A stretch of 64,000 nucleotides of DNA from an uncultured Lysobacterales bacterium (GTDB lineage: Bacteria > Pseudomonadota > Gammaproteobacteria > Xanthomonadales > SZUA-36), in contig CALDVW010000077.1 of assembly GCA_937924405.1 (NCBI GenBank), positions 1 through 64,000 on the forward strand, read 5' to 3'. The notes under the pieces were generated by a model. That model was given only the letters and a program-made list of their open reading frames with translations, had not been told where the DNA came from and did no database searches. Of the stretch, positions 1 through 64,000 are shown piece by piece. Numbering within the stretch: the stretch's first letter is position 1; the number at the start of each line of letters is the position of its first letter. The translations under genes and the position numbers were made by a program.

Positions 1-63
1 CGCCCGGGTGAGAGTGTTAGTTCCGGCAACTACAAAATGCCCGAAATCAAGGTTGTCAATTGA
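1..63 (+). CDS. C-terminal end of an upstream gene (partial)
   Basis: An open frame enters from the left edge and ends at TGA 61-63. It encodes a 20-residue tail ending MPEIKVVN. Nothing in it identifies a family, and it could be chance reading. No gene is seen between it and the convergent gene at 213 (64-212 holds nothing recognisable). Confidence 0.3.
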   Translation, partial: RPGESVSSGNYKMPEIKVVN

Positions 64-212
64 GGCCAACAGCTTTTAATCGATTTGCACTTCAGTTTAC
101 TGGCATCGCTCCTTCCTTCGAGCTTGGGGGGAGGGGCTTAGTACCGGAGTTTCTCGACGGAATCAGGCAGACGGACTAGAGGGAATGGGCTGATGCAGAA
201 GGCACTGCCAAA

Positions 213-716
213 TCATTTGTCCACATTTAGCTTGCTAAGTACATGCCCTGCCGGGGTTTCACTTGAAGTAGCGCTTTGAAGTAGTTGCCAGAAGCGTGGA
301 TCAAAGATTTTCTCTCTCAGGGAGAGATAATATTGTGCTCCTGGTTGGGTCGCATATGCCAAAAGCATGGGTTTGTTGTGCACCCAGACTGACTCATCGA
401 CCGAGCCATCGAGAAAATGAAGGTAGATCTTTTCAAACATCTTGAAGAAGCTGTAAAACACATGGACCAGTCGAGCCCTTTCGCGCTCTTCGAGGGCATC
501 GTAATTATGACAGCCCACCTGAAAAATATAAGCGAGGTCTGGGTCTGACATGACGGCGTGGTTGAAATCCATTAAGGACACAAATGAAGAATCGCGAGTA
601 GTCGTCTTCAGCATTCGAGTACCGGATTTCACCTGGCTGGCCAAGTACACAAGAGAGACCACTACCGCTAACGCGCCAGCAAGTTCAGCCATTGCTCCCA
701 TGGCTTCCCAATTCAT
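213..716 (-). CDS. Hypothetical single-TM protein
   Basis: This 167-aa protein has an N-terminal hydrophobic segment (about residues 5-27, MNWEAMGAMAELAGALAVVV) followed by a soluble region rich in aromatic and acidic residues. The layout is common in uncharacterised proteins that open with one membrane helix and a VYLASQV-type stretch. The frame stays open further upstream, but ATG 716 is preferred because AGGAGA lies just before it and the hydrophobic segment then starts the protein. It stands alone, with palindromic repeats behind its start. No function can be assigned. Confidence 0.65.
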   Translation of the reverse strand: MNWEAMGAMAELAGALAVVVSLVYLASQVKSGTRMLKTTTRDSSFVSLMDFNHAVMSDPDLAYIFQVGCHNYDALEERERARLVHVFYSFFKMFEKIYLHFLDGSVDESVWVHNKPMLLAYATQPGAQYYLSLREKIFDPRFWQLLQSATSSETPAGHVLSKLNVDK

Positions 717-863
717 ATTTTGTCTCCTGAGATTGAAGTGTCGATCAAATACTACGGTATTGAGACCCAGCGGCATAATCTTTGCATTGAACGCCATAAA
801 TACAGCTGGTTCTGATTTTGGCAGGAAGCAGTCATAAACACATACCAGCGGCGGACCTGAGTT

Positions 864-918
864 GCTTCTGCTTTCTGCCTAATTACAGTCATTAGCGTGG
901 TTGCGTGCCTGATAGCGG
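864..918 (-). repeat. Dispersed repeat, copy A
   Basis: Read on the minus strand, these 55 bases align without gaps to 3722-3776 on the plus strand at 40 of 55 positions (hand count). The shared core is CACGCTAATGACTG against CACACTAATGACTG. The two copies face opposite ways and bracket the segment 919-3721. A palindrome adjoins it at 911-941. Confidence 0.6.
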
Positions 919-941
919 TTTTCGACCCAAAGAAGACATTT
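911..941. repeat. GACCCA-centred imperfect palindrome
   Basis: The sequence reads AGCGGTTTTCGACCCAAAG then AAGACATT, an imperfect hairpin. Its TCGACCCA core recurs at 14765-14771 and in related form (CCGACCCA) at 3029-3036. It resembles REP-type intergenic elements. Only these few degenerate copies are visible here. Confidence 0.5.
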
Positions 942-1066
942 GCCCAATGCGACCTGTGCAATAAGCGCGAATGACGCTAAAGTGACCGAAGGTAGCGAGC
1001 GCCGGAGTGCGACCCTTTGTGCCACACCCCGGTCGCGTCATAAAGTGAACGGAGCTTAATCAGAAC

Positions 1067-2815
1067 ATGGGAATGAACACGAATGCTGGGAGCGGGACGA
1101 GCACCGTGGCCCGCCCCGTCCTCCTTACCGTAGATGGCGATGCTAACAACCTGCCCATAATCGAGCGTGAGTTGAAGGATCGCTACGGGCGGCACTACGA
1201 AATTGTGTGTGAACAAACGACCGACCAGGCACGTGCACGACTCGAACACTTCGCTGTCTCGCAGGTAGAGGTTGCCCTGGTCCTTGTCGGATCCTGGCGG
1301 GCCAGCGACCTTGGCAATGAAGTACTGAGGGCGGCGCACGATTTGCTCCCCAACGCCAGGCGCGCAGTGCTGATTCCTTGGGGCGACTGGGGTGAGCCGG
1401 CAACTGGCCGGGCGATCTTCGACGGCATCTCCAACGGTAGATTTGATCATTACGTCCTCCGGCCGTCGGCGTCACCGGACGAGCAATTCCACCAGACCAT
1501 CTCGATGGTGCTGCTCGAATGGGCTGAGGCAAACCGTGCGGCGCCATACACGGTCGACGTCGTCGGCGAGTCCTGGACAGGACGCGCCTACGAGCTGCGC
1601 GATGCGCTTCAGCATTGCGCCGTTTCGCACCGCTTTTGCCTGGCCAACTCGCCCGAGGGTCGGGAACTTGTTGCTTCGGCTCCGCAAGGGGCGCAACTCC
1701 CCCTCGTGCTGTTCCCTGATGGCCGCGTGTTACAGAACCCCACCAATTTGGAGATCTCGCAGTCGACGGGTGGACCGATCATCCCCGATCATACGCATTT
1801 CGATTTCGTCATCGTCGGCGCGGGACCGGCGGGCCTGTCAGCGGCCGTGTACGGTGCGTCGGAGGGGTTCAGCGTGCTGGTCGTCGATAAGGGCGGGATA
1901 GGCGGGCAGGCTACCTCCAGCTCTCTTATCCGCAACTATCTCGGATTCCCGCGTGGTGTCAGCGGTCGGCAACTCGCCCAGAATGCATATAGTCAGGCCT
2001 GGGTTTTCGGCGCAGACTTCGCCTTTATGCAGGCGGTCACCGGTATCACCCGCGAAAATGACCACCTAGTCGTCACGCTTTCCGAAAGCGGCCGCGTGCG
2101 TGCCTCGGCCATGCTGCTGGCCATGGGGGTCAGCTACCGCCGGCTGGGGGTGGGGGAACTCGAGGCCCTGCTTGGTGCCGGCGTGTACTACGGCGGTTCG
2201 GTCTCCGAAGCTCCAGCGCTCGTTGGGCGTGACGTCTTTGTCGTCGGTGGCGCCAACTCGGCGGGGCAGTCCGCGCTGCACCTCGCCCAATTTGCCCGAA
2301 GTGTCACGCTCGTGGTGCGTGCCGAATCCCTCCGTGAAGGCATGTCGGACTACCTCGTCCGTCAGATCGAGTCGAACGAGGCCATCCAGACCCGGTTTGG
2401 CTGCGAGGTGGTGGGCGGCGGTGGTGACAGCCGGCTCGACCACCTGGTGTTGCGAGACGTTACATCCAAGACCGAGACCAAGGTCGACGCACAGGCGCTT
2501 TTCATCCTGATCGGCGCTGAGCCGCACACGGGTTGGCTCCCGACGGAGATTGAGAAAGATGAACGGGGTTTCATCCTGACAGGAGCGGGCATCTCTCAAC
2601 GTAGCGCTTCGCAGTTTGGTCGCGCACCGTTTCTCTTGGAGACGAGCATGCCCGGTGTATTCGCAGTGGGCGACGTACGACACGGCTCCGTCAAGCGCGT
2701 CGCGTCGGCAGTGGGCGAAGGGTCGGTCGCCGTCCAACTGCTCCATCAGTACTTCGCAGTCGAGCAATTGAAGCCACGCGGCCGGTCGAGCGATGTGCCA
2801 AGTGCCGGAGTCTGA
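1067..2815 (+). CDS. Fused receiver-like / thioredoxin-reductase-like flavoprotein
   Basis: A 582-aa protein with three parts. Residues 16-150 are a receiver-like domain. Residues 159-235 are a thioredoxin/glutaredoxin-like segment. Residues 245-570 are a TrxB-type FAD/NAD(P) module with GAGPAG 251-256, GGANSAG 394-400 and the late FAD motif VFAVGD around 531-536. It matches the family annotated as fused response regulator/thioredoxin-disulfide reductase. The usual CxxC redox pair is absent: YYGGSVSEA stands at about 374-382. The receiver strand reads LVLVGSW where an Asp is expected, and the thioredoxin-like segment has no CxxC. It may therefore act as an NAD(P)H oxidoreductase or sensor rather than a true thioredoxin reductase. 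It stands alone, flanked by repeats. The start is ATG 1067 with GGAG upstream. Confidence 0.85.
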   Translation: MGMNTNAGSGTSTVARPVLLTVDGDANNLPIIERELKDRYGRHYEIVCEQTTDQARARLEHFAVSQVEVALVLVGSWRASDLGNEVLRAAHDLLPNARRAVLIPWGDWGEPATGRAIFDGISNGRFDHYVLRPSASPDEQFHQTISMVLLEWAEANRAAPYTVDVVGESWTGRAYELRDALQHCAVSHRFCLANSPEGRELVASAPQGAQLPLVLFPDGRVLQNPTNLEISQSTGGPIIPDHTHFDFVIVGAGPAGLSAAVYGASEGFSVLVVDKGGIGGQATSSSLIRNYLGFPRGVSGRQLAQNAYSQAWVFGADFAFMQAVTGITRENDHLVVTLSESGRVRASAMLLAMGVSYRRLGVGELEALLGAGVYYGGSVSEAPALVGRDVFVVGGANSAGQSALHLAQFARSVTLVVRAESLREGMSDYLVRQIESNEAIQTRFGCEVVGGGGDSRLDHLVLRDVTSKTETKVDAQALFILIGAEPHTGWLPTEIEKDERGFILTGAGISQRSASQFGRAPFLLETSMPGVFAVGDVRHGSVKRVASAVGEGSVAVQLLHQYFAVEQLKPRGRSSDVPSAGV

Positions 2816-3166
2816 ACCGCAGCCACTGAAGACGGCAAGCAACCAAGGGCAAAGCCACTTGCTATGCCTATTTGATAAATCTTCTTATGGTGTGGGAAAG
2901 AAATGTTCGTTCGAGTCTTCATAGGCAACACCCTCCTTCTTCATATTAGTGGTTAGGTGTTGCACTGACCGGTTGAGTCCGCAGTGCTAAAGCGGACATA
3001 CGCCAGTTGTAGCTGCCTGTGGCTGCTTCCGACCCATTTCGGAACTTGGCGCGGCTTCTGAATGAAGCCGAAAATTCCCCCGTGTATATCCAAGGAATGG
3101 TTGAGCACGTGCCAATGATAATCGGTGCGTGTCACTCGTCGGACGCCTGACAATGACCCATATTTA
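2816..3166. other. 351-bp convergent intergenic region
   Basis: This gap lies between the flavoprotein and the minus-strand CopD-like gene. It contains the inverted repeat GTCCGC (2977-2982) / GCGGAC (2992-2997) and a second degenerate palindrome, GCTTCCGACCCATTTCGGAA (3024-3043). No gene and no clear intrinsic terminator with a T-run are seen. Confidence 0.55.
2977..3047. repeat. Pair of palindromic repeat fragments
   Basis: The first is a perfect 6-bp-arm inverted repeat, GTCCGC-N9-GCGGAC, at 2977-2997. The second, at 3021-3047, shares CCGACCCA with the copies near 925 and 14767. Together they look like decayed members of one dispersed palindromic family. Confidence 0.5.
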
Positions 3167-3616
3167 TCAGTACAGCCACCCGGTTCGGAATGCGACGCCA
3201 ACAATAACAAATAGAACCGAGATAATGGTGACCGGAATAATGTGCCAGGCGAGGGAAACCAGGTTATGTTCTGAAAGGTTAGGAATCACGCGGAGTCGGG
3301 CATCGACAGCGAAGCCAGCCGTGAGCATCAGTAATAAGAGCTTAATCAGGATCAGCCTCGCTGCCGGGTTGGACATTTCAAACCAGTTGGCGAAGCCTGG
3401 AACCAGGTGGTTGGCGAGCCAGATGCCACTGATGACCTGAATTAGCAGTGCAGGAATTCCGATGCGCTCGTAACCAGACTCAAATTTGAGCAGGTCCTCA
3501 CTGGCGCGATCACGAAGCACGCGTGGCAGTATTACAACAGCCAGGACGATGTGGCCGCCAGTCCAGATGGTGGCAGCAAGTACGTGGAAAGTGAGTGCTA
3601 CTGCAAAACTATTCAT
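3167..3616 (-). CDS. CopD-like small membrane protein
   Basis: A 149-aa integral membrane protein with about four hydrophobic segments. HVLAATIWTGGHI near the N-terminus and the spacing of helices resemble the CopD/YcnJ membrane domain linked to copper handling, though no partner CopC is nearby. The in-frame ATG at 3616 is chosen over an earlier start because GGGAGG precedes it and the protein then begins directly with the first helix. The lone setting between repeat copies gives no operon clue. Copper involvement is an inference from a weak family match. Confidence 0.65.
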   Translation of the reverse strand: MNSFAVALTFHVLAATIWTGGHIVLAVVILPRVLRDRASEDLLKFESGYERIGIPALLIQVISGIWLANHLVPGFANWFEMSNPAARLILIKLLLLMLTAGFAVDARLRVIPNLSEHNLVSLAWHIIPVTIISVLFVIVGVAFRTGWLY

Positions 3617-3922
3617 GCAGCCTGATCCTCCCGGCCCAATGCGCGATCTGCGCTGCACTACATTTTACAGTGGTAATGGATTCATGCCAGGTGATAATTC
3701 AGCTCTGCTTCGGTTCCGCAGCAGCAATTAGGCATCCAGCCACACTAATGACTGCTTCCAGGCGGAAAGCAGAACTAATTTAGGAACACAATCTGGATGT
3801 GATTTTAACTGCGATCGGCCAGAGGTAGACTTGCATCTCGCCCCAATAACGCTAGCCTGAGGCAGAATCGTCAGACGAATACCTGAAACCTGCCGGCATC
3901 GCCAATCATCGAGGACCACGTT
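3617..3922. other. 306-bp divergent intergenic region
   Basis: This region separates the CopD-like gene from the DUF1772 gene. It contains repeat copy C (3722-3776). A GAGG eight bases before ATG 3923 is the likely ribosome site. No gene is supported. Confidence 0.55.
3722..3776 (+). repeat. Dispersed repeat, copy C
   Basis: This is the inverted partner of 864-918, with 40 of 55 positions identical by hand alignment. It includes its own imperfect hairpin, CTGCTTCC-AGGC-GGAAAGCAG. With copy A it brackets about 2.8 kb carrying the fused flavoprotein and the CopD-like gene. Confidence 0.6.
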
Positions 3923-4417
3923 ATGACCCTGTTTGAAATTGCGATTCTGATGGCAGTTTTTCTTTGCGCTCTGACCACTGGCCTCGTCTACACCTTTGCT
4001 GTTGTCGTAATGCCTGGCATTAAAACTTTGCCTGACTATGACTTCTTGAGCGCTTTCAAGGTCATGGATCGTGTGATCCAGCAAAACGACCCGCGCTTTA
4101 CAGTGGTGTGGGTCGGATCAGTCTTGGCGTTGATCATCGCGTGCATACTCGGATTCGGCGCACTGGATGGAATCCAGCGGCTCATGCTGATCGCCGTAAC
4201 CTTGATTTACGTGTTGGGGGTGCAAGCTCCGACCTTCACGATCAATATTCCAATGAACAATCGGCTCCAGGCGCTGGAACTTGAGACCTTGACACCTGCC
4301 GAACTTCAAGCGGAAAGAGCGGCATTTGAAGGCCGATGGAATTACTGGAACGCTTTTCGGACGATCGTTGCTGGCATCAGCACGCTGACACTTATCTCGC
4401 TTGCCATTCGCCTCTAG
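3923..4417 (+). CDS. DUF1772 (anthrone-oxygenase-like) membrane protein
   Basis: A 164-aa protein with about four membrane helices. The stretch from VQAPTFTINIPMNNRLQAL to RWNYWNAFRT near residues 112-153 is the hallmark of DUF1772. Fungal members are called anthrone oxygenases, while bacterial members are mostly uncharacterised. It is followed after 125 bp by a GFA-family gene on the same strand, but the gap makes a shared transcript uncertain. Length is normal for the family. No regulatory site stands out. Confidence 0.8.
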   Translation: MTLFEIAILMAVFLCALTTGLVYTFAVVVMPGIKTLPDYDFLSAFKVMDRVIQQNDPRFTVVWVGSVLALIIACILGFGALDGIQRLMLIAVTLIYVLGVQAPTFTINIPMNNRLQALELETLTPAELQAERAAFEGRWNYWNAFRTIVAGISTLTLISLAIRL

Positions 4418-4542
4418 GGCCATCAACATCTAAGTCAATGCGCCATCGAGCAGCTTAATCGGCGGGTCAGAGACAATTTGCCTTGATCGATAGATATATA
4501 CTGGCATTTTTGTCACAAAATCTTTCAAAGGAGATAAGGAAA

Positions 4543-4944
4543 ATGACCTGGACGGGAGGTTGCTTGTGCGGAGCGGTCCGCTACGAAGCCGAGGTGTCTT
4601 CGCCGGAGAATTGGTATTGCCATTGCCGCATGTGTCAAAAATCGACCGGTAGCGTGGTTTCCACCAGCGCGATTGTCCCCAAGGCTCAGCTGCGTATTAT
4701 CAAAGGGGAGCCAAAATTCTATCGATCCTCCCGGTTCGTCGAACGGGGCTTTTGCCCGGACTGTGGCTCGCCCATGTTCTTCCGCCCGCTCAACGAAGAC
4801 TGGTTATCCGTTCTGTCCGGCACGCTGGACGATCCGGAGCTCGCTCCCCCCGAGGGGCATTATGGCGTTGAGAGTTGGGTCAGCTGGTTGACGATCGAAG
4901 ATGATCTGAAAAAAGAACGCACACAAGAAGACGAATATTCCTAA
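4543..4944 (+). CDS. GFA/CENP-V family zinc-binding protein
   Basis: A 133-aa protein of the GFA fold, named for a glutathione-dependent formaldehyde-activating activity that most members have not been shown to have. Zinc-site cysteines are seen in GGCLCGAVRY (about residues 5-14), YCHCRMCQKS (about 25-34) and FCPDCGSPMF (about 70-79). The start is set at 4543 because AGGAGATAAGGAAA precedes that ATG directly and the family always opens close to the first CxC. A second GFA gene at 7992-8183 has decayed. Confidence 0.85.
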   Translation: MTWTGGCLCGAVRYEAEVSSPENWYCHCRMCQKSTGSVVSTSAIVPKAQLRIIKGEPKFYRSSRFVERGFCPDCGSPMFFRPLNEDWLSVLSGTLDDPELAPPEGHYGVESWVSWLTIEDDLKKERTQEDEYS

Positions 4945-5015
4945 CCAGGTCGATATTGCCGATTCCAATCAGCGGCTGGGGTTTTGAACATGCCTGGCCG
5001 CTAGCGGGTATTGTC

Positions 5016-5067
5016 GAAACGGCTGCGGCAGTCCAGGAGCCGCAGGCGACCCACGGCCAGCCGTTTC
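5016..5067. terminator. Inverted repeat between convergent genes
   Basis: GAAACGGCTG (5016-5025) pairs with CAGCCGTTTC (5058-5067). An alternative inner stem, CTGCGGC (5023-5029) / GCCGCAG (5039-5045), overlaps the left arm. It lies between the ends of the GFA and DUF2306 genes, so a bidirectional termination or mRNA-stabilising role is plausible. There is no long T-run. Confidence 0.4.
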
Positions 5068-5071
5068 TGCC

Positions 5072-5560
5072 TCAAGGCTTCCTATGTTTTTTGAGCCACA
5101 GAAACTGCATGACATAACCCACCAGGAAAATTACCAGAAATGCCAGGTAAAATTTCTTCAGCAAAGGGTCCTGGGGGTCGGTCAGTACCGGGTCCCCGAC
5201 CGGCAGGCGTAATAGCCCATCAGTAATCGCGGGAATCATGTGGAAAAGCAAAGTACCCGAAAAACATAATGCTCGAAAGTAATCCGCTATCTTCGCCAAT
5301 GCCGGAATTTTTGTAACGACAAAACCACCGGCCAGGGCCAGCAAGGTAAGAACGGCCAGAGCGTGGCCCGGCCCGAATCCGCCATGTTTGTAAATCATCA
5401 GCGCGGTCACCGCGGCGATAAAGGTACAGAGCAAATAGAGCCGGCCTGATTTTTGCTCTGGAGTAATTACTTTGTAAACCACCAGAGTATAAAAACCCGA
5501 CAGCAGGGCAATGATGGCGATAATCGTGTGAATCCATCCCAGTAAGGTCATTTCAGGCAT
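5072..5560 (-). CDS. DUF2306-like membrane protein
   Basis: A 162-aa protein with four or five hydrophobic helices. SGRLYLLCTFIAAVTALMIY followed by GGFGPGHALAVLTLLALAGG is typical of DUF2306 membrane proteins of unknown role. It ends with a basic tail, WLKKHRKP. It is divergent from the epimerase gene at 5652 and convergent with the GFA gene. No operon partners are present. Confidence 0.7.
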   Translation of the reverse strand: MPEMTLLGWIHTIIAIIALLSGFYTLVVYKVITPEQKSGRLYLLCTFIAAVTALMIYKHGGFGPGHALAVLTLLALAGGFVVTKIPALAKIADYFRALCFSGTLLFHMIPAITDGLLRLPVGDPVLTDPQDPLLKKFYLAFLVIFLVGYVMQFLWLKKHRKP

Positions 5561-5636
5561 AGGACTAATCTTCTTTTTGTTGCAGGTGATTGCAGTATAG
5601 GCGATCAGTCACCATCGCTTCAGATTTGGGTTCGCC

Positions 5637-5645
5637 TGATACAAT
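5637..5645 (+). promoter_or_regulatory. Extended -10 promoter for the epimerase gene
   Basis: TGATACAAT fits an extended -10 (TGnTACAAT). The initiation point about 7 bases downstream falls on or next to ATG 5652. No ribosome-binding site precedes that ATG, so the transcript may be leaderless. No good -35 is visible. Confidence 0.4.
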
Positions 5646-5651
5646 AAGTGC

Positions 5652-6668
5652 ATGAATGTTCTCGTAACCGGGAGTGCTGGCCACCTGGGAGAAGGGCTGG
5701 TCCGCCATCTTGATCAGATTGGGTTAAACCCTGTTGGTGTCGACATTAAGCGATCGGACTTCACCAGACATGCAGGTTCGATCACCGACCCCGAATTTGT
5801 CAACCAGTGCATGCAGGGAATAGACGTTGTCATTCACGCAGCCACCTTGCATAAACCCCATGTGGCTACCCACAGTCGCCAGGCATTTGTCGATACCAAT
5901 ATAAGCGGAACTCTGACCCTGCTCGAAGCGGCCGTACAGCACAAGACCAGATCATTCATTTACACCAGCACAACCAGCACCTTCGGTGATGCTCTGCGCC
6001 CGGCAAAGGGCGAACCGGCAGTCTGGGTGACCGAGGCAATGCCCCCACAACCCAAGAATATATACGGCGCAACCAAGCTTGCCGCTGAAAACCTGTGCCG
6101 TTTGTTCAGCCGCAACATGGCTCTTCCCTGCGTCGTGTTGCGTACCTCGCGTTTCTTTCCCGAAGACGACGATAATCGGTACAAACGTGAAGCATTCGAT
6201 GATGACAACCTGAAACTAAACGAGCTGTTGTTCCGGCGGGCCGATCTGCACGACATGGTGACCGCGCATGTATGTGCCATGGAAAAAGCACCGGAACTCG
6301 GCTTCGGTAAATTCATCATCAGCGCTACCAGCCCTTTCCGGTGCGAAGATGCCGCTGCCCTGGCCAATGACACGCCATCGGTAGTGGCCCGTTATGTACC
6401 TGGATACGAAAAGGTCTACGAAGACCGCGGCTGGTCCATGTTCACGTCAATTGGCCGCATCTATGACAATCGACTGGCCAGAAACACTCTGGGTTGGTCA
6501 CCCGAATTTAGCTTTGAACGCGCTATATCCGACTTACTCGAAGGCCGGGACTACCGCAGCAAACTGGCAGTTCAGGTTGGCAAGAAAGGCTATCACGACA
6601 GGTTTTTTGAAGATGGCCCTTTTCCCGTTGAAGAAACGCCAGAAATTGAACCTGGCCATGATCGCTAG
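5652..6668 (+). CDS. NAD-dependent epimerase/dehydratase (extended SDR)
   Basis: A 338-aa extended short-chain dehydrogenase/reductase. The N-terminal nucleotide motif is GSAGHLG (residues 7-13). An acidic residue follows strand 2 (VGVDIKR), which favours NAD. The catalytic YGATK is near residue 138, after STTSTFGD. The substrate is probably a nucleotide sugar or similar compound and cannot be read from sequence. It stands alone between a membrane gene and an octopine-dehydrogenase-like gene 217 bp away. The ATG has no Shine-Dalgarno but lies directly after a -10-like element. Confidence 0.85.
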   Translation: MNVLVTGSAGHLGEGLVRHLDQIGLNPVGVDIKRSDFTRHAGSITDPEFVNQCMQGIDVVIHAATLHKPHVATHSRQAFVDTNISGTLTLLEAAVQHKTRSFIYTSTTSTFGDALRPAKGEPAVWVTEAMPPQPKNIYGATKLAAENLCRLFSRNMALPCVVLRTSRFFPEDDDNRYKREAFDDDNLKLNELLFRRADLHDMVTAHVCAMEKAPELGFGKFIISATSPFRCEDAAALANDTPSVVARYVPGYEKVYEDRGWSMFTSIGRIYDNRLARNTLGWSPEFSFERAISDLLEGRDYRSKLAVQVGKKGYHDRFFEDGPFPVEETPEIEPGHDR

Positions 6669-6885
6669 CTTGAATGCCGCCCAACAAACAGCCTGGCATG
6701 AGCAAACAAATTCAGATCATGAGTAGAGAGCCTGAATAGATGCATGGGTGGCGTCCAACCCTGGTATCAGGAGGTTTCGGTGTTGCCGTTACGAATTTCC
6801 ATGAGTTTCAGTCTCACGGTACACTCGCACGAAGCGGGTTAATCACCAACTGATTTGCAATCCTACTCAACGAAAGAGGTAACTC

Positions 6886-7959
6886 ATGAACATTACCGTA
6901 TTGGGCGCCGGAGCAGGCGGAACCACTGTCGCGTTCGACTGCGCCGCCCATGGGCACCAGGTCAGCCTTTATGATTTTCCACAATTTCCCGCTAACATTG
7001 CGGCGATTGCAGAAAGTGGCGGCATTCGCGCCGAGGGCGATATTTCAGGTTTCAACGCCATCGAGTATGCCGGTCACGACATCGATCGTGCCCTGGAAAA
7101 CTCCGAGCTCGTGTACGTTGTGGGCCCGGCTTTCAGCACCGAGCCATTCGGACAAGCAGTTGCCGGTAAATTGTTTCCGGGCCAGACGGTGATCGTCACT
7201 CCCGGTTCCTGCGGCGGTGCGCTGGCTTTCAAGCGGGCGGCAGGCCTGGCCGTTGAAGACGATACCATTCGTGTCGCGGAAACCCACACCTTGCATTATG
7301 CTGTTCGCCTTACCGAGCCCGGCCATATCCATGTTTTTCTCAAGTTGAAAGCAGGGAATCTGCTGGCGGCATTACCGGGCCGCGAAACCGCGAATATACT
7401 GCAGCTGATCTCGGACGTGTACCCCACGATGGAGCCGGCCAAAAGTGTGATTCAGACCAGTCTGCAAAACGCCAATCCGGTTATCCATCCAGCCGTCAGC
7501 CTGTGTAATTCGGCGCGAATAGAAGGTGAAGGTGATTTTCTTTTTTACGAGGAAGGTGTGACCGACTCGGTTGGCAGGATCATCGAGTCCGTCGACCGCG
7601 AACGAATAGCCATTGGGGAGCGGTTGGGTATCAAAGTTTTCTCAGACCCGGAAATGGGAATGCGCCAGGGCTACATGCTGGAGAACAATTACGGTTCCGG
7701 TTACCGGAAAGCGCCCGGATTTCTCGGCATAACCGCCCAGCCGCAACTTGACCACCGTTATATAAACGAGGATGTAGGGTACGGGCTCGAATTCATGTCG
7801 CGTTTGGGCAAACAGGTGGGTATTGAAACTCCGACCATCGACAGCTTGATCCGGCTCGCCTCGGTGCTGATGAATCGCGACTATGCGGGCGAGGCATTGC
7901 GCACCCCTGAGTCACTGGGTATCGGTGAACTGACAGCAGAACAAATTTCAAGCCTGTAA
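6886..7959 (+). CDS. NAD/NADP octopine/nopaline dehydrogenase family protein
   Basis: A 357-aa two-domain dehydrogenase. The N-terminal Rossmann fold starts with VLGAGAGGTTVAF (residues 4-16). The C-terminal helical domain includes NPVIHPAVSLCNSARIE near residue 199, which carries the conserved Asn/His region of octopine dehydrogenases. Family members reductively couple an amino acid with a keto acid. The substrate here is unknown. GAAAGAGG lies just before ATG 6886. Length is normal for the family. There is no companion gene such as an opine transporter nearby. Confidence 0.75.
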   Translation: MNITVLGAGAGGTTVAFDCAAHGHQVSLYDFPQFPANIAAIAESGGIRAEGDISGFNAIEYAGHDIDRALENSELVYVVGPAFSTEPFGQAVAGKLFPGQTVIVTPGSCGGALAFKRAAGLAVEDDTIRVAETHTLHYAVRLTEPGHIHVFLKLKAGNLLAALPGRETANILQLISDVYPTMEPAKSVIQTSLQNANPVIHPAVSLCNSARIEGEGDFLFYEEGVTDSVGRIIESVDRERIAIGERLGIKVFSDPEMGMRQGYMLENNYGSGYRKAPGFLGITAQPQLDHRYINEDVGYGLEFMSRLGKQVGIETPTIDSLIRLASVLMNRDYAGEALRTPESLGIGELTAEQISSL

Positions 7960-7991
7960 GGATTACCGGAAAATGGCCGGATTGATTCTTT

Positions 7992-8183
7992 TTACCGATA
8001 TAGTGCCGTTGGCTTCGAGGACAGCATCATATGGTTACGTTTGGGTGGCACCGGCAATTCCGTATCGATCGCCGAGGCGAACGGATGCATCAATTCAGGC
8101 CAGCGGGGATCCCAGACCCACAGGGCGCTGCCGCAGACGCTGAAACGCACTGCCTCGCAGTGACACGATCCATTGAGTTTCAT
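7992..8183 (-). pseudogene. GFA-family gene with internal deletion
   Basis: The 63-residue frame opens with MKLNGSCHCEAVRFSV, the start of a GFA protein. It jumps directly to CGSALWVWDPRWPELMHPFA and the following residues, which is the C-terminal part of the same family. About 60-70 middle residues with the central zinc ligands are missing, in frame. An intact AAAGGAGAT ribosome site precedes ATG 8183. A short protein may still be made, but it cannot form the normal zinc core. The intact paralogue type is at 4543-4944. Confidence 0.7.
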
Positions 8184-8423
8184 TCTGACTATCTCCTTTC
8201 ACCCAACGAGTGGAAACGCTTCTGTCGATTATAGACCTGCCGATTGAACCCGCATTTTCAAAACTTTTCATTCTCAGTTTGTCCAGTTGGGAAAATTATC
8301 GCCCTGAGAAACCAGCTGCAAGGATATGGCTGGTCATAAAGCGACTAGCGACAGGAATTGAAGCGCAATGCAGCGCCCCTGCCGGGTTATGCAGAGCCGG
8401 TTTCTGATGTTGCAGTGTTGGCA

Positions 8424-8442
8424 TCATCAAATATATTGATGA
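8424..8442. promoter_or_regulatory. 19-bp palindrome, possible operator
   Basis: TCATCAA-ATATA-TTGATGA is a perfect palindrome with 7-bp arms. It lies about 20 bp upstream of the -35 of the TonB-receptor promoter, a usual place for an activator or repressor site. The regulator is unknown. Confidence 0.45.
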
Positions 8443-8461
8443 ATATTTTGGCATTTTCTTT

Positions 8462-8489
8462 TTTACAAAAACAAAAAATGACGTATTAT
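8462..8489 (+). promoter_or_regulatory. Sigma-70-like promoter of the TonB receptor
   Basis: TTTACA (8462-8467) and TATTAT (8484-8489) are separated by 16 bp. The expected start site, about 8496, falls inside the palindrome at 8492-8506. The leader to ATG 8585 would be about 90 bases. Confidence 0.5.
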
Positions 8490-8491
8490 TC

Positions 8492-8506
8492 CTGTCTTAG
8501 AGACAG
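8492..8506. promoter_or_regulatory. Palindrome over the predicted start site
   Basis: CTGTCT-TAG-AGACAG is a perfect inverted repeat with 6-bp arms. It sits right after the -10, where a bound repressor would block initiation. Confidence 0.45.
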
Positions 8507-8584
8507 TAAACGCATAGATTTACTGCATAATCAGGGTTGCTGGCCGCACCAATCGTCAGAACAGCCCGCTTGGAGAGAGTCAAC

Positions 8585-10993
8585 ATGGTTTGTAAATACT
8601 TGCCAATATCACTAGCTACTGCATTTCTTTTTTCAGTCAATCCGGTTTTCGCACAAAGCGACCAGGGAGAAGCAGCCACTGAATCCGAAGATCTGGTGAT
8701 GGAAGAGGTGACGGTCACATCCCGTAAACGCGAAGAGACTTTGCAGGATGTTCCTTTTTCCGTGGCCGCCAGAACCGAGGACCAAATGCGCCGAAGCGGT
8801 CTTGTGTCACTGGAGGATGTGTCCAAGACAGTCGCTTCTTTCTCAGTCATGAATCTCGGTCCCGGGCAAAGCGTGGTCGCCATCCGTGGCGCCTCGGCTG
8901 GTAAACAGGACCGGGACCTGCCTGGCATCAAGGAGCAGGTCGGAGTTTACCTGGATGAATCGGTGATTTCACTGTCGCTTTTCACGCCCGATCTCGACCT
9001 TTTCGATCTGAGCCGCGTAGAGGTATTGCGTGGACCACAGGGAACCCTGTTCGGTTCAGGCTCACTATCCGGGACGGTGCGGTATATAACCAATCAACCA
9101 GACCTCGACTATACGAGCAACGCGGTGGAGCTGGATTTGCGCACCATCGACAGCGGCGGCTCTGGCGGATACGCGAAAGCCTTTTTCAACACGCCGATGG
9201 GTGACAGCTCTGCGATGCGCATCGTTGCCTACTATGATGATATTCCCGGCTGGATAGATTCCCACCAGCCCGACGGCAGTCTCAAAAAAGACGTCAACGA
9301 TGGAAAACGCTATGGCGGCAGGTTGGCCTTCCGGTTCGAACCGACTGACGAACTGGTGATCACTCCGCGAATTGTATATCAGAAGGTGGAGTTCAACGGC
9401 TACAATCGTGAAGATCTATTCAACATACTGGCCAATGAATACACCACGACACGCCCCAACGTTTCGTTTGGAGAAAACGAGCAGTACACTCAATTAGACG
9501 AGGTTTTCACTGACGAATTCACTCTTGCCGACCTGAAGATCGAATACGATTTCGGCGAGGTCAATTTAACGTCGATCACTTCGTATACGGACCGCAGCCT
9601 GGTCGCCGGTCGCGACGCCGGTGCGCTGACTTCCAGCATCACGGGCGGGTCCATTGGCCTCAACGAAGAGATTTATACCCTGGATGCGCCACTGGACGAC
9701 TTTACCAACGTCGATGGCTGGACCCAGGAGCTCAGGCTCGACGGGGGCAATGACACGATTACATGGGTAGGGGGCGTCTTCTACAGCGACTTCGAACGAA
9801 ACTACGGCCAGGAACTGTTGGTCGCGGGATTTGAAGACCTTAGCGGCATTCCCACGGAAGGTGATTACATAGCACCAAAAGACGGACTTTTCTGGTCTGA
9901 CCTGACCTATAAATTCAAACAACTGGCCTTTTTCGGAGAAATCAGCTGGGCAGCCACTGATCGGCTCGACCTGACCGGTGGACTGCGCTACTACGATTTT
10001 GATGAAAACCGCGTCCAGACTTTCGATGGAATTTTTGCCGAGCCGGGAACAACCACCGGCACCGCCAAGGCCGATGGATTCGCACCACGCTTCATTGCGG
10101 ACTATGCCATCAACGATGATGTTTCAATTAACGGTCAGGTCTCAAAAGGTTTCCGCCTGGGCGGCCTCAATGATCCCCTGAACATCCCGCTGTGCACGCC
10201 CGAGGACGAGGCTACATTCGGTGGCAATGACAGTTTCGGCGACGAGGAACTGTGGAATTATGAAATTGGCATGAAGTCCATGTTCATGGGCGGTCGGGCG
10301 ATGTTTAACGCAGCCATCTTTTACCAGGACATCAAGGACCTGCAGGCCGTACTGTTGGCTGGATCGTGTTCTTCGCGTATCGTCTACAACGTTCCCAAAG
10401 CACATAGTGCCGGTGTGGAATTCGAATTCGCCGCCCAGCAGACTGAACGTTTCGATTGGGCGCTCACGGCGAGTTATATCAATGCAGAGCTGGATTCCTC
10501 CGTTGTTTCTGTAGCAGATGACGGCAGCGAAACCATCCTCGCCGGTCTGGAGGATGGAAACCGTCTACCGGCGGTACCCGAATTTCAGGCAGCGCTGGCC
10601 GGGACCTATGTCATCCCGATGAACAACAGTTGGGAAAGTTACATTCATGGAATCGCTCAATATGTTGGCTCCAGAGTCACACAGTTTGGCGACTACGACG
10701 AAGGTTTCGGTTTTGTCAACATGCTGGGTTTTGAAGAAGGCGGCGGCGGAACCATCGGCGGCCCGCTCACACAGTGCTGTTTCACGTTTGAGCCTGAGCT
10801 TCCGAGCTATACGACCGTAAATGCGCGGGTAGGATTCCGCAACGACCGCTGGGACCTGGCTTTCTACATCAATAACCTGACCGATGAGCAGGCCCGCCTG
10901 GCATTGGACCAGGAGCGTGGCTCACGGGCCCGGGTGGGATTCCTGGTCAACCAGCCCCGCACCTACGGCGTGACCTTGAGAACCAGCTTCTGA
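8585..10993 (+). CDS. TonB-dependent outer-membrane receptor
   Basis: An 802-aa outer-membrane receptor. The signal peptide is residues 1-23, cleaved after VFA. A TonB-box-like EEVTVTSRKREE is near residue 40. The plug domain contains LSRVEVLRGPQGTLFGSGS, and a beta-barrel ends in Phe (GVTLRTSF), as outer-membrane insertion requires. ATG 8585 is chosen over an upstream in-frame start because GGAGAGAG precedes it and the signal peptide then begins correctly. The overall type resembles receptors for organic substrates in marine bacteria rather than classical siderophore receptors. No transporter or enzyme partner lies beside it. A strong terminator follows, so it is monocistronic. Confidence 0.92.
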   Translation: MVCKYLPISLATAFLFSVNPVFAQSDQGEAATESEDLVMEEVTVTSRKREETLQDVPFSVAARTEDQMRRSGLVSLEDVSKTVASFSVMNLGPGQSVVAIRGASAGKQDRDLPGIKEQVGVYLDESVISLSLFTPDLDLFDLSRVEVLRGPQGTLFGSGSLSGTVRYITNQPDLDYTSNAVELDLRTIDSGGSGGYAKAFFNTPMGDSSAMRIVAYYDDIPGWIDSHQPDGSLKKDVNDGKRYGGRLAFRFEPTDELVITPRIVYQKVEFNGYNREDLFNILANEYTTTRPNVSFGENEQYTQLDEVFTDEFTLADLKIEYDFGEVNLTSITSYTDRSLVAGRDAGALTSSITGGSIGLNEEIYTLDAPLDDFTNVDGWTQELRLDGGNDTITWVGGVFYSDFERNYGQELLVAGFEDLSGIPTEGDYIAPKDGLFWSDLTYKFKQLAFFGEISWAATDRLDLTGGLRYYDFDENRVQTFDGIFAEPGTTTGTAKADGFAPRFIADYAINDDVSINGQVSKGFRLGGLNDPLNIPLCTPEDEATFGGNDSFGDEELWNYEIGMKSMFMGGRAMFNAAIFYQDIKDLQAVLLAGSCSSRIVYNVPKAHSAGVEFEFAAQQTERFDWALTASYINAELDSSVVSVADDGSETILAGLEDGNRLPAVPEFQAALAGTYVIPMNNSWESYIHGIAQYVGSRVTQFGDYDEGFGFVNMLGFEEGGGGTIGGPLTQCCFTFEPELPSYTTVNARVGFRNDRWDLAFYINNLTDEQARLALDQERGSRARVGFLVNQPRTYGVTLRTSF

Positions 10994-11035
10994 GCAGGTT
11001 TCTTTTATTCAGCCACGAGCACGTGAAAATCAAAA

Positions 11036-11061
11036 AGCCACCTATTCAGGTGGCTTTTTTT
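11036..11061 (+). terminator. Rho-independent terminator of the TonB receptor
   Basis: AGCCACCT (11036-11043) pairs with AGGTGGCT (11048-11055) around an ATTC loop and is followed by a run of seven Ts. An A-run on the left lets it also serve the minus-strand gene that ends at 11112. Confidence 0.9.
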
Positions 11062-11111
11062 CAATGTGATAACTTGGCAGCTACAAACCGGATTTGCTTG
11101 AAGGACCGCAC

Positions 11112-11570
11112 CTAACGTGTCAATCGCCACAAAGCCCAGGCGCCCCAGAATGTGACCAGAGGCAGCACAATCCAGTAGGGTGTTTCATTGACCAGTCGCC
11201 AATCCGAAGCATCCCGCGCCGCAACCACCGCAGCCAGACACACAATGGGCCAGTAGATGGTGATGCCCAATGCGGCAGCCAGAATAATGTGCCCCCAGGC
11301 TTTACCTGCCCAATAGCCGATCAGGCCAATTGCCAACAAGGGTATATACGCAATGAGGTCGCCGAACGCGAATCCGTACCAGAAGGCCACACCCACATCC
11401 GAAACGACTTCCGATGGCTCCTGCGTCCCCATCGCGACCCCGGTCTCGTAGTTGAATGCGGGAATGGCCTGAGCGTATATGAGGTATAGCAGCAGAAGCC
11501 AGCCCACTGTCTGAATCAACCAGAAATCGATGTCTCGTTTCATCATTCGCCAACCGATCAAATATTGCAC
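11112..11570 (-). CDS. Hypothetical four-helix membrane protein
   Basis: A 152-aa protein with four clear hydrophobic stretches (about residues 18-36, 63-83, 89-113 and 132-148) and no recognised motif. The start is uncertain. A GTG opens this frame at 11570, while ATG codons at 11546 and 11543 would remove the first eight or nine residues, and none has a strong ribosome site. It is convergent with the receptor and shares its terminator. Function unknown. Confidence 0.6.
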   Translation of the reverse strand: MQYLIGWRMMKRDIDFWLIQTVGWLLLLYLIYAQAIPAFNYETGVAMGTQEPSEVVSDVGVAFWYGFAFGDLIAYIPLLAIGLIGYWAGKAWGHIILAAALGITIYWPIVCLAAVVAARDASDWRLVNETPYWIVLPLVTFWGAWALWRLTR

Positions 11571-11752
11571 CTAAAGAATACCGCCAATTGCATTAAGATT
11601 CTTTGAATAGTCCGGGCTGGCTGCAAAGAGGCTTTCCAGGCCCGGAGATTTGTGCCTTGGATGCCATCTCAACATGTCAGTGGTAAAGTATTTTTTACCT
11701 CCGGCTTTTACCGGAACGAAAAATCCGAAATCTGGAAGGAGTAAGGCAAGCA

Positions 11753-12256
11753 GTGAACGAATTGCTGTCCATTACCATAGAAGCAGGTGTCGGCCTGGCC
11801 GGCTTCGCCGGCATAGCGGTTGTGCTGTCCGGTGACCCCAGAAACTGGTCTGCGGCCGAAAGGCTGAGAATCGGAACCATGCTGTTCCTGACATTGTTCG
11901 CGGTATTCGGGGCGTTTCTATGCCTGTACCTGGCCAGGAATTACAACGAGGCCGCGGCCAGCCGGCTTGCTTCCGGTCTTATGTCAGTCGTGTTCTTCTT
12001 TGCTGTCGCAGTGATCTGGAAAAAATCCCGCGATCCGCTTCAATCAGCGGACCCCACCATCAATCGTTCCCTGGCGTATGTATTGTGGTCACTTTTTGTT
12101 GCTGTCGCGCTGCTGCTGGCCTTGAACGCCGCAGGCTGGTTCAAGGATTCCTTCGCCATATTATTTGCAGCGCTGATCTGGCTGCTGCTTTTCGGCGCTT
12201 TCCTGTTCGTGCGTATCCTGTTTGTGCGGCCGGGTCTGCATCAAGGCGGTGGTTGA
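11753..12256 (+). CDS. Hypothetical four-helix membrane protein
   Basis: A 167-aa protein with four hydrophobic helices. The first contains GVGLAGFAGIAVVL and is followed by a GDPRNWS loop, a pattern common in small uncharacterised bacterial membrane proteins. It starts at GTG 11753 with GGAAGGAG upstream. The AsmA gene follows after about 90 bp on the same strand, but nothing ties the two together. Function unknown. Confidence 0.65.
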   Translation: MNELLSITIEAGVGLAGFAGIAVVLSGDPRNWSAAERLRIGTMLFLTLFAVFGAFLCLYLARNYNEAAASRLASGLMSVVFFFAVAVIWKKSRDPLQSADPTINRSLAYVLWSLFVAVALLLALNAAGWFKDSFAILFAALIWLLLFGAFLFVRILFVRPGLHQGGG

Positions 12257-12344
12257 GCGGTCGCCAAATGAACCGTTTGCCACAGGTTCAAAACCGGCCT
12301 CGAATCTGGTGCTATCCTTAAATCCCTGACGGGAGGTTTATCCG

Positions 12345-14489
12345 ATGAAAGGCTTACTCAAGATTATGCTGGGGCTGGCCGGGGCCATTGTATTACTGGT
12401 AGTGGCCGCCGCCGTTTTGCTGCCGATGATTTACGACGAGAGCGACCTCAAGCAGGCGATCAGCAGCGAAGTGTTTGCTCAAACAGGCCGTGAACTGCGA
12501 ATTGATGGACCGTTGGATTTTTCAGTCTTCCCCTGGCTGGCGGTCGAAGTGGAACAACTCAGCCTGGGCAATGCCAGTGGCTTCGGTGACCAGCCTTTCG
12601 CGAAGATTGGGCAGGCCAGGGCAGGCGTGGCACTGGTTCCGTTGTTCCGCAAGCAGATTTCGCTCGATGAAATCATCCTGGATGGGCTCGAGCTGAACCT
12701 GGCTGTTAATGAACAGGGGCTAAGCAATTGGGGTGACCTGGCGGCGGCCTCCACTGAGCAGCCGGCACCGGACCCGGGGTCCAGTCCTTTTACAGACAGA
12801 CGGGTGGCAGGACTGAACATTCGCAATGCACGAGTTGAATACCGGGACGATAGCTCGGGCGGACATTATCGCCTGACCGGACTTTCTCTCCGGACCGGTG
12901 CGCTGGGCGGAGCAGGTTCTGTACCGGTCACACTGACTGCGGCCCTGGAAGATGTTACGGCTGGTGCGCGCGTGGATGTGGCGATGACCGGTATTGTTGC
13001 GATTGACCTGGATACCCAACAGTATGCCCTGACAGATCTTGAGATGGCGTTGGCGCTCGATGCTGCGAATGACGCCAGCGAAATTCAGATACTGGCGCCC
13101 CGTGTCGATCTTGACCTCGCATCACAGGTCATGGAACTGGAGTCATTTTCTGCCGCGCTCTCCGGCATCCGGGCCGATGGCGCCTTATCCGTTCAAAAAC
13201 TTTTGGAGGCACCGACTTTCAGCGGTTCGCTGTCGCTGGCCGAATTTTCACCTGTCGAGTTCCTGCAGGCCCAGGGCATCACCCCTCCCATGACGGCTGA
13301 CCCCGAAGTGCTGAAACGGGCGACTGTCAGGACAAAGCTGTCCGGTGACGAACAACAAATCAACCTGAGTGAGTTCATTCTGGAGTTGGATCAGAGCCGC
13401 TTCACCGGACAGATGCACATACGCAACCTGGACACGCCAAAATTCGGGTTCGATCTCCATGTGGATGAAATTGATCTCGATCGGTACCTGGAACCGGCCT
13501 CTGACGCTTCCGGGGCCGGGGATGAAGATGTCGCCATGCCCAAAGAAGAACTACAGGGGCAGGAAATTCAGGGACAGCTGAGCGCAGGAAAGTTACGCCT
13601 GGCAGGCCTGGATTTCAGTAACGCCGAGCTCGGCCTGTTGATTCGGAATGGCAGGCTGCGCATCCATCCCCTTACGGCAGAATTCTACGGCGGCCGGTAC
13701 AGCGGCGATATCAACCTGGACGGTTCAGGCGATGTGCCGGTGCTGTCCCTGGATCAGAGTATTGATTCCATTACTTTTCAGAGTCTGGTATCGGAGCTGG
13801 TGGATACGGAGTCACTATCCGGCGTGGCGCTTGGCCACACCACGCTGACCGGTCGCGGTTACGACAGCGCGGAGGTTCTTGCAAGCCTCAATGGCGACAT
13901 CGGCCTGACACTGACCGAAGGCGCTCTCGAAGGGATAAACATCTGGTATGAAATCCGCAGAGGCATGGCCTTGTACAAGGGCCTTGCGCCTCCCGAAGCA
14001 GAACCGAACCGAACCGTGTTTTCACGGATGAAACTGGCCGCCAGTGTCAAAGAAGGCGTCATCACGACCCGGGAAATGATCGGTGAATTGCCTTTCCTCA
14101 CGGTCCGGGGCGACGGGGTGATCGACCTCGCAACTTCCCGGGTTGACCTCGGGCTGGTGGCGGCTGTCCGGGATGTTCCCGAGTTGGCAGAGGATCCGCT
14201 GGCCGCCGAGTTGGGTGGCAAGTCTGTTCCTTTCAGGGTCGGAGGTACGCCCGAAGCACCCACGGTTACGGTGGATTGGGAAGCTTTGTTGAAAAGCGAG
14301 GCCACGGACCTGTTGCTGGACCAGTTGGGCCTGGGCGCAAAAACGTCTGCCGGAGATGTGGAGTCGGCCGAATCCGAAAGCAGCTCAACCGAAGATCAAC
14401 TCGAAGAGGCCGCCAAGAGCGCTATATTTGATCTTCTTGGCGGCAAGGACCGCGACAAGGATGACGGCGGCGGTTCCCCGGAGGACTGA
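12345..14489 (+). CDS. AsmA family protein
   Basis: A 714-aa AsmA-type protein. Residues 5-28 form the N-terminal membrane anchor. They are followed by the typical opening VFAQTGRELRIDGPLDFSVF and PWLAVEVEQLSLGNASGF. A long periplasmic body leads to the conserved C-terminal AsmA region (GDIGLTLTEGALEGINI, then a repeated-strand tail). AsmA-like proteins act at the cell envelope, in outer-membrane biogenesis or lipid transport. The acidic, Ser-rich tail (about residues 660-714) is probably disordered. GGGAGG precedes ATG 12345. It is convergent with the zinc-ribbon gene. Confidence 0.9.
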   Translation: MKGLLKIMLGLAGAIVLLVVAAAVLLPMIYDESDLKQAISSEVFAQTGRELRIDGPLDFSVFPWLAVEVEQLSLGNASGFGDQPFAKIGQARAGVALVPLFRKQISLDEIILDGLELNLAVNEQGLSNWGDLAAASTEQPAPDPGSSPFTDRRVAGLNIRNARVEYRDDSSGGHYRLTGLSLRTGALGGAGSVPVTLTAALEDVTAGARVDVAMTGIVAIDLDTQQYALTDLEMALALDAANDASEIQILAPRVDLDLASQVMELESFSAALSGIRADGALSVQKLLEAPTFSGSLSLAEFSPVEFLQAQGITPPMTADPEVLKRATVRTKLSGDEQQINLSEFILELDQSRFTGQMHIRNLDTPKFGFDLHVDEIDLDRYLEPASDASGAGDEDVAMPKEELQGQEIQGQLSAGKLRLAGLDFSNAELGLLIRNGRLRIHPLTAEFYGGRYSGDINLDGSGDVPVLSLDQSIDSITFQSLVSELVDTESLSGVALGHTTLTGRGYDSAEVLASLNGDIGLTLTEGALEGINIWYEIRRGMALYKGLAPPEAEPNRTVFSRMKLAASVKEGVITTREMIGELPFLTVRGDGVIDLATSRVDLGLVAAVRDVPELAEDPLAAELGGKSVPFRVGGTPEAPTVTVDWEALLKSEATDLLLDQLGLGAKTSAGDVESAESESSSTEDQLEEAAKSAIFDLLGGKDRDKDDGGGSPED

Positions 14490-14498
14490 TTTCCCGGC

Positions 14499-14693
14499 TT
14501 AACCGATAGAGCAGCTCATATCCTGCCCGCAACACAATGGCGACTTGATCTTGCCGTGGCCGTTGGGGCATTTGGAAATTTGCACTTCGCTGCCGTCAGG
14601 CAGTTCGAGCGCGTCATTTTCGAGGGGTGCGTCACAGTGGCCGCAGGTTGCGTTTACGCTCATGCCGCACTTTTCACATTGGTAGGTCGCCAT
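14499..14693 (-). CDS. Small zinc-ribbon protein
   Basis: A 64-aa protein with two CxxC-type pairs, YQCEKCGMSV and TCGHCDAPLE, then CPNGHGKI and LCCGQDM near the end. This is a zinc-ribbon or rubredoxin-like layout. ATG 14693 is preferred over an upstream start because the first zinc knuckle follows at once and GAGAG lies upstream. It is probably a structural zinc protein. The partner is unknown. Confidence 0.65.
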   Translation of the reverse strand: MATYQCEKCGMSVNATCGHCDAPLENDALELPDGSEVQISKCPNGHGKIKSPLCCGQDMSCSIG

Positions 14694-14756
14694 TGGTTTG
14701 CTCTCGCGATGGTTTGAACAACCCAAAGCATAGGCATTTCGGCACTGTTTGTGAAG

Positions 14757-14778
14757 TCCGCTGTCGACCCACAGCGGA
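14757..14778. repeat. Perfect palindrome of the GACCCA family, copy D
   Basis: TCCGCTGT-CGACCC-ACAGCGGA has perfect 8-bp arms and a 6-base loop. It is the best-preserved member of the palindrome family also seen near 911-941 and 3021-3047. Confidence 0.6.
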
Positions 14779-14802
14779 ATGGGTACTGAATGGGTGGTGA
14801 TA

Positions 14803-15057
14803 TCAGCGCTTCAGAGTGGAGACTAGACGCCTGAACCAGGACTGGTTCACTTCGGTCTTGCGCAGCATGTTGCTGCCCTGGGCATAGAGATGATCGTTTG
14901 AGGCTTTTTGAATAGCAGGATCAATGACTGCCCCTATTTGCCCGAGTGTTTTTCCAGGGGCCAGGCAAATCTGATAGGCCGTGGCACTGCCAACGCCAAC
15001 AATGTTCTTGAGTGGCTCAATATGGAATACGGTGTGTTGCAGATTTTGATGAATCAT
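14803..15057 (-). CDS. Small hypothetical protein
   Basis: An 84-aa basic protein with no recognised domain. It is supported mainly by GGGAGTTAGGAAA directly before ATG 15057 and by the AT-rich promoter-like region behind it. The glycine-rich stretch KNIVGVGSATAYQICLAPGK is the only notable feature. It could be a small conserved protein or a chance frame. Confidence 0.45.
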   Translation of the reverse strand: MIHQNLQHTVFHIEPLKNIVGVGSATAYQICLAPGKTLGQIGAVIDPAIQKASNDHLYAQGSNMLRKTEVNQSWFRRLVSTLKR

Positions 15058-15119
15058 TTTCCTAACTCCCTGGAAACTGCTCTATCTGTTTTCCCTGTCT
15101 GTAAAGCATGTTTGCAGTA

Positions 15120-15240
15120 TTGTTAATACAATTTACGTGCCAGATTTTCAGATAATCCCTTAAACAATATTAAATATGTTATAAAACAATATGATAAATA
15201 TTTTATCTAATTTAAATTCAACATCAATATCTGATGATTA
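15120..15240. promoter_or_regulatory. AT-rich island with palindromes
   Basis: About 120 bp of strongly AT-rich DNA lie between the small minus-strand gene and mtnA. It contains the palindrome GATAAA-TAT-TTTATC (15193-15207) and two copies of AACAATAT. It is a likely promoter or operator region for one or both divergent genes. Confidence 0.4.
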
Positions 15241-15321
15241 CAAGCTGAATCTGACCTGTTGCGACAGTCTTTTGCCAAAATTTGTCACCCGGTAATCCAG
15301 CTGTGGTAATTTGATCTGGTC

Positions 15322-16434
15322 ATGAAAATCAACGGAAAGCAGCATCGCTCAATCTGGCTGAATGAAGACGGCTTGTCGGTGGACATCATCGACCAAACCG
15401 TGCTTCCGCACGAATTGGAAATTCGCACTCTGTGCAATCTGGCCGAGGCGGCTGAGGCGATTACCGCCATGCGTGTCAGGGGCGCACCCCTGATCGGTGC
15501 CACTGCCGCCTATGGCATGGCCCTGGCGATGCGGGATCAGGCCGATGACGACTCGATCGACCAGGCGGCGCGGCTGTTGCTGGCTACACGTCCCACCGCG
15601 GTCAATTTACGCTGGGCGCTGTCGCGCATGTGCGAAGTGCTTCATGCGGTGGATCCGGCAGAGAGAATTGCCGTGGCTTACCAGACGGCGGCTCAAATAT
15701 GTGACGAAGACGTGGATATCAATTTTCGCATTGGTCAGCATGGCCTGGGCCTGATCCAGACGTTATGGAAGGCGCGAAGTCCCGGCACTGACGCTTTTCA
15801 CATACTCACTCACTGCAATGCCGGTTGGCTGGCGACGGTGGACTGGGGCACGGCGCTCGCACCGATCTACCAGGCCCATGACGCCGGAATCCCGGTTCAC
15901 GTGTGGGTGGATGAAACCCGTCCGCGCAATCAGGGTGCGGCGCTGACCGCATGGGAACTGGATGCGCATGGCGTTGCCCATGACGTGATCGTGGACAACG
16001 CGGGCGGTCACCTGATGCAAAAGGGCCTGGTCGACCTGTGTATCACCGGTACCGACCGTACGGCACGTAATGGAGATGTCTGTAACAAGATCGGCACCTA
16101 CCTGAAGGCACTTGCCGCAAAGGACAACGAAGTGCCTTTCTATGTGGCTCTGCCAGGACCGACAATTGACTGGCAAATGGCGGACGGGGTTGCCGGTATG
16201 CCCATCGAGGAACGCGAGTCTTCGGAGGTCACCCGGGTTTGGGGACGGCTTCCTTCAGGAGAAAACAGCCAGGTTCAGATCACGCCCGCTGGTGTAACAG
16301 CACGCAACTATGCTTTTGATGTTTCGCCGGCCCGGCTGATAACCGGCCTGGTGACCGAGCGGGGTATATGCGATGCCAGCGAACAGGGATTGTTGTCGCT
16401 CTACCCGGAACAGGGAGGATTTCTGGATGACTGA
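15322..16434 (+). CDS. mtnA: S-methyl-5-thioribose-1-phosphate isomerase
   Basis: A 370-aa MtnA. It isomerises 5-methylthioribose-1-phosphate to 5-methylthioribulose-1-phosphate in methionine salvage, in the cytoplasm. The eIF2B-like fold has RVRGAPLIGA (51-60), the catalytic Cys165 in HCNAGWL and Asp245 in GTDRTARNGD. The last codons overlap the start of the aldolase gene by 8 bases, so the two are translationally coupled. The usual partners mtnB, mtnC and mtnD are absent, which points to the aldolase (DHAP) branch. No Shine-Dalgarno is obvious before ATG 15322. Confidence 0.93.
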   Translation: MKINGKQHRSIWLNEDGLSVDIIDQTVLPHELEIRTLCNLAEAAEAITAMRVRGAPLIGATAAYGMALAMRDQADDDSIDQAARLLLATRPTAVNLRWALSRMCEVLHAVDPAERIAVAYQTAAQICDEDVDINFRIGQHGLGLIQTLWKARSPGTDAFHILTHCNAGWLATVDWGTALAPIYQAHDAGIPVHVWVDETRPRNQGAALTAWELDAHGVAHDVIVDNAGGHLMQKGLVDLCITGTDRTARNGDVCNKIGTYLKALAAKDNEVPFYVALPGPTIDWQMADGVAGMPIEERESSEVTRVWGRLPSGENSQVQITPAGVTARNYAFDVSPARLITGLVTERGICDASEQGLLSLYPEQGGFLDD

Positions 16435-17059
16435 TTCAACCCGCAAAACGTTGATCGACACGGCGATCGAAATGAACCGTTGCGGCCTGAACCAGGGCAC
16501 AGCCGGAAATATCAGCATCCGGTTTGAGGATGGCATGCTGATCACGCCCGCCGCAATGGAGTATTCCGGCCTGGAGCCGGACGACATTGTTTTTGTCCAC
16601 GGCGATGGAAACTCCACCGGAAGATGCCGGCCATCCAGTGAATGGCGCTTTCACCTGGATATTTACCGGAATCGGCCAGATGCCCGCGCCGTGTTGCATG
16701 CGCACCCTGCACATAGCACGGCCCTGGCATGCATGCACGAGCCCATACCGGCTTTTCATTACATGGTGGCCATCGCTGGCGGACGGAATATCCGCTGTGC
16801 GCCCTATGCGACGTTTGGCACCCAGGAACTTTCCGATCTTGTGGTCGCTGCGCTGAGCGGACGCAAAGCCTGCCTGATGGCCAATCATGGCCTGCTGTGC
16901 CTGGAAAAAGACCTGGGCGCGGCCCTGGCCCTGGCCATTGAAGTGGAACAATTGGCCAAAACCTATTTGCACTGCCTGGGTATGGGGCGCGCGGTGATTC
17001 TGGAAGATGCGGAAATGGCCCGGGTGATCCGCAAGTTCGAAGGCTACCGGGAGCCGTGA
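16427..17059 (+). CDS. Class II aldolase, probably 5-methylthioribulose-1-phosphate aldolase
   Basis: A 210-aa class II aldolase/adducin-family enzyme. Zinc ligands are seen at His91 and His93 (HAHPAH) and His154 (ANHGLL). A glutamate at residue 72 (SSEW) is in the catalytic position. It would pass for fuculose-phosphate aldolase on similarity alone. Coupling to mtnA by the overlap ATGACTGA suggests the DHAP-shunt aldolase (Ald2 type), which splits 5-methylthioribulose-1-phosphate into DHAP and 2-methylthioacetaldehyde. GGAGG precedes this ATG, which decides against the longer frame starting inside mtnA. An MtnB dehydratase is related in fold but would normally be accompanied by mtnC/mtnD. 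Confidence 0.82.
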   Translation: MTDSTRKTLIDTAIEMNRCGLNQGTAGNISIRFEDGMLITPAAMEYSGLEPDDIVFVHGDGNSTGRCRPSSEWRFHLDIYRNRPDARAVLHAHPAHSTALACMHEPIPAFHYMVAIAGGRNIRCAPYATFGTQELSDLVVAALSGRKACLMANHGLLCLEKDLGAALALAIEVEQLAKTYLHCLGMGRAVILEDAEMARVIRKFEGYREP

Positions 17060-17077
17060 ATCATTTTCTGATTTCGA

Positions 17078-18166
17078 TCAGGGGCTTTCACCTGTAAATA
17101 CTCTGCGTGCCCTGCTTCCTAGCTGGGTCAATATGACGTAATTGATGGTGCCCGCGAGTTCCGCAACTTCCTCCAGCGTGATGTCGGGGCCGACCAGGTC
17201 CACCAGGCAGCCCGGTTGCACCAGCTGAGCAGGCACATTTGTAACGTCCAGCATAATCAGGTCCATCGAGACTCTGCCGACGACGGGAACGCGGTGCCCG
17301 CTGATGGCTGCGATGCCCCGGTTGCCCAGTGACCAGGGATAACCATCCGCATAGCCCGTCCCCACGGTCGCGATGCGCATGCCGGGTTTTGCAATGTAGC
17401 TGGCGCCGTAACCCACGGGAGACTGCTGGCTGATTTCCCGCAACTGGAGGATTCTGCTTTGCCAGCGCAGAACCGGCTTGAAAGGCGGTTCGCCTTCCAG
17501 GTAGGGATTACCGCCGAACAGGGCGATACCCACCCGCGCCATGTCGCCCGAATACTTTTTGCCCAGCAGGGCGCCTGCCGAATTGCCAATACTGGTGGGC
17601 GCTGCAGGCAACAATTTTCGCAAATCGTCGAACAGCTTCAGCTGGGCATCCGACATGCCGGAGTCCGAGTCGTCGGCGCAGGCGAAATGGGTCATGACAT
17701 AGCGTATGTCCAGCCAGTCCATGTGATCGCCGGATCCAACAAAAGCGACCATTTCCTCCTTGCCGAAACCGAGCCGTGTCATCCCCGTGTCGATATGAAA
17801 AACGGCAGCCAGGGGCTCGCCGATGCGGCGGGCGGTTTCCGCCCATACAAGGCCTTGTTGCGGTGATATCAGAACCGGAATCAGACGGTGGTCGAGAAAT
17901 GCCCCCGTGCTTGGTTCGGTGACCCCTTCGAAGACGAAAATTTCAACGTCCGGCAGCAGGGAGCGCAGCGTGATGCCCTCTCGATGCGTGGCCGTAAAGA
18001 ATTGTTTGCAGCCGGCTTTCCACAAGGCGGGTGCGATCTTTTCAATGCCCAGGCCATAGGCGTCAGCCTTGACTACCGCTGCACAAGATGCGGGCTTCAG
18101 GCGCTCAGAGCACAGCCTGTAGTTTGTCGAGAGCGCATCGAGATCGACAGTGATCAGGGTGCTCAC
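17078..18166 (-). CDS. alr: Alanine racemase
   Basis: A 362-aa PLP enzyme that interconverts L- and D-alanine for peptidoglycan. The PLP lysine is Lys33 in VVKADAYGLG. VGYGASYIA and VGTGYADGYPW carry the conserved C-terminal-domain region. Length is standard. It starts at GTG 18166 and lies 18 bp downstream of the aldehyde dehydrogenase gene on the same strand, so the two are likely cotranscribed. It is convergent with the aldolase gene. Confidence 0.92.
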   Translation of the reverse strand: MSTLITVDLDALSTNYRLCSERLKPASCAAVVKADAYGLGIEKIAPALWKAGCKQFFTATHREGITLRSLLPDVEIFVFEGVTEPSTGAFLDHRLIPVLISPQQGLVWAETARRIGEPLAAVFHIDTGMTRLGFGKEEMVAFVGSGDHMDWLDIRYVMTHFACADDSDSGMSDAQLKLFDDLRKLLPAAPTSIGNSAGALLGKKYSGDMARVGIALFGGNPYLEGEPPFKPVLRWQSRILQLREISQQSPVGYGASYIAKPGMRIATVGTGYADGYPWSLGNRGIAAISGHRVPVVGRVSMDLIMLDVTNVPAQLVQPGCLVDLVGPDITLEEVAELAGTINYVILTQLGSRARRVFTGESP

Positions 18167-18184
18167 GAGTTGCTTTGTCTCCGC

Positions 18185-19606
18185 TCAGGCACCCATCACC
18201 GCTTTGGTTTCCAGGAAATCCTCGATACCATGCGCGCCCCATTCACGGCCGTTGCCTGATTGTTTATACCCGCCAAAAGGTGCCAGTACATCGGTCGGGG
18301 CTCCGTTGATATGAACCATGCCGGTACGCAGCCTGCGGGCAACAGTCATGGCTTCGGTTGCACTTCCGCCCCAGACATAACCGGACAACCCGTAAGGTGA
18401 ATCATTGGCAATGGCGACCGCCTGGTCGATATCACTGTATGGGAGCATGCACAGCACCGGCCCGAAAATCTCCTCGCGGGCTATGGTCATGTCATTGTTT
18501 ACATCGCGAAAAACAGTGGGTTTGACGTAGTAGCCGGTTTCCAGGCCCTCCGGCTTGCCCGGGCCGCCGGCGACAACCCTGGCGCCCTCTGCAATACCTG
18601 CATTGATCAGGTTCTGAATCTTGTCGTACTGAACTTCGCTGATAACAGGACCGATATCGCTGCCTTCTTCAGTCGGGTCGCCGGGATGAATTTCGGATGC
18701 GACCGAGGCCGCAATGGCGACGGCTTCCTCGTACAGCTTCTCGGGAACCAGCATCCGGCTGGGTGCGTTGCAGGACTGACCGGAATTGTGAAACATGCCA
18801 TGGACACCACTCGAAACCGCCTCATTGAGGGGTGCGTTTTCCAGGATGATATTGGCTGACTTGCCGCCCAGTTCCTGCGCCACTCTTTTAACGGAATCAG
18901 CGGCAGCCTTGGCGACCAGGATTCCGGCGCGGGTAGAACCGGTGAAAGATATCATGTCGATATCGGGGTGTTTGCACAGGGCGGCGCCCACTCCCGGCCC
19001 GTCGCCGTGGACGAGATTGAATACACCGGCCGGGACCCCTGCTTCGTGCAATACCTCGGCAAACAGCGTAGCGTTAACCGGAGCAATTTCACTGGGTTTC
19101 AAAACAACAGTGCAGCCGGCGGCCAGGGCCGGCGCCACTTTGCAGACGATCTGGTTGATGGGCCAGTTCCAGGGCGTGATCAGGCCGCAAACTCCAATGG
19201 GTTCTTTCAGCACTGTGGAATTACCGGCGGCCTCCTCCAGCTCCAGGCTTTGCAAGGCGGAAATTGCCGCTCTGAGGTGCCCGAGTCCGGAGCCGGTCTG
19301 CGCGCGCTGCGAAAACGGGGTTGGTGCACCCATCTCAGACGTGATGGCCTCGGCGATGTCGTTCCAGCGGGTTTTGTAGACGTCCACGATCCGGTTAAGA
19401 AGATCAATTCTTTGCTCGACGGTCCACTGCGAGAATGCAGTGAAGGCCGCGCGGGCCGCGGCCACCGCCCGGTCTACTTCTTCACCGCTGCCGAAGGCGA
19501 CCTTGCCGATAGTTTCCTCGGTAGCGGGATTGATGATGTCATGGTTCGTTGCGGCGCTGGATTCTACCCATTCACCATCGATGTAATTCCGGGTGCAGTC
19601 GTACAT
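18185..19606 (-). CDS. NAD(P)-dependent aldehyde dehydrogenase
   Basis: A 473-aa ALDH-superfamily enzyme. The cofactor region is TPWNWPINQIVCKVAPALAA followed by VLKPSE and SFTGST. The general-base glutamate is in QELGGKSANI, and the nucleophile Cys is in NSGQSCNAPSR. The substrate is not readable from sequence. Oxidation of the methylthio-aldehyde from the neighbouring aldolase is one possibility, though alr lies between them. ATG 19606 has a modest CAGG upstream. It is divergent from the CoA-ligase/formate dehydrogenase operon, with about 160 bp of shared control region. Confidence 0.9.
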   Translation of the reverse strand: MYDCTRNYIDGEWVESSAATNHDIINPATEETIGKVAFGSGEEVDRAVAAARAAFTAFSQWTVEQRIDLLNRIVDVYKTRWNDIAEAITSEMGAPTPFSQRAQTGSGLGHLRAAISALQSLELEEAAGNSTVLKEPIGVCGLITPWNWPINQIVCKVAPALAAGCTVVLKPSEIAPVNATLFAEVLHEAGVPAGVFNLVHGDGPGVGAALCKHPDIDMISFTGSTRAGILVAKAAADSVKRVAQELGGKSANIILENAPLNEAVSSGVHGMFHNSGQSCNAPSRMLVPEKLYEEAVAIAASVASEIHPGDPTEEGSDIGPVISEVQYDKIQNLINAGIAEGARVVAGGPGKPEGLETGYYVKPTVFRDVNNDMTIAREEIFGPVLCMLPYSDIDQAVAIANDSPYGLSGYVWGGSATEAMTVARRLRTGMVHINGAPTDVLAPFGGYKQSGNGREWGAHGIEDFLETKAVMGA

Positions 19607-19768
19607 TTGTCATTACCTGTCTGGAAAAGTGCGGGATATTGACTACATATAAGGCCTCTATTATCCCAGCCCAAGACTCGAAAGACACTGGCGTTTGTTC
19701 GCAAAGCGGATTAAATTGATCCATTCGCACGCTTGAGCTTATCTATTGCAACGGGAAAGGAATTATTA

Positions 19769-21391
19769 ATGTTAGGTTTGATGCAAGACTACCCCCTGCT
19801 GGCGCACACCATTCTTGACCACGGGGCGCTGAATCACGGAGAGCGCGAAATGGTAACCCGCAGCGTGGAGGGGCCGATTCGGCGAACCACGCTGGCCGAC
19901 GTGCGCAGACGTTCTCTCAGGGTAGCCAGGGCGCTGGAGCTGGAAGGCGTGAAACTGGGTGACCGCATTGCAACCATGGCGTGGAACACCGAGCGCCATC
20001 TGGAGGTGTGGTTCGGAATCATGGGCAACGGTGCGATCTATCACACCCTGAATCCGCGCCTTTTCGCCGAGCAGCTTGATTACATCGTCAATCATGCCGA
20101 AGACGAGATCATGTTTGTCGACCTCACCTTTGTGCCCATCGTGGAAGCACTCCAAAGCAAGTTCGGGACTGTCAGGAAGTACATCCTGTTGACGGATTCT
20201 GAACACATGCCCGAGACGAACCTACCCAACGCTGTGGCCTACGAAGACTGGATCGATTCGGCCGATGACGATTTCATATGGAAGTCATTCGATGAAAACA
20301 CGGCAGCCGGTCTGTGCTACACCTCGGGTACCACGGGCAATCCCAAGGGGGTGCTGTATTCTCATCGGTCCAACGTTCTGCACGGACTCATGGTCAACCA
20401 GCCGGATGTGTTCGGGCTGAAATCCGAGGATGTGATCTTGGCCATCGTCCCCATGTTTCACGCCAATGCCTGGGCTTTGAGCTTCGCGGCGCCGGCGGCA
20501 GGCGCCAAGATGGTGATGCCGGGCGCCGGCATGGACGGCAAGAGCATCTACGAATTACTGGAAACCGAGAAGGTCAATTGCACGGCCGCTGTGCCGACGG
20601 TCTGGCTGGGTTTGCTTCAATACCTGGAAGAAACCGGCCAGAAACTACCGTACCTGGAAAAAGTCGTTATCGGGGGTGCAGCAGTTCCGCCGATGATGAT
20701 CCGTAAGTTCGAACTGGATTATGGCGTGGAAGTTATCCATGGCTGGGGCATGACGGAAATGTCGCCGCTCGGCACCACCGGCAAAATGAAAAACGCGACC
20801 TCCCACCTGGACCAGGAAGCCCGCCTGAAGTTGAAAGAGAAGCAGGGCAGGACACCGTACGGGGTTGAAATGAAAGTTGTCGACGACGATGGCAACGACC
20901 TGCCGCGCGATGGCAAGTCCGCAGGCCACCTGCTGGTGAAAGGGCCTTGTGTATCCAGCGGCTATTTCAGACTGGACGAGCAGACGCTGAGCGATGGCGG
21001 CTGGTTCGATACCGGAGATATCGCGAACATCGATCCGCTCGGCTTTATGCAGATTACCGACCGCGACAAGGACGTGATCAAATCCGGTGGTGAGTGGATT
21101 TCTTCGATTGACGTTGAAAACGCTGCCGTGGGCTGCCCGGGTGTAACCGAGGCCGCGGTGATCGGTTTATCCCATCCCAAGTGGACTGAAAGGCCATTGC
21201 TCATTGTTGTCAGGGACGCGGGCTCCGATTTGGAGGCGGATGCTGTACTGGCTTACCTTGATGGAAAAATTGCAAAGTGGTGGATACCGGATGACGTCGT
21301 GTTCGTTGACGAGATTCCACACACGGCGACCGGAAAAATCCAGAAGATGAGCTTGCGCGAGCAGTTCAAGGATTTCGAATTCTCAAAATAG
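19769..21391 (+). CDS. Acyl-CoA synthetase (AMP-forming, AlkK/DmdB-like)
   Basis: A 540-aa ANL-superfamily CoA ligase. The ATP motif is [16 protein letters not shown] near residue 185. [11 protein letters not shown] follows near 327, with DTGDIA and the C-terminal lysine motif [15 protein letters not shown]. The opening [11 protein letters not shown] resembles the clade holding medium-chain ligases and the methylmercaptopropionate ligase DmdB. ATG 19769 is chosen because AAAGGA lies just upstream and this opening is typical. fdsG follows after 7 bp, so the gene heads the formate dehydrogenase operon, which is unusual. Confidence 0.88.
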
Positions 21392-21398
21392 GAAAGAC

Positions 21399-21878
21399 AT
21401 GAATTCTTCAGCCGTCTCACTCCAGGAAATCGTTGAATCAACGGTCGAGGCCCATCGCGGCAAGATCGGGCCGCTGATGCCGGTCCTGCATTCGATTCAG
21501 GAAAAGCTGGGATATATCCCCGGAGAGGCCGTGCCGATGATCGGCAGGCTGATGAACCTGTCGAGGGCGGAAATTCACGGAGTGATGAGCTTTTATCACG
21601 ATTTTCGCAGCGAGCCTGCAGGGGATCACGTTATTCACCTTTGCCGCGCAGAGGCTTGCCAGGCCATGGGTTCGGCATTGCTGGAACAGCATGCGCGCGC
21701 GCGGTTGGGCGTGGAATTTGGCGAGACTACAGCAGACGGCCTGATTACACTCGAGCCGGTTTATTGCCTGGGCAACTGCGCCTGTTCGCCCTCGATTCGC
21801 ATCGATGACGATGTCTACGCACGGGTTTCCGCGGAGCAGTTCGATGAGTTGATCGCCCGGCTGCAGGGCGAGGAATGA
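21399..21878 (+). CDS. fdsG: NAD-dependent formate dehydrogenase, gamma subunit
   Basis: A 159-aa NuoE-like subunit with one [2Fe-2S] cluster. Its cysteines are in [11 protein letters not shown] (near 86-92) and [11 protein letters not shown] (near 126-132). It passes electrons between FdsB and the FdsA clusters in the cytoplasmic FdsABG complex. It overlaps fdsB by 4 bases (ATGA). Length and order (G, B, A) are standard for Cupriavidus/Rhodobacter-type soluble formate dehydrogenases. Confidence 0.93.
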
Positions 21879-23410
21879 TGGCGGTGAGAATATTCGTTCC
21901 CAAAGACGCCACTGCCTGTGCCCTTGGTGCGGATGCAGTGGCCGAATCAATACTGGCCGGCGCCGCCGGCAGGGAACTGGATATCGAGCTGGTTCGCAAT
22001 GGTTCGCGTGGCGCCTTCTGGCTGGAGCCGCTCGTTGAAGTGGAAACGCCGGCCGGGCGCATTGCATTCGGACCGGTTACAGCAGCGGATATAGAGGGAT
22101 TGTTCGAAGCCGGGTTTCCGGGAAATTCAGACCATGCTCTTTCACTGGGGCCGGTGGAAGGCATTGACTGGCTGGCGAGTCAGCAGCGCCTCACGTTTGC
22201 CAGGGCGGGCTGGACGGATCCTCTTTCACTAGGGGATTATCGCGCGCTGGGTGGGTACCAGGGACTGGAGCGGGCACTTGGGATGGAGCCGCAGGCCATT
22301 GTCGATGAAGTGAAAGAGTCCGGATTGAGGGGCAGGGGAGGGGCGGCCTTCCCCACCGGGATCAAGTGGCAGACCGTACTCGATACGGCGGCGGATCAGA
22401 AATACATTGTCGCCAACGCAGACGAAGGTGATTCCGGCACCTTCGCAGACCGCCTGCTGATGGAAGCCGACCCATACCAACTCATCGAAGGCATGACCAT
22501 TGCCGGTCTCGCGGTCGGTGCGACCGAAGGCTATATCTATTTGCGTTCGGAGTATCCACATAGCAGGACGGTGTTGACCGAAGCTATTTTGCGAGCCGAG
22601 CAGGAGGGTTATCTTGGAAACGGCATCCTTGGTTCGGACAGGAACTTTTCGCTGGAACTGAGGATCGGCGCAGGCGCCTATATCTGTGGCGAGGAAACCT
22701 CACTGCTGGACAGCCTGGAGGGCAAACGCGGCCTGATTCGCTTCAAGCCGCCGTTGCCGGCGATCGAGGGGTTGATGGGCAAACCGACGGTGGTGAACAA
22801 TGTTTTGTCACTGGGTGCTGTCAGTACCATCCTGGCTGAGGGGCCGGCTTTCTACCGTGATTTCGGAACCGGGCGGTCGCGCGGAACGCTCACCGTTCAA
22901 CTCGCCGGCAATATCCTGCGCGGTGGCCTGGTGGAGGTTCCGTTTGGGGTGACCCTGCGCGACCTGGTTGAAGGCTACGGCGGCGGCACCGCGAGCGGCA
23001 GGCCGGTTCGTGCGATCCAGGTCGGGGGACCGCTGGGCGCCTATCTGCCTGAATCACAATGGGATGTCACGCTTAACTATGGGGCGCTCGCAAATATTGA
23101 TGGCATGCTCGGGCACGGTGGTATCGTGGTATTTGACGACACCGTTGACATGGCCCGGCAGGCGCGCTTTGCGATGGAATTTTGCGCAGTTGAGTCCTGC
23201 GGGAAGTGCACGCCCTGCCGTGTCGGGTCGGTCCGGGGTGTCGAGGTTATCGACCGGATCATTGCCAACCAGGATCGTGAATTTAACCTCAGGGTTCTCG
23301 ATGACCTTTGTGACACACTGGAAAATGGCTCACTCTGTGCGATGGGCGGGTTGACGCCTTACCCGGTTCGCAGCGCGCTCAGACATTTCCCTGAAGATTT
23401 CGGAGACTGA
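21875..23410 (+). CDS. fdsB: NAD-dependent formate dehydrogenase, beta subunit
   Basis: A 511-aa NuoF-like diaphorase subunit that reduces NAD+. The N-terminal 110 residues form a degenerate thioredoxin-like region. They are followed by the NADH/FMN site (GLRGRGGAAFPTGIKW, and the GAGAYICGEETSLLDSLEG region). The C-terminal [4Fe-4S] site is ESCGKCTPCRVG with the fourth Cys in GSLCAMGG. Two ATG codons (21875, 21878) are possible starts. It is translationally coupled to fdsG and 5 bp from fdsA. Confidence 0.93.
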   Translation: MMAVRIFVPKDATACALGADAVAESILAGAAGRELDIELVRNGSRGAFWLEPLVEVETPAGRIAFGPVTAADIEGLFEAGFPGNSDHALSLGPVEGIDWLASQQRLTFARAGWTDPLSLGDYRALGGYQGLERALGMEPQAIVDEVKESGLRGRGGAAFPTGIKWQTVLDTAADQKYIVANADEGDSGTFADRLLMEADPYQLIEGMTIAGLAVGATEGYIYLRSEYPHSRTVLTEAILRAEQEGYLGNGILGSDRNFSLELRIGAGAYICGEETSLLDSLEGKRGLIRFKPPLPAIEGLMGKPTVVNNVLSLGAVSTILAEGPAFYRDFGTGRSRGTLTVQLAGNILRGGLVEVPFGVTLRDLVEGYGGGTASGRPVRAIQVGGPLGAYLPESQWDVTLNYGALANIDGMLGHGGIVVFDDTVDMARQARFAMEFCAVESCGKCTPCRVGSVRGVEVIDRIIANQDREFNLRVLDDLCDTLENGSLCAMGGLTPYPVRSALRHFPEDFGD

Positions 23411-23415
23411 TCGAT

Positions 23416-26259
23416 ATGTTCCAAAGCACACATGACGACATGGGCACGCCGGCTCCACTCAGGATCGGAGGACTGGTTTCCTTAACCGTCGATGGCCGTG
23501 AAGTAACCGTGCCGGAAAATTCTTCGGTGATGAGGGCAGCGGCACTGGCCGGTGTGAAAGTTCCCAAGTTGTGTGCGACGGACAGCCTGGATGCTTTTGG
23601 CTCCTGCCGGGTTTGCCTGGTTGAAATCGAAGGACGCAAGGGCTTTCCCGCATCCTGCACCACCACGGTGGAAGACGACATGGTGGTCAGCACCCGCTCG
23701 GACCGTCTGGATGACCTGCGCCGCAACGTGATTGAGCTGTACGTCTCAGATCATCCTCTGGATTGTGTTACCTGTTCCGCCAATGGCGATTGCGAATTGC
23801 AGGACGTTGCCGAATCACTGGGAGTGGAAAACAGCCGCTACGGCCTTGGCGGCGAAAGTCACCGCGGCGCAGACAAGGACACTTCAAATCCCTATTTCAC
23901 GTTTGACCCGTCCCAGTGCATTGTCTGTTATCGCTGTGTGCGGGCCTGCGATGACATCCAGGGAACATTTGCATTGACGGTCGATGGCCGCGGTTTCGCC
24001 TCGAAAGTCACTTCGGGGCAACTCGAGAATTTTATGGAATCGGACTGTGTATCCTGCGGCGCTTGCGTGGATCACTGCCCCACGGAAGCGCTGATGGAAA
24101 AATCGGTGATCGAGCAAGGCCTGCCCGAGCGCAGCGTCACCACGACATGTGCCTATTGTGGCGTCGGCTGTTCCTTCAATGCAGAACTTAAAGGCGATAC
24201 CGTTTTACGGATGACACCGGACAAAAATGGTCAGGCCAATGAGGGTCACGCCTGCATCAAGGGCCGCTTTGCATTCGGTTACGCCACCCACCAGGATCGA
24301 ATCACCAAGCCGATGATCCGTGACAGCATTGATGATCCCTGGCGTGAGGTCAGCTGGCAGGAGGCTTTCGATTACACAGCCACCCGCCTGCGGGCAATCC
24401 AGGACAAGTACGGAGCCAATAGCATCGGTGGGATTACCTCTTCGCGCTGCACCAACGAGGAAACCTACCTGGTCCAGAAAATGGTTCGTGCGGCTTTCGG
24501 TAACAACAACGTGGATACCTGTGCGCGAGTATGCCATTCACCAACCGGTTACGGGTTGAAAACCACGCTGGGTGAATCTGCCGGTACCCAGGCTTTCAAT
24601 TCAGTGGCGCAAGCGGATGTCGTGATGGTGATGGGGGCGAACCCCAGCGACGCGCACCCGGTTTTTGCTTCCCGTTTGAAACACCGCCTGCGTGAAGGCG
24701 CCCGGCTGATCGTGGTCGATCCACGCCGTATCGACCTGGTGAATTCGCCACACATCCGGGCGGATCACCACCTGGCATTACGGCCGGGCAGTAACGTGGC
24801 CTTTATTAACGCAATGGCTCACGTGGTGGTGACAGAAGGCCTCGATAATCGCGAATTCATAGACCAGCGTTGCGAAAACGAGGCCTGGTTGAAATGGCGA
24901 GATTTCATCAGTGGCGAACAGAATTCACCGGAATCCACCGAGCGTATCACCGGTATTCCCGCATCCGAGCTACGGGCTGCGGCCCGGTTGTTTGCGGAGG
25001 CACCGAATGCCGCTATTTATTACGGACTGGGCGTTTCGGAACACAGCCAGGGTTCGACTACCGTGATGGGTATCGCCAACCTGGCCATGGCCACCGGAAA
25101 CCTGGGGCGCGAAGGCGTGGGTGTGAACCCGTTACGCGGGCAGAACAATGTGCAGGGTTCCTGCGATATGGGCTCTTTCCCCCATGAACTGCCCGGTTAC
25201 CGGCATATATCCGATCCGGCGGTGAGAAACCTGTTCGAGAATGAGTGGAATGTTCAACTGCTTCCCGAACCGGGATTGCGGATACCAAACATGTTCGATG
25301 CGTCGATCGGAGGTCATTTCAAGGGGCTTTACGTTCAGGGAGAGGACGTCGCCCAGAGTGACCCGAACACCCATCACGTCGAAAAAGCCATGCGCTCACT
25401 GGAGTGCCTGGTCGTGCAGGACCTGTTCCTGAATGAAACAGCCAGATTTGCTCACGTTTTCCTGCCCGGATCATCTTTTCTGGAGAAAAATGGCACCTTC
25501 ACCAACGCAGAAAGGCGAATCTCGATGGTCAGAAAAGCCATAAAGCCCCTGGCCGGGATGGAAGACTGGGAAGTCACCATGGCTCTCAGCGAGGCCATGG
25601 GCTACCCGATGAACTATTCGCATCCTGCCGAGATCATGGACGAGATCGCCCGGCTGACCCCGACTTTTGCCGGGGTCAGCTACGCCAAGCTGGACCGGCT
25701 GGGCAGTATTCAGTGGCCTTGCAACGATGAGGCTCCCGAGGGGACGCCCACGATGCATGTCGATGAGTTTGTACGCGGCAAAGGCTACTTCGCCATCACG
25801 GGGTTCGTGCCGACTGACGAGCGGGCCACCCGCAAATACCCCCTGTTGATGACAACCGGCCGCATTCTGTCGCAATACAATGTGGGGGCGCAGACCCGGC
25901 GCACAGCCAATTCGGAGTTTTACAGCGAGGACGTGCTTGAGATTCATCCGTTTGACGCGGAAGAGCGAGGTATCTGCGAAGGCGATTGGTGTGGCGTGGC
26001 AAGCAGGGCCGGAGAAACGGTGCTGCGCGCGGTAATCACCGAACGTGTTCAGCCTGGTGTCGTCTACACGACATTTCATTTCCCCTCGAGCGGCGCTAAC
26101 GTGATCACGACCGATAACTCCGACTGGGCCACCAACTGTCCCGAATACAAGGTTACCGCGGTACAGGTGACACACGTGACTGAGCCTTCCCGGTGGCAAA
26201 AGGAATATCGAGAGTTCGCCAGCAGGCAGGAGCAGTTGCTGGACAAGGCCCGGGCCTGA
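23416..26259 (+). CDS. fdsA: NAD-dependent formate dehydrogenase, alpha (molybdenum) subunit
   Basis: A 947-aa catalytic subunit. The N-terminus carries a [2Fe-2S] cluster (C53, C64, C67, C81) and a His/Cys [4Fe-4S] site (H113, C117, C120, C126). Two ferredoxin-type clusters follow (C168-C178 and C211-C221), then the catalytic-domain [4Fe-4S] (C245, C248, C252, C280). The active-site metal ligand is Cys373-His374 in CARVCHSPTG, so this is a Cys enzyme, not a selenoprotein. It oxidises formate to CO2 at a bis-MGD molybdenum (or tungsten) centre. The fdsG-fdsB-fdsA order and the following fdhD-fdsD are diagnostic. Confidence 0.95.
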   Translation: MFQSTHDDMGTPAPLRIGGLVSLTVDGREVTVPENSSVMRAAALAGVKVPKLCATDSLDAFGSCRVCLVEIEGRKGFPASCTTTVEDDMVVSTRSDRLDDLRRNVIELYVSDHPLDCVTCSANGDCELQDVAESLGVENSRYGLGGESHRGADKDTSNPYFTFDPSQCIVCYRCVRACDDIQGTFALTVDGRGFASKVTSGQLENFMESDCVSCGACVDHCPTEALMEKSVIEQGLPERSVTTTCAYCGVGCSFNAELKGDTVLRMTPDKNGQANEGHACIKGRFAFGYATHQDRITKPMIRDSIDDPWREVSWQEAFDYTATRLRAIQDKYGANSIGGITSSRCTNEETYLVQKMVRAAFGNNNVDTCARVCHSPTGYGLKTTLGESAGTQAFNSVAQADVVMVMGANPSDAHPVFASRLKHRLREGARLIVVDPRRIDLVNSPHIRADHHLALRPGSNVAFINAMAHVVVTEGLDNREFIDQRCENEAWLKWRDFISGEQNSPESTERITGIPASELRAAARLFAEAPNAAIYYGLGVSEHSQGSTTVMGIANLAMATGNLGREGVGVNPLRGQNNVQGSCDMGSFPHELPGYRHISDPAVRNLFENEWNVQLLPEPGLRIPNMFDASIGGHFKGLYVQGEDVAQSDPNTHHVEKAMRSLECLVVQDLFLNETARFAHVFLPGSSFLEKNGTFTNAERRISMVRKAIKPLAGMEDWEVTMALSEAMGYPMNYSHPAEIMDEIARLTPTFAGVSYAKLDRLGSIQWPCNDEAPEGTPTMHVDEFVRGKGYFAITGFVPTDERATRKYPLLMTTGRILSQYNVGAQTRRTANSEFYSEDVLEIHPFDAEERGICEGDWCGVASRAGETVLRAVITERVQPGVVYTTFHFPSSGANVITTDNSDWATNCPEYKVTAVQVTHVTEPSRWQKEYREFASRQEQLLDKARA

Positions 26260-26294
26260 ACCCTGAAGTTGTGAGCACCAGCCGCGGAGTTTCA

Positions 26295-27077
26295 GTGAGT
26301 AATTGGCGCCGCGACGGTGTGGCCGGTTCCGGCCAGCCGGTCGACGATCGGATCGCGTCGGAAGTACCGGTCGCATTGACCTACAATCGCGTATCCCATG
26401 TCGTCATGATGGCAACTCCGGCCGATCTTGAAGATTTTGCGGTGGGCTTTTCCATTACTGAAGGTTTGATAGGCGGCCTTGATGATCTGCGCGACGTTCG
26501 CATCATTCCGCGTGAGGGTGGCATCGAGCTTGCGATGACAATCAGTGAAGAGTGGTTCGATCGCCTGAACACGCAGCGTAGGAATATGACCGGCCGGACT
26601 GGCTGCGGGCTGTGCGGAGCGGAGAATATTGAACAGGCGCTGCGCCAGCCGACCGCAGTTGAAAGGCAAATGGAAGTTCGAAACCAGGCTCTGCAAAAAG
26701 CGATTTCAGTACTTGAAGACTATCAGCCGCTGCAGGCCGAAACCGGTGCTTCGCACGGTGCGGCGTGGTGCGCGCTCGACGGCGAAATCCTTCAGTTGCG
26801 GGAGGATATAGGACGGCACAATGCACTGGATAAAGTGATTGGAAGCCTGTTTCGCAGCCGCTTTGACCCAGCTGCAGGATTTTTGCTCGTTTCCAGCCGC
26901 GCCAGTTATGAAATGGTTTACAAAACCGCTGCGGCCGGTGTTGAATTGATCATGGCGGTTTCCGCGCCCACGACTCTGGCGGTAGAATTTGCACTACGTA
27001 CCGGAGTGACTCTGGTCGGTTTCGCCCGGCCGGGACGCCACAATATCTATACTTTCGGGGAAAGAATTTCAGACTAG
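26295..27077 (+). CDS. fdhD: Formate dehydrogenase sulfurtransferase FdhD
   Basis: A 260-aa FdhD, which transfers sulfur to the molybdenum cofactor of formate dehydrogenase. The mobile CxxC is in RTGCGLCGAENI. The C-terminal part has the conserved EDIGRHNALDKVIG and SSRASYEMVYKTA. An open frame extends back into fdsA. GTG 26295 is taken as the start because GGAG lies five bases upstream and the length then fits the family. An alternative GTG is at 26271. Confidence 0.93.
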   Translation: MSNWRRDGVAGSGQPVDDRIASEVPVALTYNRVSHVVMMATPADLEDFAVGFSITEGLIGGLDDLRDVRIIPREGGIELAMTISEEWFDRLNTQRRNMTGRTGCGLCGAENIEQALRQPTAVERQMEVRNQALQKAISVLEDYQPLQAETGASHGAAWCALDGEILQLREDIGRHNALDKVIGSLFRSRFDPAAGFLLVSSRASYEMVYKTAAAGVELIMAVSAPTTLAVEFALRTGVTLVGFARPGRHNIYTFGERISD

Positions 27078-27087
27078 GAAGCTATCA

Positions 27088-27297
27088 ATGCAGGAAGTCG
27101 ACCACCTGGTCAAAATGGCCAATCAGATTGCCGAAAATTTCAGTTTTCACGATGATGCTGTCGAACGCATTACGGATCATTTACGAAAATTCTGGGCTCC
27201 ATCCATGCGCGAGAAACTTATAGATTTCAAGCAGGGTGAAAGCGATGAGCTCAAACCGGCCCTTAGGGAAGCCATCAACCGCCTGGAAAACACTTGA
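27088..27297 (+). CDS. fdsD: Formate dehydrogenase delta subunit
   Basis: A 69-aa FdsD. This small helical protein is found only with FdsGBA operons and is needed for a mature complex. The conserved features are a MANQIAENF start and HLRKFWAPSMRE in the middle. Its TGA overlaps the ATG of mobA (TGATG). Confidence 0.9.
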   Translation: MQEVDHLVKMANQIAENFSFHDDAVERITDHLRKFWAPSMREKLIDFKQGESDELKPALREAINRLENT

Positions 27298-27932
27298 TGC
27301 ACCCGCCCCGGGCAGCGGGCGTGGTGCTGGCCGGTGGCAGGTCGAGGCGGATGGGTGGAGTGGTCAAGGCCCTGTTGCCACTGGCTGGCAAGCCAATGAT
27401 CCAGCATGTGATTGAGCGGGTCCGCCCCCAGGTCAGTGAATTGATGCTGAGTGTTGAAGAGCCGGACCGGGCCTTCGAGTTTCTGAAATTGGAGCAGGTA
27501 CCGGACCGTGTGCCCGGTAGCAGAGGCCCTCTGGGTGGACTGTTTTCGGCGCTGGTCAGTATGGATTCCCGGTATGATTGGTTGCTGCTGGTCCCCTGTG
27601 ACGCGCCCTTTGTACCCGGTGACCTGTTCGAAAAGCTGTTTTACCAGGCCCTGGAAAGCAACAGACCCGGCGCTGTGGCGAGTGTCGCGAGCGAGATTCA
27701 GCCTACGTTTTCGATTTGGCACCGGAGCCTTCTGCCCGATCTGGAACACGCTGTCCTCAGGGAGGATATGGCCGGATTCAAACAGTTTTTGGATGGGGTG
27801 AAGTTGGCCGTAGTCGATTGGCCGCTTATGGATAGTTCTGCGTTTTTCAATATCAATGACCAGGAAGCACTGAACGAGGCGGACCGCCTGATGCAAACAG
27901 TGAACAGGACACCAGGATCATGCTCAGCGTAA
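27297..27932 (+). CDS. mobA: Molybdenum cofactor guanylyltransferase
   Basis: A 211-aa MobA, which adds GMP to molybdopterin to make MGD as FdsA requires. The nucleotide site VVLAGGRSRRMGGVVKAL (about 9-26) is complete, and PCDAPFVP carries the metal-binding Asp. The start is taken at ATG 27297, sharing one base with the fdsD stop. A TTG codon directly before it is also in frame. It overlaps moeA by 13 bases. Confidence 0.92.
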   Translation: MHPPRAAGVVLAGGRSRRMGGVVKALLPLAGKPMIQHVIERVRPQVSELMLSVEEPDRAFEFLKLEQVPDRVPGSRGPLGGLFSALVSMDSRYDWLLLVPCDAPFVPGDLFEKLFYQALESNRPGAVASVASEIQPTFSIWHRSLLPDLEHAVLREDMAGFKQFLDGVKLAVVDWPLMDSSAFFNINDQEALNEADRLMQTVNRTPGSCSA

Positions 27933-29104
27933 ACGAAGCGATAGCCACTTTGCTGGAGGGAAGCAACCGCCTGGTAAAGAGTGAGGACGTCTCCCTGGAC
28001 CAGGCATCAGGCCGAACCCTGGCGTCCGACATCATCGCACCCATCGATGTACCGCCGGCGGACAACAGCGCCATGGATGGTTACGCGATTCGTTTTGCCG
28101 ACTGGCAAGACTCCAATACCGGAATTCCGATTACCCTGCGTATCACCGCCGGTACTGTGCCGGACCCTCTGGAGCAGGGCAGCGTGGCACGGATATTCAC
28201 CGGCGCCGAAGTCCCTCCAGGCGCCGACACCGTAGTCATGCAGGAGCATTGCGAGGAAACAGACGGACTAGTCCGGGTACTGAAAATGCCGGCCAGGGGA
28301 GCGAATATACGTCGTCGTGGCCAGGATCTTTCAACGGGGCAGAAAGTACTTGCTGCGGGTCAGCGCTTGAGGCCGCAGGACCTGGGCCTGGCAGCCTCAC
28401 TGGGATTCGCTGCTGTACCGGTTTACCGCCGACTGCGGGTGGCCGTCATGTCGACCGGAGACGAATTACGGGAGCCGGGAGAAAACATCCAGCCAGGGCA
28501 GATTTATAACTCGAACCGCTACACCATGAAAGCTCAACTTGCAGCCTGGGGATTCGAAGTACTCGATATGGGAGTTGCGCGTGACGACCCCGCGATAGTC
28601 AGGGAGATGATGAGCCGTGCCGCTGAACAGGCGGATGTGATCATCACTTCTGGTGGCGTGTCTGTTGGCGAGGAGGATCACGTCAAGGCGGTCGTCGACT
28701 CCCTGGGATCCATTGATCTTTGGCGCATAGCCATCAAACCCGGCAAACCATTTGCTTTCGGGCAGGTCGGTGGCACTCCGTTCCTGGGTCTTCCAGGTAA
28801 CCCGGTGTCTGTTTTCGTAACACTTCTGGTGGTGGCTCGCCCATACCTTTTTGCCTGCCAGGGCGTTGCCAAGACCTCGATGACACCGGCCCGTCACATG
28901 GCCCGGTTTGAAAAGAAGGGCAGCAAGAGAGAAGACTACCTGCGCGTGCGCGCAACTGACACGGGCGTTGAACTGTTCCCAAATTTGAGCAGCGGGGTAT
29001 TGTATTCCACGACCTGGGGGGATGGCCTGGTCAGGCAAGGGGTGGGTGAAGACATCGCGGAAGGCGGGACCGTGGATTTTTTACCCTACGCGATGTTCAA
29101 CTGA
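27920..29104 (+). CDS. moeA: Molybdopterin molybdenumtransferase
   Basis: A 394-aa MoeA, which inserts molybdate into adenylylated molybdopterin. The conserved PPADNSAMDGYAIR is near residue 46. MSTGDELREPGE and TSGGVSVGEEDHVK mark the MogA-like domain, and GLPGNPVSVFVT follows. It is the last gene of the formate dehydrogenase operon and is convergent with lhgO, 27 bp away, without a clear terminator between them. Confidence 0.94.
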   Translation: MLSVNEAIATLLEGSNRLVKSEDVSLDQASGRTLASDIIAPIDVPPADNSAMDGYAIRFADWQDSNTGIPITLRITAGTVPDPLEQGSVARIFTGAEVPPGADTVVMQEHCEETDGLVRVLKMPARGANIRRRGQDLSTGQKVLAAGQRLRPQDLGLAASLGFAAVPVYRRLRVAVMSTGDELREPGENIQPGQIYNSNRYTMKAQLAAWGFEVLDMGVARDDPAIVREMMSRAAEQADVIITSGGVSVGEEDHVKAVVDSLGSIDLWRIAIKPGKPFAFGQVGGTPFLGLPGNPVSVFVTLLVVARPYLFACQGVAKTSMTPARHMARFEKKGSKREDYLRVRATDTGVELFPNLSSGVLYSTTWGDGLVRQGVGEDIAEGGTVDFLPYAMFN

Positions 29105-29131
29105 AAAGAATTCGAGACTTCTCAATACTGA

Positions 29132-30340
29132 TCAGGGCCAAGCTTGCGATTTGTTTCCGACTAACACATCGCATATTTGACGCCCGATTGGCAGGGCCGA
29201 AGTTGCTGCGGGCGATGGTGCGCTGCAGACATGCAGGCTGCGCGTTGTTTTCTCGATGAGAAAATCGTGCACCATGGTGCCGTCGTGCATTACCGCCTGG
29301 GCGCGTATTCCCGCACGAAACGGCTCAAGATCCGGCAACCTGATTTGCGGGCAGTATTTGCGCACAACCCTGAGATAAGCAGATTTTGAACAGGAGTTCC
29401 ATGTCTCACGGGCTCCATGACCAAAATTCCGTGCCGTGGTTTTCCAGAATCCCGGGAAGGTGAACATTTCGGCCGTATCCCTGATGCTGAAATTAAACCG
29501 GCCATATCCTTCACGTTTCCAGCCCTGGACCGCGTTAGGCCCGACCGTGATCGATCCGTCTGTCATCCGGGTCAGGTGAATTCCGAGAAAAGGAAGGGCC
29601 GGGTCAGGAACCGGGTAAATGAGATGCCGGACCAGGCCATTGAGTTCCCGTCTCAGGCGGTAGTATTCACCTCGATAAGGAATAATGCGAAAATCGATTT
29701 TCAAACCCTGCATGCGAGCCAGGCGGTCTGCCATCAAGCCTCCACAGACGACCAGCCTTTCCGCCCTGAAGTTGCCTGATCTTGCGTCAACCCTGATTTC
29801 TTCGTTGCTCTCCGTGATGCCTGTCACTTCCTCCCCAAACCGGGCGACTCCGCCGCGCGCACGAAACTCTTCCATCATGACCTTGCACATAACGGGAAAA
29901 TCCGTGATACCTGATTCATTCACCCGGAACGCGCCGAGGCCCCTCACGGCGGGCTCGATTTCGGTTAAGCGGCTTGCACTCAGCAGCTCCGGATCGAGTC
30001 CGTTTCGCTGGCATCTTTCGAACAGCGCATGCATTCTTTCCAGCTCGACCTGACTGGTTGCAACCAGGAGTTTGCCGGTTTTCTCACAGGTAATATTGTG
30101 ATTCCGGCAAAATTCATAGGTTGCCCGGGCGCCTTCCCTGCATAGCCGCGCCTTGAGACTTCCGGGCTCATAGTAAACTCCGGCGTGAATGACACCGCTG
30201 TTATGGCCGGTCTGATGCCTGGCTGGCCCCTGTTCCTTTTCCAGCAATAAAATCCGGGAGGAATTCAACCGCTTGATTAACTGCCAGGCAGTTGAGAGCC
30301 CGACAATCCCTGCACCGATTATGATGAAGTCGTATTTCAA
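29132..30340 (-). CDS. lhgO: L-2-hydroxyglutarate oxidase/dehydrogenase
   Basis: A 402-aa FAD enzyme of the DAO family that oxidises L-2-hydroxyglutarate to 2-oxoglutarate, passing electrons to quinone or oxygen. The dinucleotide motif is IIGAGIVGLSTA (6-17). The family-typical HQTGHNSGVIHAGVYYEPGS is near residues 42-61. The C-terminal GIRAQAVMHDG and HVCSAPSPAATSAL close the FAD site. It starts at TTG 30340 after AAAGGG. It is convergent with moeA. Confidence 0.9.
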   Translation of the reverse strand: MKYDFIIIGAGIVGLSTAWQLIKRLNSSRILLLEKEQGPARHQTGHNSGVIHAGVYYEPGSLKARLCREGARATYEFCRNHNITCEKTGKLLVATSQVELERMHALFERCQRNGLDPELLSASRLTEIEPAVRGLGAFRVNESGITDFPVMCKVMMEEFRARGGVARFGEEVTGITESNEEIRVDARSGNFRAERLVVCGGLMADRLARMQGLKIDFRIIPYRGEYYRLRRELNGLVRHLIYPVPDPALPFLGIHLTRMTDGSITVGPNAVQGWKREGYGRFNFSIRDTAEMFTFPGFWKTTARNFGHGARETWNSCSKSAYLRVVRKYCPQIRLPDLEPFRAGIRAQAVMHDGTMVHDFLIEKTTRSLHVCSAPSPAATSALPIGRQICDVLVGNKSQAWP

Positions 30341-30427
30341 TAGCGGCCCTTTGTCTGCGGCATAGTATGGTTTATTTGATTCTGAACCCGATTTCGAAAC
30401 TGTTCAATCAACTGCGTCATCGGCATA

Positions 30428-31423
30428 ATGTTCAACATGAAAGCTGCCTACTATCAATCATTCGGTCCGGCCCATGAAGTACTGCAGCCTGGAGAACTGG
30501 AAAAGCCGCTGCCCGGGTCCGGCGAAGTATTGGTGAGGCTGGCATCCAGCGGCGTCAACCCCTCAGATGTGAAGAAGAGAATGGGTGCGGTACCGGGTCT
30601 GTTGGACAACGGCCCGGTGGTGCCTCACAGCGATGGGGCCGGGGTGATCGAATCTGTCGGCGATGGCGTACCGGCAGCGCGAGTGGGGGAGCGCGTGTGG
30701 GTGTACCAGGCGCAACATGCGCGCCAATTCGGCACGGCGGCTGAGTATGTCGCTCTTAACAGCGACCGTGCGGTCCGCCTGCCGGACCACACCGGTTTCG
30801 ACGTCGGGGCCTGCATCGGGATTCCGTTAATGACTTCTCATCGTTGCGTGTTCGCTGACGGTCCCGTAGAAGGCAAAACACTGCTCATAACCGGTGGCGC
30901 CGGGCGGGTCGGACACTATGCGATCCAGTGGGCCAGTCAAGCCGGGGCGAACGTGATCGCAACCGCCAGCACAGCGGTAGACAGCGAAAGCTGCATCTCC
31001 GCCGGGGCCAGTCAGGTCGTCAGCCATCACGATGCCGACTGGGCAGAGCAGGTGTTATTGGCCAATGGCGGAGATAAAATCGACAGGGTGATCGACGTCG
31101 AATTTGGCGCAAATCTGCCTTCGGTTCTGGATCTGATCCGTACCAGTGGCACCATCGTTACCTACGGTTCAACGGTGGTGACAGAACCCGCACTGCCTTT
31201 CTACCGGATGATGTATCTCGACCTGCTGGTCCGTTTCGTTATCGTTTATGAAATGCCGGAGAAAGCCAAGGAGCTTGCCATCGATGACATAACGGCCGCA
31301 CTTCGAAAGGATAGCCTGAAACATCGTATTGCTCACACCCTGCCACTGCATGAGATTGCAAGATCCCATGAGTTGATCGAACAGGGCGGATTCCGCGGCT
31401 GCGTCGTTTTGCAAACCACTTGA
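30428..31423 (+). CDS. Zeta-crystallin-like quinone oxidoreductase
   Basis: A 331-aa zinc-free medium-chain dehydrogenase/reductase of the quinone reductase type. The N-terminal catalytic domain includes SSGVNPSDVKKRMG. The NADPH motif is ITGGAGRVGHYAIQWA near residue 156. No zinc-ligand cysteines are seen. Its TGA is overlapped by the TTG start of the esterase gene. An in-frame ATG at 30437 is a possible alternative start, and no ribosome site favours either. Confidence 0.85.
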   Translation: MFNMKAAYYQSFGPAHEVLQPGELEKPLPGSGEVLVRLASSGVNPSDVKKRMGAVPGLLDNGPVVPHSDGAGVIESVGDGVPAARVGERVWVYQAQHARQFGTAAEYVALNSDRAVRLPDHTGFDVGACIGIPLMTSHRCVFADGPVEGKTLLITGGAGRVGHYAIQWASQAGANVIATASTAVDSESCISAGASQVVSHHDADWAEQVLLANGGDKIDRVIDVEFGANLPSVLDLIRTSGTIVTYGSTVVTEPALPFYRMMYLDLLVRFVIVYEMPEKAKELAIDDITAALRKDSLKHRIAHTLPLHEIARSHELIEQGGFRGCVVLQTT

Positions 31424-33060
31424 AGTCGATTCATACCAGGAATTTCGGGGTTGTTGTCTGGGTTTTTTTGACGACTGTTTCCAGTATTCTACTTCCATGC
31501 CGTGTTGTTATGGCCCTGGAACCGGTGCCAGCCGTTGTCGCCAACGGTGAGCATTTGACCGGCAGTTGGGGTGGAGCTGGGAATCGAATTGCAGAATTCA
31601 AAGGAGTTCCCTTCGCTGCGCCTCCCGTTGGGGATCTCCGGTGGCGTGCGCCCAAGCCTAATGTACCCAGGTCCGGTCAATCGACTGCGCTCGATTTTGC
31701 GCCTGCCTGCATGCAGAGCAATCGTCTGGTCGACTGGTATGCAAACGTGGCACGGGTCTTCGGGCATGGCCCGGAAGTCGTAAGCCGGCCCAGCGGTTTT
31801 AGCGAGGACTGCCTCTACCTGAATGTCTGGACGCCAAAACCCGGAGCTGAGAGCAATCTTCCGGTGATGGTGTTCGTTCACGGCGGCAGCAATTCGAGTG
31901 GTTGGTCCTATGAACCCAACTATGTGGGGTCAAATCTCGCTGCCCGCGGAGTGGTAGTTGTCACGATCGCTCACCGGGTTGGGCCTTTCGGCTTTTTTTC
32001 ACACCCTGCACTGGACAATGACCAGGGTGAGCCGATTGCTAATTTCGGGTTGCTCGATATCCAGGCCGCATTTCAATGGATCAGGGCCCATATCAGCAAG
32101 TTCGGCGGCGATCCTGAAAATATCACGGGTTTTGGAGAGTCATCCGGTGCGTATGACCTGCTCGACCTGCTGCTGGTGGATATGTCGAACGGTAGAAGTG
32201 AGTCATCGTTATTCCGGCGCTTGATTTCGCAGAGCATTGGTGGGCCGCTCTTAAGCAGGCAAACCCTCGCCGAGGAACAGGAAATCGGTGTATTGCTGGC
32301 GAGACAGATCGGCTACGGGGCAGAGGTTTCGGCCAAAAAACTCAGGGCTATTCCGGCTGGAGAGCTGGTTGAAGCGAGTAAATATCTGCCCGCGGATCAT
32401 TATTTCGACGCGGTCATCGATGGTAAAACAGTGGTCCGTCATCCTCTGGAATCGCTTCGCCGGGCCCGCGCTGAAGGAGTCGACCTGATCGCAGGCAGTA
32501 ATGCAGATGAGTGGTATATGTACTTGAGTGAGGACACCACCCACGCAGATCTGGAACAGTGGATCAGCGAGAACGTTCCCGAACAGCGCGAGGCGCTACT
32601 CGCCTTGGTGGCTGATGAACCGGATTATCGTCACGCGCTTGACCTGTTGAGGACAGGCCGGAACATGTTGTGCCCCTCCCGCTTTTTTGCCCGGCGGGTC
32701 AACGAAAGCGGAGGCCGGGCATGGGTCTATCATTTTACACATCAGCGTTCAGGATCAGGTGGTGAGCTATTGCGGGCGTATCATGGAATTGAACTGCCCT
32801 ATGTTTTTAACCAGCATGATGACTGGCTTCCAACCGGAGAGGTGGACCGGCAGTTAACGGATGCGGTTATGGATTATTGGGTTCAATTCGCTTCGACCGG
32901 CGACCCGAATCTGCCGGGGCGCCCGCAATGGCCGGTTCATTCGCGCCAGAGTCCAGCTGTGCTGGAGTTGGGTGAGCGGATCGGAGTGGAAGAGCCTCGT
33001 AATACGGACCTGTGCGACCTTGTCTGGTCAGGCTCAGTGGAAACAGGAGAGAATAATTGA
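31420..33060 (+). CDS. Secreted type B carboxylesterase
   Basis: A 546-aa alpha/beta-hydrolase. The nucleophile Ser is in GFGESSGAYD (near 240), a GESSG variant of the usual GESAG. The oxyanion motif is VFVHGGSNSSGW. The catalytic His is in RAYHGIELPYVF. The family opening GSWGGAGNRIAEFKGVPFA is present. The start at TTG 31420 overlaps the previous stop (TTGA) and gives an N-terminal hydrophobic export signal (about residues 8-32). ATG 31510 would remove the signal. It probably acts in the periplasm or outside, releasing an acid or alcohol for the coupled transporter. Confidence 0.85.
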   Translation: MKSIHTRNFGVVVWVFLTTVSSILLPCRVVMALEPVPAVVANGEHLTGSWGGAGNRIAEFKGVPFAAPPVGDLRWRAPKPNVPRSGQSTALDFAPACMQSNRLVDWYANVARVFGHGPEVVSRPSGFSEDCLYLNVWTPKPGAESNLPVMVFVHGGSNSSGWSYEPNYVGSNLAARGVVVVTIAHRVGPFGFFSHPALDNDQGEPIANFGLLDIQAAFQWIRAHISKFGGDPENITGFGESSGAYDLLDLLLVDMSNGRSESSLFRRLISQSIGGPLLSRQTLAEEQEIGVLLARQIGYGAEVSAKKLRAIPAGELVEASKYLPADHYFDAVIDGKTVVRHPLESLRRARAEGVDLIAGSNADEWYMYLSEDTTHADLEQWISENVPEQREALLALVADEPDYRHALDLLRTGRNMLCPSRFFARRVNESGGRAWVYHFTHQRSGSGGELLRAYHGIELPYVFNQHDDWLPTGEVDRQLTDAVMDYWVQFASTGDPNLPGRPQWPVHSRQSPAVLELGERIGVEEPRNTDLCDLVWSGSVETGENN

Positions 33061-34559
33061 ATAAACATAAACTCGACTGGCCAAGTTTTGCTGCATCGAT
33101 CGCCGTCATTCTGCTGGTATGCATTCCTTTGGCCATGTTTCCGGAATCCGGTGGCGAGTTCCTGACCCGTCTCTATGGAAAGGTGGCTGGTCACTTTGGT
33201 TTTCTCTATCTTCTTTCCGGTATCGCTGTGCTCATTTTTCTGCTCTGGCTGGCCCTCGGGCCTTATGGCGGAGTTCGCCTGGCCTGCGGAGATGAGGAAC
33301 CCGAGTTCAGCACGCTGAGCTGGACCGCAATGCTCTTTTGCGCCGGTGTTGGCGCTGGATTGATGTACTGGGCGCCGATTGAATGGGGGTATTACTACGG
33401 GGCTCCGCCTTTCGGGGTTGAGGCCAGGTCGGCGCTGGCTGCCGAGTGGGCTTCCACCTATGGCATATTCCATTGGGGGCCGACGGCATGGGCGATTTAT
33501 TGTCTGCCGACTGTGGCCATAGCCTACCCCTATTACGCCAAGAGAATATCGTTTCTCCGCCTCAGCACGAGTTGCCATTATTTTTTTGGCGGAGAAGCGG
33601 AATCGCGCGGCGAAAGGCTCATCGACTGGCTGTTCATGATTGGCTTGCTGGGCGGGGCCGGAACATCACTGGGCTTTTCCACCCCGATGATAGCGGCCTG
33701 TGTTGCACGGGTGACCGGGTTGGAAGCGAGTTTCACGATGGAACTGGTCATCGTCATTATCTCGGTGATAATTTTTGGAACCAGTGTATGGCTTGGATTG
33801 AAGAAGGGTATCAAGCGCCTGAGTGATTTGAATATGTGGCTCGCTTTTGCCTTGTTGGCGTTCGTGCTTATCGCAGGCCCTACAGTTTTTCTGTTGAAAA
33901 CATCAGTCAATAGCATCGGCTTGATGGTGCAGAATTTTGTCAGGATGAATTCCTGGACTGATGCCTTCACGGATTCAGGTTTCGTGGAAAGCTGGACCAT
34001 ATTTTACTGGGCCTGGTGGATCGCTTACGCGCCTTTTGTCGGCCTGTTCGTGACTCGAATTTCGCGGGGCCGGACATTGCGTCAGGTGATTTTCGGAATG
34101 ATTGGATACGGAACGCTGGGGGCCGGTCTTTTTTACATGATATTTGGAAATTATGGCCTGAGCCTGCAATTGAGCGGAGCGGTCGATGTAACCCGGATCA
34201 TGGCTGAGCAAAATGGTTCGAGTGCCATTGTAGCCATCCTCGACCAGTTACCAGCCGCCTGGCTTGTCATTGTAATTTACGCCTTGATTGCCCTGGTATT
34301 TTCCGCCACGACTTACGATTCAGCGTCCTACATTCTTGCATCGGTGGCTACCCGGCGCCTGCCGGCCGGTGAGGATCCCGATCGCTGGCACCGCGTGTTC
34401 TGGGCGCTGGCCCTGGCAGTCCTGCCGCTCACTCTGATGTTTATCGGGGGCTTGAAGGTCGTTCAGTCGGCAACACTCATCGTGTCATTGCCACTGATCG
34501 CCGTCGGTGGCCTGATGTCGGTGTCACTGGTCAAACAGCTGAGGAAGGACTTCAGCTGA
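33057..34559 (+). CDS. BCCT-family betaine/choline/carnitine transporter
   Basis: A 500-aa sodium- or proton-coupled transporter with 12 hydrophobic helices. The family signature is ESWTIFYWAWWIAYAPFVG near residue 306. GVGAGLMYWAPIEWGYYY is near 97, and the substrate-site aromatic residues are kept. The short, non-charged termini suggest uptake for catabolism rather than an osmosensing BetP type. It starts at TTG 33057 with GGAGAG upstream, overlapping the esterase stop. The substrate is probably a quaternary amine or a sulfonium compound such as DMSP. Confidence 0.92.
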   Translation: MNKHKLDWPSFAASIAVILLVCIPLAMFPESGGEFLTRLYGKVAGHFGFLYLLSGIAVLIFLLWLALGPYGGVRLACGDEEPEFSTLSWTAMLFCAGVGAGLMYWAPIEWGYYYGAPPFGVEARSALAAEWASTYGIFHWGPTAWAIYCLPTVAIAYPYYAKRISFLRLSTSCHYFFGGEAESRGERLIDWLFMIGLLGGAGTSLGFSTPMIAACVARVTGLEASFTMELVIVIISVIIFGTSVWLGLKKGIKRLSDLNMWLAFALLAFVLIAGPTVFLLKTSVNSIGLMVQNFVRMNSWTDAFTDSGFVESWTIFYWAWWIAYAPFVGLFVTRISRGRTLRQVIFGMIGYGTLGAGLFYMIFGNYGLSLQLSGAVDVTRIMAEQNGSSAIVAILDQLPAAWLVIVIYALIALVFSATTYDSASYILASVATRRLPAGEDPDRWHRVFWALALAVLPLTLMFIGGLKVVQSATLIVSLPLIAVGGLMSVSLVKQLRKDFS

Positions 34560-34562
34560 TCG

Positions 34563-35132
34563 TCATCCCTGGCGGCAATCCTGTTCGCCGACAGGGGCCG
34601 CATGGACCCAGCCATCAGCGTCGATGTTGACCTTTTTGGCCGTGGTTTTGGAGTTCGCTACGCAAATCAGGAATTCGCCGTCGGGCGAATCACCTTCATT
34701 CTTCAGACCGGCGGTGGTGAAGGATGCTCTGGATTGAACCGCGCCCTTTGCCATGATTCGGATTTTCTGTGGGGGGGCTTTGAATGCCCTGATCAGTTCA
34801 ATATCCTGGACAGCGCCATCGCCATTGCCGTCGGAGTAAACCAGCCAGCCATGGTTCCAGTTGCCGTCCGATCTGCAAGTGTGGCCATTTGAACTGGGGC
34901 ACAGCCTGACGACCATGCTTCTTGCGTGTGATTCTGTCCTGGCTAGCGAAAGCCCTTGGTGCAGATCATTGGAGGTGCTTCGCAGCTGATATTTTTCTAT
35001 CATGGCAGATGAACCCGGCACGGCGATCAAAATGACAATCGCCAACGCCGCTAATGCCACCATCAGCTCCACAACTGTGAACCCGGTGCTCAGCTTGCGT
35101 TGGCTATGATTTTTCATGGATCCTTTTTTCAT
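34563..35132 (-). CDS. Type IV pseudopilin (GspH/FimT-like)
   Basis: A 189-aa prepilin-like protein. The cleavage site STG|FTVVELMVALAALAIVI has the Glu at +5 of the mature protein. A GspH-type globular domain follows, with ARTESHARSMVVRLCP and four cysteines for disulfides. It lies 26 bp downstream of another pseudopilin on the same strand. No pilus assembly genes (pilQ, pilB, gsp) are in the window, so it must use machinery encoded elsewhere. The start could also be ATG 35117. Confidence 0.82.
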   Translation of the reverse strand: MKKGSMKNHSQRKLSTGFTVVELMVALAALAIVILIAVPGSSAMIEKYQLRSTSNDLHQGLSLARTESHARSMVVRLCPSSNGHTCRSDGNWNHGWLVYSDGNGDGAVQDIELIRAFKAPPQKIRIMAKGAVQSRASFTTAGLKNEGDSPDGEFLICVANSKTTAKKVNIDADGWVHAAPVGEQDCRQG

Positions 35133-35158
35133 CCGTCATTCCCCTTTCCGGACACTCT

Positions 35159-35620
35159 TTAATTGATATTGATAGTTGAATTCACCGTTTCGTCCAGCCT
35201 GGACACGAGCAGCACCTGGCCGGGGCTTTCTACCAGTCCCCTCTGGTCAAACATGAATGAATCCTGATCTGAGATCATTACGAGATCGTCAGGCAGGTTG
35301 TAGTCCTGCATTCCTGGAATGTTCTTATGCTCTCCGCGCGACAGCGATGAAAAGCGGATTGTCTGAACGCTACCTTCCCGGGCTATCGGTATGCTGACGG
35401 AAATTTTCGATTCTGTCGCCCGCGCCAGGTTCCTGGCCTGCTGGAAAGAATACTGGACGTTTTCGACAGCTGCTTTCAGTTCAGCCCGGCTTGCGGTTTT
35501 GCTGGCTGATGGCATGGCAAATGAGATCAGAATGGCCAACAGGCCGAGCACGACCAGAATTTCGATCAGTGTGATCCCCTGGGATCGGTGAATGGGACTT
35601 TTCAGGTGTCTGTTTTTCAT
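35159..35620 (-). CDS. Type IV pseudopilin (GspH-like)
   Basis: A 153-aa prepilin-like protein with the cleavage site SQG|ITLIEILVVLGLLAILI, the Glu at +5, and a short GspH-type C-terminal domain (YSFQQARNLARATESKISVS). It is the first gene of a two-pseudopilin unit with 34563-35132. Low similarity between the two outside the N-terminal helix suggests distinct minor pseudopilins rather than a recent duplication. Confidence 0.8.
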   Translation of the reverse strand: MKNRHLKSPIHRSQGITLIEILVVLGLLAILISFAMPSASKTASRAELKAAVENVQYSFQQARNLARATESKISVSIPIAREGSVQTIRFSSLSRGEHKNIPGMQDYNLPDDLVMISDQDSFMFDQRGLVESPGQVLLVSRLDETVNSTININ

Positions 35621-35841
35621 GTACCGCTGCGGTCTCAGCCCGGATGCTTCCGGAATGTGTCAGTCTCGTTCCCTGCTGATTGCCGGCAGGCAGAAAGGAT
35701 GATCTGCACGCCGGTCGCTGGTCCGTAGCGAATTGAATTAAATATTCTGAAACCAGTATAGTCAAAGCCCGGTTTGAAGTTAGTGTGGTATCTGACCGCT
35801 TATCGGGCCGATAGCACCATTCAGGCGGTTGACCATAAAAA

Positions 35842-35866
35842 AAGCCGGCGCAAGATGCGCCGGCTT
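35842..35866 (-). terminator. Rho-independent terminator of the Cys-rich repeat gene
   Basis: AAGCCGGCGC (35842-35851) pairs with GCGCCGGCTT (35857-35866) around a 5-base loop. Read on the minus strand it is followed by seven Ts. It lies 24 bp past the stop of the gene at 35890. Confidence 0.9.
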
Positions 35867-35889
35867 GTCTGATCCTGAAACGTTGCCGA

Positions 35890-36294
35890 TTATTCGATGA
35901 CGTCTTTTATGGCCTGCTTGCAGGCTGCACTGACAGATTCCGCATTTGCTTCGAGACACTCCAGAATGCGGCCTTCTCCTGCTTGCACGCCCGCGCAGTT
36001 ACTCTCGATGTCATTCTGGCACTGGCCCGCGATATAGTTGAGTGCCGATACCGCATGTTCCAACTGGGCTGAAGCGTTATACAGAGCGTATTGGCACTGG
36101 CCTGAAAGTTTGTCTTCATGGGCATAAAAACACGCCAGCAGGCGCCCTTCACCGGTGGTGACCTGGCTGCAATAATTCTGGATTTCAGTTTCGCAACCGG
36201 TGGTTACGGTGCTGACAATATCCTGGGCCAGCACGGATCCCGAGGTGCCCAGCAACATGAAAACGGTGAAGAAGATAGTCGTTCTGATATTCAT
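35890..36294 (-). CDS. Secreted Cys-rich repeat (GLG1-type) protein
   Basis: A 134-aa exported protein with a signal peptide to about residue 23 (GSVLA|QD). Two tandem repeats share the exact pattern C-x7-C-x12-C-x11-C and the core GEGR(L/I)L. This is the cysteine-rich repeat of the Golgi GLG1/ESL-1 family, seen also in proteobacterial periplasmic proteins of unknown role. ATG 36294 is chosen because AGGAGA precedes it and the signal peptide then starts correctly. It is monocistronic or follows the DUF3313 gene (54 bp). A strong terminator lies behind it. Confidence 0.82.
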   Translation of the reverse strand: MNIRTTIFFTVFMLLGTSGSVLAQDIVSTVTTGCETEIQNYCSQVTTGEGRLLACFYAHEDKLSGQCQYALYNASAQLEHAVSALNYIAGQCQNDIESNCAGVQAGEGRILECLEANAESVSAACKQAIKDVIE

Positions 36295-36348
36295 CAAGGG
36301 TTTCTCCTGAAGTTCATTCAATGTGAACCGTATATTTTGAACCATTTC

Positions 36349-37023
36349 TTACTTTTTTGCCTCATTTAATGCATCCAGTAAAATTTCAGCCCAGCCTTTC
36401 AGAATCCGCTGCGCTGCAGCTTTATTGGTTACCGAGTTGGTCCAGGTGTAATAACTTCCCCTGGCGCCGTCGACTCTTCGATCCAGCGCTTTCGCAAGCA
36501 GGTCACCGGTGACAGAGTCGTAGATTTCCAGGTAAAGAGTCATCTCCCCGGCAGAGGATGTGAAGGTCATCGAGCGCCCGGCAGTGAGTGTGTCCGGCGC
36601 GTTCACATCGAGATTAATGATGGCCGGCCTGACGAGAAGTACATCTTCCGCGAGTTCGTCGACCACATCGTATCCCCCGTCTTGCAGGGTTTGTACAAAC
36701 ACGGCCTGAAATTCCTCGGCGAGCTTGTTCTTGATCTTTTCCACATCAGTCGAAGTCACGCGCAAATGACTTGCCGAACGGGAGCGCTGGTCACGCGCCC
36801 AGTTTTTCTTGAATGCCACGTAGGAATCCAGCAACTTGACGCGCTGATACTGGGCGAGGTCAGCGCCGGGTTCGGCATAAACGATGGCCATCTTTGAATC
36901 GGGCACCAGGTGCAGGCCATCTTCGCTGACCTGGGGTAGCTCATTTTTACTGGCCATGGCCTGTTGAGTGAAAAGCAACAGAACAATTGGCAAGAGCAGA
37001 TTGGCTATTTTTAAATTGTGCAT
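36349..37023 (-). CDS. DUF3313-family exported protein
   Basis: A 224-aa protein with a signal peptide (to about residue 24, QAMA|SKN) and the DUF3313 pattern: YQRVKLLDSYVAFKKNW near residue 58, then an alpha/beta domain with GEMTLYLEIYDSVTGDLLA. Most relatives are lipoproteins, but no lipobox Cys is present here. ATG 37023 has AGGAG eight bases upstream, which decides the start. It is upstream of the Cys-rich repeat gene on the same strand. Function unknown, envelope location inferred. Confidence 0.75.
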   Translation of the reverse strand: MHNLKIANLLLPIVLLLFTQQAMASKNELPQVSEDGLHLVPDSKMAIVYAEPGADLAQYQRVKLLDSYVAFKKNWARDQRSRSASHLRVTSTDVEKIKNKLAEEFQAVFVQTLQDGGYDVVDELAEDVLLVRPAIINLDVNAPDTLTAGRSMTFTSSAGEMTLYLEIYDSVTGDLLAKALDRRVDGARGSYYTWTNSVTNKAAAQRILKGWAEILLDALNEAKK

Positions 37024-37190
37024 GGGCAGAGCTCCTGGTTGATGGCTGGGCCGATTCAATTCAACAGACCAGATATTAGCAGTGAAAATTACAAATCACG
37101 ATTGCCCCTATCAAATCGATTCTACATCTCAAACGGGTTATTATTCAGACCTGCTTGAGTTTTATACAGTTTTCCCGAGTGGAGTTTCAG

Positions 37191-38417
37191 ATGAAAAGTT
37201 TCTTGCTGACGTTGCTGCTTTTTTCCAATCTGGCCATGGCCGACGCCAGGCAGATAAATGAATACCATTGGGAAGGCGTTGAACGCATCGTCGCCATTGG
37301 CGATATCCATGGCGACTACACTAATTACATCACCACTTTGCGCGCTGCGGGCCTGATCAACAAGAGAGAAAAGTGGGCCGGGGGAAAAACCCACCTGGTG
37401 CAGACAGGTGACCTCCCGGACCGCGGCCCGGACACGCTCAGGATCATTGATCACATCACCGGGCTGGCCAAACAGGCCAAGCGCAAGGGTGGATACGTAC
37501 ACAGCCTGATCGGCAACCATGAGGCGATGAATGTTTATGGCGACCTGAGGTACGTACACGATGGTGAGTTCGAGGCATTCGTCACCCGGAATTCAGGTGC
37601 ACTGCGCGACCGCGTGTTTGAGTTGCATTTACAACAGATTGAAGCCCAGGCGCCGGAGCAGTTTGCGGCTCTACCGGAAACCTACAGGGAGGACTGGTAC
37701 ACGAAGCACCCACTGGGCTGGGTGGAACACCGCCAGGCCTGGGACCCGGCCTGGAATCCGGAAGGCAAACTTGCGAACTGGGTACTGGAAAGGAAAGTCG
37801 CGGTGCGGGTCAATGACACTATTTTCCTGCACGGAGGAATCAGCGGCTTTTATTGCCAGAATTCCCTGGATTCCATTACGGAGAAAGTGGTCGCAAACCT
37901 CAAACACTTTGATCCCCGGAACTCAGGAATACTCGAAGACGATTTTGGGCCCCTGTGGTTCCGGGGCCTGTCAGGTGTGGATCCCCAGGCATCGCCGGAG
38001 ACCGTCGATGCCATCCTGGCGCACCATAAGGCAAAGCACATAGTGGTGGGTCACACCGTAACCAGTGGCATCATCTGGCCGCGTTACGATTCCAGGGTAG
38101 TGATGATAGACACCGGGATTTCGAACGCCTACGGTGGCCACATCGGATACCTGGAAATCACCCCGGAAGGACTCTTCGCCGGTTACCCCGCGGGTAAATT
38201 GCCGCTGCCGGCCAGCGACGATGAAGCGATTGCCTATCTTGAAAAAGTCATTGTGATGTATCCAGCTAATCCCTATCTGCAGGAACGGCTCGAAAAGCTG
38301 AGGCATCCGGCCGTCATCGTGGAACCTGAAGCAAGCGGGGAACCCGTCGATCAAGCAGCGGAGGCTGGGGAAGAAGAGCCGTCAGCTCCAATTCCTATTT
38401 GCGGCATTTCTCAATAA
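37191..38417 (+). CDS. Exported Shewanella-like metallophosphatase
   Basis: A 408-aa PPP-fold metallophosphoesterase with a signal peptide (about residues 1-18). The metal motifs are complete: GDIHGD (near 38), GDLPDRG (near 77), GNHE (near 110), and later HGG (near 213) and VVGHT (near 285). The order and the inserted segment around WYTKHPLGWVEHRQAWDP match Shewanella-like protein phosphatases. It is probably periplasmic, with an unknown substrate. GGAG precedes ATG 37191, so a longer upstream frame is rejected. Its 3' end overlaps the convergent gene by 23 bp. Confidence 0.85.
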   Translation: MKSFLLTLLLFSNLAMADARQINEYHWEGVERIVAIGDIHGDYTNYITTLRAAGLINKREKWAGGKTHLVQTGDLPDRGPDTLRIIDHITGLAKQAKRKGGYVHSLIGNHEAMNVYGDLRYVHDGEFEAFVTRNSGALRDRVFELHLQQIEAQAPEQFAALPETYREDWYTKHPLGWVEHRQAWDPAWNPEGKLANWVLERKVAVRVNDTIFLHGGISGFYCQNSLDSITEKVVANLKHFDPRNSGILEDDFGPLWFRGLSGVDPQASPETVDAILAHHKAKHIVVGHTVTSGIIWPRYDSRVVMIDTGISNAYGGHIGYLEITPEGLFAGYPAGKLPLPASDDEAIAYLEKVIVMYPANPYLQERLEKLRHPAVIVEPEASGEPVDQAAEAGEEEPSAPIPICGISQ

Positions 38418-39477
38418 CTTTTTTGTTGAAATCCTTGTCGTCCCTGAGGATTTTAAAAAACTGGTTCAGGTAATTCTCTGCTTTATTTTTATTCCCTGAA
38501 GCAAGCTGGGGTTCTTCATCCAGAACCGCAATGATTGCATCCTCCTGCTCCAGAAAAAGTTCGCGGGCGTCATTCAGCGTGCTGTTATGCCTGCAATAGC
38601 CGCGAAATAATCTTTGTCTGACCGACCTGATCGGGAGCCCGACCGCGGGTGCGGCATAGTCCGTGTTCACCAGGCCTGAAGAGTCGAAGTCATAGGGTAC
38701 AGGGTAAGCGATGTCATCTTTTTGGAACGGCTCCGGCCCGATCAGTTTGACATTATGGCAACACTCTTTTGGGTCAGGGCCACTCAGTGCCGCCCAGTCC
38801 GTGTTACCGATCATGAATTGGAACAATGAGAACTCGCTCGATGTTTGAGGATCGAGTTGTGTTGTCCCGACCCGTGGTATTTTAAGTTTTTTCACGCCAT
38901 TGCGCTTGGCGACATCACTGTCGTCTTCGATCAGGAAAGCAAAGCGGTTGTCGTCCGACCTTCCGGATTCACTGTCGGTGTAGGTCACGTTAAGCGGTCG
39001 AATTCGAAAACTTTTTTCGGTGATCAGGTTATACATGCGGTATATCAGCATTTCCATTATGTAGTATTGCTCATAACGCGATGATTTCTGGCAGTGAGTC
39101 ACTACTTTCAGGGATTTCTGCCCGCGGAACGTGGTGCCTTTCGCCGCGCCTTTTTCGAACCGCAACTTGACCGGCGGATACTTGCAGACTTGCTGCCGGG
39201 TTATGCCCCTGCGCTCTGCTGTCATGTCCAGCGTCGTGTTATTGCCCAGTTCATCGGTGTAATTGATTTGTCCCGGATAAGTGCCCTGATAACCTTTTTT
39301 TCTCTGGAGATCACTCCAGGGAGCTGTCATCGTCACGGTCAGTGTGTCAGACCTCTGGAACAGCCCCGCGGGCTTGGGTCCACCCTCATTCTTCCCCTCC
39401 TGGGCGAGAAGGGGTGTCATGGCGGTCAGGAGTCCAATGAACAACACCAAAGCGCTTACAATGACATTAGTTCGCAT
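38395..39477 (-). CDS. Conserved secreted protein of unknown function
   Basis: A 360-aa exported protein (signal peptide to about residue 25, PLLA|QEG). Recognisable conserved patches are RRGITRQQVCKYPPVKLRFE, FRGQKSLKVVTHCQ and VPYDFDSSGLVNTDYA. They recall uncharacterised environmental proteins loosely similar to CotH-type kinases, though a kinase role is not established here. Cys residues in KYPP and VTHC contexts suggest a disulfide or metal site. The start at 39477 fits the signal peptide, with GGAG 11 bases upstream. The end overlaps the phosphatase gene. Confidence 0.65.
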   Translation of the reverse strand: MRTNVIVSALVLFIGLLTAMTPLLAQEGKNEGGPKPAGLFQRSDTLTVTMTAPWSDLQRKKGYQGTYPGQINYTDELGNNTTLDMTAERRGITRQQVCKYPPVKLRFEKGAAKGTTFRGQKSLKVVTHCQKSSRYEQYYIMEMLIYRMYNLITEKSFRIRPLNVTYTDSESGRSDDNRFAFLIEDDSDVAKRNGVKKLKIPRVGTTQLDPQTSSEFSLFQFMIGNTDWAALSGPDPKECCHNVKLIGPEPFQKDDIAYPVPYDFDSSGLVNTDYAAPAVGLPIRSVRQRLFRGYCRHNSTLNDARELFLEQEDAIIAVLDEEPQLASGNKNKAENYLNQFFKILRDDKDFNKKVIEKCRK

Positions 39478-39564
39478 GGGTTTTGGTTCTCCGGCAGTGT
39501 AAAACAGGGTTACATTATATAGATATAGACCACTTTGAGTACCGCCAGTGGGCGAACCCTGAAT

Positions 39565-41001
39565 ATGACAAATAACAATACGACTTTCGCTGACGCCGTT
39601 TTGGTATTGCAGAATGCCTGTCCGGGACTCACCGTGAGTACGCAGCCCAATGTGCTCGAAAGCCATGGGCGCGATGCGACCCGTTTCAGGAACCCGGCAC
39701 CCACGGCCATCGTTTTTCCGGACTCTGCACAACAGGTGCAGGCTATGGTCAGAGCGGCTGCTGATGCCGGAGTTCCACTCGTTCCGTCTGGTGGCCGGAC
39801 CGGCTTGAGCGGGGGGGCGGTGGCTGCGCAGGGTGAGGTAGTGGTTTCATTTGACCGGATGCGAAAGGTGCTCGATTTCAATGCTGTTGACAGGACTGTG
39901 ACGGTCGAGCCCGGGGTAGTAACCGCTGCTGTCCAGGAACTGGCAATCCAGAACGGTCTTTATTATCCCGTTTCTTTTGCAGCCGAAGGTTCGAGCCAGA
40001 TTGGAGGAAACGTCGCTACCAATGCCGGTGGCATCCGGGTTCTGAAATATGGCTTGACCCGGGACCGCGTAACGGGGCTCAAGGTCGTTACGGGGCGCGG
40101 GGATTTACTCGATTGCAACAGGGGATTGATAAAAAATGCCAGCGGTTACGATTTGCGCCATCTGTTTATCGCCAGCGAAGGGACACTGGGTCTGATCGTC
40201 GAGATAACGCTGAAGCTGATCAACCCACCGTTACCGAGCAGAGTATTAATGCTGGGCATAGAGAGTGTGGATGCGTTGATGAACGTTTTTGGCTCCCTGC
40301 GGACAGCGTTGGAATTGACGGCGTTCGAGTTTTTCAGTGACCGGGCCCTCGCACATGTCCGCCGCGCACAAAATCTGCCGCAACCATTCGAGACATCCTG
40401 TCCCTTTTACGCGATCACCGAATTTGATTGTGCGGGCGAGGCCGAGGAACAAAAAGCGATGGCCTGTCTCGAAGCGTGCACTGACCGGGGCTGGGTACAG
40501 GATGGCGTGATCAGCCAGAATGACCGCCAGATAGAGGAACTTTGGCGTTACCGGGAAGGAATTTCTGAATCCATCAGTCATTTTCCTCCCTATAAGAATG
40601 ACCTGTCCGTTACGGTCTCCCGGGTGCCTGAATTCCTGCGGCGCATGAACTTGCTGATGAACGATATCTGCCCGAATTTCGAAGTGGTCTGGTATGGACA
40701 CATAGGTGACGGCAACCTGCATATGAACATCCTGAAACCTGCAGACATGAACCTGCGGGAGTTCGAAGCTAAATCACATGAAATCAGCGCACAAAGCTAT
40801 GCGCTGACCGAGGAATTGGGTGGCAGTATTTCGGCCGAACACGGCATCGGCTTGTTGAAGCAACCGTGGCTGAAGCGGGCCCGTTCCGAAGCTGAAATTC
40901 AGTTGATGCACGGGATCAAGAACCTGTTTGACCCTGCTGGGATTCTGAATCCCGGCAAGGTGCTTCAGGATACGAACCGCATGGAAAAGTCCACTGCATG
41001 A
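39565..41001 (+). CDS. FAD-linked 2-hydroxyacid dehydrogenase (GlcD/D2HGDH type)
   Basis: A 478-aa flavoprotein of the VAO/PCMH family. The FAD domain has PSGGRTGLSGGAV (near 77) and EGSSQIGGNVATNAGG (near 134). The C-terminal domain has WYGHIGDGNLHMNIL and SAEHGIGLLK, the His-rich substrate/metal site shared by D-lactate and D-2-hydroxyglutarate dehydrogenases. The length favours a D-2-hydroxyglutarate or D-lactate enzyme. ATG 39565 is preferred to an upstream TTG. Its end overlaps nadC by 37 bp (convergent). Confidence 0.85.
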   Translation: MTNNNTTFADAVLVLQNACPGLTVSTQPNVLESHGRDATRFRNPAPTAIVFPDSAQQVQAMVRAAADAGVPLVPSGGRTGLSGGAVAAQGEVVVSFDRMRKVLDFNAVDRTVTVEPGVVTAAVQELAIQNGLYYPVSFAAEGSSQIGGNVATNAGGIRVLKYGLTRDRVTGLKVVTGRGDLLDCNRGLIKNASGYDLRHLFIASEGTLGLIVEITLKLINPPLPSRVLMLGIESVDALMNVFGSLRTALELTAFEFFSDRALAHVRRAQNLPQPFETSCPFYAITEFDCAGEAEEQKAMACLEACTDRGWVQDGVISQNDRQIEELWRYREGISESISHFPPYKNDLSVTVSRVPEFLRRMNLLMNDICPNFEVVWYGHIGDGNLHMNILKPADMNLREFEAKSHEISAQSYALTEELGGSISAEHGIGLLKQPWLKRARSEAEIQLMHGIKNLFDPAGILNPGKVLQDTNRMEKSTA

Positions 41002-41801
41002 AGGCTCTTGGTAATTTCACCAGCCGAGATAAAGTCGACACCGGTTTCTGCAACGCTGCGGACCGTCTGCAGATCAATGCCGCCTGAAGCTTCCAGGCCG
41101 ATATGGCCTTTGAACCGGGTCACGGCCTCGCGCAATGAATCGAGCTCAAAATTATCCAGCAGAACGCGTTGTGCACCCGCGCGGCACGCTTCTTCCAGTT
41201 GCTCAAGCGTTTCCACCTCGACTTCCAGCAGCAGGTCCGGATAAAGCCGCCCGGCTTCCCTGACGGCTGCTGTGATCGAACCGGCAGCGGAAATATGGTT
41301 TTCCTTGACCAGGATTGCGTCAAACAAGCCGATCCGGTGATTGCTGGCGCCGCCACAACGCACGGCATATTTTTGCGCCAGGCGCATCCCCGGGATGGTT
41401 TTTCGAGTATCCAGGATGATGGCTCCGGTGCCCGCTATGGCTTCTACATAGCGGCGAGCCATTGTTGCGGTTCCCGAGAGTGTCTGCAGGAAATTCAATG
41501 CCGTCCTTTCACCACTCAGAATGCTTCTCGCCGGTCCCCGCAGGCGACAGATTTCCTGGTCTGTCTGAACGACAGCACCATCGCCCGCTTGCCAATCGAT
41601 CTCAATGGAAGCTGGCAACTGGCGGAAAACCTCATCGAACCAGGGGCGTCCGCACAGAATCGCTTTTTCCCTGCATGTCACGCGGGTTTGCAGGGAGTTA
41701 TTCTCGGGAATCAGCGAAGCGGTGCAATCACCTTGCTTCAAATCCTCATCGATCGCCCGGGAAACATCATTTTCCACGACTTGCTGTGGGGGTGGCCTCA
41801 A
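40965..41801 (-). CDS. nadC: Nicotinate-nucleotide pyrophosphorylase (carboxylating)
   Basis: A 278-aa quinolinate phosphoribosyltransferase of NAD synthesis. Conserved residues are seen in SGERTALNFLQTLSGTAT, DTRKTIPGMRLAQKYAV, CGGASNHRIGLFDAILVKENH and EVEVETLEQ. It starts at TTG 41801, one base after the stop of the upstream Trm112-like gene. Its 3' end runs into the convergent dehydrogenase gene. Confidence 0.93.
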   Translation of the reverse strand: MRPPPQQVVENDVSRAIDEDLKQGDCTASLIPENNSLQTRVTCREKAILCGRPWFDEVFRQLPASIEIDWQAGDGAVVQTDQEICRLRGPARSILSGERTALNFLQTLSGTATMARRYVEAIAGTGAIILDTRKTIPGMRLAQKYAVRCGGASNHRIGLFDAILVKENHISAAGSITAAVREAGRLYPDLLLEVEVETLEQLEEACRAGAQRVLLDNFELDSLREAVTRFKGHIGLEASGGIDLQTVRSVAETGVDFISAGEITKSLHAVDFSMRFVS

Positions 41802-41802
41802 A

Positions 41803-42069
41803 TCAAAAATCCTGGATTTGTGTCGTGCCGATCCCTCTTTCCTCCAGTAAAATCGGAATCTCGTCCAGCACGGGATAAATCACTTTCGAGTCTTCCGTTA
41901 CCAGGGCTTCCTGCAGGGGCTCATCCACAATTTCGCCCTGGACATACTGGATGTTTCCGGCTGCGATTTCCCGGTTGAGTGTTTTCAGTCTGCCGGGAGT
42001 GAGCCGGATAAGCGGAACCTTGCTCACCGGGCAGCATAGAATCTCGAGTAATTTTCCGTCGATGGTCAT
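41803..42069 (-). CDS. Trm112-like protein
   Basis: An 88-aa protein of the Trm112/YcaR family. The LLEILCCPVSKVPLIR opening and the closing KVIYPVLDEIPILLEE are diagnostic. Bacterial members are small and often sit beside cell-envelope or nucleotide genes. Only one CP-type zinc half-site is kept here. ATG 42069 follows GGAA. A TTG 12 bases upstream is an alternative. It is coupled to nadC. Confidence 0.8.
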   Translation of the reverse strand: MTIDGKLLEILCCPVSKVPLIRLTPGRLKTLNREIAAGNIQYVQGEIVDEPLQEALVTEDSKVIYPVLDEIPILLEERGIGTTQIQDF

Positions 42070-42124
42070 AGTGATTTCCAATAATGGCTGAACACGTTTA
42101 TTGTACTGAAGACTGCATGTGTGC

Positions 42125-42133
42125 TGCTACAAT
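42125..42133 (+). promoter_or_regulatory. Extended -10 promoter of purEK
   Basis: TGCTACAAT matches TGnTACAAT and lies 39 bp before the purE start. TTGTAC at 42101 is too far away for a normal -35, so the extended -10 may be the main element. Confidence 0.35.
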
Positions 42134-42172
42134 AGCTGGTTTGAATCTCTAAAATCTGCAGGAATCCTGATC

Positions 42173-42670
42173 GTGAATGAAAAAGTGCTTGTGGGCATCA
42201 TCATGGGCTCCCAATCTGACTGGGATACGATGAAAAATGCGGCTGAGACGCTGCAAAAGCTGGGCGTTTCGTTTGAGACGCGTGTGGTTTCCGCCCACCG
42301 GACCCCGGACCGGATGTTCGAATACGCGGAGCAGGCGGCGGCAAGGGGTCTGCAGGTGATTATCGCGGGTGCGGGCGGCGCCGCTCATCTACCCGGGATG
42401 GTCGCAGCAAAAACGGTAGTTCCGGTGCTGGGTGTTCCGGTTCAGTCCCGGGCGCTGAGCGGAATGGACTCATTGCTTTCCATAGCCCAGATGCCGGCCG
42501 GAATTCCGGTTGGCACGCTGGCTATCGGGGTTGCCGGTGCGACCAACGCCGCCCTGCTGGCCGCGGCTATTATAGGCAACTCTTCGCCCGGAATCAGACA
42601 GGCGCTCGAAGATTTCCGAGCTGAACGCAGGGACGCCGTTTTGGCCAGGCCGGACCCCAGCCAGGTTTGA
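42173..42670 (+). CDS. purE: N5-carboxyaminoimidazole ribonucleotide mutase
   Basis: A 165-aa class I PurE, which turns N5-CAIR into CAIR in purine synthesis. Conserved features are [10 protein letters not shown] (near 10), SAHRTPDRM (near 41), [12 protein letters not shown] and [22 protein letters not shown]. The start is GTG 42173 after AGGAA. The frame extends further upstream but the family never has such an extension. purK follows after 4 bp. Confidence 0.95.
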
Positions 42671-42674
42671 ACAG

Positions 42675-43829
42675 ATGAGCAACCGGAATAGGCCAGTAGC
42701 CGGGGCAGGGTGTCGGATCGGTGTGCTTGGCGGAGGACAGCTGGGCCGAATGCTCGGCATTGCGGGAATTCCGCTGGGATTTCGTTTCGTGTTCCTCGAT
42801 CCAGCCGCCGATGCTTGCGCTTCTGCGACAGGTGATCTTCTGCAGGCCGGGTTTTCTGATGTTGACGCAGCCAGGGAACTGGCCGGTTTGGTCGATGTGG
42901 CCACTTTCGATTTCGAAAACGTGCCGGGTTCATCGGCCGCTGCGCTGGAGGAAATCTGCGCCCTTTACCCCGCTTCGAACGCGCTGGAGGCGGCCCAGGA
43001 CCGGCTGGTGGAAAAAGACCTGCTGACCAGTCTCGGTATACCGGTTCCCGGGTATCGATGTGTCTCGAGCCGGACTGACTTGCTGGAAGCACTCGACAGC
43101 CTGGGTTATCCCGCAGTTCTCAAAACCAGGCGGCTGGGCTACGACGGTAAAGGCCAGGCCGTGTTACGCGACCAGGAGGACCTGGAGCGTGCCTGGCAAA
43201 AATTGGCAGGCTCCGAATTGATCCTCGAAGCATTCGTGCCTTTCGAGGCAGAATGCTCATTGATCGCGGTTCGCGCGCGGGATGGAAAAACCCGGGCCTG
43301 GCCCCTTACCCGGAATGTACATTCAGATGGAATACTCACCCTGAGCCTGCCTGGCGTATTCGACGAAGATCTGGAGTCCAGGGCCGCAACGATGATGCAG
43401 GTTCTGATGGAGCATCTTGATTACTGCGGCGTCCTGACCATGGAATTCTTCCTGCTGGATGGCAAACTGCTGGTCAATGAAATCGCTCCGCGTGTCCACA
43501 ATTCCGGGCACTGGACTATCGATGGTGCAGTTTGTTCGCAGTTCGAAAACCACCTGCGGGCCATTACCGCCATGCCCCTGGGCAATACGGACATGACCGG
43601 CTGCTCACTGATGTTCAACTGGATAGGCCGATTGCCCGACCGGGACAAGGCAATGGCGGTGCCCGGTTTGCATTGGCACGATTACGGCAAGTCGGCACGA
43701 CCCGGCAGGAAGATCGGCCATGCAACGCTCAATGCTGCATCCATGGAAGAATTAAAGGCCGGTGCAATGCGGCTCGCCAGTGTTGCCGGCGGCGAATTCC
43801 CCCGGCTTTTGAAATCTCTGTGGGCTTAA
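42675..43829 (+). CDS. purK: N5-carboxyaminoimidazole ribonucleotide synthase
   Basis: A 384-aa ATP-grasp enzyme that carboxylates AIR with bicarbonate. The opening IGVLGGGQLGRML (15-27), KTRRLGYDGKGQAV, EAFVPFEAECSLIAVR and NEIAPRVHNSGHWTIDGA are all diagnostic. It is coupled to purE, and the pair is convergent with argD. Confidence 0.95.
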   Translation: MSNRNRPVAGAGCRIGVLGGGQLGRMLGIAGIPLGFRFVFLDPAADACASATGDLLQAGFSDVDAARELAGLVDVATFDFENVPGSSAAALEEICALYPASNALEAAQDRLVEKDLLTSLGIPVPGYRCVSSRTDLLEALDSLGYPAVLKTRRLGYDGKGQAVLRDQEDLERAWQKLAGSELILEAFVPFEAECSLIAVRARDGKTRAWPLTRNVHSDGILTLSLPGVFDEDLESRAATMMQVLMEHLDYCGVLTMEFFLLDGKLLVNEIAPRVHNSGHWTIDGAVCSQFENHLRAITAMPLGNTDMTGCSLMFNWIGRLPDRDKAMAVPGLHWHDYGKSARPGRKIGHATLNAASMEELKAGAMRLASVAGGEFPRLLKSLWA

Positions 43830-43858
43830 CGCCAGCGTCGTTTACCGGTCAGGTCTTC

Positions 43859-45028
43859 TCAGTCGGTGGTGCTGATTAACTCTATTACCGACTCTACAAT
43901 CATTTCCGCCTGTTCCCGGTCAATGATCAGGGGCGGGAGCAAGCGAATCACTCTGTCCTGCGTTATGTTGAGCAAAACACCTTTGTCCGCGGCAAGTTGC
44001 TTCAGGTGATTTGCATCCTGGTCGAGTTCGATACCGATCATCAATCCGCGGCCGCGAATATCTTTCACCCTGGAGTCCTGTCCCAGCCGGGTGCGGAATT
44101 CATCCAGCAGAAACGTGCCGCTTTCATCAGCGCGGGCCGGTATATTCTCCGCTTGCATGATATCCAGCACGGTGCAGGCAGCTCTTGATACCAGCGGATT
44201 TCCGCCAAATGTGGAACCATGACGGCCTGGTGTCAATACCTCTGCGGCAACTCCGCTGGCCAGGCAGGCGCCAACCGGCAAGCCGTTTGCCAGAGCTTTC
44301 GCCGTGGTCAGGATGTCGGGTTGAACAGCTTCATGCTGATGGGCATACCATTTGCCGCTGCGGCAAAGACCGCATTGGATTTCATCAAATATCAACAACC
44401 ATCCATTTTCATCGCAAATTGACCTCAGCCTGGCAAGATAGTCCGGAGCAGGGACCCGTATCCCTGCCTCCCCCTGGATGGGTTCCACCAGGACCGCGGT
44501 GATTTCATGGCTTTGTTCGGCAATGTTTTCTATGGCGCCGGCGTCTCCGAAAGGCGCACGGATAAAGCCACTGACCAGGGGTTCAAAACCGGCCTGGGCC
44601 TTGCGGCTACCCGTTGCGGACAAAGCCGCCATGGTGCGCCCGTGGAAACTGTTCTCCATGACGATCACAGACGAATTTTCCATCCCGTTCTCATGGCCCA
44701 AAGCACGGGCGATTTTCAACGCGCACTCGATGGCTTCGGCGCCTGAATTTCCAAAAAACACTTTGTCCAACCCGGTTATGGCGGCCAGCTTGTCAGCGAG
44801 TTTCTCCTGCCACGGGATGCGCACCAGGTTTCCCGTGTGAATCAGCCGGGCGGATTGCTCGGCTATTACTTTGCTCAATTCCGGGTGAGCGTGCCCCAGT
44901 GAACAGACTCCAAGCCCGCTAATGGCGTCCAGGTAGCGGCGGCCTGATTCATCCCACAGCCAGGCACCTTCGCCGCGCACGAAAGCCAACGGCAGCGGCG
45001 CGTAGGTGTTCATCAGATGCGAACTCAT
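43859..45028 (-). CDS. argD: Acetylornithine aminotransferase family protein
   Basis: A 389-aa class III PLP aminotransferase. Diagnostic stretches are GNSGAEAIECALKIAR, FHGRTMAALSATG, LVEPIQGEAGIRVP, FDEIQCGLCRSG and the PLP lysine in TTAKALANGLPVG. Length fits ArgD of arginine synthesis. Succinylornithine or other omega-amino transaminases are close relatives. It lies 12 bp downstream of rnt on the same strand. Confidence 0.88.
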   Translation of the reverse strand: MSSHLMNTYAPLPLAFVRGEGAWLWDESGRRYLDAISGLGVCSLGHAHPELSKVIAEQSARLIHTGNLVRIPWQEKLADKLAAITGLDKVFFGNSGAEAIECALKIARALGHENGMENSSVIVMENSFHGRTMAALSATGSRKAQAGFEPLVSGFIRAPFGDAGAIENIAEQSHEITAVLVEPIQGEAGIRVPAPDYLARLRSICDENGWLLIFDEIQCGLCRSGKWYAHQHEAVQPDILTTAKALANGLPVGACLASGVAAEVLTPGRHGSTFGGNPLVSRAACTVLDIMQAENIPARADESGTFLLDEFRTRLGQDSRVKDIRGRGLMIGIELDQDANHLKQLAADKGVLLNITQDRVIRLLPPLIIDREQAEMIVESVIELISTTD

Positions 45029-45040
45029 TATTCCTCCAGA

Positions 45041-45646
45041 TCAGAATCCGGTCAGTATTTTCCAACGGTTAACGATCGCGCAGAATAGCCCGGCGGTACG
45101 TTCGGCATCATAGATGGCAGAGTGCGCCTGGGACTCGTTCCATTCCAGTCCGGCTGCCTGAACTGACCTCGCCAGCACGGTCTGGCCAAATGCCAGTCCC
45201 GCCAGGGTGGCTGTATCGAACGAGCTGAATGGGTGGAATGGGCTGCGTTTGAAACCGGTCCGGTCAATGGCGGCATTCAGGAATGACAGATCAAAAAAGG
45301 AATTGTGCCCAACCAGGATGGCACGTTGGCAGCCGGTGGCTTTTACTTCCTTGCGCACCGGTTGGGAGATTTGGCTCAAAGCTTCTTTTTCAGGCAGGGC
45401 ATTGCGCAATGGGTTGTCTACCTGGATGCCCGTTATTTCCAGCGACTTTGGATCAATATTCGCGCCGTCAAATGGTTCGACATTCACCGAGATCGATTCC
45501 GCCAGGAACAGGCGGCCAAAGTCATCCATTCGCACGATGCAGGCCGCAATTTCAAGCAGTGCGTCTTTGTTCGCGTCGAACCCGCCGGTTTCAACATCAA
45601 CGACTATGGGAAGAAATCCCCTGAATCGATCGGCAATGCGCGGCAT
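45041..45646 (-). CDS. rnt: Ribonuclease T
   Basis: A 201-aa DEDDh 3'-5' exonuclease that trims tRNA and stable RNA ends. The acidic motifs are VDVETGGFD (15-23), [10 protein letters not shown] and [12 protein letters not shown]. The opening [18 protein letters not shown] is typical of RNase T rather than other DEDDh enzymes. The frame stays open far upstream, but the family starts at this ATG (45646) or at 45658. It is cotranscribed with argD. Confidence 0.92.
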
Positions 45647-45700
45647 AATGGACCCCATTGGACAAGCGTTCGAGCATAAGGGATTGGGCCACAAATTGCC

Positions 45701-46666
45701 ATGCAGAAGAACAATGGAATCATGCTGAAAACAGTCAAGCGGAGGCGCCGCTTCGGCCGGGCAGTCACCAGGGTGTTTTTCATCGCCTTGCTGGCACAGG
45801 CATTTGCCGGCATGGGTGCAGTGGTTGCGGCCGAAGATACGGCGCTGTACTGGTCGATCCACAAGGATGGCGGGCAAGTGGGTTACCTGCTGGGCACGAT
45901 TCACAGCGAAGACCCCCGGGTGCTGGATTTTCCTGCCGGGTTCGTCAGTCAGTTGACCAGCAATCAGCTATTCGCGATGGAAATGGTGCCGGACCTGCCC
46001 ACGCTGAATCGACTCACCGAGTACATGCAGTACCAGGATGGCAAAACACTGGAAAGCCAGGTTGGCCCTGAACGTTTCGCCCTGCTCCAGTCCGAGCTTT
46101 CCCTTTACGGCGTGCCGGATGAGTGGATAACCCGCATGAAGGTGTGGGCGGCCATGATGACACTCAGCGTGCCGCCACCCGAGACAGGGTTTTTCATGGA
46201 TTTTTCACTATCCCTGCGAGCAGCCGGCGGCGGGCTGAAGGTGGTTGGCCTGGAAACCCTGGAGCAACAGCTGTCTTTCCTTGAGGATATGCCGATGGCT
46301 CAGCAACTGGCCTTGCTCGACCAGGCATTGGAAGACTATGACAAGGTAGAACAGATTCATCGGCAGATGGTGGAAAACTACCTGAATGGCAACCTCCAGA
46401 AGTTGACGTCGGAGGCTGAAGCACAACTGGGCCAGCTGGCGCCCGATGTGCGGCAGTATTTCATGGAGCAGGGTATTGATGCCAGAAACCTGAGAATGCT
46501 CGATTCGCTGTTACTGCATTTTGAGTCGGGGCGTGTTTTTATCGCGGTGGGCGCACTGCACTTGCCGGGGGAAAAAGGCCTGATTAATCTCTTGCGTCAG
46601 CGGGGCTTCGATTTACAGCCCCGAGAGCTACCGTTCAGCGGCGGAGCACCGGCGACAAACCCGTAA
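45701..46666 (+). CDS. TraB/GumN family protein
   Basis: A 321-aa protein with an N-terminal membrane or export segment (about 25-43). The paired GxxH motifs of the TraB/GumN (Tiki-like) fold are [10 protein letters not shown] near residue 66 and [11 protein letters not shown] near 286. Metal-dependent protease activity is known for animal Tiki and is unproven in bacteria. An internal start at 45722 is possible. Its 3' end overlaps hvfD on the other strand by 32 bp. Confidence 0.8.
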
Positions 46667-47294
46667 TCAGGGCCAGGGCAAGGAAACTGATTCCCCAGAG
46701 TGGTTCAATAAATATCGTGGTGATGCCCATGATGGCGAACATCAGAGCGGCGGCAATTCCGTCGCCAATCCGGTCATCAATGCAGCTATCCCGACCTGTC
46801 AGCTTGAGCAGTAAATGATCGAGGCTTATTTTTCCGCCGCCGTGGAACAGGAGAGGCAGCAGGATAAGCACGAACAATAGAGGCAGTTTATAATTGCCGG
46901 CGCCCTTTGCCGTGATGACATAGCCTTCCCAGAGTGCAGCCAGTGAATTCCACTCGGCGGGCCAGTGCACGGCGGCGGTAGCTACCGCGGTGATGACAAT
47001 CAGGGACAAGGCCGCGAAACGGGTAAACAACCCCAGCAGAATCAATACGGAGAATACAAGCTCCCCCCAGGTCGCGGCGAGCCAGTTCAGTTCTGAAGGG
47101 ACCAGATTGAATGGCATGGGGAAACCTTTTTGCCAGTCAGCCCACGGAATGTCAGCGAACCAGTTTTCGCCATTCAGTTTCTTGATTCCCGCTTCCCAGA
47201 ACTCCCAGAACATGATCAGGCGCAGCAGTAATGGCCAGAGATAGTCACCCGAGACGCGAAGCCGGGCAGTCATATTGTCGTAAGCGTCAAACAT
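46635..47294 (-). CDS. hvfD: DoxX-family membrane protein of the hvf operon
   Basis: A 219-aa integral membrane protein with about five helices. The DoxX hallmark is LLLRLIMFWEFWEAGIKKLNG near residues 22-42. In MNIO-type RiPP operons a DoxX protein is commonly the last gene. Its role is not settled and may lie in redox or export of the modified peptide. It overlaps hvfC by 8 bases, so it belongs to the operon. The end overlaps the TraB gene. Confidence 0.85.
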   Translation of the reverse strand: MFDAYDNMTARLRVSGDYLWPLLLRLIMFWEFWEAGIKKLNGENWFADIPWADWQKGFPMPFNLVPSELNWLAATWGELVFSVLILLGLFTRFAALSLIVITAVATAAVHWPAEWNSLAALWEGYVITAKGAGNYKLPLLFVLILLPLLFHGGGKISLDHLLLKLTGRDSCIDDRIGDGIAAALMFAIMGITTIFIEPLWGISFLALALITGLSPVLRR

Positions 47295-48096
47295 CGGGAT
47301 TCTTCCTGGTACCGAGCAGAACGTCTTTTTTCCTCAGGTCTTCCAGCAATTCCGCTCCTCCTTCGACGACCAGGCCGGGTTCCGGGTGCCGGATGAGTCG
47401 TGCAACTTTCTTCAACAGCTCCAACCCGGCTAGTCCCTGGTCTTCCAGCAGCAGTTCGAGCAGGAGACGGCTGACGTCGTTCAACTGCATGAATCTCACG
47501 GCATCCTGGCGATTGCGGTAGACAAGAATGTGAGTTGCATCCGCCGGTGGCTGATCTGGCTGGAAATCCGGTTTGATGCGGTGAACCGGGTAACTGTAAG
47601 TCAGAGGCCAGGCCAATGGCGAAAGCACCGGAACATCAGTCAGCAGGTCTCCGTCTTCTTTTGCCTCTGTTGCATCCAGTTCTCTTTCATCCAGCGACAG
47701 GGCCAGTTCGACCCACTCGTAATGAGCCAGTTCATGCAGAAACCCGGGGTCTTCGGCCCGCGGCTTACGGCCATCCTGCAGGTAACGCAGAAACTCCTTG
47801 GCTACTTCCGGAAAAAGGGGGGTCTGGCAACGATGCTCCACGTAGAAATCACGCACCAATTGGCGCCAGTCGCTATCCGTGTAAAGGGCACGCAGTACCG
47901 GGAAGTTACTGGAAAGAAGGGACTGGATATTATTGAAGAAAAGTTCGCGGTAGATTTGCATCCGCCGGTTTTCAATATCTGCCGGTGGCGCGACATGCTC
48001 GGGATCCCGAATATGGGCCGCGAATGCAGTCTGCTGGCTTATTAGCCGATCAGGCCTGTTTTCTTTCGATTCTGTTTTGTTGGAATGATCCGGCAT
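47287..48096 (-). CDS. hvfC: MNIO partner protein (DUF2063, HvfC/BufC type)
   Basis: A 269-aa protein with the N-terminal DUF2063 domain ([30 protein letters not shown]) and a winged-helix-like C-terminal part. Such proteins are the precursor-recognition partners of DUF692 MNIO enzymes. The start at ATG 48096 overlaps hvfB by 47 bases. The longer frame upstream is rejected because it only reads hvfB in another frame. Followed by hvfD with an 8-base overlap. Confidence 0.88.
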
Positions 48097-48943
48097 GGTC
48101 CTGCCATTTATCCTGCATAAGTGCAATGAGTTCCACTTCTTCCAGCAACTCTTTAACGGGCGGTATATTAAAATCCCTTTCCAGTAGCGTGGGAAACACG
48201 CCAAAGGCCTCGTATGCCATGTCCAGAATGTTCCAGACGCCAGATATGACGTCTGCGCCGTGCGTATCGACAATCAGGTCCTGTGCCTCATTGTAATGCC
48301 CGGCAATATGACCGTAAGCGATCCGCTGACCCGGTAGGGCCCGCAGAAACTCGAGGGCATCGTAACGGTGATTGACGCTGTTGACGTAAATATTGTTTAC
48401 ATCCAGGAGCAGGTCACAATCGGCTTCTTGCAGAACGGCCGAAATGAACTCGATTTCGCTCAGCTCCGCCCCTGGCGCTGCATAGTAAGAAACGTTTTCA
48501 ATGGCGATTCTCCGCTCCAGTATGTCCTGCACCCTGTGAATCCTGCTGGCCACATATTCGACCGCTTCAGCGGTGAAGGGGATCGGCATCAGGTCATAAA
48601 GATGGCCGTCATCCGTGCAATAGCTCAGATGTTCGCTGTAACAGCGAACATCGTGCTGATCCAGAAAGTGTCGCAGTCGATGCAGAAACGTTTCGTCCAG
48701 CGGCGACGGGCCTCCAATCGACAGGGAGAGCCCGTGGCAGACGAAAGGTACCTCGCTTGTGAATTCACGAAATTCACGGCCGGGACGGCCACCGACGCCC
48801 ATCCAGTTTTCGGGTGCGGCTTCCAGGAAACTGACGGGCCCCAGGCCGTGAGAACGAAGCGGGCCCAGAAGGGCCCGTCTCAATCCCAGGCCAGCTCCCT
48901 GGACCGGATACCTGCCCGCATTCACGGGTAGGTTCCGATGCAT
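48050..48943 (-). CDS. hvfB: MNIO (DUF692) iron-dependent peptide-modifying enzyme
   Basis: A 297-aa TIM-barrel enzyme of the DUF692 (BufB/HvfB) family of multinuclear non-heme iron oxidases. Metal-ligand regions are visible in [47 protein letters not shown] and YGHIAGHY. Family members modify cysteines in precursor peptides, with 5-thiooxazole formation reported for Hvf-type EGKCG motifs. It lies 21 bp downstream of the precursor gene. No strong ribosome site is visible, suggesting coupling to hvfA translation. Confidence 0.92.
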
Positions 48944-48964
48944 GGGGCTGACACTATTATGGCC

Positions 48965-49330
48965 CTAGCTGTGGCCACCATCACCTTCTTCAGCTTTTTC
49001 ACCGCCGCATTTGCCTTCGCCGCACTTGCCTTCCTCGCCCTTTTCACCGCCACAGGAACCTTCAGCGCCTTTCTCGCCGCCACAGGAACCTTCAGCGCCT
49101 TTCTCGCCGCCGCAGGAACCTTCAGCGCCCTTCTCGCCACCGCATTTGCCTTCACCGCACTTGCCTTCTTCGGTTTTTTCGCCGCCGGCTACCAGGTAGC
49201 CAGTATCGAGATCAGCAGCTTCGAATGGATTTTCAGCAGCAATCGCAGTTGCCGATGCTGCCAGTGAAGATACGAATGCCACGCCTACAGCAGCGGCAAC
49301 GGGCTTGGTATTGATGTATTTGTCAGTCAT
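48965..49330 (-). CDS. hvfA: HvfA-type RiPP precursor with EGKCG/EGSCG repeats
   Basis: A 121-aa precursor with a Sec-type signal peptide (about residues 1-32, ATAIAA|EN), a short linker (NPFEAADLDTGYLVAGGEK), and a Gly/Glu/Cys-rich core. Seven cysteines are present at 58, 63, 73, 83, 93, 103 and 108. Four sit in EGKCG (55-59, 60-64, 100-104, 105-109) and three in EGSCG (70-74, 80-84, 90-94). The tail ends GDGGHS. It heads the hvfABCD operon. GGAG lies ten bases before ATG 49330. The product is expected to be exported and metal-binding after modification. Confidence 0.9.
   Translation of the reverse strand: MTDKYINTKPVAAAVGVAFVSSLAASATAIAAENPFEAADLDTGYLVAGGEKTEEGKCGEGKCGGEKGAEGSCGGEKGAEGSCGGEKGAEGSCGGEKGEEGKCGEGKCGGEKAEEGDGGHS
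49051..49140 (-). repeat. Three 30-bp tandem repeats inside hvfA
   Basis: Three units (49051-49080, 49081-49110, 49111-49140) are nearly identical, differing at a few third positions. Each encodes the ten-residue unit GAEGSCGGEK. The in-frame 30-bp period allows copy-number change without frameshift. Confidence 0.9.
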
Positions 49331-49455
49331 TTCAAAGAATCTCCATTTAGTTATGTATTCGAGCCCGCAGGCCCATGTCTCAAATCGTTTTCCTGAGCGA
49401 CGTTTACAAAAATCGTCGTGCCTCGGAGCAGTTGACCGGAGGCAGTGCCGGATTA

Positions 49456-50091
49456 TTACACTTGCGTTTTAAAATTGAAATCACAAATGTCTCTGACGAT
49501 ACACTCCGGGCAGTTGGGTTTTCTGGCCTTGCAGGTATACCGCCCATGCAAAATCAACCAGTGGTGAGCATCCATTTTGTATTCATCAGGCACGACTTTT
49601 AGAAGTTTGAGCTCAACCTGAAGCGGAGTTTTACCGGGCGCCAGTCCGGTGCGGTTGGAAACCCGAAAAATATGGGTGTCAACTGCGATGGTGGGTTCTC
49701 CGAAAGCGGTATTCAATACTACGTTGGCCGTTTTCCGCCCCACTCCCGGCAGAGCCTCCAAAGACTTACGGTCATGGGGTACCTGGCTATCATGATCGTC
49801 GATGAGAATTTGGCATGTCCTGATGATGTTTACTGCTTTCGTGTTGTAGAGGCCGATGGTCCGGATACAGGCTTTCAACTTTTCCTCCCCGAGCTCAAGC
49901 AACGACTCCGGTGTATTGGCAATCGCGTAAAGCTTTTGAGTCGCCTTGTTTACGCTCACATCAGTCGCCTGTGCGGAAAGTATTACCGCGACCAGCAATT
50001 CAAATGGAGTTTCATATTCCAGCTCGGTTTCCGGCCGGGGTATGACTGATTTCAATCGTTTGAAGAACTCTTTGCGCGCCGCGACCTTCAT
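49456..50091 (-). CDS. nth: Endonuclease III
   Basis: A 211-aa DNA glycosylase/AP lyase for oxidised pyrimidines. The HhH motif LEALPGVGRKTANVV contains the catalytic Lys. The catalytic Asp is in VDTHIFRVSNR. The C-terminal [4Fe-4S] loop is C-x6-C-x2-C-x5-C (CKARKPNCPECIVRDIC). It overlaps rnfE by 4 bases and ends the rnf operon, as in many gammaproteobacteria. Confidence 0.95.
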   Translation of the reverse strand: MKVAARKEFFKRLKSVIPRPETELEYETPFELLVAVILSAQATDVSVNKATQKLYAIANTPESLLELGEEKLKACIRTIGLYNTKAVNIIRTCQILIDDHDSQVPHDRKSLEALPGVGRKTANVVLNTAFGEPTIAVDTHIFRVSNRTGLAPGKTPLQVELKLLKVVPDEYKMDAHHWLILHGRYTCKARKPNCPECIVRDICDFNFKTQV

Positions 50092-50816
50092 ACCGGCGAC
50101 TCCTTTCCTGGTTCTTCTCCGGTCATTAAGGAGTCTCGCTTCCCTGCTTTTGCCCCGGGCTCTTTGGCGAGTTGCTCGTTGTCGCCTGAGCGCTTCGCAT
50201 CCAACCAGTTTCGACCCGCGATCAGCAGGCCCAGTGCAATAAAGGCGCCCGGAGGAAGAATTGCCAGAAGAAAGCCGGGATAGTCCGGAATCAGGGTGAG
50301 TTCAAGCGATTCGCCCAGTTGTCCGAACATCAGTCCGGCCTGGCTCATCAAAGTCCCTGATCCAACGATTTCTCTCAGCGCACCCAGTGCAATCAGTGCG
50401 AGACAAAAACCAAGACCGGTGGCCAGGCCGTCTATTACGGAAGGCAAGGGCGAGTTCCTGGAAGCGAAGGCTTCCGCCCGCCCGATGATGGCGCAATTGG
50501 TCACGATCAACGGTATGAAAATTCCCAGCACGCGGTACAGATCGTGAAACCAGGCTTGCATCAAGAGCTGGATGACGGTAACCACTGACGCGATGATCAT
50601 CACGTAAGCCGGAATGCGGATTTCCGGTCGCAACAAGCCCCTGGCTAGCGAGACCGAAAGATTGGAAACAACCAGGGTCAGCGTGGTTGCGAGTCCAAGC
50701 CCCAGGGCATTGACCACTGTGTTGCTGACAGCCAGCAGGGGGCACAGCCCCAGCAGTACGACCAGCCCGGTATTTTGCTGCCACAATCCGTCCATGAATA
50801 TCTGCTTGAATTTCAC
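50088..50816 (-). CDS. rnfE: Rnf/Rsx electron transport complex subunit E
   Basis: A 242-aa membrane subunit with six helices. Diagnostic stretches are NTGLVVLLGLCPLLAVSNTV and FIPLIVTNCAIIGRAEAFAS, each with the Cys that helps hold the RnfA/RnfE intramembrane iron-sulfur cluster. The charged C-terminal tail (about 205-242) is longer than the core. Coupled to rnfG and nth by 4-base overlaps. Confidence 0.95.
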   Translation of the reverse strand: MKFKQIFMDGLWQQNTGLVVLLGLCPLLAVSNTVVNALGLGLATTLTLVVSNLSVSLARGLLRPEIRIPAYVMIIASVVTVIQLLMQAWFHDLYRVLGIFIPLIVTNCAIIGRAEAFASRNSPLPSVIDGLATGLGFCLALIALGALREIVGSGTLMSQAGLMFGQLGESLELTLIPDYPGFLLAILPPGAFIALGLLIAGRNWLDAKRSGDNEQLAKEPGAKAGKRDSLMTGEEPGKESPV

Positions 50817-51448
50817 GGGGCAAGTCCTTCCAATGTCTCGGCTGGCTCGGCAAACAGGAACTCACGATTGGAATCGAAAAAGCGCAGAGCCTGGTATACG
50901 GCATCGACAATCGCACGCGGGGTAATGGTCGCCCCCGTAAACTGGTCAAAAACGCCCCCATCTCTTTTGACGGCCCATTTTTGGGGTTCAGGGTTCTGCA
51001 GGGTTTTGCCGGCAAAACTCAGAATCCAATTACTTCTCCCGGTCTCTATACCGTCACCCAATCCCGGAGTTTCCTTGTGTGAGATGACCCGTACGCCCCT
51101 CAAACTGCCGTTAAAATTGATGCCCGCCAGCAGCGTTATATTTCCGTTGTATCCACTGACTGCCTGGAATTTCATAACGACAGCAAGGGGCTCTTCCTGA
51201 AGCCTGACCCTGTATGCCGTGACTGTCTGGCCATTTGGAAAGTGCTGTTCGTCCTGGAATGAAATCCGGTCCTGCAGCAGCGGGTTATCATGGTGATCCG
51301 GAATGAGCTGGCCCAACTGTTCCAGGATGACTCTTTTTTCCTGCTCGGCGATACGACTGGCGGTTAGCCGATCGACTCCCGCCAGCAGGCTGGTACCCAG
51401 TACCGCTACCAGGCCGAGAATGGCTGCGCTGCGCAGTATTTCCTTCAT
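50813..51448 (-). CDS. rnfG: Rnf/Rsx electron transport complex subunit G
   Basis: A 211-aa membrane-anchored flavoprotein. One N-terminal helix (about 8-25) is followed by a periplasmic FMN domain. FMN is attached covalently to Thr in FTGATITPRAIVDAV (near 176), the family's (S/T)GAT motif. ETPGLGDGIE is also conserved. The correct start is ATG 51448, overlapping the rnfD stop (ATGA). A longer upstream frame merely reads rnfD out of frame. Confidence 0.94.
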   Translation of the reverse strand: MKEILRSAAILGLVAVLGTSLLAGVDRLTASRIAEQEKRVILEQLGQLIPDHHDNPLLQDRISFQDEQHFPNGQTVTAYRVRLQEEPLAVVMKFQAVSGYNGNITLLAGINFNGSLRGVRVISHKETPGLGDGIETGRSNWILSFAGKTLQNPEPQKWAVKRDGGVFDQFTGATITPRAIVDAVYQALRFFDSNREFLFAEPAETLEGLAP

Positions 51449-52476
51449 TGGCCAAAAATCCTCGGCCGCGTGAACCGGTCGATGAGCGGAGCCGCCATGT
51501 TCATCAGCAAAACAGCGAAAGCAACCCCATCCGGGTAGCCACCCCAGCGTCTGATGACCAGCGTGATGATGCCGACCCCAGCACCGAAAATCAGGCGGCC
51601 GCGATTGCTGACGCAACCGCTGACAGGGTCTGTAGCAATGAAAAAGGCACCGATCATCAACGCGCCGGAAAATACGTGTTGCAAGGGCGCCGGATTGCTT
51701 CCGGAATCCAGCAGAAACGCCATCGTGCCCAACATCAGTACGCTGCCGATCATGGTGACCGGAACATGCCAGCTGATGATGCGCTTCCACAGCAGCCACA
51801 GGCCACCAATTGCATACCAATTCGCAATCCATTCCCAGCCCAGTCCGCCGAAATCACCGAAGACGGGCGATCGACGCGCTTCAGAGGCCATTTCTCCGGC
51901 GGCGATGCTGTTGCGGATGGTGTCCAGCGGCGTGGCCTCGGTGATCGCGTCCCAGGCCAGTCCGCCCGGTGGCTGTCCATTGGCAATGGTGATCAATACA
52001 TCGCCCAGCCCAAGGTGTTCCGTCGCGATCGGGGAAGGGGGCAGCCAGGCCGTCATGGCCTGCGGAAAACTGATCAGGGCCACGACGTAACCCACCATCG
52101 CCGGATTGAACAGGTTGTGTCCCAATCCACCGTAAAGGTGTTTGGCGATAACCACGGCGAAAAACATTCCGGTCAGTGCAATCCACCAGGGTGCCAATGG
52201 TGGAACACAAAGGGCGAACAGTATAGCGGTCAGTATCACGCTGAAATCACCCAGGAATAACTTCATCGGTTGCTTGCGGACTTTGAGCATGAGTGCTTCA
52301 AAAATCAGGGCAAAACCGCTTGCCAGTATTATCTGCACCAGGATACCGGGCCCAAAATACCAGACATGCGCCACAATGGCGGGAGTCAGGGCAAATATGA
52401 CTTGCAGCATCACGCCGGAAATTGTGGAATGGGGCTGAAAATGAGGGGCGCCGCCGGTTTTAAAACTACGGCTCAC
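51445..52476 (-). CDS. rnfD: Rnf/Rsx electron transport complex subunit D
   Basis: A 343-aa membrane subunit with about nine helices that carries covalent FMN on Thr in AITEATPLDTIR (near 182). KHLYGGLGHNLFNPAMVGYV and FFIATDPVSGCVSNRGR are diagnostic. Electrons pass from RnfC/B through RnfD/G in ion-coupled transfer between ferredoxin and NADH. Overlaps rnfC by 4 bases. Confidence 0.94.
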   Translation of the reverse strand: MSRSFKTGGAPHFQPHSTISGVMLQVIFALTPAIVAHVWYFGPGILVQIILASGFALIFEALMLKVRKQPMKLFLGDFSVILTAILFALCVPPLAPWWIALTGMFFAVVIAKHLYGGLGHNLFNPAMVGYVVALISFPQAMTAWLPPSPIATEHLGLGDVLITIANGQPPGGLAWDAITEATPLDTIRNSIAAGEMASEARRSPVFGDFGGLGWEWIANWYAIGGLWLLWKRIISWHVPVTMIGSVLMLGTMAFLLDSGSNPAPLQHVFSGALMIGAFFIATDPVSGCVSNRGRLIFGAGVGIITLVIRRWGGYPDGVAFAVLLMNMAAPLIDRFTRPRIFGQ

Positions 52477-54026
52477 GACTCTCTGTCCTTCCGCGAGCGA
52501 ACACGTTCAATGGCAGCCTCGATATTTTCCTGTTTATGCCGGGCGTCGCTTAGTGCCCGTTTCTTTTCTGCAATTCGATTTTTTCGATCGCGCTTCTGTC
52601 TTGCCAGTCGTTCCTCTCGTGCTTCGAATCTTTGCCTGGCAAGGCCCGCTCTTTCCTGATCCCTGGCCAGTATTTGAAGTTCGGTCTTGCCAAACCGGAA
52701 CCACTCCACCAGGGGTATATGGCTGGGACAGACAAAGTCACAACAGCCGCACTCAATGCAGTCAGCGAGGCCATACTCCTCAGCGTCCTCCCAAAGGCCA
52801 TTCCTGACAGACCAGTTCAATTGCTGAGGCAGCAAAATAGCCGGGCAAACCCGGGCACATTCCCCACACCTGATGCAAGGCATTTCAGCTTGCCGGGGAC
52901 GGATGTCCTCTTCTGTCAGGACGAGTATGCAATTGGCAGCCTTGATGACCGGGTTGCTGTCTGAGTTGAGAGAGTAGCCCATCATGGGCCCGCCAAGAAT
53001 CAGCCGGGCTGCCCCGGCTGCATAGCCACCGCACTGATCGACCAGGTTGGAAATCGGGGTCCCGATGGGCGCCAGCAGGTTGCGGGGCTGACGCACTCCG
53101 TTTCCCGTCACCGTCACGATTCGCTCTATCAGTGGTTTGCCTTCAGTCACCGCTCTGGCAACTGCCGTTGCGGTTGCCACGTTCTGACAGAGCAGGCCGA
53201 GGTCCGTTGGCCGGCCGCCCGACGGAACCTCGATGCCGGTCAGCACCTGGATTAACTGTTTTTCTCCACCTTCCGGATAAATCGTCGTGACTTTTACGAT
53301 CTCTATGGCGTTTGCGCCTGAGCGCTGAACCGCTTCGTTCAAAACCTGGTTCACGACGCCCATCTGATCTTCGATCGCAATCACGGTACGATCGGCGCCA
53401 ATGGCTTTCTGGAGAATGCGCGCGCCCAGGATGATGGAATCCGGATTTTCCCGCATCAACATCTCGTCGCAGCTGATATAGGGCTCGCATTCAGACCCGT
53501 TGAGGATCAATGTATGAATCCCGCGGTCATTGGCTTCATTCACCTTGTATCCGGTGGGAAATACGGCACCTCCCAATCCGACAATGCCTGATTCCCTTAT
53601 TTTCTGCCGGATTTCCTGCGGCGGTGCTTGCTCCCAGCCATTAATGGGCGCCAGGTCCCGCCAGCGATCCAGGCCGTCCGGCTTGATGACAATGCAGCGA
53701 CCTTCCGCCCCTGATGGGTGGCTGATCGGATGCTTTGCAATCGCCATGACCGTACCGGATGTCGGGGCATGGATACAGCCGCTGCCCAGGTCACTGAAAC
53801 AACCTATCTGGTCGCCCTTGAGGACTTTTTGCCCTGCGCTAACCGTGGCGTCCCCTTCCCGTCCTGTGTGCTGTAGCAGGGGAACAAAATAACGGGTGGC
53901 CAACGGTGCTTTCTCAACCGGGTTTTCACAGGATATTTTCTTGTTGTGGCGTAATCTCAGGCCACCGTGGAAATGGTGCAGGCGTTGTCCGGCGAGCCTG
54001 GCCTGGGCCGTTGGGTCGGGGTTCAT
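52473..54026 (-). CDS. rnfC: Rnf/Rsx electron transport complex subunit C
   Basis: A 517-aa NADH-binding subunit. GIVGLGGAVFPTGYK and LILNGSECEPYISCDE form the NADH/FMN site. Two [4Fe-4S] motifs follow, CIRCGECARVCP (near 373) and CIECGCCDFVCPS (near 412). The C-terminal tail of about 70 residues is strongly charged and probably helical. It is much shorter than the Ala-rich tail of enterobacterial RsxC. The start at 54026 shares one base with the rnfB stop (TGATG). An upstream frame is rejected because it would overlap rnfB. Confidence 0.94.
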   Translation of the reverse strand: MNPDPTAQARLAGQRLHHFHGGLRLRHNKKISCENPVEKAPLATRYFVPLLQHTGREGDATVSAGQKVLKGDQIGCFSDLGSGCIHAPTSGTVMAIAKHPISHPSGAEGRCIVIKPDGLDRWRDLAPINGWEQAPPQEIRQKIRESGIVGLGGAVFPTGYKVNEANDRGIHTLILNGSECEPYISCDEMLMRENPDSIILGARILQKAIGADRTVIAIEDQMGVVNQVLNEAVQRSGANAIEIVKVTTIYPEGGEKQLIQVLTGIEVPSGGRPTDLGLLCQNVATATAVARAVTEGKPLIERIVTVTGNGVRQPRNLLAPIGTPISNLVDQCGGYAAGAARLILGGPMMGYSLNSDSNPVIKAANCILVLTEEDIRPRQAEMPCIRCGECARVCPAILLPQQLNWSVRNGLWEDAEEYGLADCIECGCCDFVCPSHIPLVEWFRFGKTELQILARDQERAGLARQRFEAREERLARQKRDRKNRIAEKKRALSDARHKQENIEAAIERVRSRKDRES

Positions 54027-54547
54027 CAGGCAGGTCTCGGCCAGGACCATTGGTCCGGGGTGACAACCATTTCGATGCAATCAACCGGGCAGGGCGGCAG
54101 GCACAGGTCGCAGCCGGTGCACTCAGATTCGATAACAGTGTGCATTTGCCTGGTGGCGCCGAGTATCGCGTCCACCGGGCAGGCCTGGATGCAGAGTGTG
54201 CAACCGATACAGGTTTGCTCATCGATAAGCGCGACTGATCGGGGCTTTTCCTCACCGTTATCCGGATTGAGCGGTTTTGCTTCCACACCGAGCAAGCCGG
54301 CGAGTGCCTGGATTCCGGCCTCGCCCCCCGGTGGGCATTGGTTGATTCCCGCTGCGCCCGCAGCAATGGCCTCGGCGTATGGCCGGCAACCAGGGTAATC
54401 ACATTGTCCACATTGGGTTTGTGGAAGTATGGCGTCGATCTGATCTACTACGGGATCGGTTTCAACTCTGAATTTCCGTGCCGCCCAGCCCAGCCCCAGT
54501 CCGAACAGGCTTCCCAGGATGGTTATCAATAGGATCGCTGTCATCAC
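54026..54547 (-). CDS. rnfB: Rnf/Rsx electron transport complex subunit B
   Basis: A 173-aa ferredoxin-like subunit with one N-terminal helix and a four-Cys cluster domain ([10 protein letters not shown], then NQCPPGG). Two [4Fe-4S] motifs follow, [12 protein letters not shown] and [12 protein letters not shown]. It accepts electrons from ferredoxin or delivers them to it. It lies 8 bp downstream of rnfA. Confidence 0.95.
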
Positions 54548-54555
54548 GACAATAT

Positions 54556-55137
54556 TCAGAGCCTGGCCAGGCCGGTAAAACCCATGAACGCCAGTGCCAT
54601 TAAACCGGCAGTGATCAGGCCGATGGGGGTCCCCCGGAAATGCAGGGGGACATCGGCATGCGCCATGCGTTCCCGCATTGCGGAAAACATGATCAGTACC
54701 AAGCCGAATCCTGTCGCGGCGCCAAAGCCATACAGAGCCGATTGCAAAAGGTTATGTTGCTCCTGAACATTGAGTAAGGCGACACCCAGCACCGCGCAGT
54801 TGCTGGTAATCAACGGCAGGAATATTCCGAGGATACGATACAGCAGGGGGCTGCTTTTTCGCATGACCATCTCGGTGAGCTGCACAACCGTGGCGATAAC
54901 GAGAATAAAACTGAGGGTGGATAAATATTCCAGGCCCAGTGGCTGGAGCAGGTATGCACTCAGAAGATAGCTGGTCATGGAGGAAAGAGTCAGCACGAAC
55001 ATCGTGGCCACCGACATGCCGATGGCGCCTTCAAGCTTGTTCGATACTCCCATGAAAGGACACAGTCCCAAAAAACGTACTAACACAAAATTGTTGGCCA
55101 GTACCGTGGATACCAGGATGAGAAAGTAACTTGTCAC
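54556..55137 (-). CDS. rnfA: Rnf/Rsx electron transport complex subunit A
   Basis: A 193-aa membrane subunit with six helices. [20 protein letters not shown] and [18 protein letters not shown] carry the paired cysteines of the intramembrane cluster shared with RnfE. The ATG overlaps the metG stop (ATGA), so metG and the rnf genes are coupled. Confidence 0.95.
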
Positions 55138-57167
55138 GTTACCCGCATACCCGGCGTTGCCCCATCGCCAGGTTCGAGAATGTAGAGGTCGGTGCCACCG
55201 GGACCCGCAGCCAGCACCATGCCTTCGGAGGTTCCGAAACGCATTTTCCGGGGCTTGAGGTTGGCGACCATCACCGTCAGCCGTCCTTCCAACTCAGCCG
55301 GATCGTATGCCGATTTGATGCCGGCGAATACGGTTCGCGTCTCCGATCCAATGTCCAGGGTCAGTTTCAGTAACTTGTTGGCCTCCGGTATGGATTCGGC
55401 CGCGACAATCCTTGCAATACGCAGGTCGACCTTGCTGAAGTCATCGATAGTGATTTCATCAGCCAGGGCCTCGATGGATGTTTTGGAATCCGCACCCTCT
55501 TCCGAATCCGCGGGCTGCAACGACTCCTTCGAGTCCTCGATGACCCGATTTACCTTGAGTGGATCGACCCGGGTCAGCAATGGCTGGAAGGCATTGATGG
55601 ATACGTCCAGCATGGGCATATCGATCGTTCGCCAGTCACTCACGTCCAGCCGCAGGAATGCCCCGGTCCGTTCCGCGGTAAACGGTAATACAGGCGCGAG
55701 ATACGTCATCAGCACGCGAAACAGGTTGATTCCCTGGGTGCATACATCGTGGACATGGGTTTCCCGGCCCTCCTCCTTGATCTGTTGCCAGGGTTTTTCT
55801 TCATCAATATATCGGTTGGCTTCATCGGCAAGAGTCATGATCCGCCGGATTGCAGATTGGTAATTACGCCCCTCAAAATCGGCCGCAATGTCAACGCGTG
55901 CAGATATGAAACTGTCATACAGGTCGGGCCGGGGGAGTGTGCCGGAAAGCTTTCCTTCGAAACGGCGTTGAATAAAGCCCGCGCAGCGGCTGGCGATATT
56001 GACCACCTTGCCCACCACGTCGGAATTCACCCGTTGCACAAAGTCCTCGAGATTCAGGTCGATATCGGCTGTTCCGGGTCCGAGCCTGGCGGCGAAGTAA
56101 TACCGGATATAGTCCGGATGGAGATGGTCCAGGTAAGTGCGCGCGCGAATGAAAGTGCCCCTTGATTTGGACATCTTTGCACCGTCCACGGTTAAAAAAC
56201 CGTGAGCATAGACGGCGGTAGGTGTTCTGAGCCCCGCTCCCATCAACATGGCCGGCCAGAACAACGTGTGAAAATACACAATATCCTTGCCGATGAAATG
56301 ATGAATTTCGGTGGTCGAGTCCTTATCCCACCAGGCATTGAAATCCAGGCCCTCGCGTTCACACAGTTCCCGGAAACTGGCCATGTAGCCCACGGGTGCG
56401 TCAACCCAGACATAGAAGTACTTGTCCTCTGTGCCGGGAATGCGGAAACCGAAATAGGGTGCGTCCCGGGATATGTCCCAGTCGCGCAGGCCATCGGTGA
56501 ACCACTCCTGCAACTTGTTCTGGATTTCCGGCTGAAGTGCTCCGGATGCCATCCAGTCTTTCAGAGCATCTTCAAAATCCACCAGGCGAACGAAATAATG
56601 TTCCGATTCCTTGATGATGGGCGCACTGCCGGTGACGGCTGAGCGCGGGTCGATCAGGTCGGTTGGTGAGTAGGTGCTGCCACAGGCCTCGCAGCTGTCT
56701 CCGTACTGGTCTTCCGTCCGGCACTTGGGGCAGGTACCGCGAATGAAGCGGTCCGGCAGGAACATGCCTTCTTCCTGATCATAGAGTTGATTGATATTAC
56801 GGCGCTCGATATAACCATTTTCATCCAGGCGCGTGTAAATTTTTTCCACCAGCTCCCGGTTGTAATCGCTGTGGGTCGAAGAATAGTTGTCAAAGCTGAT
56901 GCCGAAATCACGGAAATCCTTCTTGTGTTCCTCGTTCATCATATCGATGAGTTCTTCCGGTGATTTACCTTCTGCGCGGGCCCACAACATGACGGGTGTT
57001 CCATGAGCGTCATCCGCCCAGGCAAAATAGCATTCATGACCATTTGAACGTTGAAATCTGGCCCAGATGTCTGTCTGAATATATTCCAGCATATGGCCCA
57101 GGTGGATCGCCCCGTTAGCGTAGGGCAGGGCGCTGGTAACCAGGATTTGCCTGTTTTTGTCCGTCAT
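55134..57167 (-). CDS. metG: Methionyl-tRNA synthetase
   Basis: A 677-aa class I synthetase. HLGHM (near 21-25) is the HIGH motif and KMSKSRGT the KMSKS motif (near 334). A zinc knuckle, [18 protein letters not shown], follows the connecting region. The C-terminal Trbp111-like OB domain ([11 protein letters not shown] to the end) makes it the dimeric type. ATG 57167 follows GGCAGGA and fits the family start. It is divergent from mrp. Confidence 0.95.
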
Positions 57168-57308
57168 TTGTTCCTGCCTCTGTGAAGACCGCCCACGGTC
57201 ATTCGCGAATAATCGCAAATTATCTCATGACCACGGTTCCCGATCGAGAGAGAAAAAATATACAATGGGCCGCTTTATGAACCCAAAACCCTACAGGTCT
57301 TTATAAAC

Positions 57309-58397
57309 ATGGCAAATCTATCGGAACAATATGTACGAGACCTGCTTGCAGGTATCGAGGATTCTCATTCGGGGTCTGACCTGGTCAGCCTTGGCTGGCT
57401 TCGCGCCATCGGCATCGACGGCAACCGCGTTTCGGTTGAACTCAGGGCCGGCTATCCCATCGAAGGAATGCGTGAATCACTGGCCGAAAACATCACCCGC
57501 TCCCTGCAATCAGACCCGTGCATCGAGAAAGCCACGGTAAACCTCGATTGGAAAGTCGTCCCCCATGCTGTTCAGGGTGAATTGAAACCCCAGCCGCAAA
57601 TCAAGAACATCATCGCGGTAGCTTCCGGTAAAGGCGGCGTAGGAAAATCGTCCACATCGGTCAACCTCGCCCTGGCGCTGCGTGCGGACGGTGCCCGGGT
57701 CGGTGTCCTGGATGCGGATATTTACGGCCCAAGCATACCCCGCATGCTGGGCGTATCCGGAAATCCACAGACCGAAGGCAACCGGATAATACCTCAGCGC
57801 GCACACGGCTTGCAGGTGATGTCCATCGGGTTCATGGTGGAAGAAGATACGCCGATGATCTGGCGCGGCCCGATGGTGACATCGGCCCTGCAGCAGCTTT
57901 TGACTGAAACGAATTGGGAAGGGCTCGATTACCTGGTGGCCGATCTCCCCCCCGGGACCGGAGATATCCAGCTGACCCTGGCGCAGAAAGTGCCCGTAAG
58001 CGGTTGCGTGATTGTAACCACGCCGCAGGACATTGCCCTGGCGGACGCGCGCAAGGCGGTGCAGATGTTCCGCAAAATGGAAATGTCCGTTCTAGGTATC
58101 GTGGAAAACATGAGCACCCATATTTGCAGCCAGTGCGGTCACGAGGAATCGATCTTCGGTTCGGGGGGCGGCGACCGCATGGCTGAAGAGTACGAGGTTC
58201 CGCTGCTCGGTAAACTACCGCTCGCCCTAAGAATTCGTGAGGATCTCGATCGAGGCATGCCGACGGTGGTAAGCGATCCTGATTCCGCGTTAACGGCAAG
58301 TTACCGTGAGTTGGCACGTAACACGGCGGCCCGGTTGGCGATGACCCCCCGCAGCCTGGAACTGAATCTGCCGCAAATCAACATCCTTAACAGCTGA
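57309..58397 (+). CDS. mrp: Mrp/ApbC iron-sulfur cluster carrier ATPase
   Basis: A 362-aa protein with an N-terminal DUF59 (MIP18-like) domain and a P-loop NTPase domain. The deviant Walker A is [11 protein letters not shown] (106-116). The CxxC for cluster binding is in [10 protein letters not shown]. It carries [4Fe-4S] clusters to apo-enzymes, which suits the many iron-sulfur proteins in this window. dcd follows after 40 bp. Confidence 0.94.
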
Positions 58398-58437
58398 ACC
58401 AGACACAGAGCATTCAGACAATCCCGGGAAAACCAAA

Positions 58438-59007
58438 TTGAGCATTAAATCTGATCGCTGGATTCGCCGGATGGCCGAATCCCATCAAATGATCGAACCG
58501 TTCGAATCCGGTCAAGTGCGAACCTGTAAAAATGGCGAACGCAGTATTTCGTATGGGACTTCCAGTTATGGCTATGACGTCCGCTGCGCCCGCGATTTCA
58601 AGATCTTTACCAACATTAATTCCGCTATCGTTGATCCGAAGCGTTTCGATGAAAACAGTTTTGTCGATTTTAGCGGAGACGTTTGTATCATTCCGCCCAA
58701 CTCCTTCGCCCTGGCACATACGATTGAGTATTTCCGCATACCGCGGAACGTGTTGACGATCTGCCTTGGAAAATCGACCTATGCACGCTGCGGCATCATC
58801 GTCAACGTCACCCCGCTGGAGCCGGAATGGGAAGGCCATGTAACGCTTGAGTTTTCAAATACGACGCCGCTTCCAGCGAGAATTTATGCCAATGAGGGCG
58901 TGGCCCAGTTTCTGTTTTTCGAATCTGATGAAGTTTGCGAGCAGTCCTACGCAGACCGTGCCGGTAAATACCAGGGCCAGACTGGAGTTACCCTGCCCAA
59001 GGCCTAG
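58438..59007 (+). CDS. dcd: dCTP deaminase
   Basis: A 189-aa dUTPase-fold enzyme that deaminates dCTP to d[39 protein letters not shown] and the C-terminal [18 protein letters not shown] are diagnostic. It starts at TTG 58438 ([13 protein letters not shown], the usual opening). No better ATG fits. Convergent with degS. Confidence 0.95.
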
Positions 59008-59018
59008 ATTGCCCCGGC

Positions 59019-60113
59019 CTACTGGATCGGCGGTTGCTGAATCAGGGTTGCATACGTTTCGAACGTCTCATCCCCGCGCGAAACCTGGATTTCAACCTGG
59101 TTGCCGGGTTGGCGCTGGGAAACGGCCAGCAGAAACTGATTGGCATCTACCACCGGCTCTCCGTCCAGTCTCAGAATCACATCCCCCTGCCGAATGCCTG
59201 CGTCCCAGGCTGGCCCTCCGGAAGCAACTTCCCGTACGCTGATACCGCGCCGGGCCAGGCTGCCGTCACCCACCGGAGACGGGCGTATGTCACTGAAGAT
59301 TGCCCCCAGCCAGCCACGCTGCACTGATCCGGACCCGATAATTTGCTGCATCACATTTCTGGCCAATCCGATCGGAATGGCAAAACCGATATTCTGGGCC
59401 CCCCCGCGGGAATCGAGGTTACGGGTGTTGATGCCGATTACATCCCCGCGAGCATTGATCAGCGGCCCGCCGCTGTTTCCGGAATTTATGGCTGCATCGG
59501 TCTGGATGAAGTCCTGAAACAGTAACGACCCGAGATCATTTCTACCGGTCGCGCTGACGATACCCATGGTAACGGTATGGCTCAAACCCAATGCGTTGCC
59601 GATGGCCAGGACGACGTCACCCACCCGCACTTGCGGGTTCTCAGCGATAGGAGCCACTGGCAATTCTGAGAGATCGATCTTGAGGACTGCCAGATCGGTC
59701 GCGGGGTCAGAGCCTACAATGCGTGCGGGGACCACTCTTCCATCCCATAAAAATATCTGGATTCCCTGGACCCGATTGATCACGTGATGGTTGGTCAGGA
59801 TATACCCATCATCACTGAGTAGAACCCCCGAAGCCACATCCAGCCGTTGCCTCATCCGGTAAAGGGCATTGGATTTCGCTGATTGCTCAATCTGGGTTGA
59901 CCTGGTTGTGATACTGACGACCGCCGGTGCTGTTCGGTTTACTGCTTCGGCATACGAAACCGGGATTGATTCTGCAGGCGGTGGGGCTGGATCTTCCTGC
60001 CTGGCCAGGCGCTCTGACAGCGATGGCCATAAGTAAACGAGCACAAAAGCCAGCGCCAGCCCTGCAATTGCCGCTTTGGCGAGAAAGCCCAATAATTCGA
60101 TTGCTTTCGACAT
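59019..60113 (-). CDS. degS: Membrane-anchored DegS/AlgW-type serine protease
   Basis: A 364-aa periplasmic trypsin-like protease with one N-terminal helix (about 12-30) and a single PDZ domain (about 255-355). The catalytic triad is His110 (TNHHVI), Asp140 (TDLAVL) and Ser214 (GNSGG). One PDZ domain and the membrane anchor point to DegS/AlgW, which starts RseA-type anti-sigma cleavage in envelope stress. Its place beside petABC and sspAB is the usual one in Pseudomonas-like genomes. Confidence 0.9.
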   Translation of the reverse strand: MSKAIELLGFLAKAAIAGLALAFVLVYLWPSLSERLARQEDPAPPPAESIPVSYAEAVNRTAPAVVSITTRSTQIEQSAKSNALYRMRQRLDVASGVLLSDDGYILTNHHVINRVQGIQIFLWDGRVVPARIVGSDPATDLAVLKIDLSELPVAPIAENPQVRVGDVVLAIGNALGLSHTVTMGIVSATGRNDLGSLLFQDFIQTDAAINSGNSGGPLINARGDVIGINTRNLDSRGGAQNIGFAIPIGLARNVMQQIIGSGSVQRGWLGAIFSDIRPSPVGDGSLARRGISVREVASGGPAWDAGIRQGDVILRLDGEPVVDANQFLLAVSQRQPGNQVEIQVSRGDETFETYATLIQQPPIQ

Positions 60114-60137
60114 TTGTCCATTCTATCGGTAAATTCA

Positions 60138-60165
60138 TTGTTTCACATGGCACGTTTCCTATAAA
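60138..60165 (+). promoter_or_regulatory. Promoter of petABC
   Basis: TTGTTT (60138-60143) and TATAAA (60160-60165) are 16 bp apart. The leader to petA is about 130 bases. The region is shared with the divergent degS gene. Confidence 0.5.
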
Positions 60166-60299
60166 ATAGGCCTTTTGCAATGGTCAGGGTCTGGTACAGG
60201 ATGGGTTTCCCGCAACAGGCGACCTATCGTCACAGCCCAAAGCCCGGGTAATTCTAAACAAACAGTCCCTGCAGGGGTCTTATCCAGCTGGAGAAACAG

Positions 60300-60896
60300 A
60301 TGCCAACTGATGGCGTGAACAAGAAAAGGCGCCGGTTTCTCGTCGCCACAACTTCGGTCGTGGGCGCGGTAGGTGCGGGTTTTGTCGCTGTCCCATTCAT
60401 CAAGTCCTGGAAGCCCAGCGCCCGGGCTCAGGCGGTGGGTGCGCCTGTTCAAGTCACGCTGGACGGCCTGGAACCGGGCCAGATCCTCAAGGTGCAGTGG
60501 CGCGGGCAGACCATCGGGATTTTGCGCAGGACGCGGGAGACCCTGGATTTGCTGCCAGAAATTGACGCAGACCTGCGGGATCCGGAATCGCAGGAGTCAG
60601 AGCAGCCCTCTTTTGCCCTGAATGAAGCTCGTGCTCTGAAAGAAGAATACCTCGTGGTTAACATGCATTGCACTCACCTTGGTTGTGTTCCGCAGGTGTT
60701 GCCGCAGGTTGGCGCCCAGCCATTCGAAGAAAACTGGAAAGGCGGGTTCTTCTGCCCCTGTCATAAATCCAAATTCGACCTGGCGGGTCGGGTATACAAA
60801 GGTGTTCCTGCTCCAACAAATCTGACAATTCCCCCATACAGTTTCATCGATGACACCACCCTGGTCATCGGCGTTAATCCCGAAGGAGCCGCATGA
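60300..60896 (+). CDS. petA: Cytochrome bc1 Rieske iron-sulfur subunit
   Basis: A 198-aa Rieske protein with an N-terminal twin-Arg-type signal anchor (KKRRRFLVATTSVVG, about 8-22) and the [2Fe-2S] ligands C124, H126 (CTHLGC) and C152, H155 (CPCHKS). C129 and C154 form the disulfide. It carries electrons from quinol to cytochrome c1. GGAG precedes ATG 60300. The stop overlaps petB (ATGA). Confidence 0.95.
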   Translation: MPTDGVNKKRRRFLVATTSVVGAVGAGFVAVPFIKSWKPSARAQAVGAPVQVTLDGLEPGQILKVQWRGQTIGILRRTRETLDLLPEIDADLRDPESQESEQPSFALNEARALKEEYLVVNMHCTHLGCVPQVLPQVGAQPFEENWKGGFFCPCHKSKFDLAGRVYKGVPAPTNLTIPPYSFIDDTTLVIGVNPEGAA

Positions 60897-62140
60897 TGGC
60901 CAAACCAGCCAGTAATCTCGCACGGCGCGCTGACGCACTCTGGAACTGGGTCGATACGCGGTTGCCTGTCTCGGCTTTCTGGAAAGCAACAATGACGGGC
61001 TATCAAGCCCCCAAGAACTTCAATTTCTGGTACTACATGGGGTCGCTGGCATTGCTTGTGCTGGTGATTCAGATACTCTCCGGTATCTTCCTCACCATGC
61101 ACTATAAGCCTTCAGCCGATCTGGCCTTCGCCTCAGTCGAGTACATCATGCGAGACGTGGAATGGGGCTGGTTTATCCGATATCTGCACTCTACTGGTGC
61201 TTCGTTCTTCTTTATCCTGGTGTACCTGCACATGTTTCGCAGCCTGCTGTACGGTTCGCACCGCTCACCCCGTGAACTGGTTTGGATATTCGGAATGCTG
61301 ATTTACCTGGCGCTGATGGCCGAAGCTTTCATGGGTTATGTTCTTCCATGGGGTCAGATGTCTTACTGGGGTGCCCAGGTAATTATTAATCTGTTCGGCG
61401 CCATTCCCACTATCGGTGAGCCACTGACCGAATGGATCAGGGGCGACTTCTTCATTTCAGACGCGACGCTTAACCGTTTCTTCGCTTTGCACGTCATAGC
61501 GCTGCCGCTTGCTCTGCTGGGCCTGGTCCTGATGCACCTGGTCGCCTTGAGGGAAAACGGCTCAAATAATCCGGACGGCATTGAAATCAAGGCTAACAAA
61601 GACGAAAACGGCCTGCCGGTAGATGGAATTCCGTTCCACCCCTATTACACGGTCAAGGACATCTTCGGTGTTGCCATGTTCTTGCTGTTGTTCGCTTTCA
61701 TCCTGTTTTTCTGGCCGGAAGCAGGCGGCCTTTTCCTGGAACATGATAACTTCATCCCGGCGAATCCCCTGGTCACGCCTGAGCATATCAAGCCGGTCTG
61801 GTATTTCACGCCTTACTACGCGATTCTCAAGGCCGTGCCGGACAAGCTGATGGGGGTCATCCTGATGGGGTTGTCCGTGGTGGTCCTCTTCTTCCTGCCC
61901 TGGCTGGACCGTTCGCCGGTCAAGTCAATCAGGTACAAGGGGCTTTGGTACAAAATCATGGTTGGTGTCTTTGCAGTCGCCTTTGTGCGTCTTGGCATGC
62001 TTGGCATGTCGGAAGGAACACCGGCTCAGACCATAGAAATGCGGGTCTGGACTTTTGTTTATTTTGCATTTTTCATCCTGTTATATTTCCTGAGCCCAGG
62101 CGGCAAAACCAAGCCGCTACCAGAGAGGTTGACACACTGA
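60893..62140 (+). CDS. petB: Cytochrome bc1 cytochrome b subunit
   Basis: A 415-aa eight-helix cytochrome b. Heme-ligand His pairs lie in YLHSTGASFFFILVYLHMFR and LHVIALPLALLGLVLMHLVA. GYVLPWGQMSYWGAQVI forms the quinol (Qo) site, and PEHIKPVWYFTPYYAIL carries the Qo loop in a P-x-x-x-x-P-x-W form. A second ATG at 60896 is possible. The stop shares a base with petC. Confidence 0.96.
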   Translation: MMAKPASNLARRADALWNWVDTRLPVSAFWKATMTGYQAPKNFNFWYYMGSLALLVLVIQILSGIFLTMHYKPSADLAFASVEYIMRDVEWGWFIRYLHSTGASFFFILVYLHMFRSLLYGSHRSPRELVWIFGMLIYLALMAEAFMGYVLPWGQMSYWGAQVIINLFGAIPTIGEPLTEWIRGDFFISDATLNRFFALHVIALPLALLGLVLMHLVALRENGSNNPDGIEIKANKDENGLPVDGIPFHPYYTVKDIFGVAMFLLLFAFILFFWPEAGGLFLEHDNFIPANPLVTPEHIKPVWYFTPYYAILKAVPDKLMGVILMGLSVVVLFFLPWLDRSPVKSIRYKGLWYKIMVGVFAVAFVRLGMLGMSEGTPAQTIEMRVWTFVYFAFFILLYFLSPGGKTKPLPERLTH

Positions 62141-62871
62141 TGAATACAAAACCTTTCTCAACCGTATTGGGCCTGGTTGCGTTGCTCACATTTGCTGCAC
62201 CTGCGTTTTCCGCCGGGGGCGGGGCTCTTCAGCACGCGGATGTCAACATTCGCGATATTGCCGCCATCCAGCGAGGAGCCAAGCTGTTCGTCAACTATTG
62301 TTTCTCCTGTCACAGCGCGAGCTTCATGCGTTATAACCGCCTCGCTGAAGATCTCAACCTGGATGAAGATCTCGTTATGGAAAACCTGGTTTTTGCTGAT
62401 GTCAAAATCGGAGAAACCATGGAAATCGCGATGCGCCCCGATGACGCAGGAAACTGGTTGGGCAAAGTGCCGCCCGATCTGTCGCTGGCTTCCCGGTCGC
62501 GTGGCGCGGACTGGCTGTACACTTACCTGTTGACTTTTTACCAGGATGAATCTGGTGGCTGGAACAACCAGCTGCTGGAGAATGCTTCCATGCCGAATGT
62601 GTTTTGGCAACTGCAGGGAATCCAAAAACCGGTTTATGCAACGCATGATGGTCACGAAGTCATTGATCACCTGACCCTTGCTGAACCGGGATTGCAGTCG
62701 CCCGAGGAATTCGAGAGCTCTGTTCGCGACCTCGTGACATTCATGGAATACCTGGGCGAACCGGCAAAAGTTAAACGCAAGAACATTGGTGTCTGGGTTC
62801 TGCTGTTCCTGGCTCTGTTCGCCTTGGTCAGCTATGCGCTCAAGGCGGAATACTGGCGGGACGTACACTGA
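62140..62871 (+). CDS. petC: Cytochrome bc1 cytochrome c1 subunit
   Basis: A 243-aa cytochrome c1 with a signal peptide (to about residue 23, PAFSA), the heme c site FSCHS preceded by NYC (CFSCH, near 45-49), the conserved MRYNRLAEDL and NWLGKVPPDLS, and a C-terminal anchor helix (WVLLFLALFALVSYAL). ATG 62140 overlaps the petB stop. The longer frame upstream lies inside petB and is rejected. Confidence 0.95.
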   Translation: MNTKPFSTVLGLVALLTFAAPAFSAGGGALQHADVNIRDIAAIQRGAKLFVNYCFSCHSASFMRYNRLAEDLNLDEDLVMENLVFADVKIGETMEIAMRPDDAGNWLGKVPPDLSLASRSRGADWLYTYLLTFYQDESGGWNNQLLENASMPNVFWQLQGIQKPVYATHDGHEVIDHLTLAEPGLQSPEEFESSVRDLVTFMEYLGEPAKVKRKNIGVWVLLFLALFALVSYALKAEYWRDVH

Positions 62872-62907
62872 GTACGGCTGCTTTAATGATTAAATTAGGA
62901 GAATAGA

Positions 62908-63543
62908 GTGGCTGTTTCAGTTCGCGGTCGGTCGACCATGGCTTTGTACTCATCGGAGACGTCCCTGGATTGCCATAGGGTGAGGTTCGTTCTCGCCGAG
63001 AAAGGCATCAATGTAGATATTGTCAACGTGACGGTGGATGAGTCCGCTGCTGCAGACCTGGCTGAGCTCAATCCGTACAACCGCGCGCCAACCCTGGTTG
63101 ACCGCGACCTGGTGCTTTACGATGCCGGGGTAATTAATGATTATCTCGATGAGCGATATCCGCATCCACCTTTGATGCCGGTTGATCCGGTTTCGCGAGC
63201 CCAGTTAAGGCTGGTTCATTTCCGCGTCCTGAAAGACTGGTATTCCCTGGCGCATGAGATTGAAAGTACAACGGGTAAAGCAAGGGAACAGGCTGGCAAG
63301 CAGTTGAAAGAGGGAATTATTGCTGCCAACGAATTATTCCGGATGTCGGATTATGTTCTCGCTGATGAGTTAAGCCTTGTGGATTGTACGCTTGGGCCGC
63401 TCATGTGGCGCCTCCCGCATTACGGCGTGAAACTCGGTAAGCCGGGTGCATCGGTTGATGCCTATGCACATCGCATTTTTTCAAGGGCTTCATTCAAGAG
63501 TAGCCTGACCCAGGCAGAGCGTGATCTGATCCTGGACGTCTGA
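62908..63543 (+). CDS. sspA: Stringent starvation protein A
   Basis: A 211-aa GST-fold regulator that binds RNA polymerase under starvation. The family stretches LYSSETSLDCHRVRFVLAEKG and LNPYNRAPTLVDRDLVLYD are clear. It starts at GTG 62908 with AGGAG at the right distance. sspB follows after 12 bp, and the pair follows petABC, the common arrangement. Confidence 0.94.
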   Translation: MAVSVRGRSTMALYSSETSLDCHRVRFVLAEKGINVDIVNVTVDESAAADLAELNPYNRAPTLVDRDLVLYDAGVINDYLDERYPHPPLMPVDPVSRAQLRLVHFRVLKDWYSLAHEIESTTGKAREQAGKQLKEGIIAANELFRMSDYVLADELSLVDCTLGPLMWRLPHYGVKLGKPGASVDAYAHRIFSRASFKSSLTQAERDLILDV

Positions 63544-63555
63544 GCGGGTCTGGCC

Positions 63556-63957
63556 ATGTCAGGAGATATGTCATCCAACAGGCCTTATCTTCTGAGGGCT
63601 CTTTACCAGTGGATCGGCGACAACCACATGACCCCGCATATCCTGGTTGAAGCGGAAATGGACGGGGTGGATGTTCCTGACCAGGCTGTTCAGAAGGGCA
63701 AGGTGATTCTCAACATCGACAACGCCGCCGTGCGTGAAATTGACCTGGGCAACGATTGGCTGACATTCAAAGCCCGTTTTTCCGGCAGGGAACACAGCGT
63801 AACCGTGCCGATCGAAGCAGTGCTTGCGATCTATGCCAAGGAAAACGGGCAGGGTATGATGTTTTCCCAGGACGATGAAACACTACCGCCGGATGACCCG
63901 GATTCCGACCCCGATCCAATGCCCGCAAAAAGGCCCCACCTGAAAATCGTAAAGTAG
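63556..63957 (+). CDS. sspB: ClpXP adaptor SspB
   Basis: A 133-aa adaptor that delivers ssrA-tagged proteins to ClpXP. The N-terminal dimer/peptide-binding domain has NRPYLLRALYQWIGDN and an acidic linker. The C-terminal ClpX-binding tail ends RPHLKIVK. The start may be ATG 63556 or 63568. Confidence 0.93.
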   Translation: MSGDMSSNRPYLLRALYQWIGDNHMTPHILVEAEMDGVDVPDQAVQKGKVILNIDNAAVREIDLGNDWLTFKARFSGREHSVTVPIEAVLAIYAKENGQGMMFSQDDETLPPDDPDSDPDPMPAKRPHLKIVK

Positions 63958-63971
63958 GAAAGGGCCCTTGC

Positions 63972-64000
63972 TTATTTGAGCCGTTCGATGATCTGTCCGT
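63972..64000 (-). CDS. 3' end of a convergent gene (partial)
   Basis: Read on the minus strand, the last bases encode GQIIERLK followed by TAA (63972-63974). This looks like the C-terminus of a gene entering from the right edge, convergent with sspB. It is too short to identify. Confidence 0.35.

Follow-up and report, generated by a model that had tools for sequence, protein, structure and literature searches.

Fontiphorin, encoded by fonABC of Fontimonas thermophila, is produced by an MNIO enzyme and a DUF2063/RRE partner from a precursor whose EGKCG-like repeats hold seven modified Cys; both the 5-thiooxazole and the binding of Cu have been demonstrated (PMC13097082). The oxazolin operon of non-typeable Haemophilus influenzae, hvfABCX, comprises four genes, and its HvfA precursor has a secretion signal and six Cys arranged as three AEGKCGEGKCG units (PMC13419390); oxazolin and gonophorin, like fontiphorin, are 5-thiooxazole products that bind Cu (PMC13097082, PMC13419390). 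Bulbicupramide of Microbulbifer, encoded by mmrABC, has EGKCG units with five to eight Cys, depends on MNIO and DUF2063 proteins and binds Cu(I) (PMC12538549). Buf1 bufferins (DUF2282) combine a Sec signal, an MNIO and a DUF2063 protein with thiooxazole and copper (PMC12452194).

An operon comparable to these is found on the minus strand of the window, the whole 64,000-nucleotide stretch of DNA that was analysed, from an uncultured Lysobacterales bacterium. Its features are as follows:

49361..49374, minus strand: leader hairpin GGGCC(TGCG)GGCTC, with a 5 bp stem and a UNCG-type loop, from the fold
48965..49330, minus strand: hvfA-like precursor, 121 aa, with a putative signal peptide, an NPF...L..GY segment and a 7-Cys core
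49004..49168, minus strand: core repeat array, residues 55-109 of the precursor, from the translation, TRF and the motif table
48050..48943, minus strand: hvfB, MNIO (DUF692/PF05114) enzyme, 297 aa, matching NF003818 and PDB 3BWW
47287..48096, minus strand: hvfC, DUF2063 plus C-terminal (NGO1945_C) RRE-type partner, 269 aa, matching PF09836, PF22106 and NF050145
46635..47294, minus strand: hvfX, DoxX membrane protein, 219 aa, matching PF07681 and NF050144

All four open reading frames are intact, in the order precursor, MNIO, DUF2063 and DoxX given by the original prediction, which had also described overlaps or short gaps throughout; hvfA and hvfB are separated by 21 bp, hvfB and hvfC overlap by 47 bp with the ATG at 48096 taken as the hvfC start (from a TTG further upstream the protein would have 328 aa instead of 269 aa), and hvfC overlaps the DoxX gene by 8 bp. 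The name hvfD that had been given to the DoxX gene is replaced here by hvfX, as used in PMC13419390 and NCBIfam. The nearest gene upstream of hvfA is nth (49456-50091), with rsxE beyond it; at the downstream end a TraB/GumN-family gene (45701-46666) is convergent with the DoxX gene, an arrangement kept in close relatives, and the 3' ends of these two genes overlap by 32 bp (46635-46666). A conserved TGTAATAAT upstream resembled a -10 box and was rejected, being the nth stop-codon region; the promoter scan found no sigma-70-like promoter in the region, terminator predictions there are at chance level, and the Rfam scan of the whole window gave zero matches. An antisense frame of 109 aa over the repeats (48938-49267, plus strand) was dismissed as a side effect of the repetitive sequence, because it is the minus-strand frame that homologues keep.

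The HvfB product matches Pfam PF05114 (MbnB_TglH_ChrH) at 338 bits and the NCBIfam HvfB model NF003818 at 432 bits (cut-off 360); its closest solved structure by sequence is PDB 3BWW (E=1.4e-72). HvfC contains PF09836 (DUF2063) and PF22106 (NGO1945_C), scores 322 bits against the HvfC model NF050145 (cut-off 142), and is closest by sequence to PDB 3DEE (E=9.3e-10); both 3BWW and 3DEE have been placed in clusters of this type (PMC13097082). The DoxX protein matches PF07681 at 70.4 bits and the HvfX model NF050144 at 126 bits (cut-off 80). The precursor exceeds the cut-off of the HvfA-family repeat domain NF050137 (21.8 against 19.5 bits) and, unlike Haemophilus HvfA, falls below the strict HvfA equivalog model of the Haemophilus type, NF050188 (22 against 95 bits). 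A Sec signal-like N terminus followed by EGKCG-type repeats, an adjacent HvfB-type MNIO with intact residues, and a DUF2063 plus RRE partner (PME1/HvfC) place the operon in the Buf_EGKCG/oxazolin group (captophorin, Lys-Cys group). It differs from Buf1, as the genome has no PF10048 (DUF2282) protein and the MNIO scores below the BufB model NF050167 (255 against 310 bits); nor is the pair of the methanobactin MbnB/MbnC type, with 38 bits against the TIGR04159 cut-off of 325 and DUF2063 as the partner.

Fourteen positions of the MNIO were checked across 95 homologues, covering His/Asp/Glu/Asn ligand-type residues, an Arg pair and an Asp-Phe; all are intact here and identical or nearly so in the homologues, among them H70, H105, E149, D181, H212, H216, D226, H228, E255 and D257. 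R22-R23 and D257-F258 correspond to the two adjacent Arg and the Asp-Phe that are the Lys-Cys-type specificity residues of FonB (PMC13097082), and are conserved. A single MNIO was counted in this genome, which is 90% complete, so that a second copy is possible; given this count and the absence of a DUF2282 bufferin from the genome, HvfB most likely serves the HvfA-like precursor.

The N terminus of the precursor contains Lys, a hydrophobic stretch and an AxA site at residues 29-31, with Ala in 85% of sequences at residue 31; judged by eye and from conservation, it fits a Sec signal peptide of about residues 1-31. The segment following the cleavage site is the best conserved part of the protein (F36 97%, L41 95%, G44 100%, Y45 99%), and this NPF...L..GY segment, residues 34-45, is a candidate recognition segment for HvfC. 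The core has exactly seven Cys, at residues 55 and 60 (EGKCG), 70, 80 and 90 (EGSCG), and 100 and 105 (EGKCG); it thus reads KK-S-S-S-KK, with an EGKCGEGKCG doublet on either side of three EGSCG motifs at 10-residue steps. The array has a TRF score of 171-174 and a precursor homologue is present in 55 of 61 relative genomes, which argues that the precursor is not a chance reading frame.

At least 352 stretches in the bacterial genome collection contain a precursor homologue, and the MNIO and DUF2063 genes directly follow the precursor, in the same order, in 90 of 108 precursor loci (a number that includes duplicates of one genome); DoxX is detected in 23 of these, many of the loci ending before its expected place. 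The order nth-hvfA-hvfB-hvfC is conserved in relatives, and within the window's own family the block lies after rsxE-nth and before a converging traB where the DNA extends far enough. In two related precursors (L081 and L099) EF-hand-like insertions (DxDxDG-like) separate the Cys motifs, reminiscent of the EF-hand fusions described in PMC12452194.

Compared with the described systems, the locus shares the enzyme, the partner and the seven Cys with fon; however, fon lacks DoxX and its motifs are described as Lys-Cys, whereas three of the seven here are Ser-Cys singlets (PMC13097082). It shares four genes and paired EGKCGEGKCG with Haemophilus, where the Cys all lie in doublet units (PMC13419390), while here the doublets flank 10-residue EGSCG units. 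The Microbulbifer cluster is mmrA-C only, with no DoxX gene mentioned in PMC12538549, in contrast to the DoxX gene here. The original prediction, an MNIO RiPP operon of the Hvf type whose precursor is exported by Sec, has multiple Cys and probably binds copper, agrees with the family models, the active-site residues and the literature (PMC13097082, PMC12452194, PMC13419390), and the signal peptide and seven Cys motifs it described were recovered; four of the seven motifs are EGKCG, the other three being EGSCG. The idea that the precursor exceeds a simple HvfA in size and regularity finds no support: there are seven sites in fontiphorin (PMC13097082), six Cys in oxazolin (PMC13419390) and five to eight in the Microbulbifer peptides (PMC12538549), and 100 distinct related precursors have 3-16 motifs with a median of 8. 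An uncharacterised natural product remains a fair description of the exact peptide but not of its class, which is structurally solved (5-thiooxazole). The operon is an ordinary member of a described family that is common in bacteria; its only unusual point is the Ser in place of Lys at three of seven sites.

It is very probable, by analogy with characterised relatives from which the chemistry, binding and role are taken, that this is a single-copy captophorin (Buf_EGKCG/oxazolin-type) operon for a 5-thiooxazole peptide that binds Cu(I) and acts against excess copper. HvfA would be made in the cytoplasm and presented by the RRE domain of HvfC to the MNIO HvfB, which, with its iron centre and O2, would convert all seven Cys to 5-thiooxazole, each Cys losing 4 H; the product would then be exported by Sec and lose its signal peptide near residue 31. 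The mature peptide of about 90 residues would bind Cu(I) in the periplasm or outside the cell and so protect from excess copper, with HvfX (DoxX) in a supporting role in the membrane. An intact operon need not be active, as the Microbulbifer mmr genes were reported without expression (PMC12538549).

The same operon and chemistry could instead be directed at another soft metal (gold, mercury or cadmium) or at oxidative stress; DoxX proteins are tied to oxidative or sulfur stress, yet every characterised EGKCG product binds copper (PMC13097082, PMC13419390, PMC12538549), and a target other than copper is considered unlikely.

The Ser motifs raise a separate alternative, that only the four EGKCG Cys are converted and those of the three EGSCG motifs remain free thiols, resulting in mixed thiooxazole/thiol ligands. 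Among the related precursors there are 640 EGKCG and 134 EGSCG motifs (duplicate loci included), Ser being the second commonest residue at position 3, although Ser is over-represented because the set was drawn by similarity to a Ser-containing precursor. Ser motifs appear as spaced singlets in 106 of 120 cases and Lys motifs in doublets in 519 of 631. Repeats copy themselves and such counts are not independent; identical units were therefore collapsed and each leader cluster given one vote; on that basis Ser favours singlets in every one of the 17 informative clusters (sign test 1.5e-5). Exceptions are a precursor in which consecutive Ser motifs lie 5 residues apart (L020), four others in which a Ser motif opens a doublet, and a single class genome that has Ser doublets; of 229 class genomes, 55 have Lys doublets and this genome alone has Ser pairs at a spacing of 10 (TCN codons). 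Ser at motif position 3 is missing from the main-text variants in PMC13097082, and the string EGSCG is absent from the main texts of the literature searched; the supplementary tables of PMC13097082 may list it.

The two motifs are thus not interchangeable by position, and FonBC in vitro acted on a substrate with two repeats and left one with a single repeat unmodified (PMC13097082), both of which favor free thiols at the Ser sites. Against this, FonBC tolerated Ala, Arg and Thr at the position held here by Ser (PMC13097082), one related precursor (L058) adjoins hvfBC without any Lys motif, and the Arg-Arg and Asp-Phe positions of the MNIO are the same in Ser-rich and Lys-only species; a scan of homologues for MNIO residues that track Ser-rich precursors turned up partial shifts, perhaps a reflection of relatedness, but no residue that separates the groups cleanly. 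Partial conversion is accordingly regarded as improbable, and from sequence the three EGSCG sites are predicted to be modified as well. A secreted, methanobactin-like chalkophore that scavenges scarce copper is very improbable: the signal peptide and expected copper-binding heterocycles would suit it, but the enzyme is far under the methanobactin model, the operon has no uptake receptor or export pump, and such operons are tied to copper excess rather than shortage (PMC13097082).

The leader of the precursor gene also carries a recurrent structure. Between -52 and -22 relative to the precursor start, 39 of 97 leaders have a GC-rich hairpin whose stem is 5 bp or longer, where dinucleotide-shuffled leaders give 7.3 (sd 2.2); in the window's family and close relatives the figure is 19 of 30. 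In the control, which consists of other genes at the same loci that have both a ribosome site and 60 nt of DNA between genes, it occurs in 20 of 162; the excess in precursor leaders over other genes is significant (5e-7 overall), while the smaller precursor set inside the control has it in 5 of 24, which is not significant alone. The stem bases vary between genera without loss of pairing, and a number of the loops are of UNCG or GNRA type, a pattern suggestive of RNA. Taken by itself, the fold of the window sequence does not stand out clearly from shuffled controls (z = -0.73; -1.40). The hairpin is also seen just upstream of the hvfA ribosome-binding site at L003, L011, L013, L018, L027, L028 and other loci, and is followed by a T run in one genus (L027, L028). 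Possible roles are attenuation and stabilisation of the message, or it may mark where the nth message ends; a switch between a hairpin arm and the ribosome-binding site, suggested by pairing in L003, was dropped, the pairing not being kept in the window or several relatives.

From these sequence patterns, it is a tentative possibility that many precursors of the EGKCG family have two functionally different kinds of site, a Lys doublet and a Ser singlet mostly every 10 residues, which would form two distinct metal sites or encode a processing order in the repeat, with the leader hairpin controlling synthesis. The operon adds one example to a class of more than 20,000 known members (PMC13097082), and the Lys/Ser contrast within one peptide provides a natural substrate for asking whether Ser-Cys sites are modified by MNIOs; the same peptide would serve to ask whether doublets are where MNIOs begin, and whether copper binding differs between paired and single thiooxazoles.
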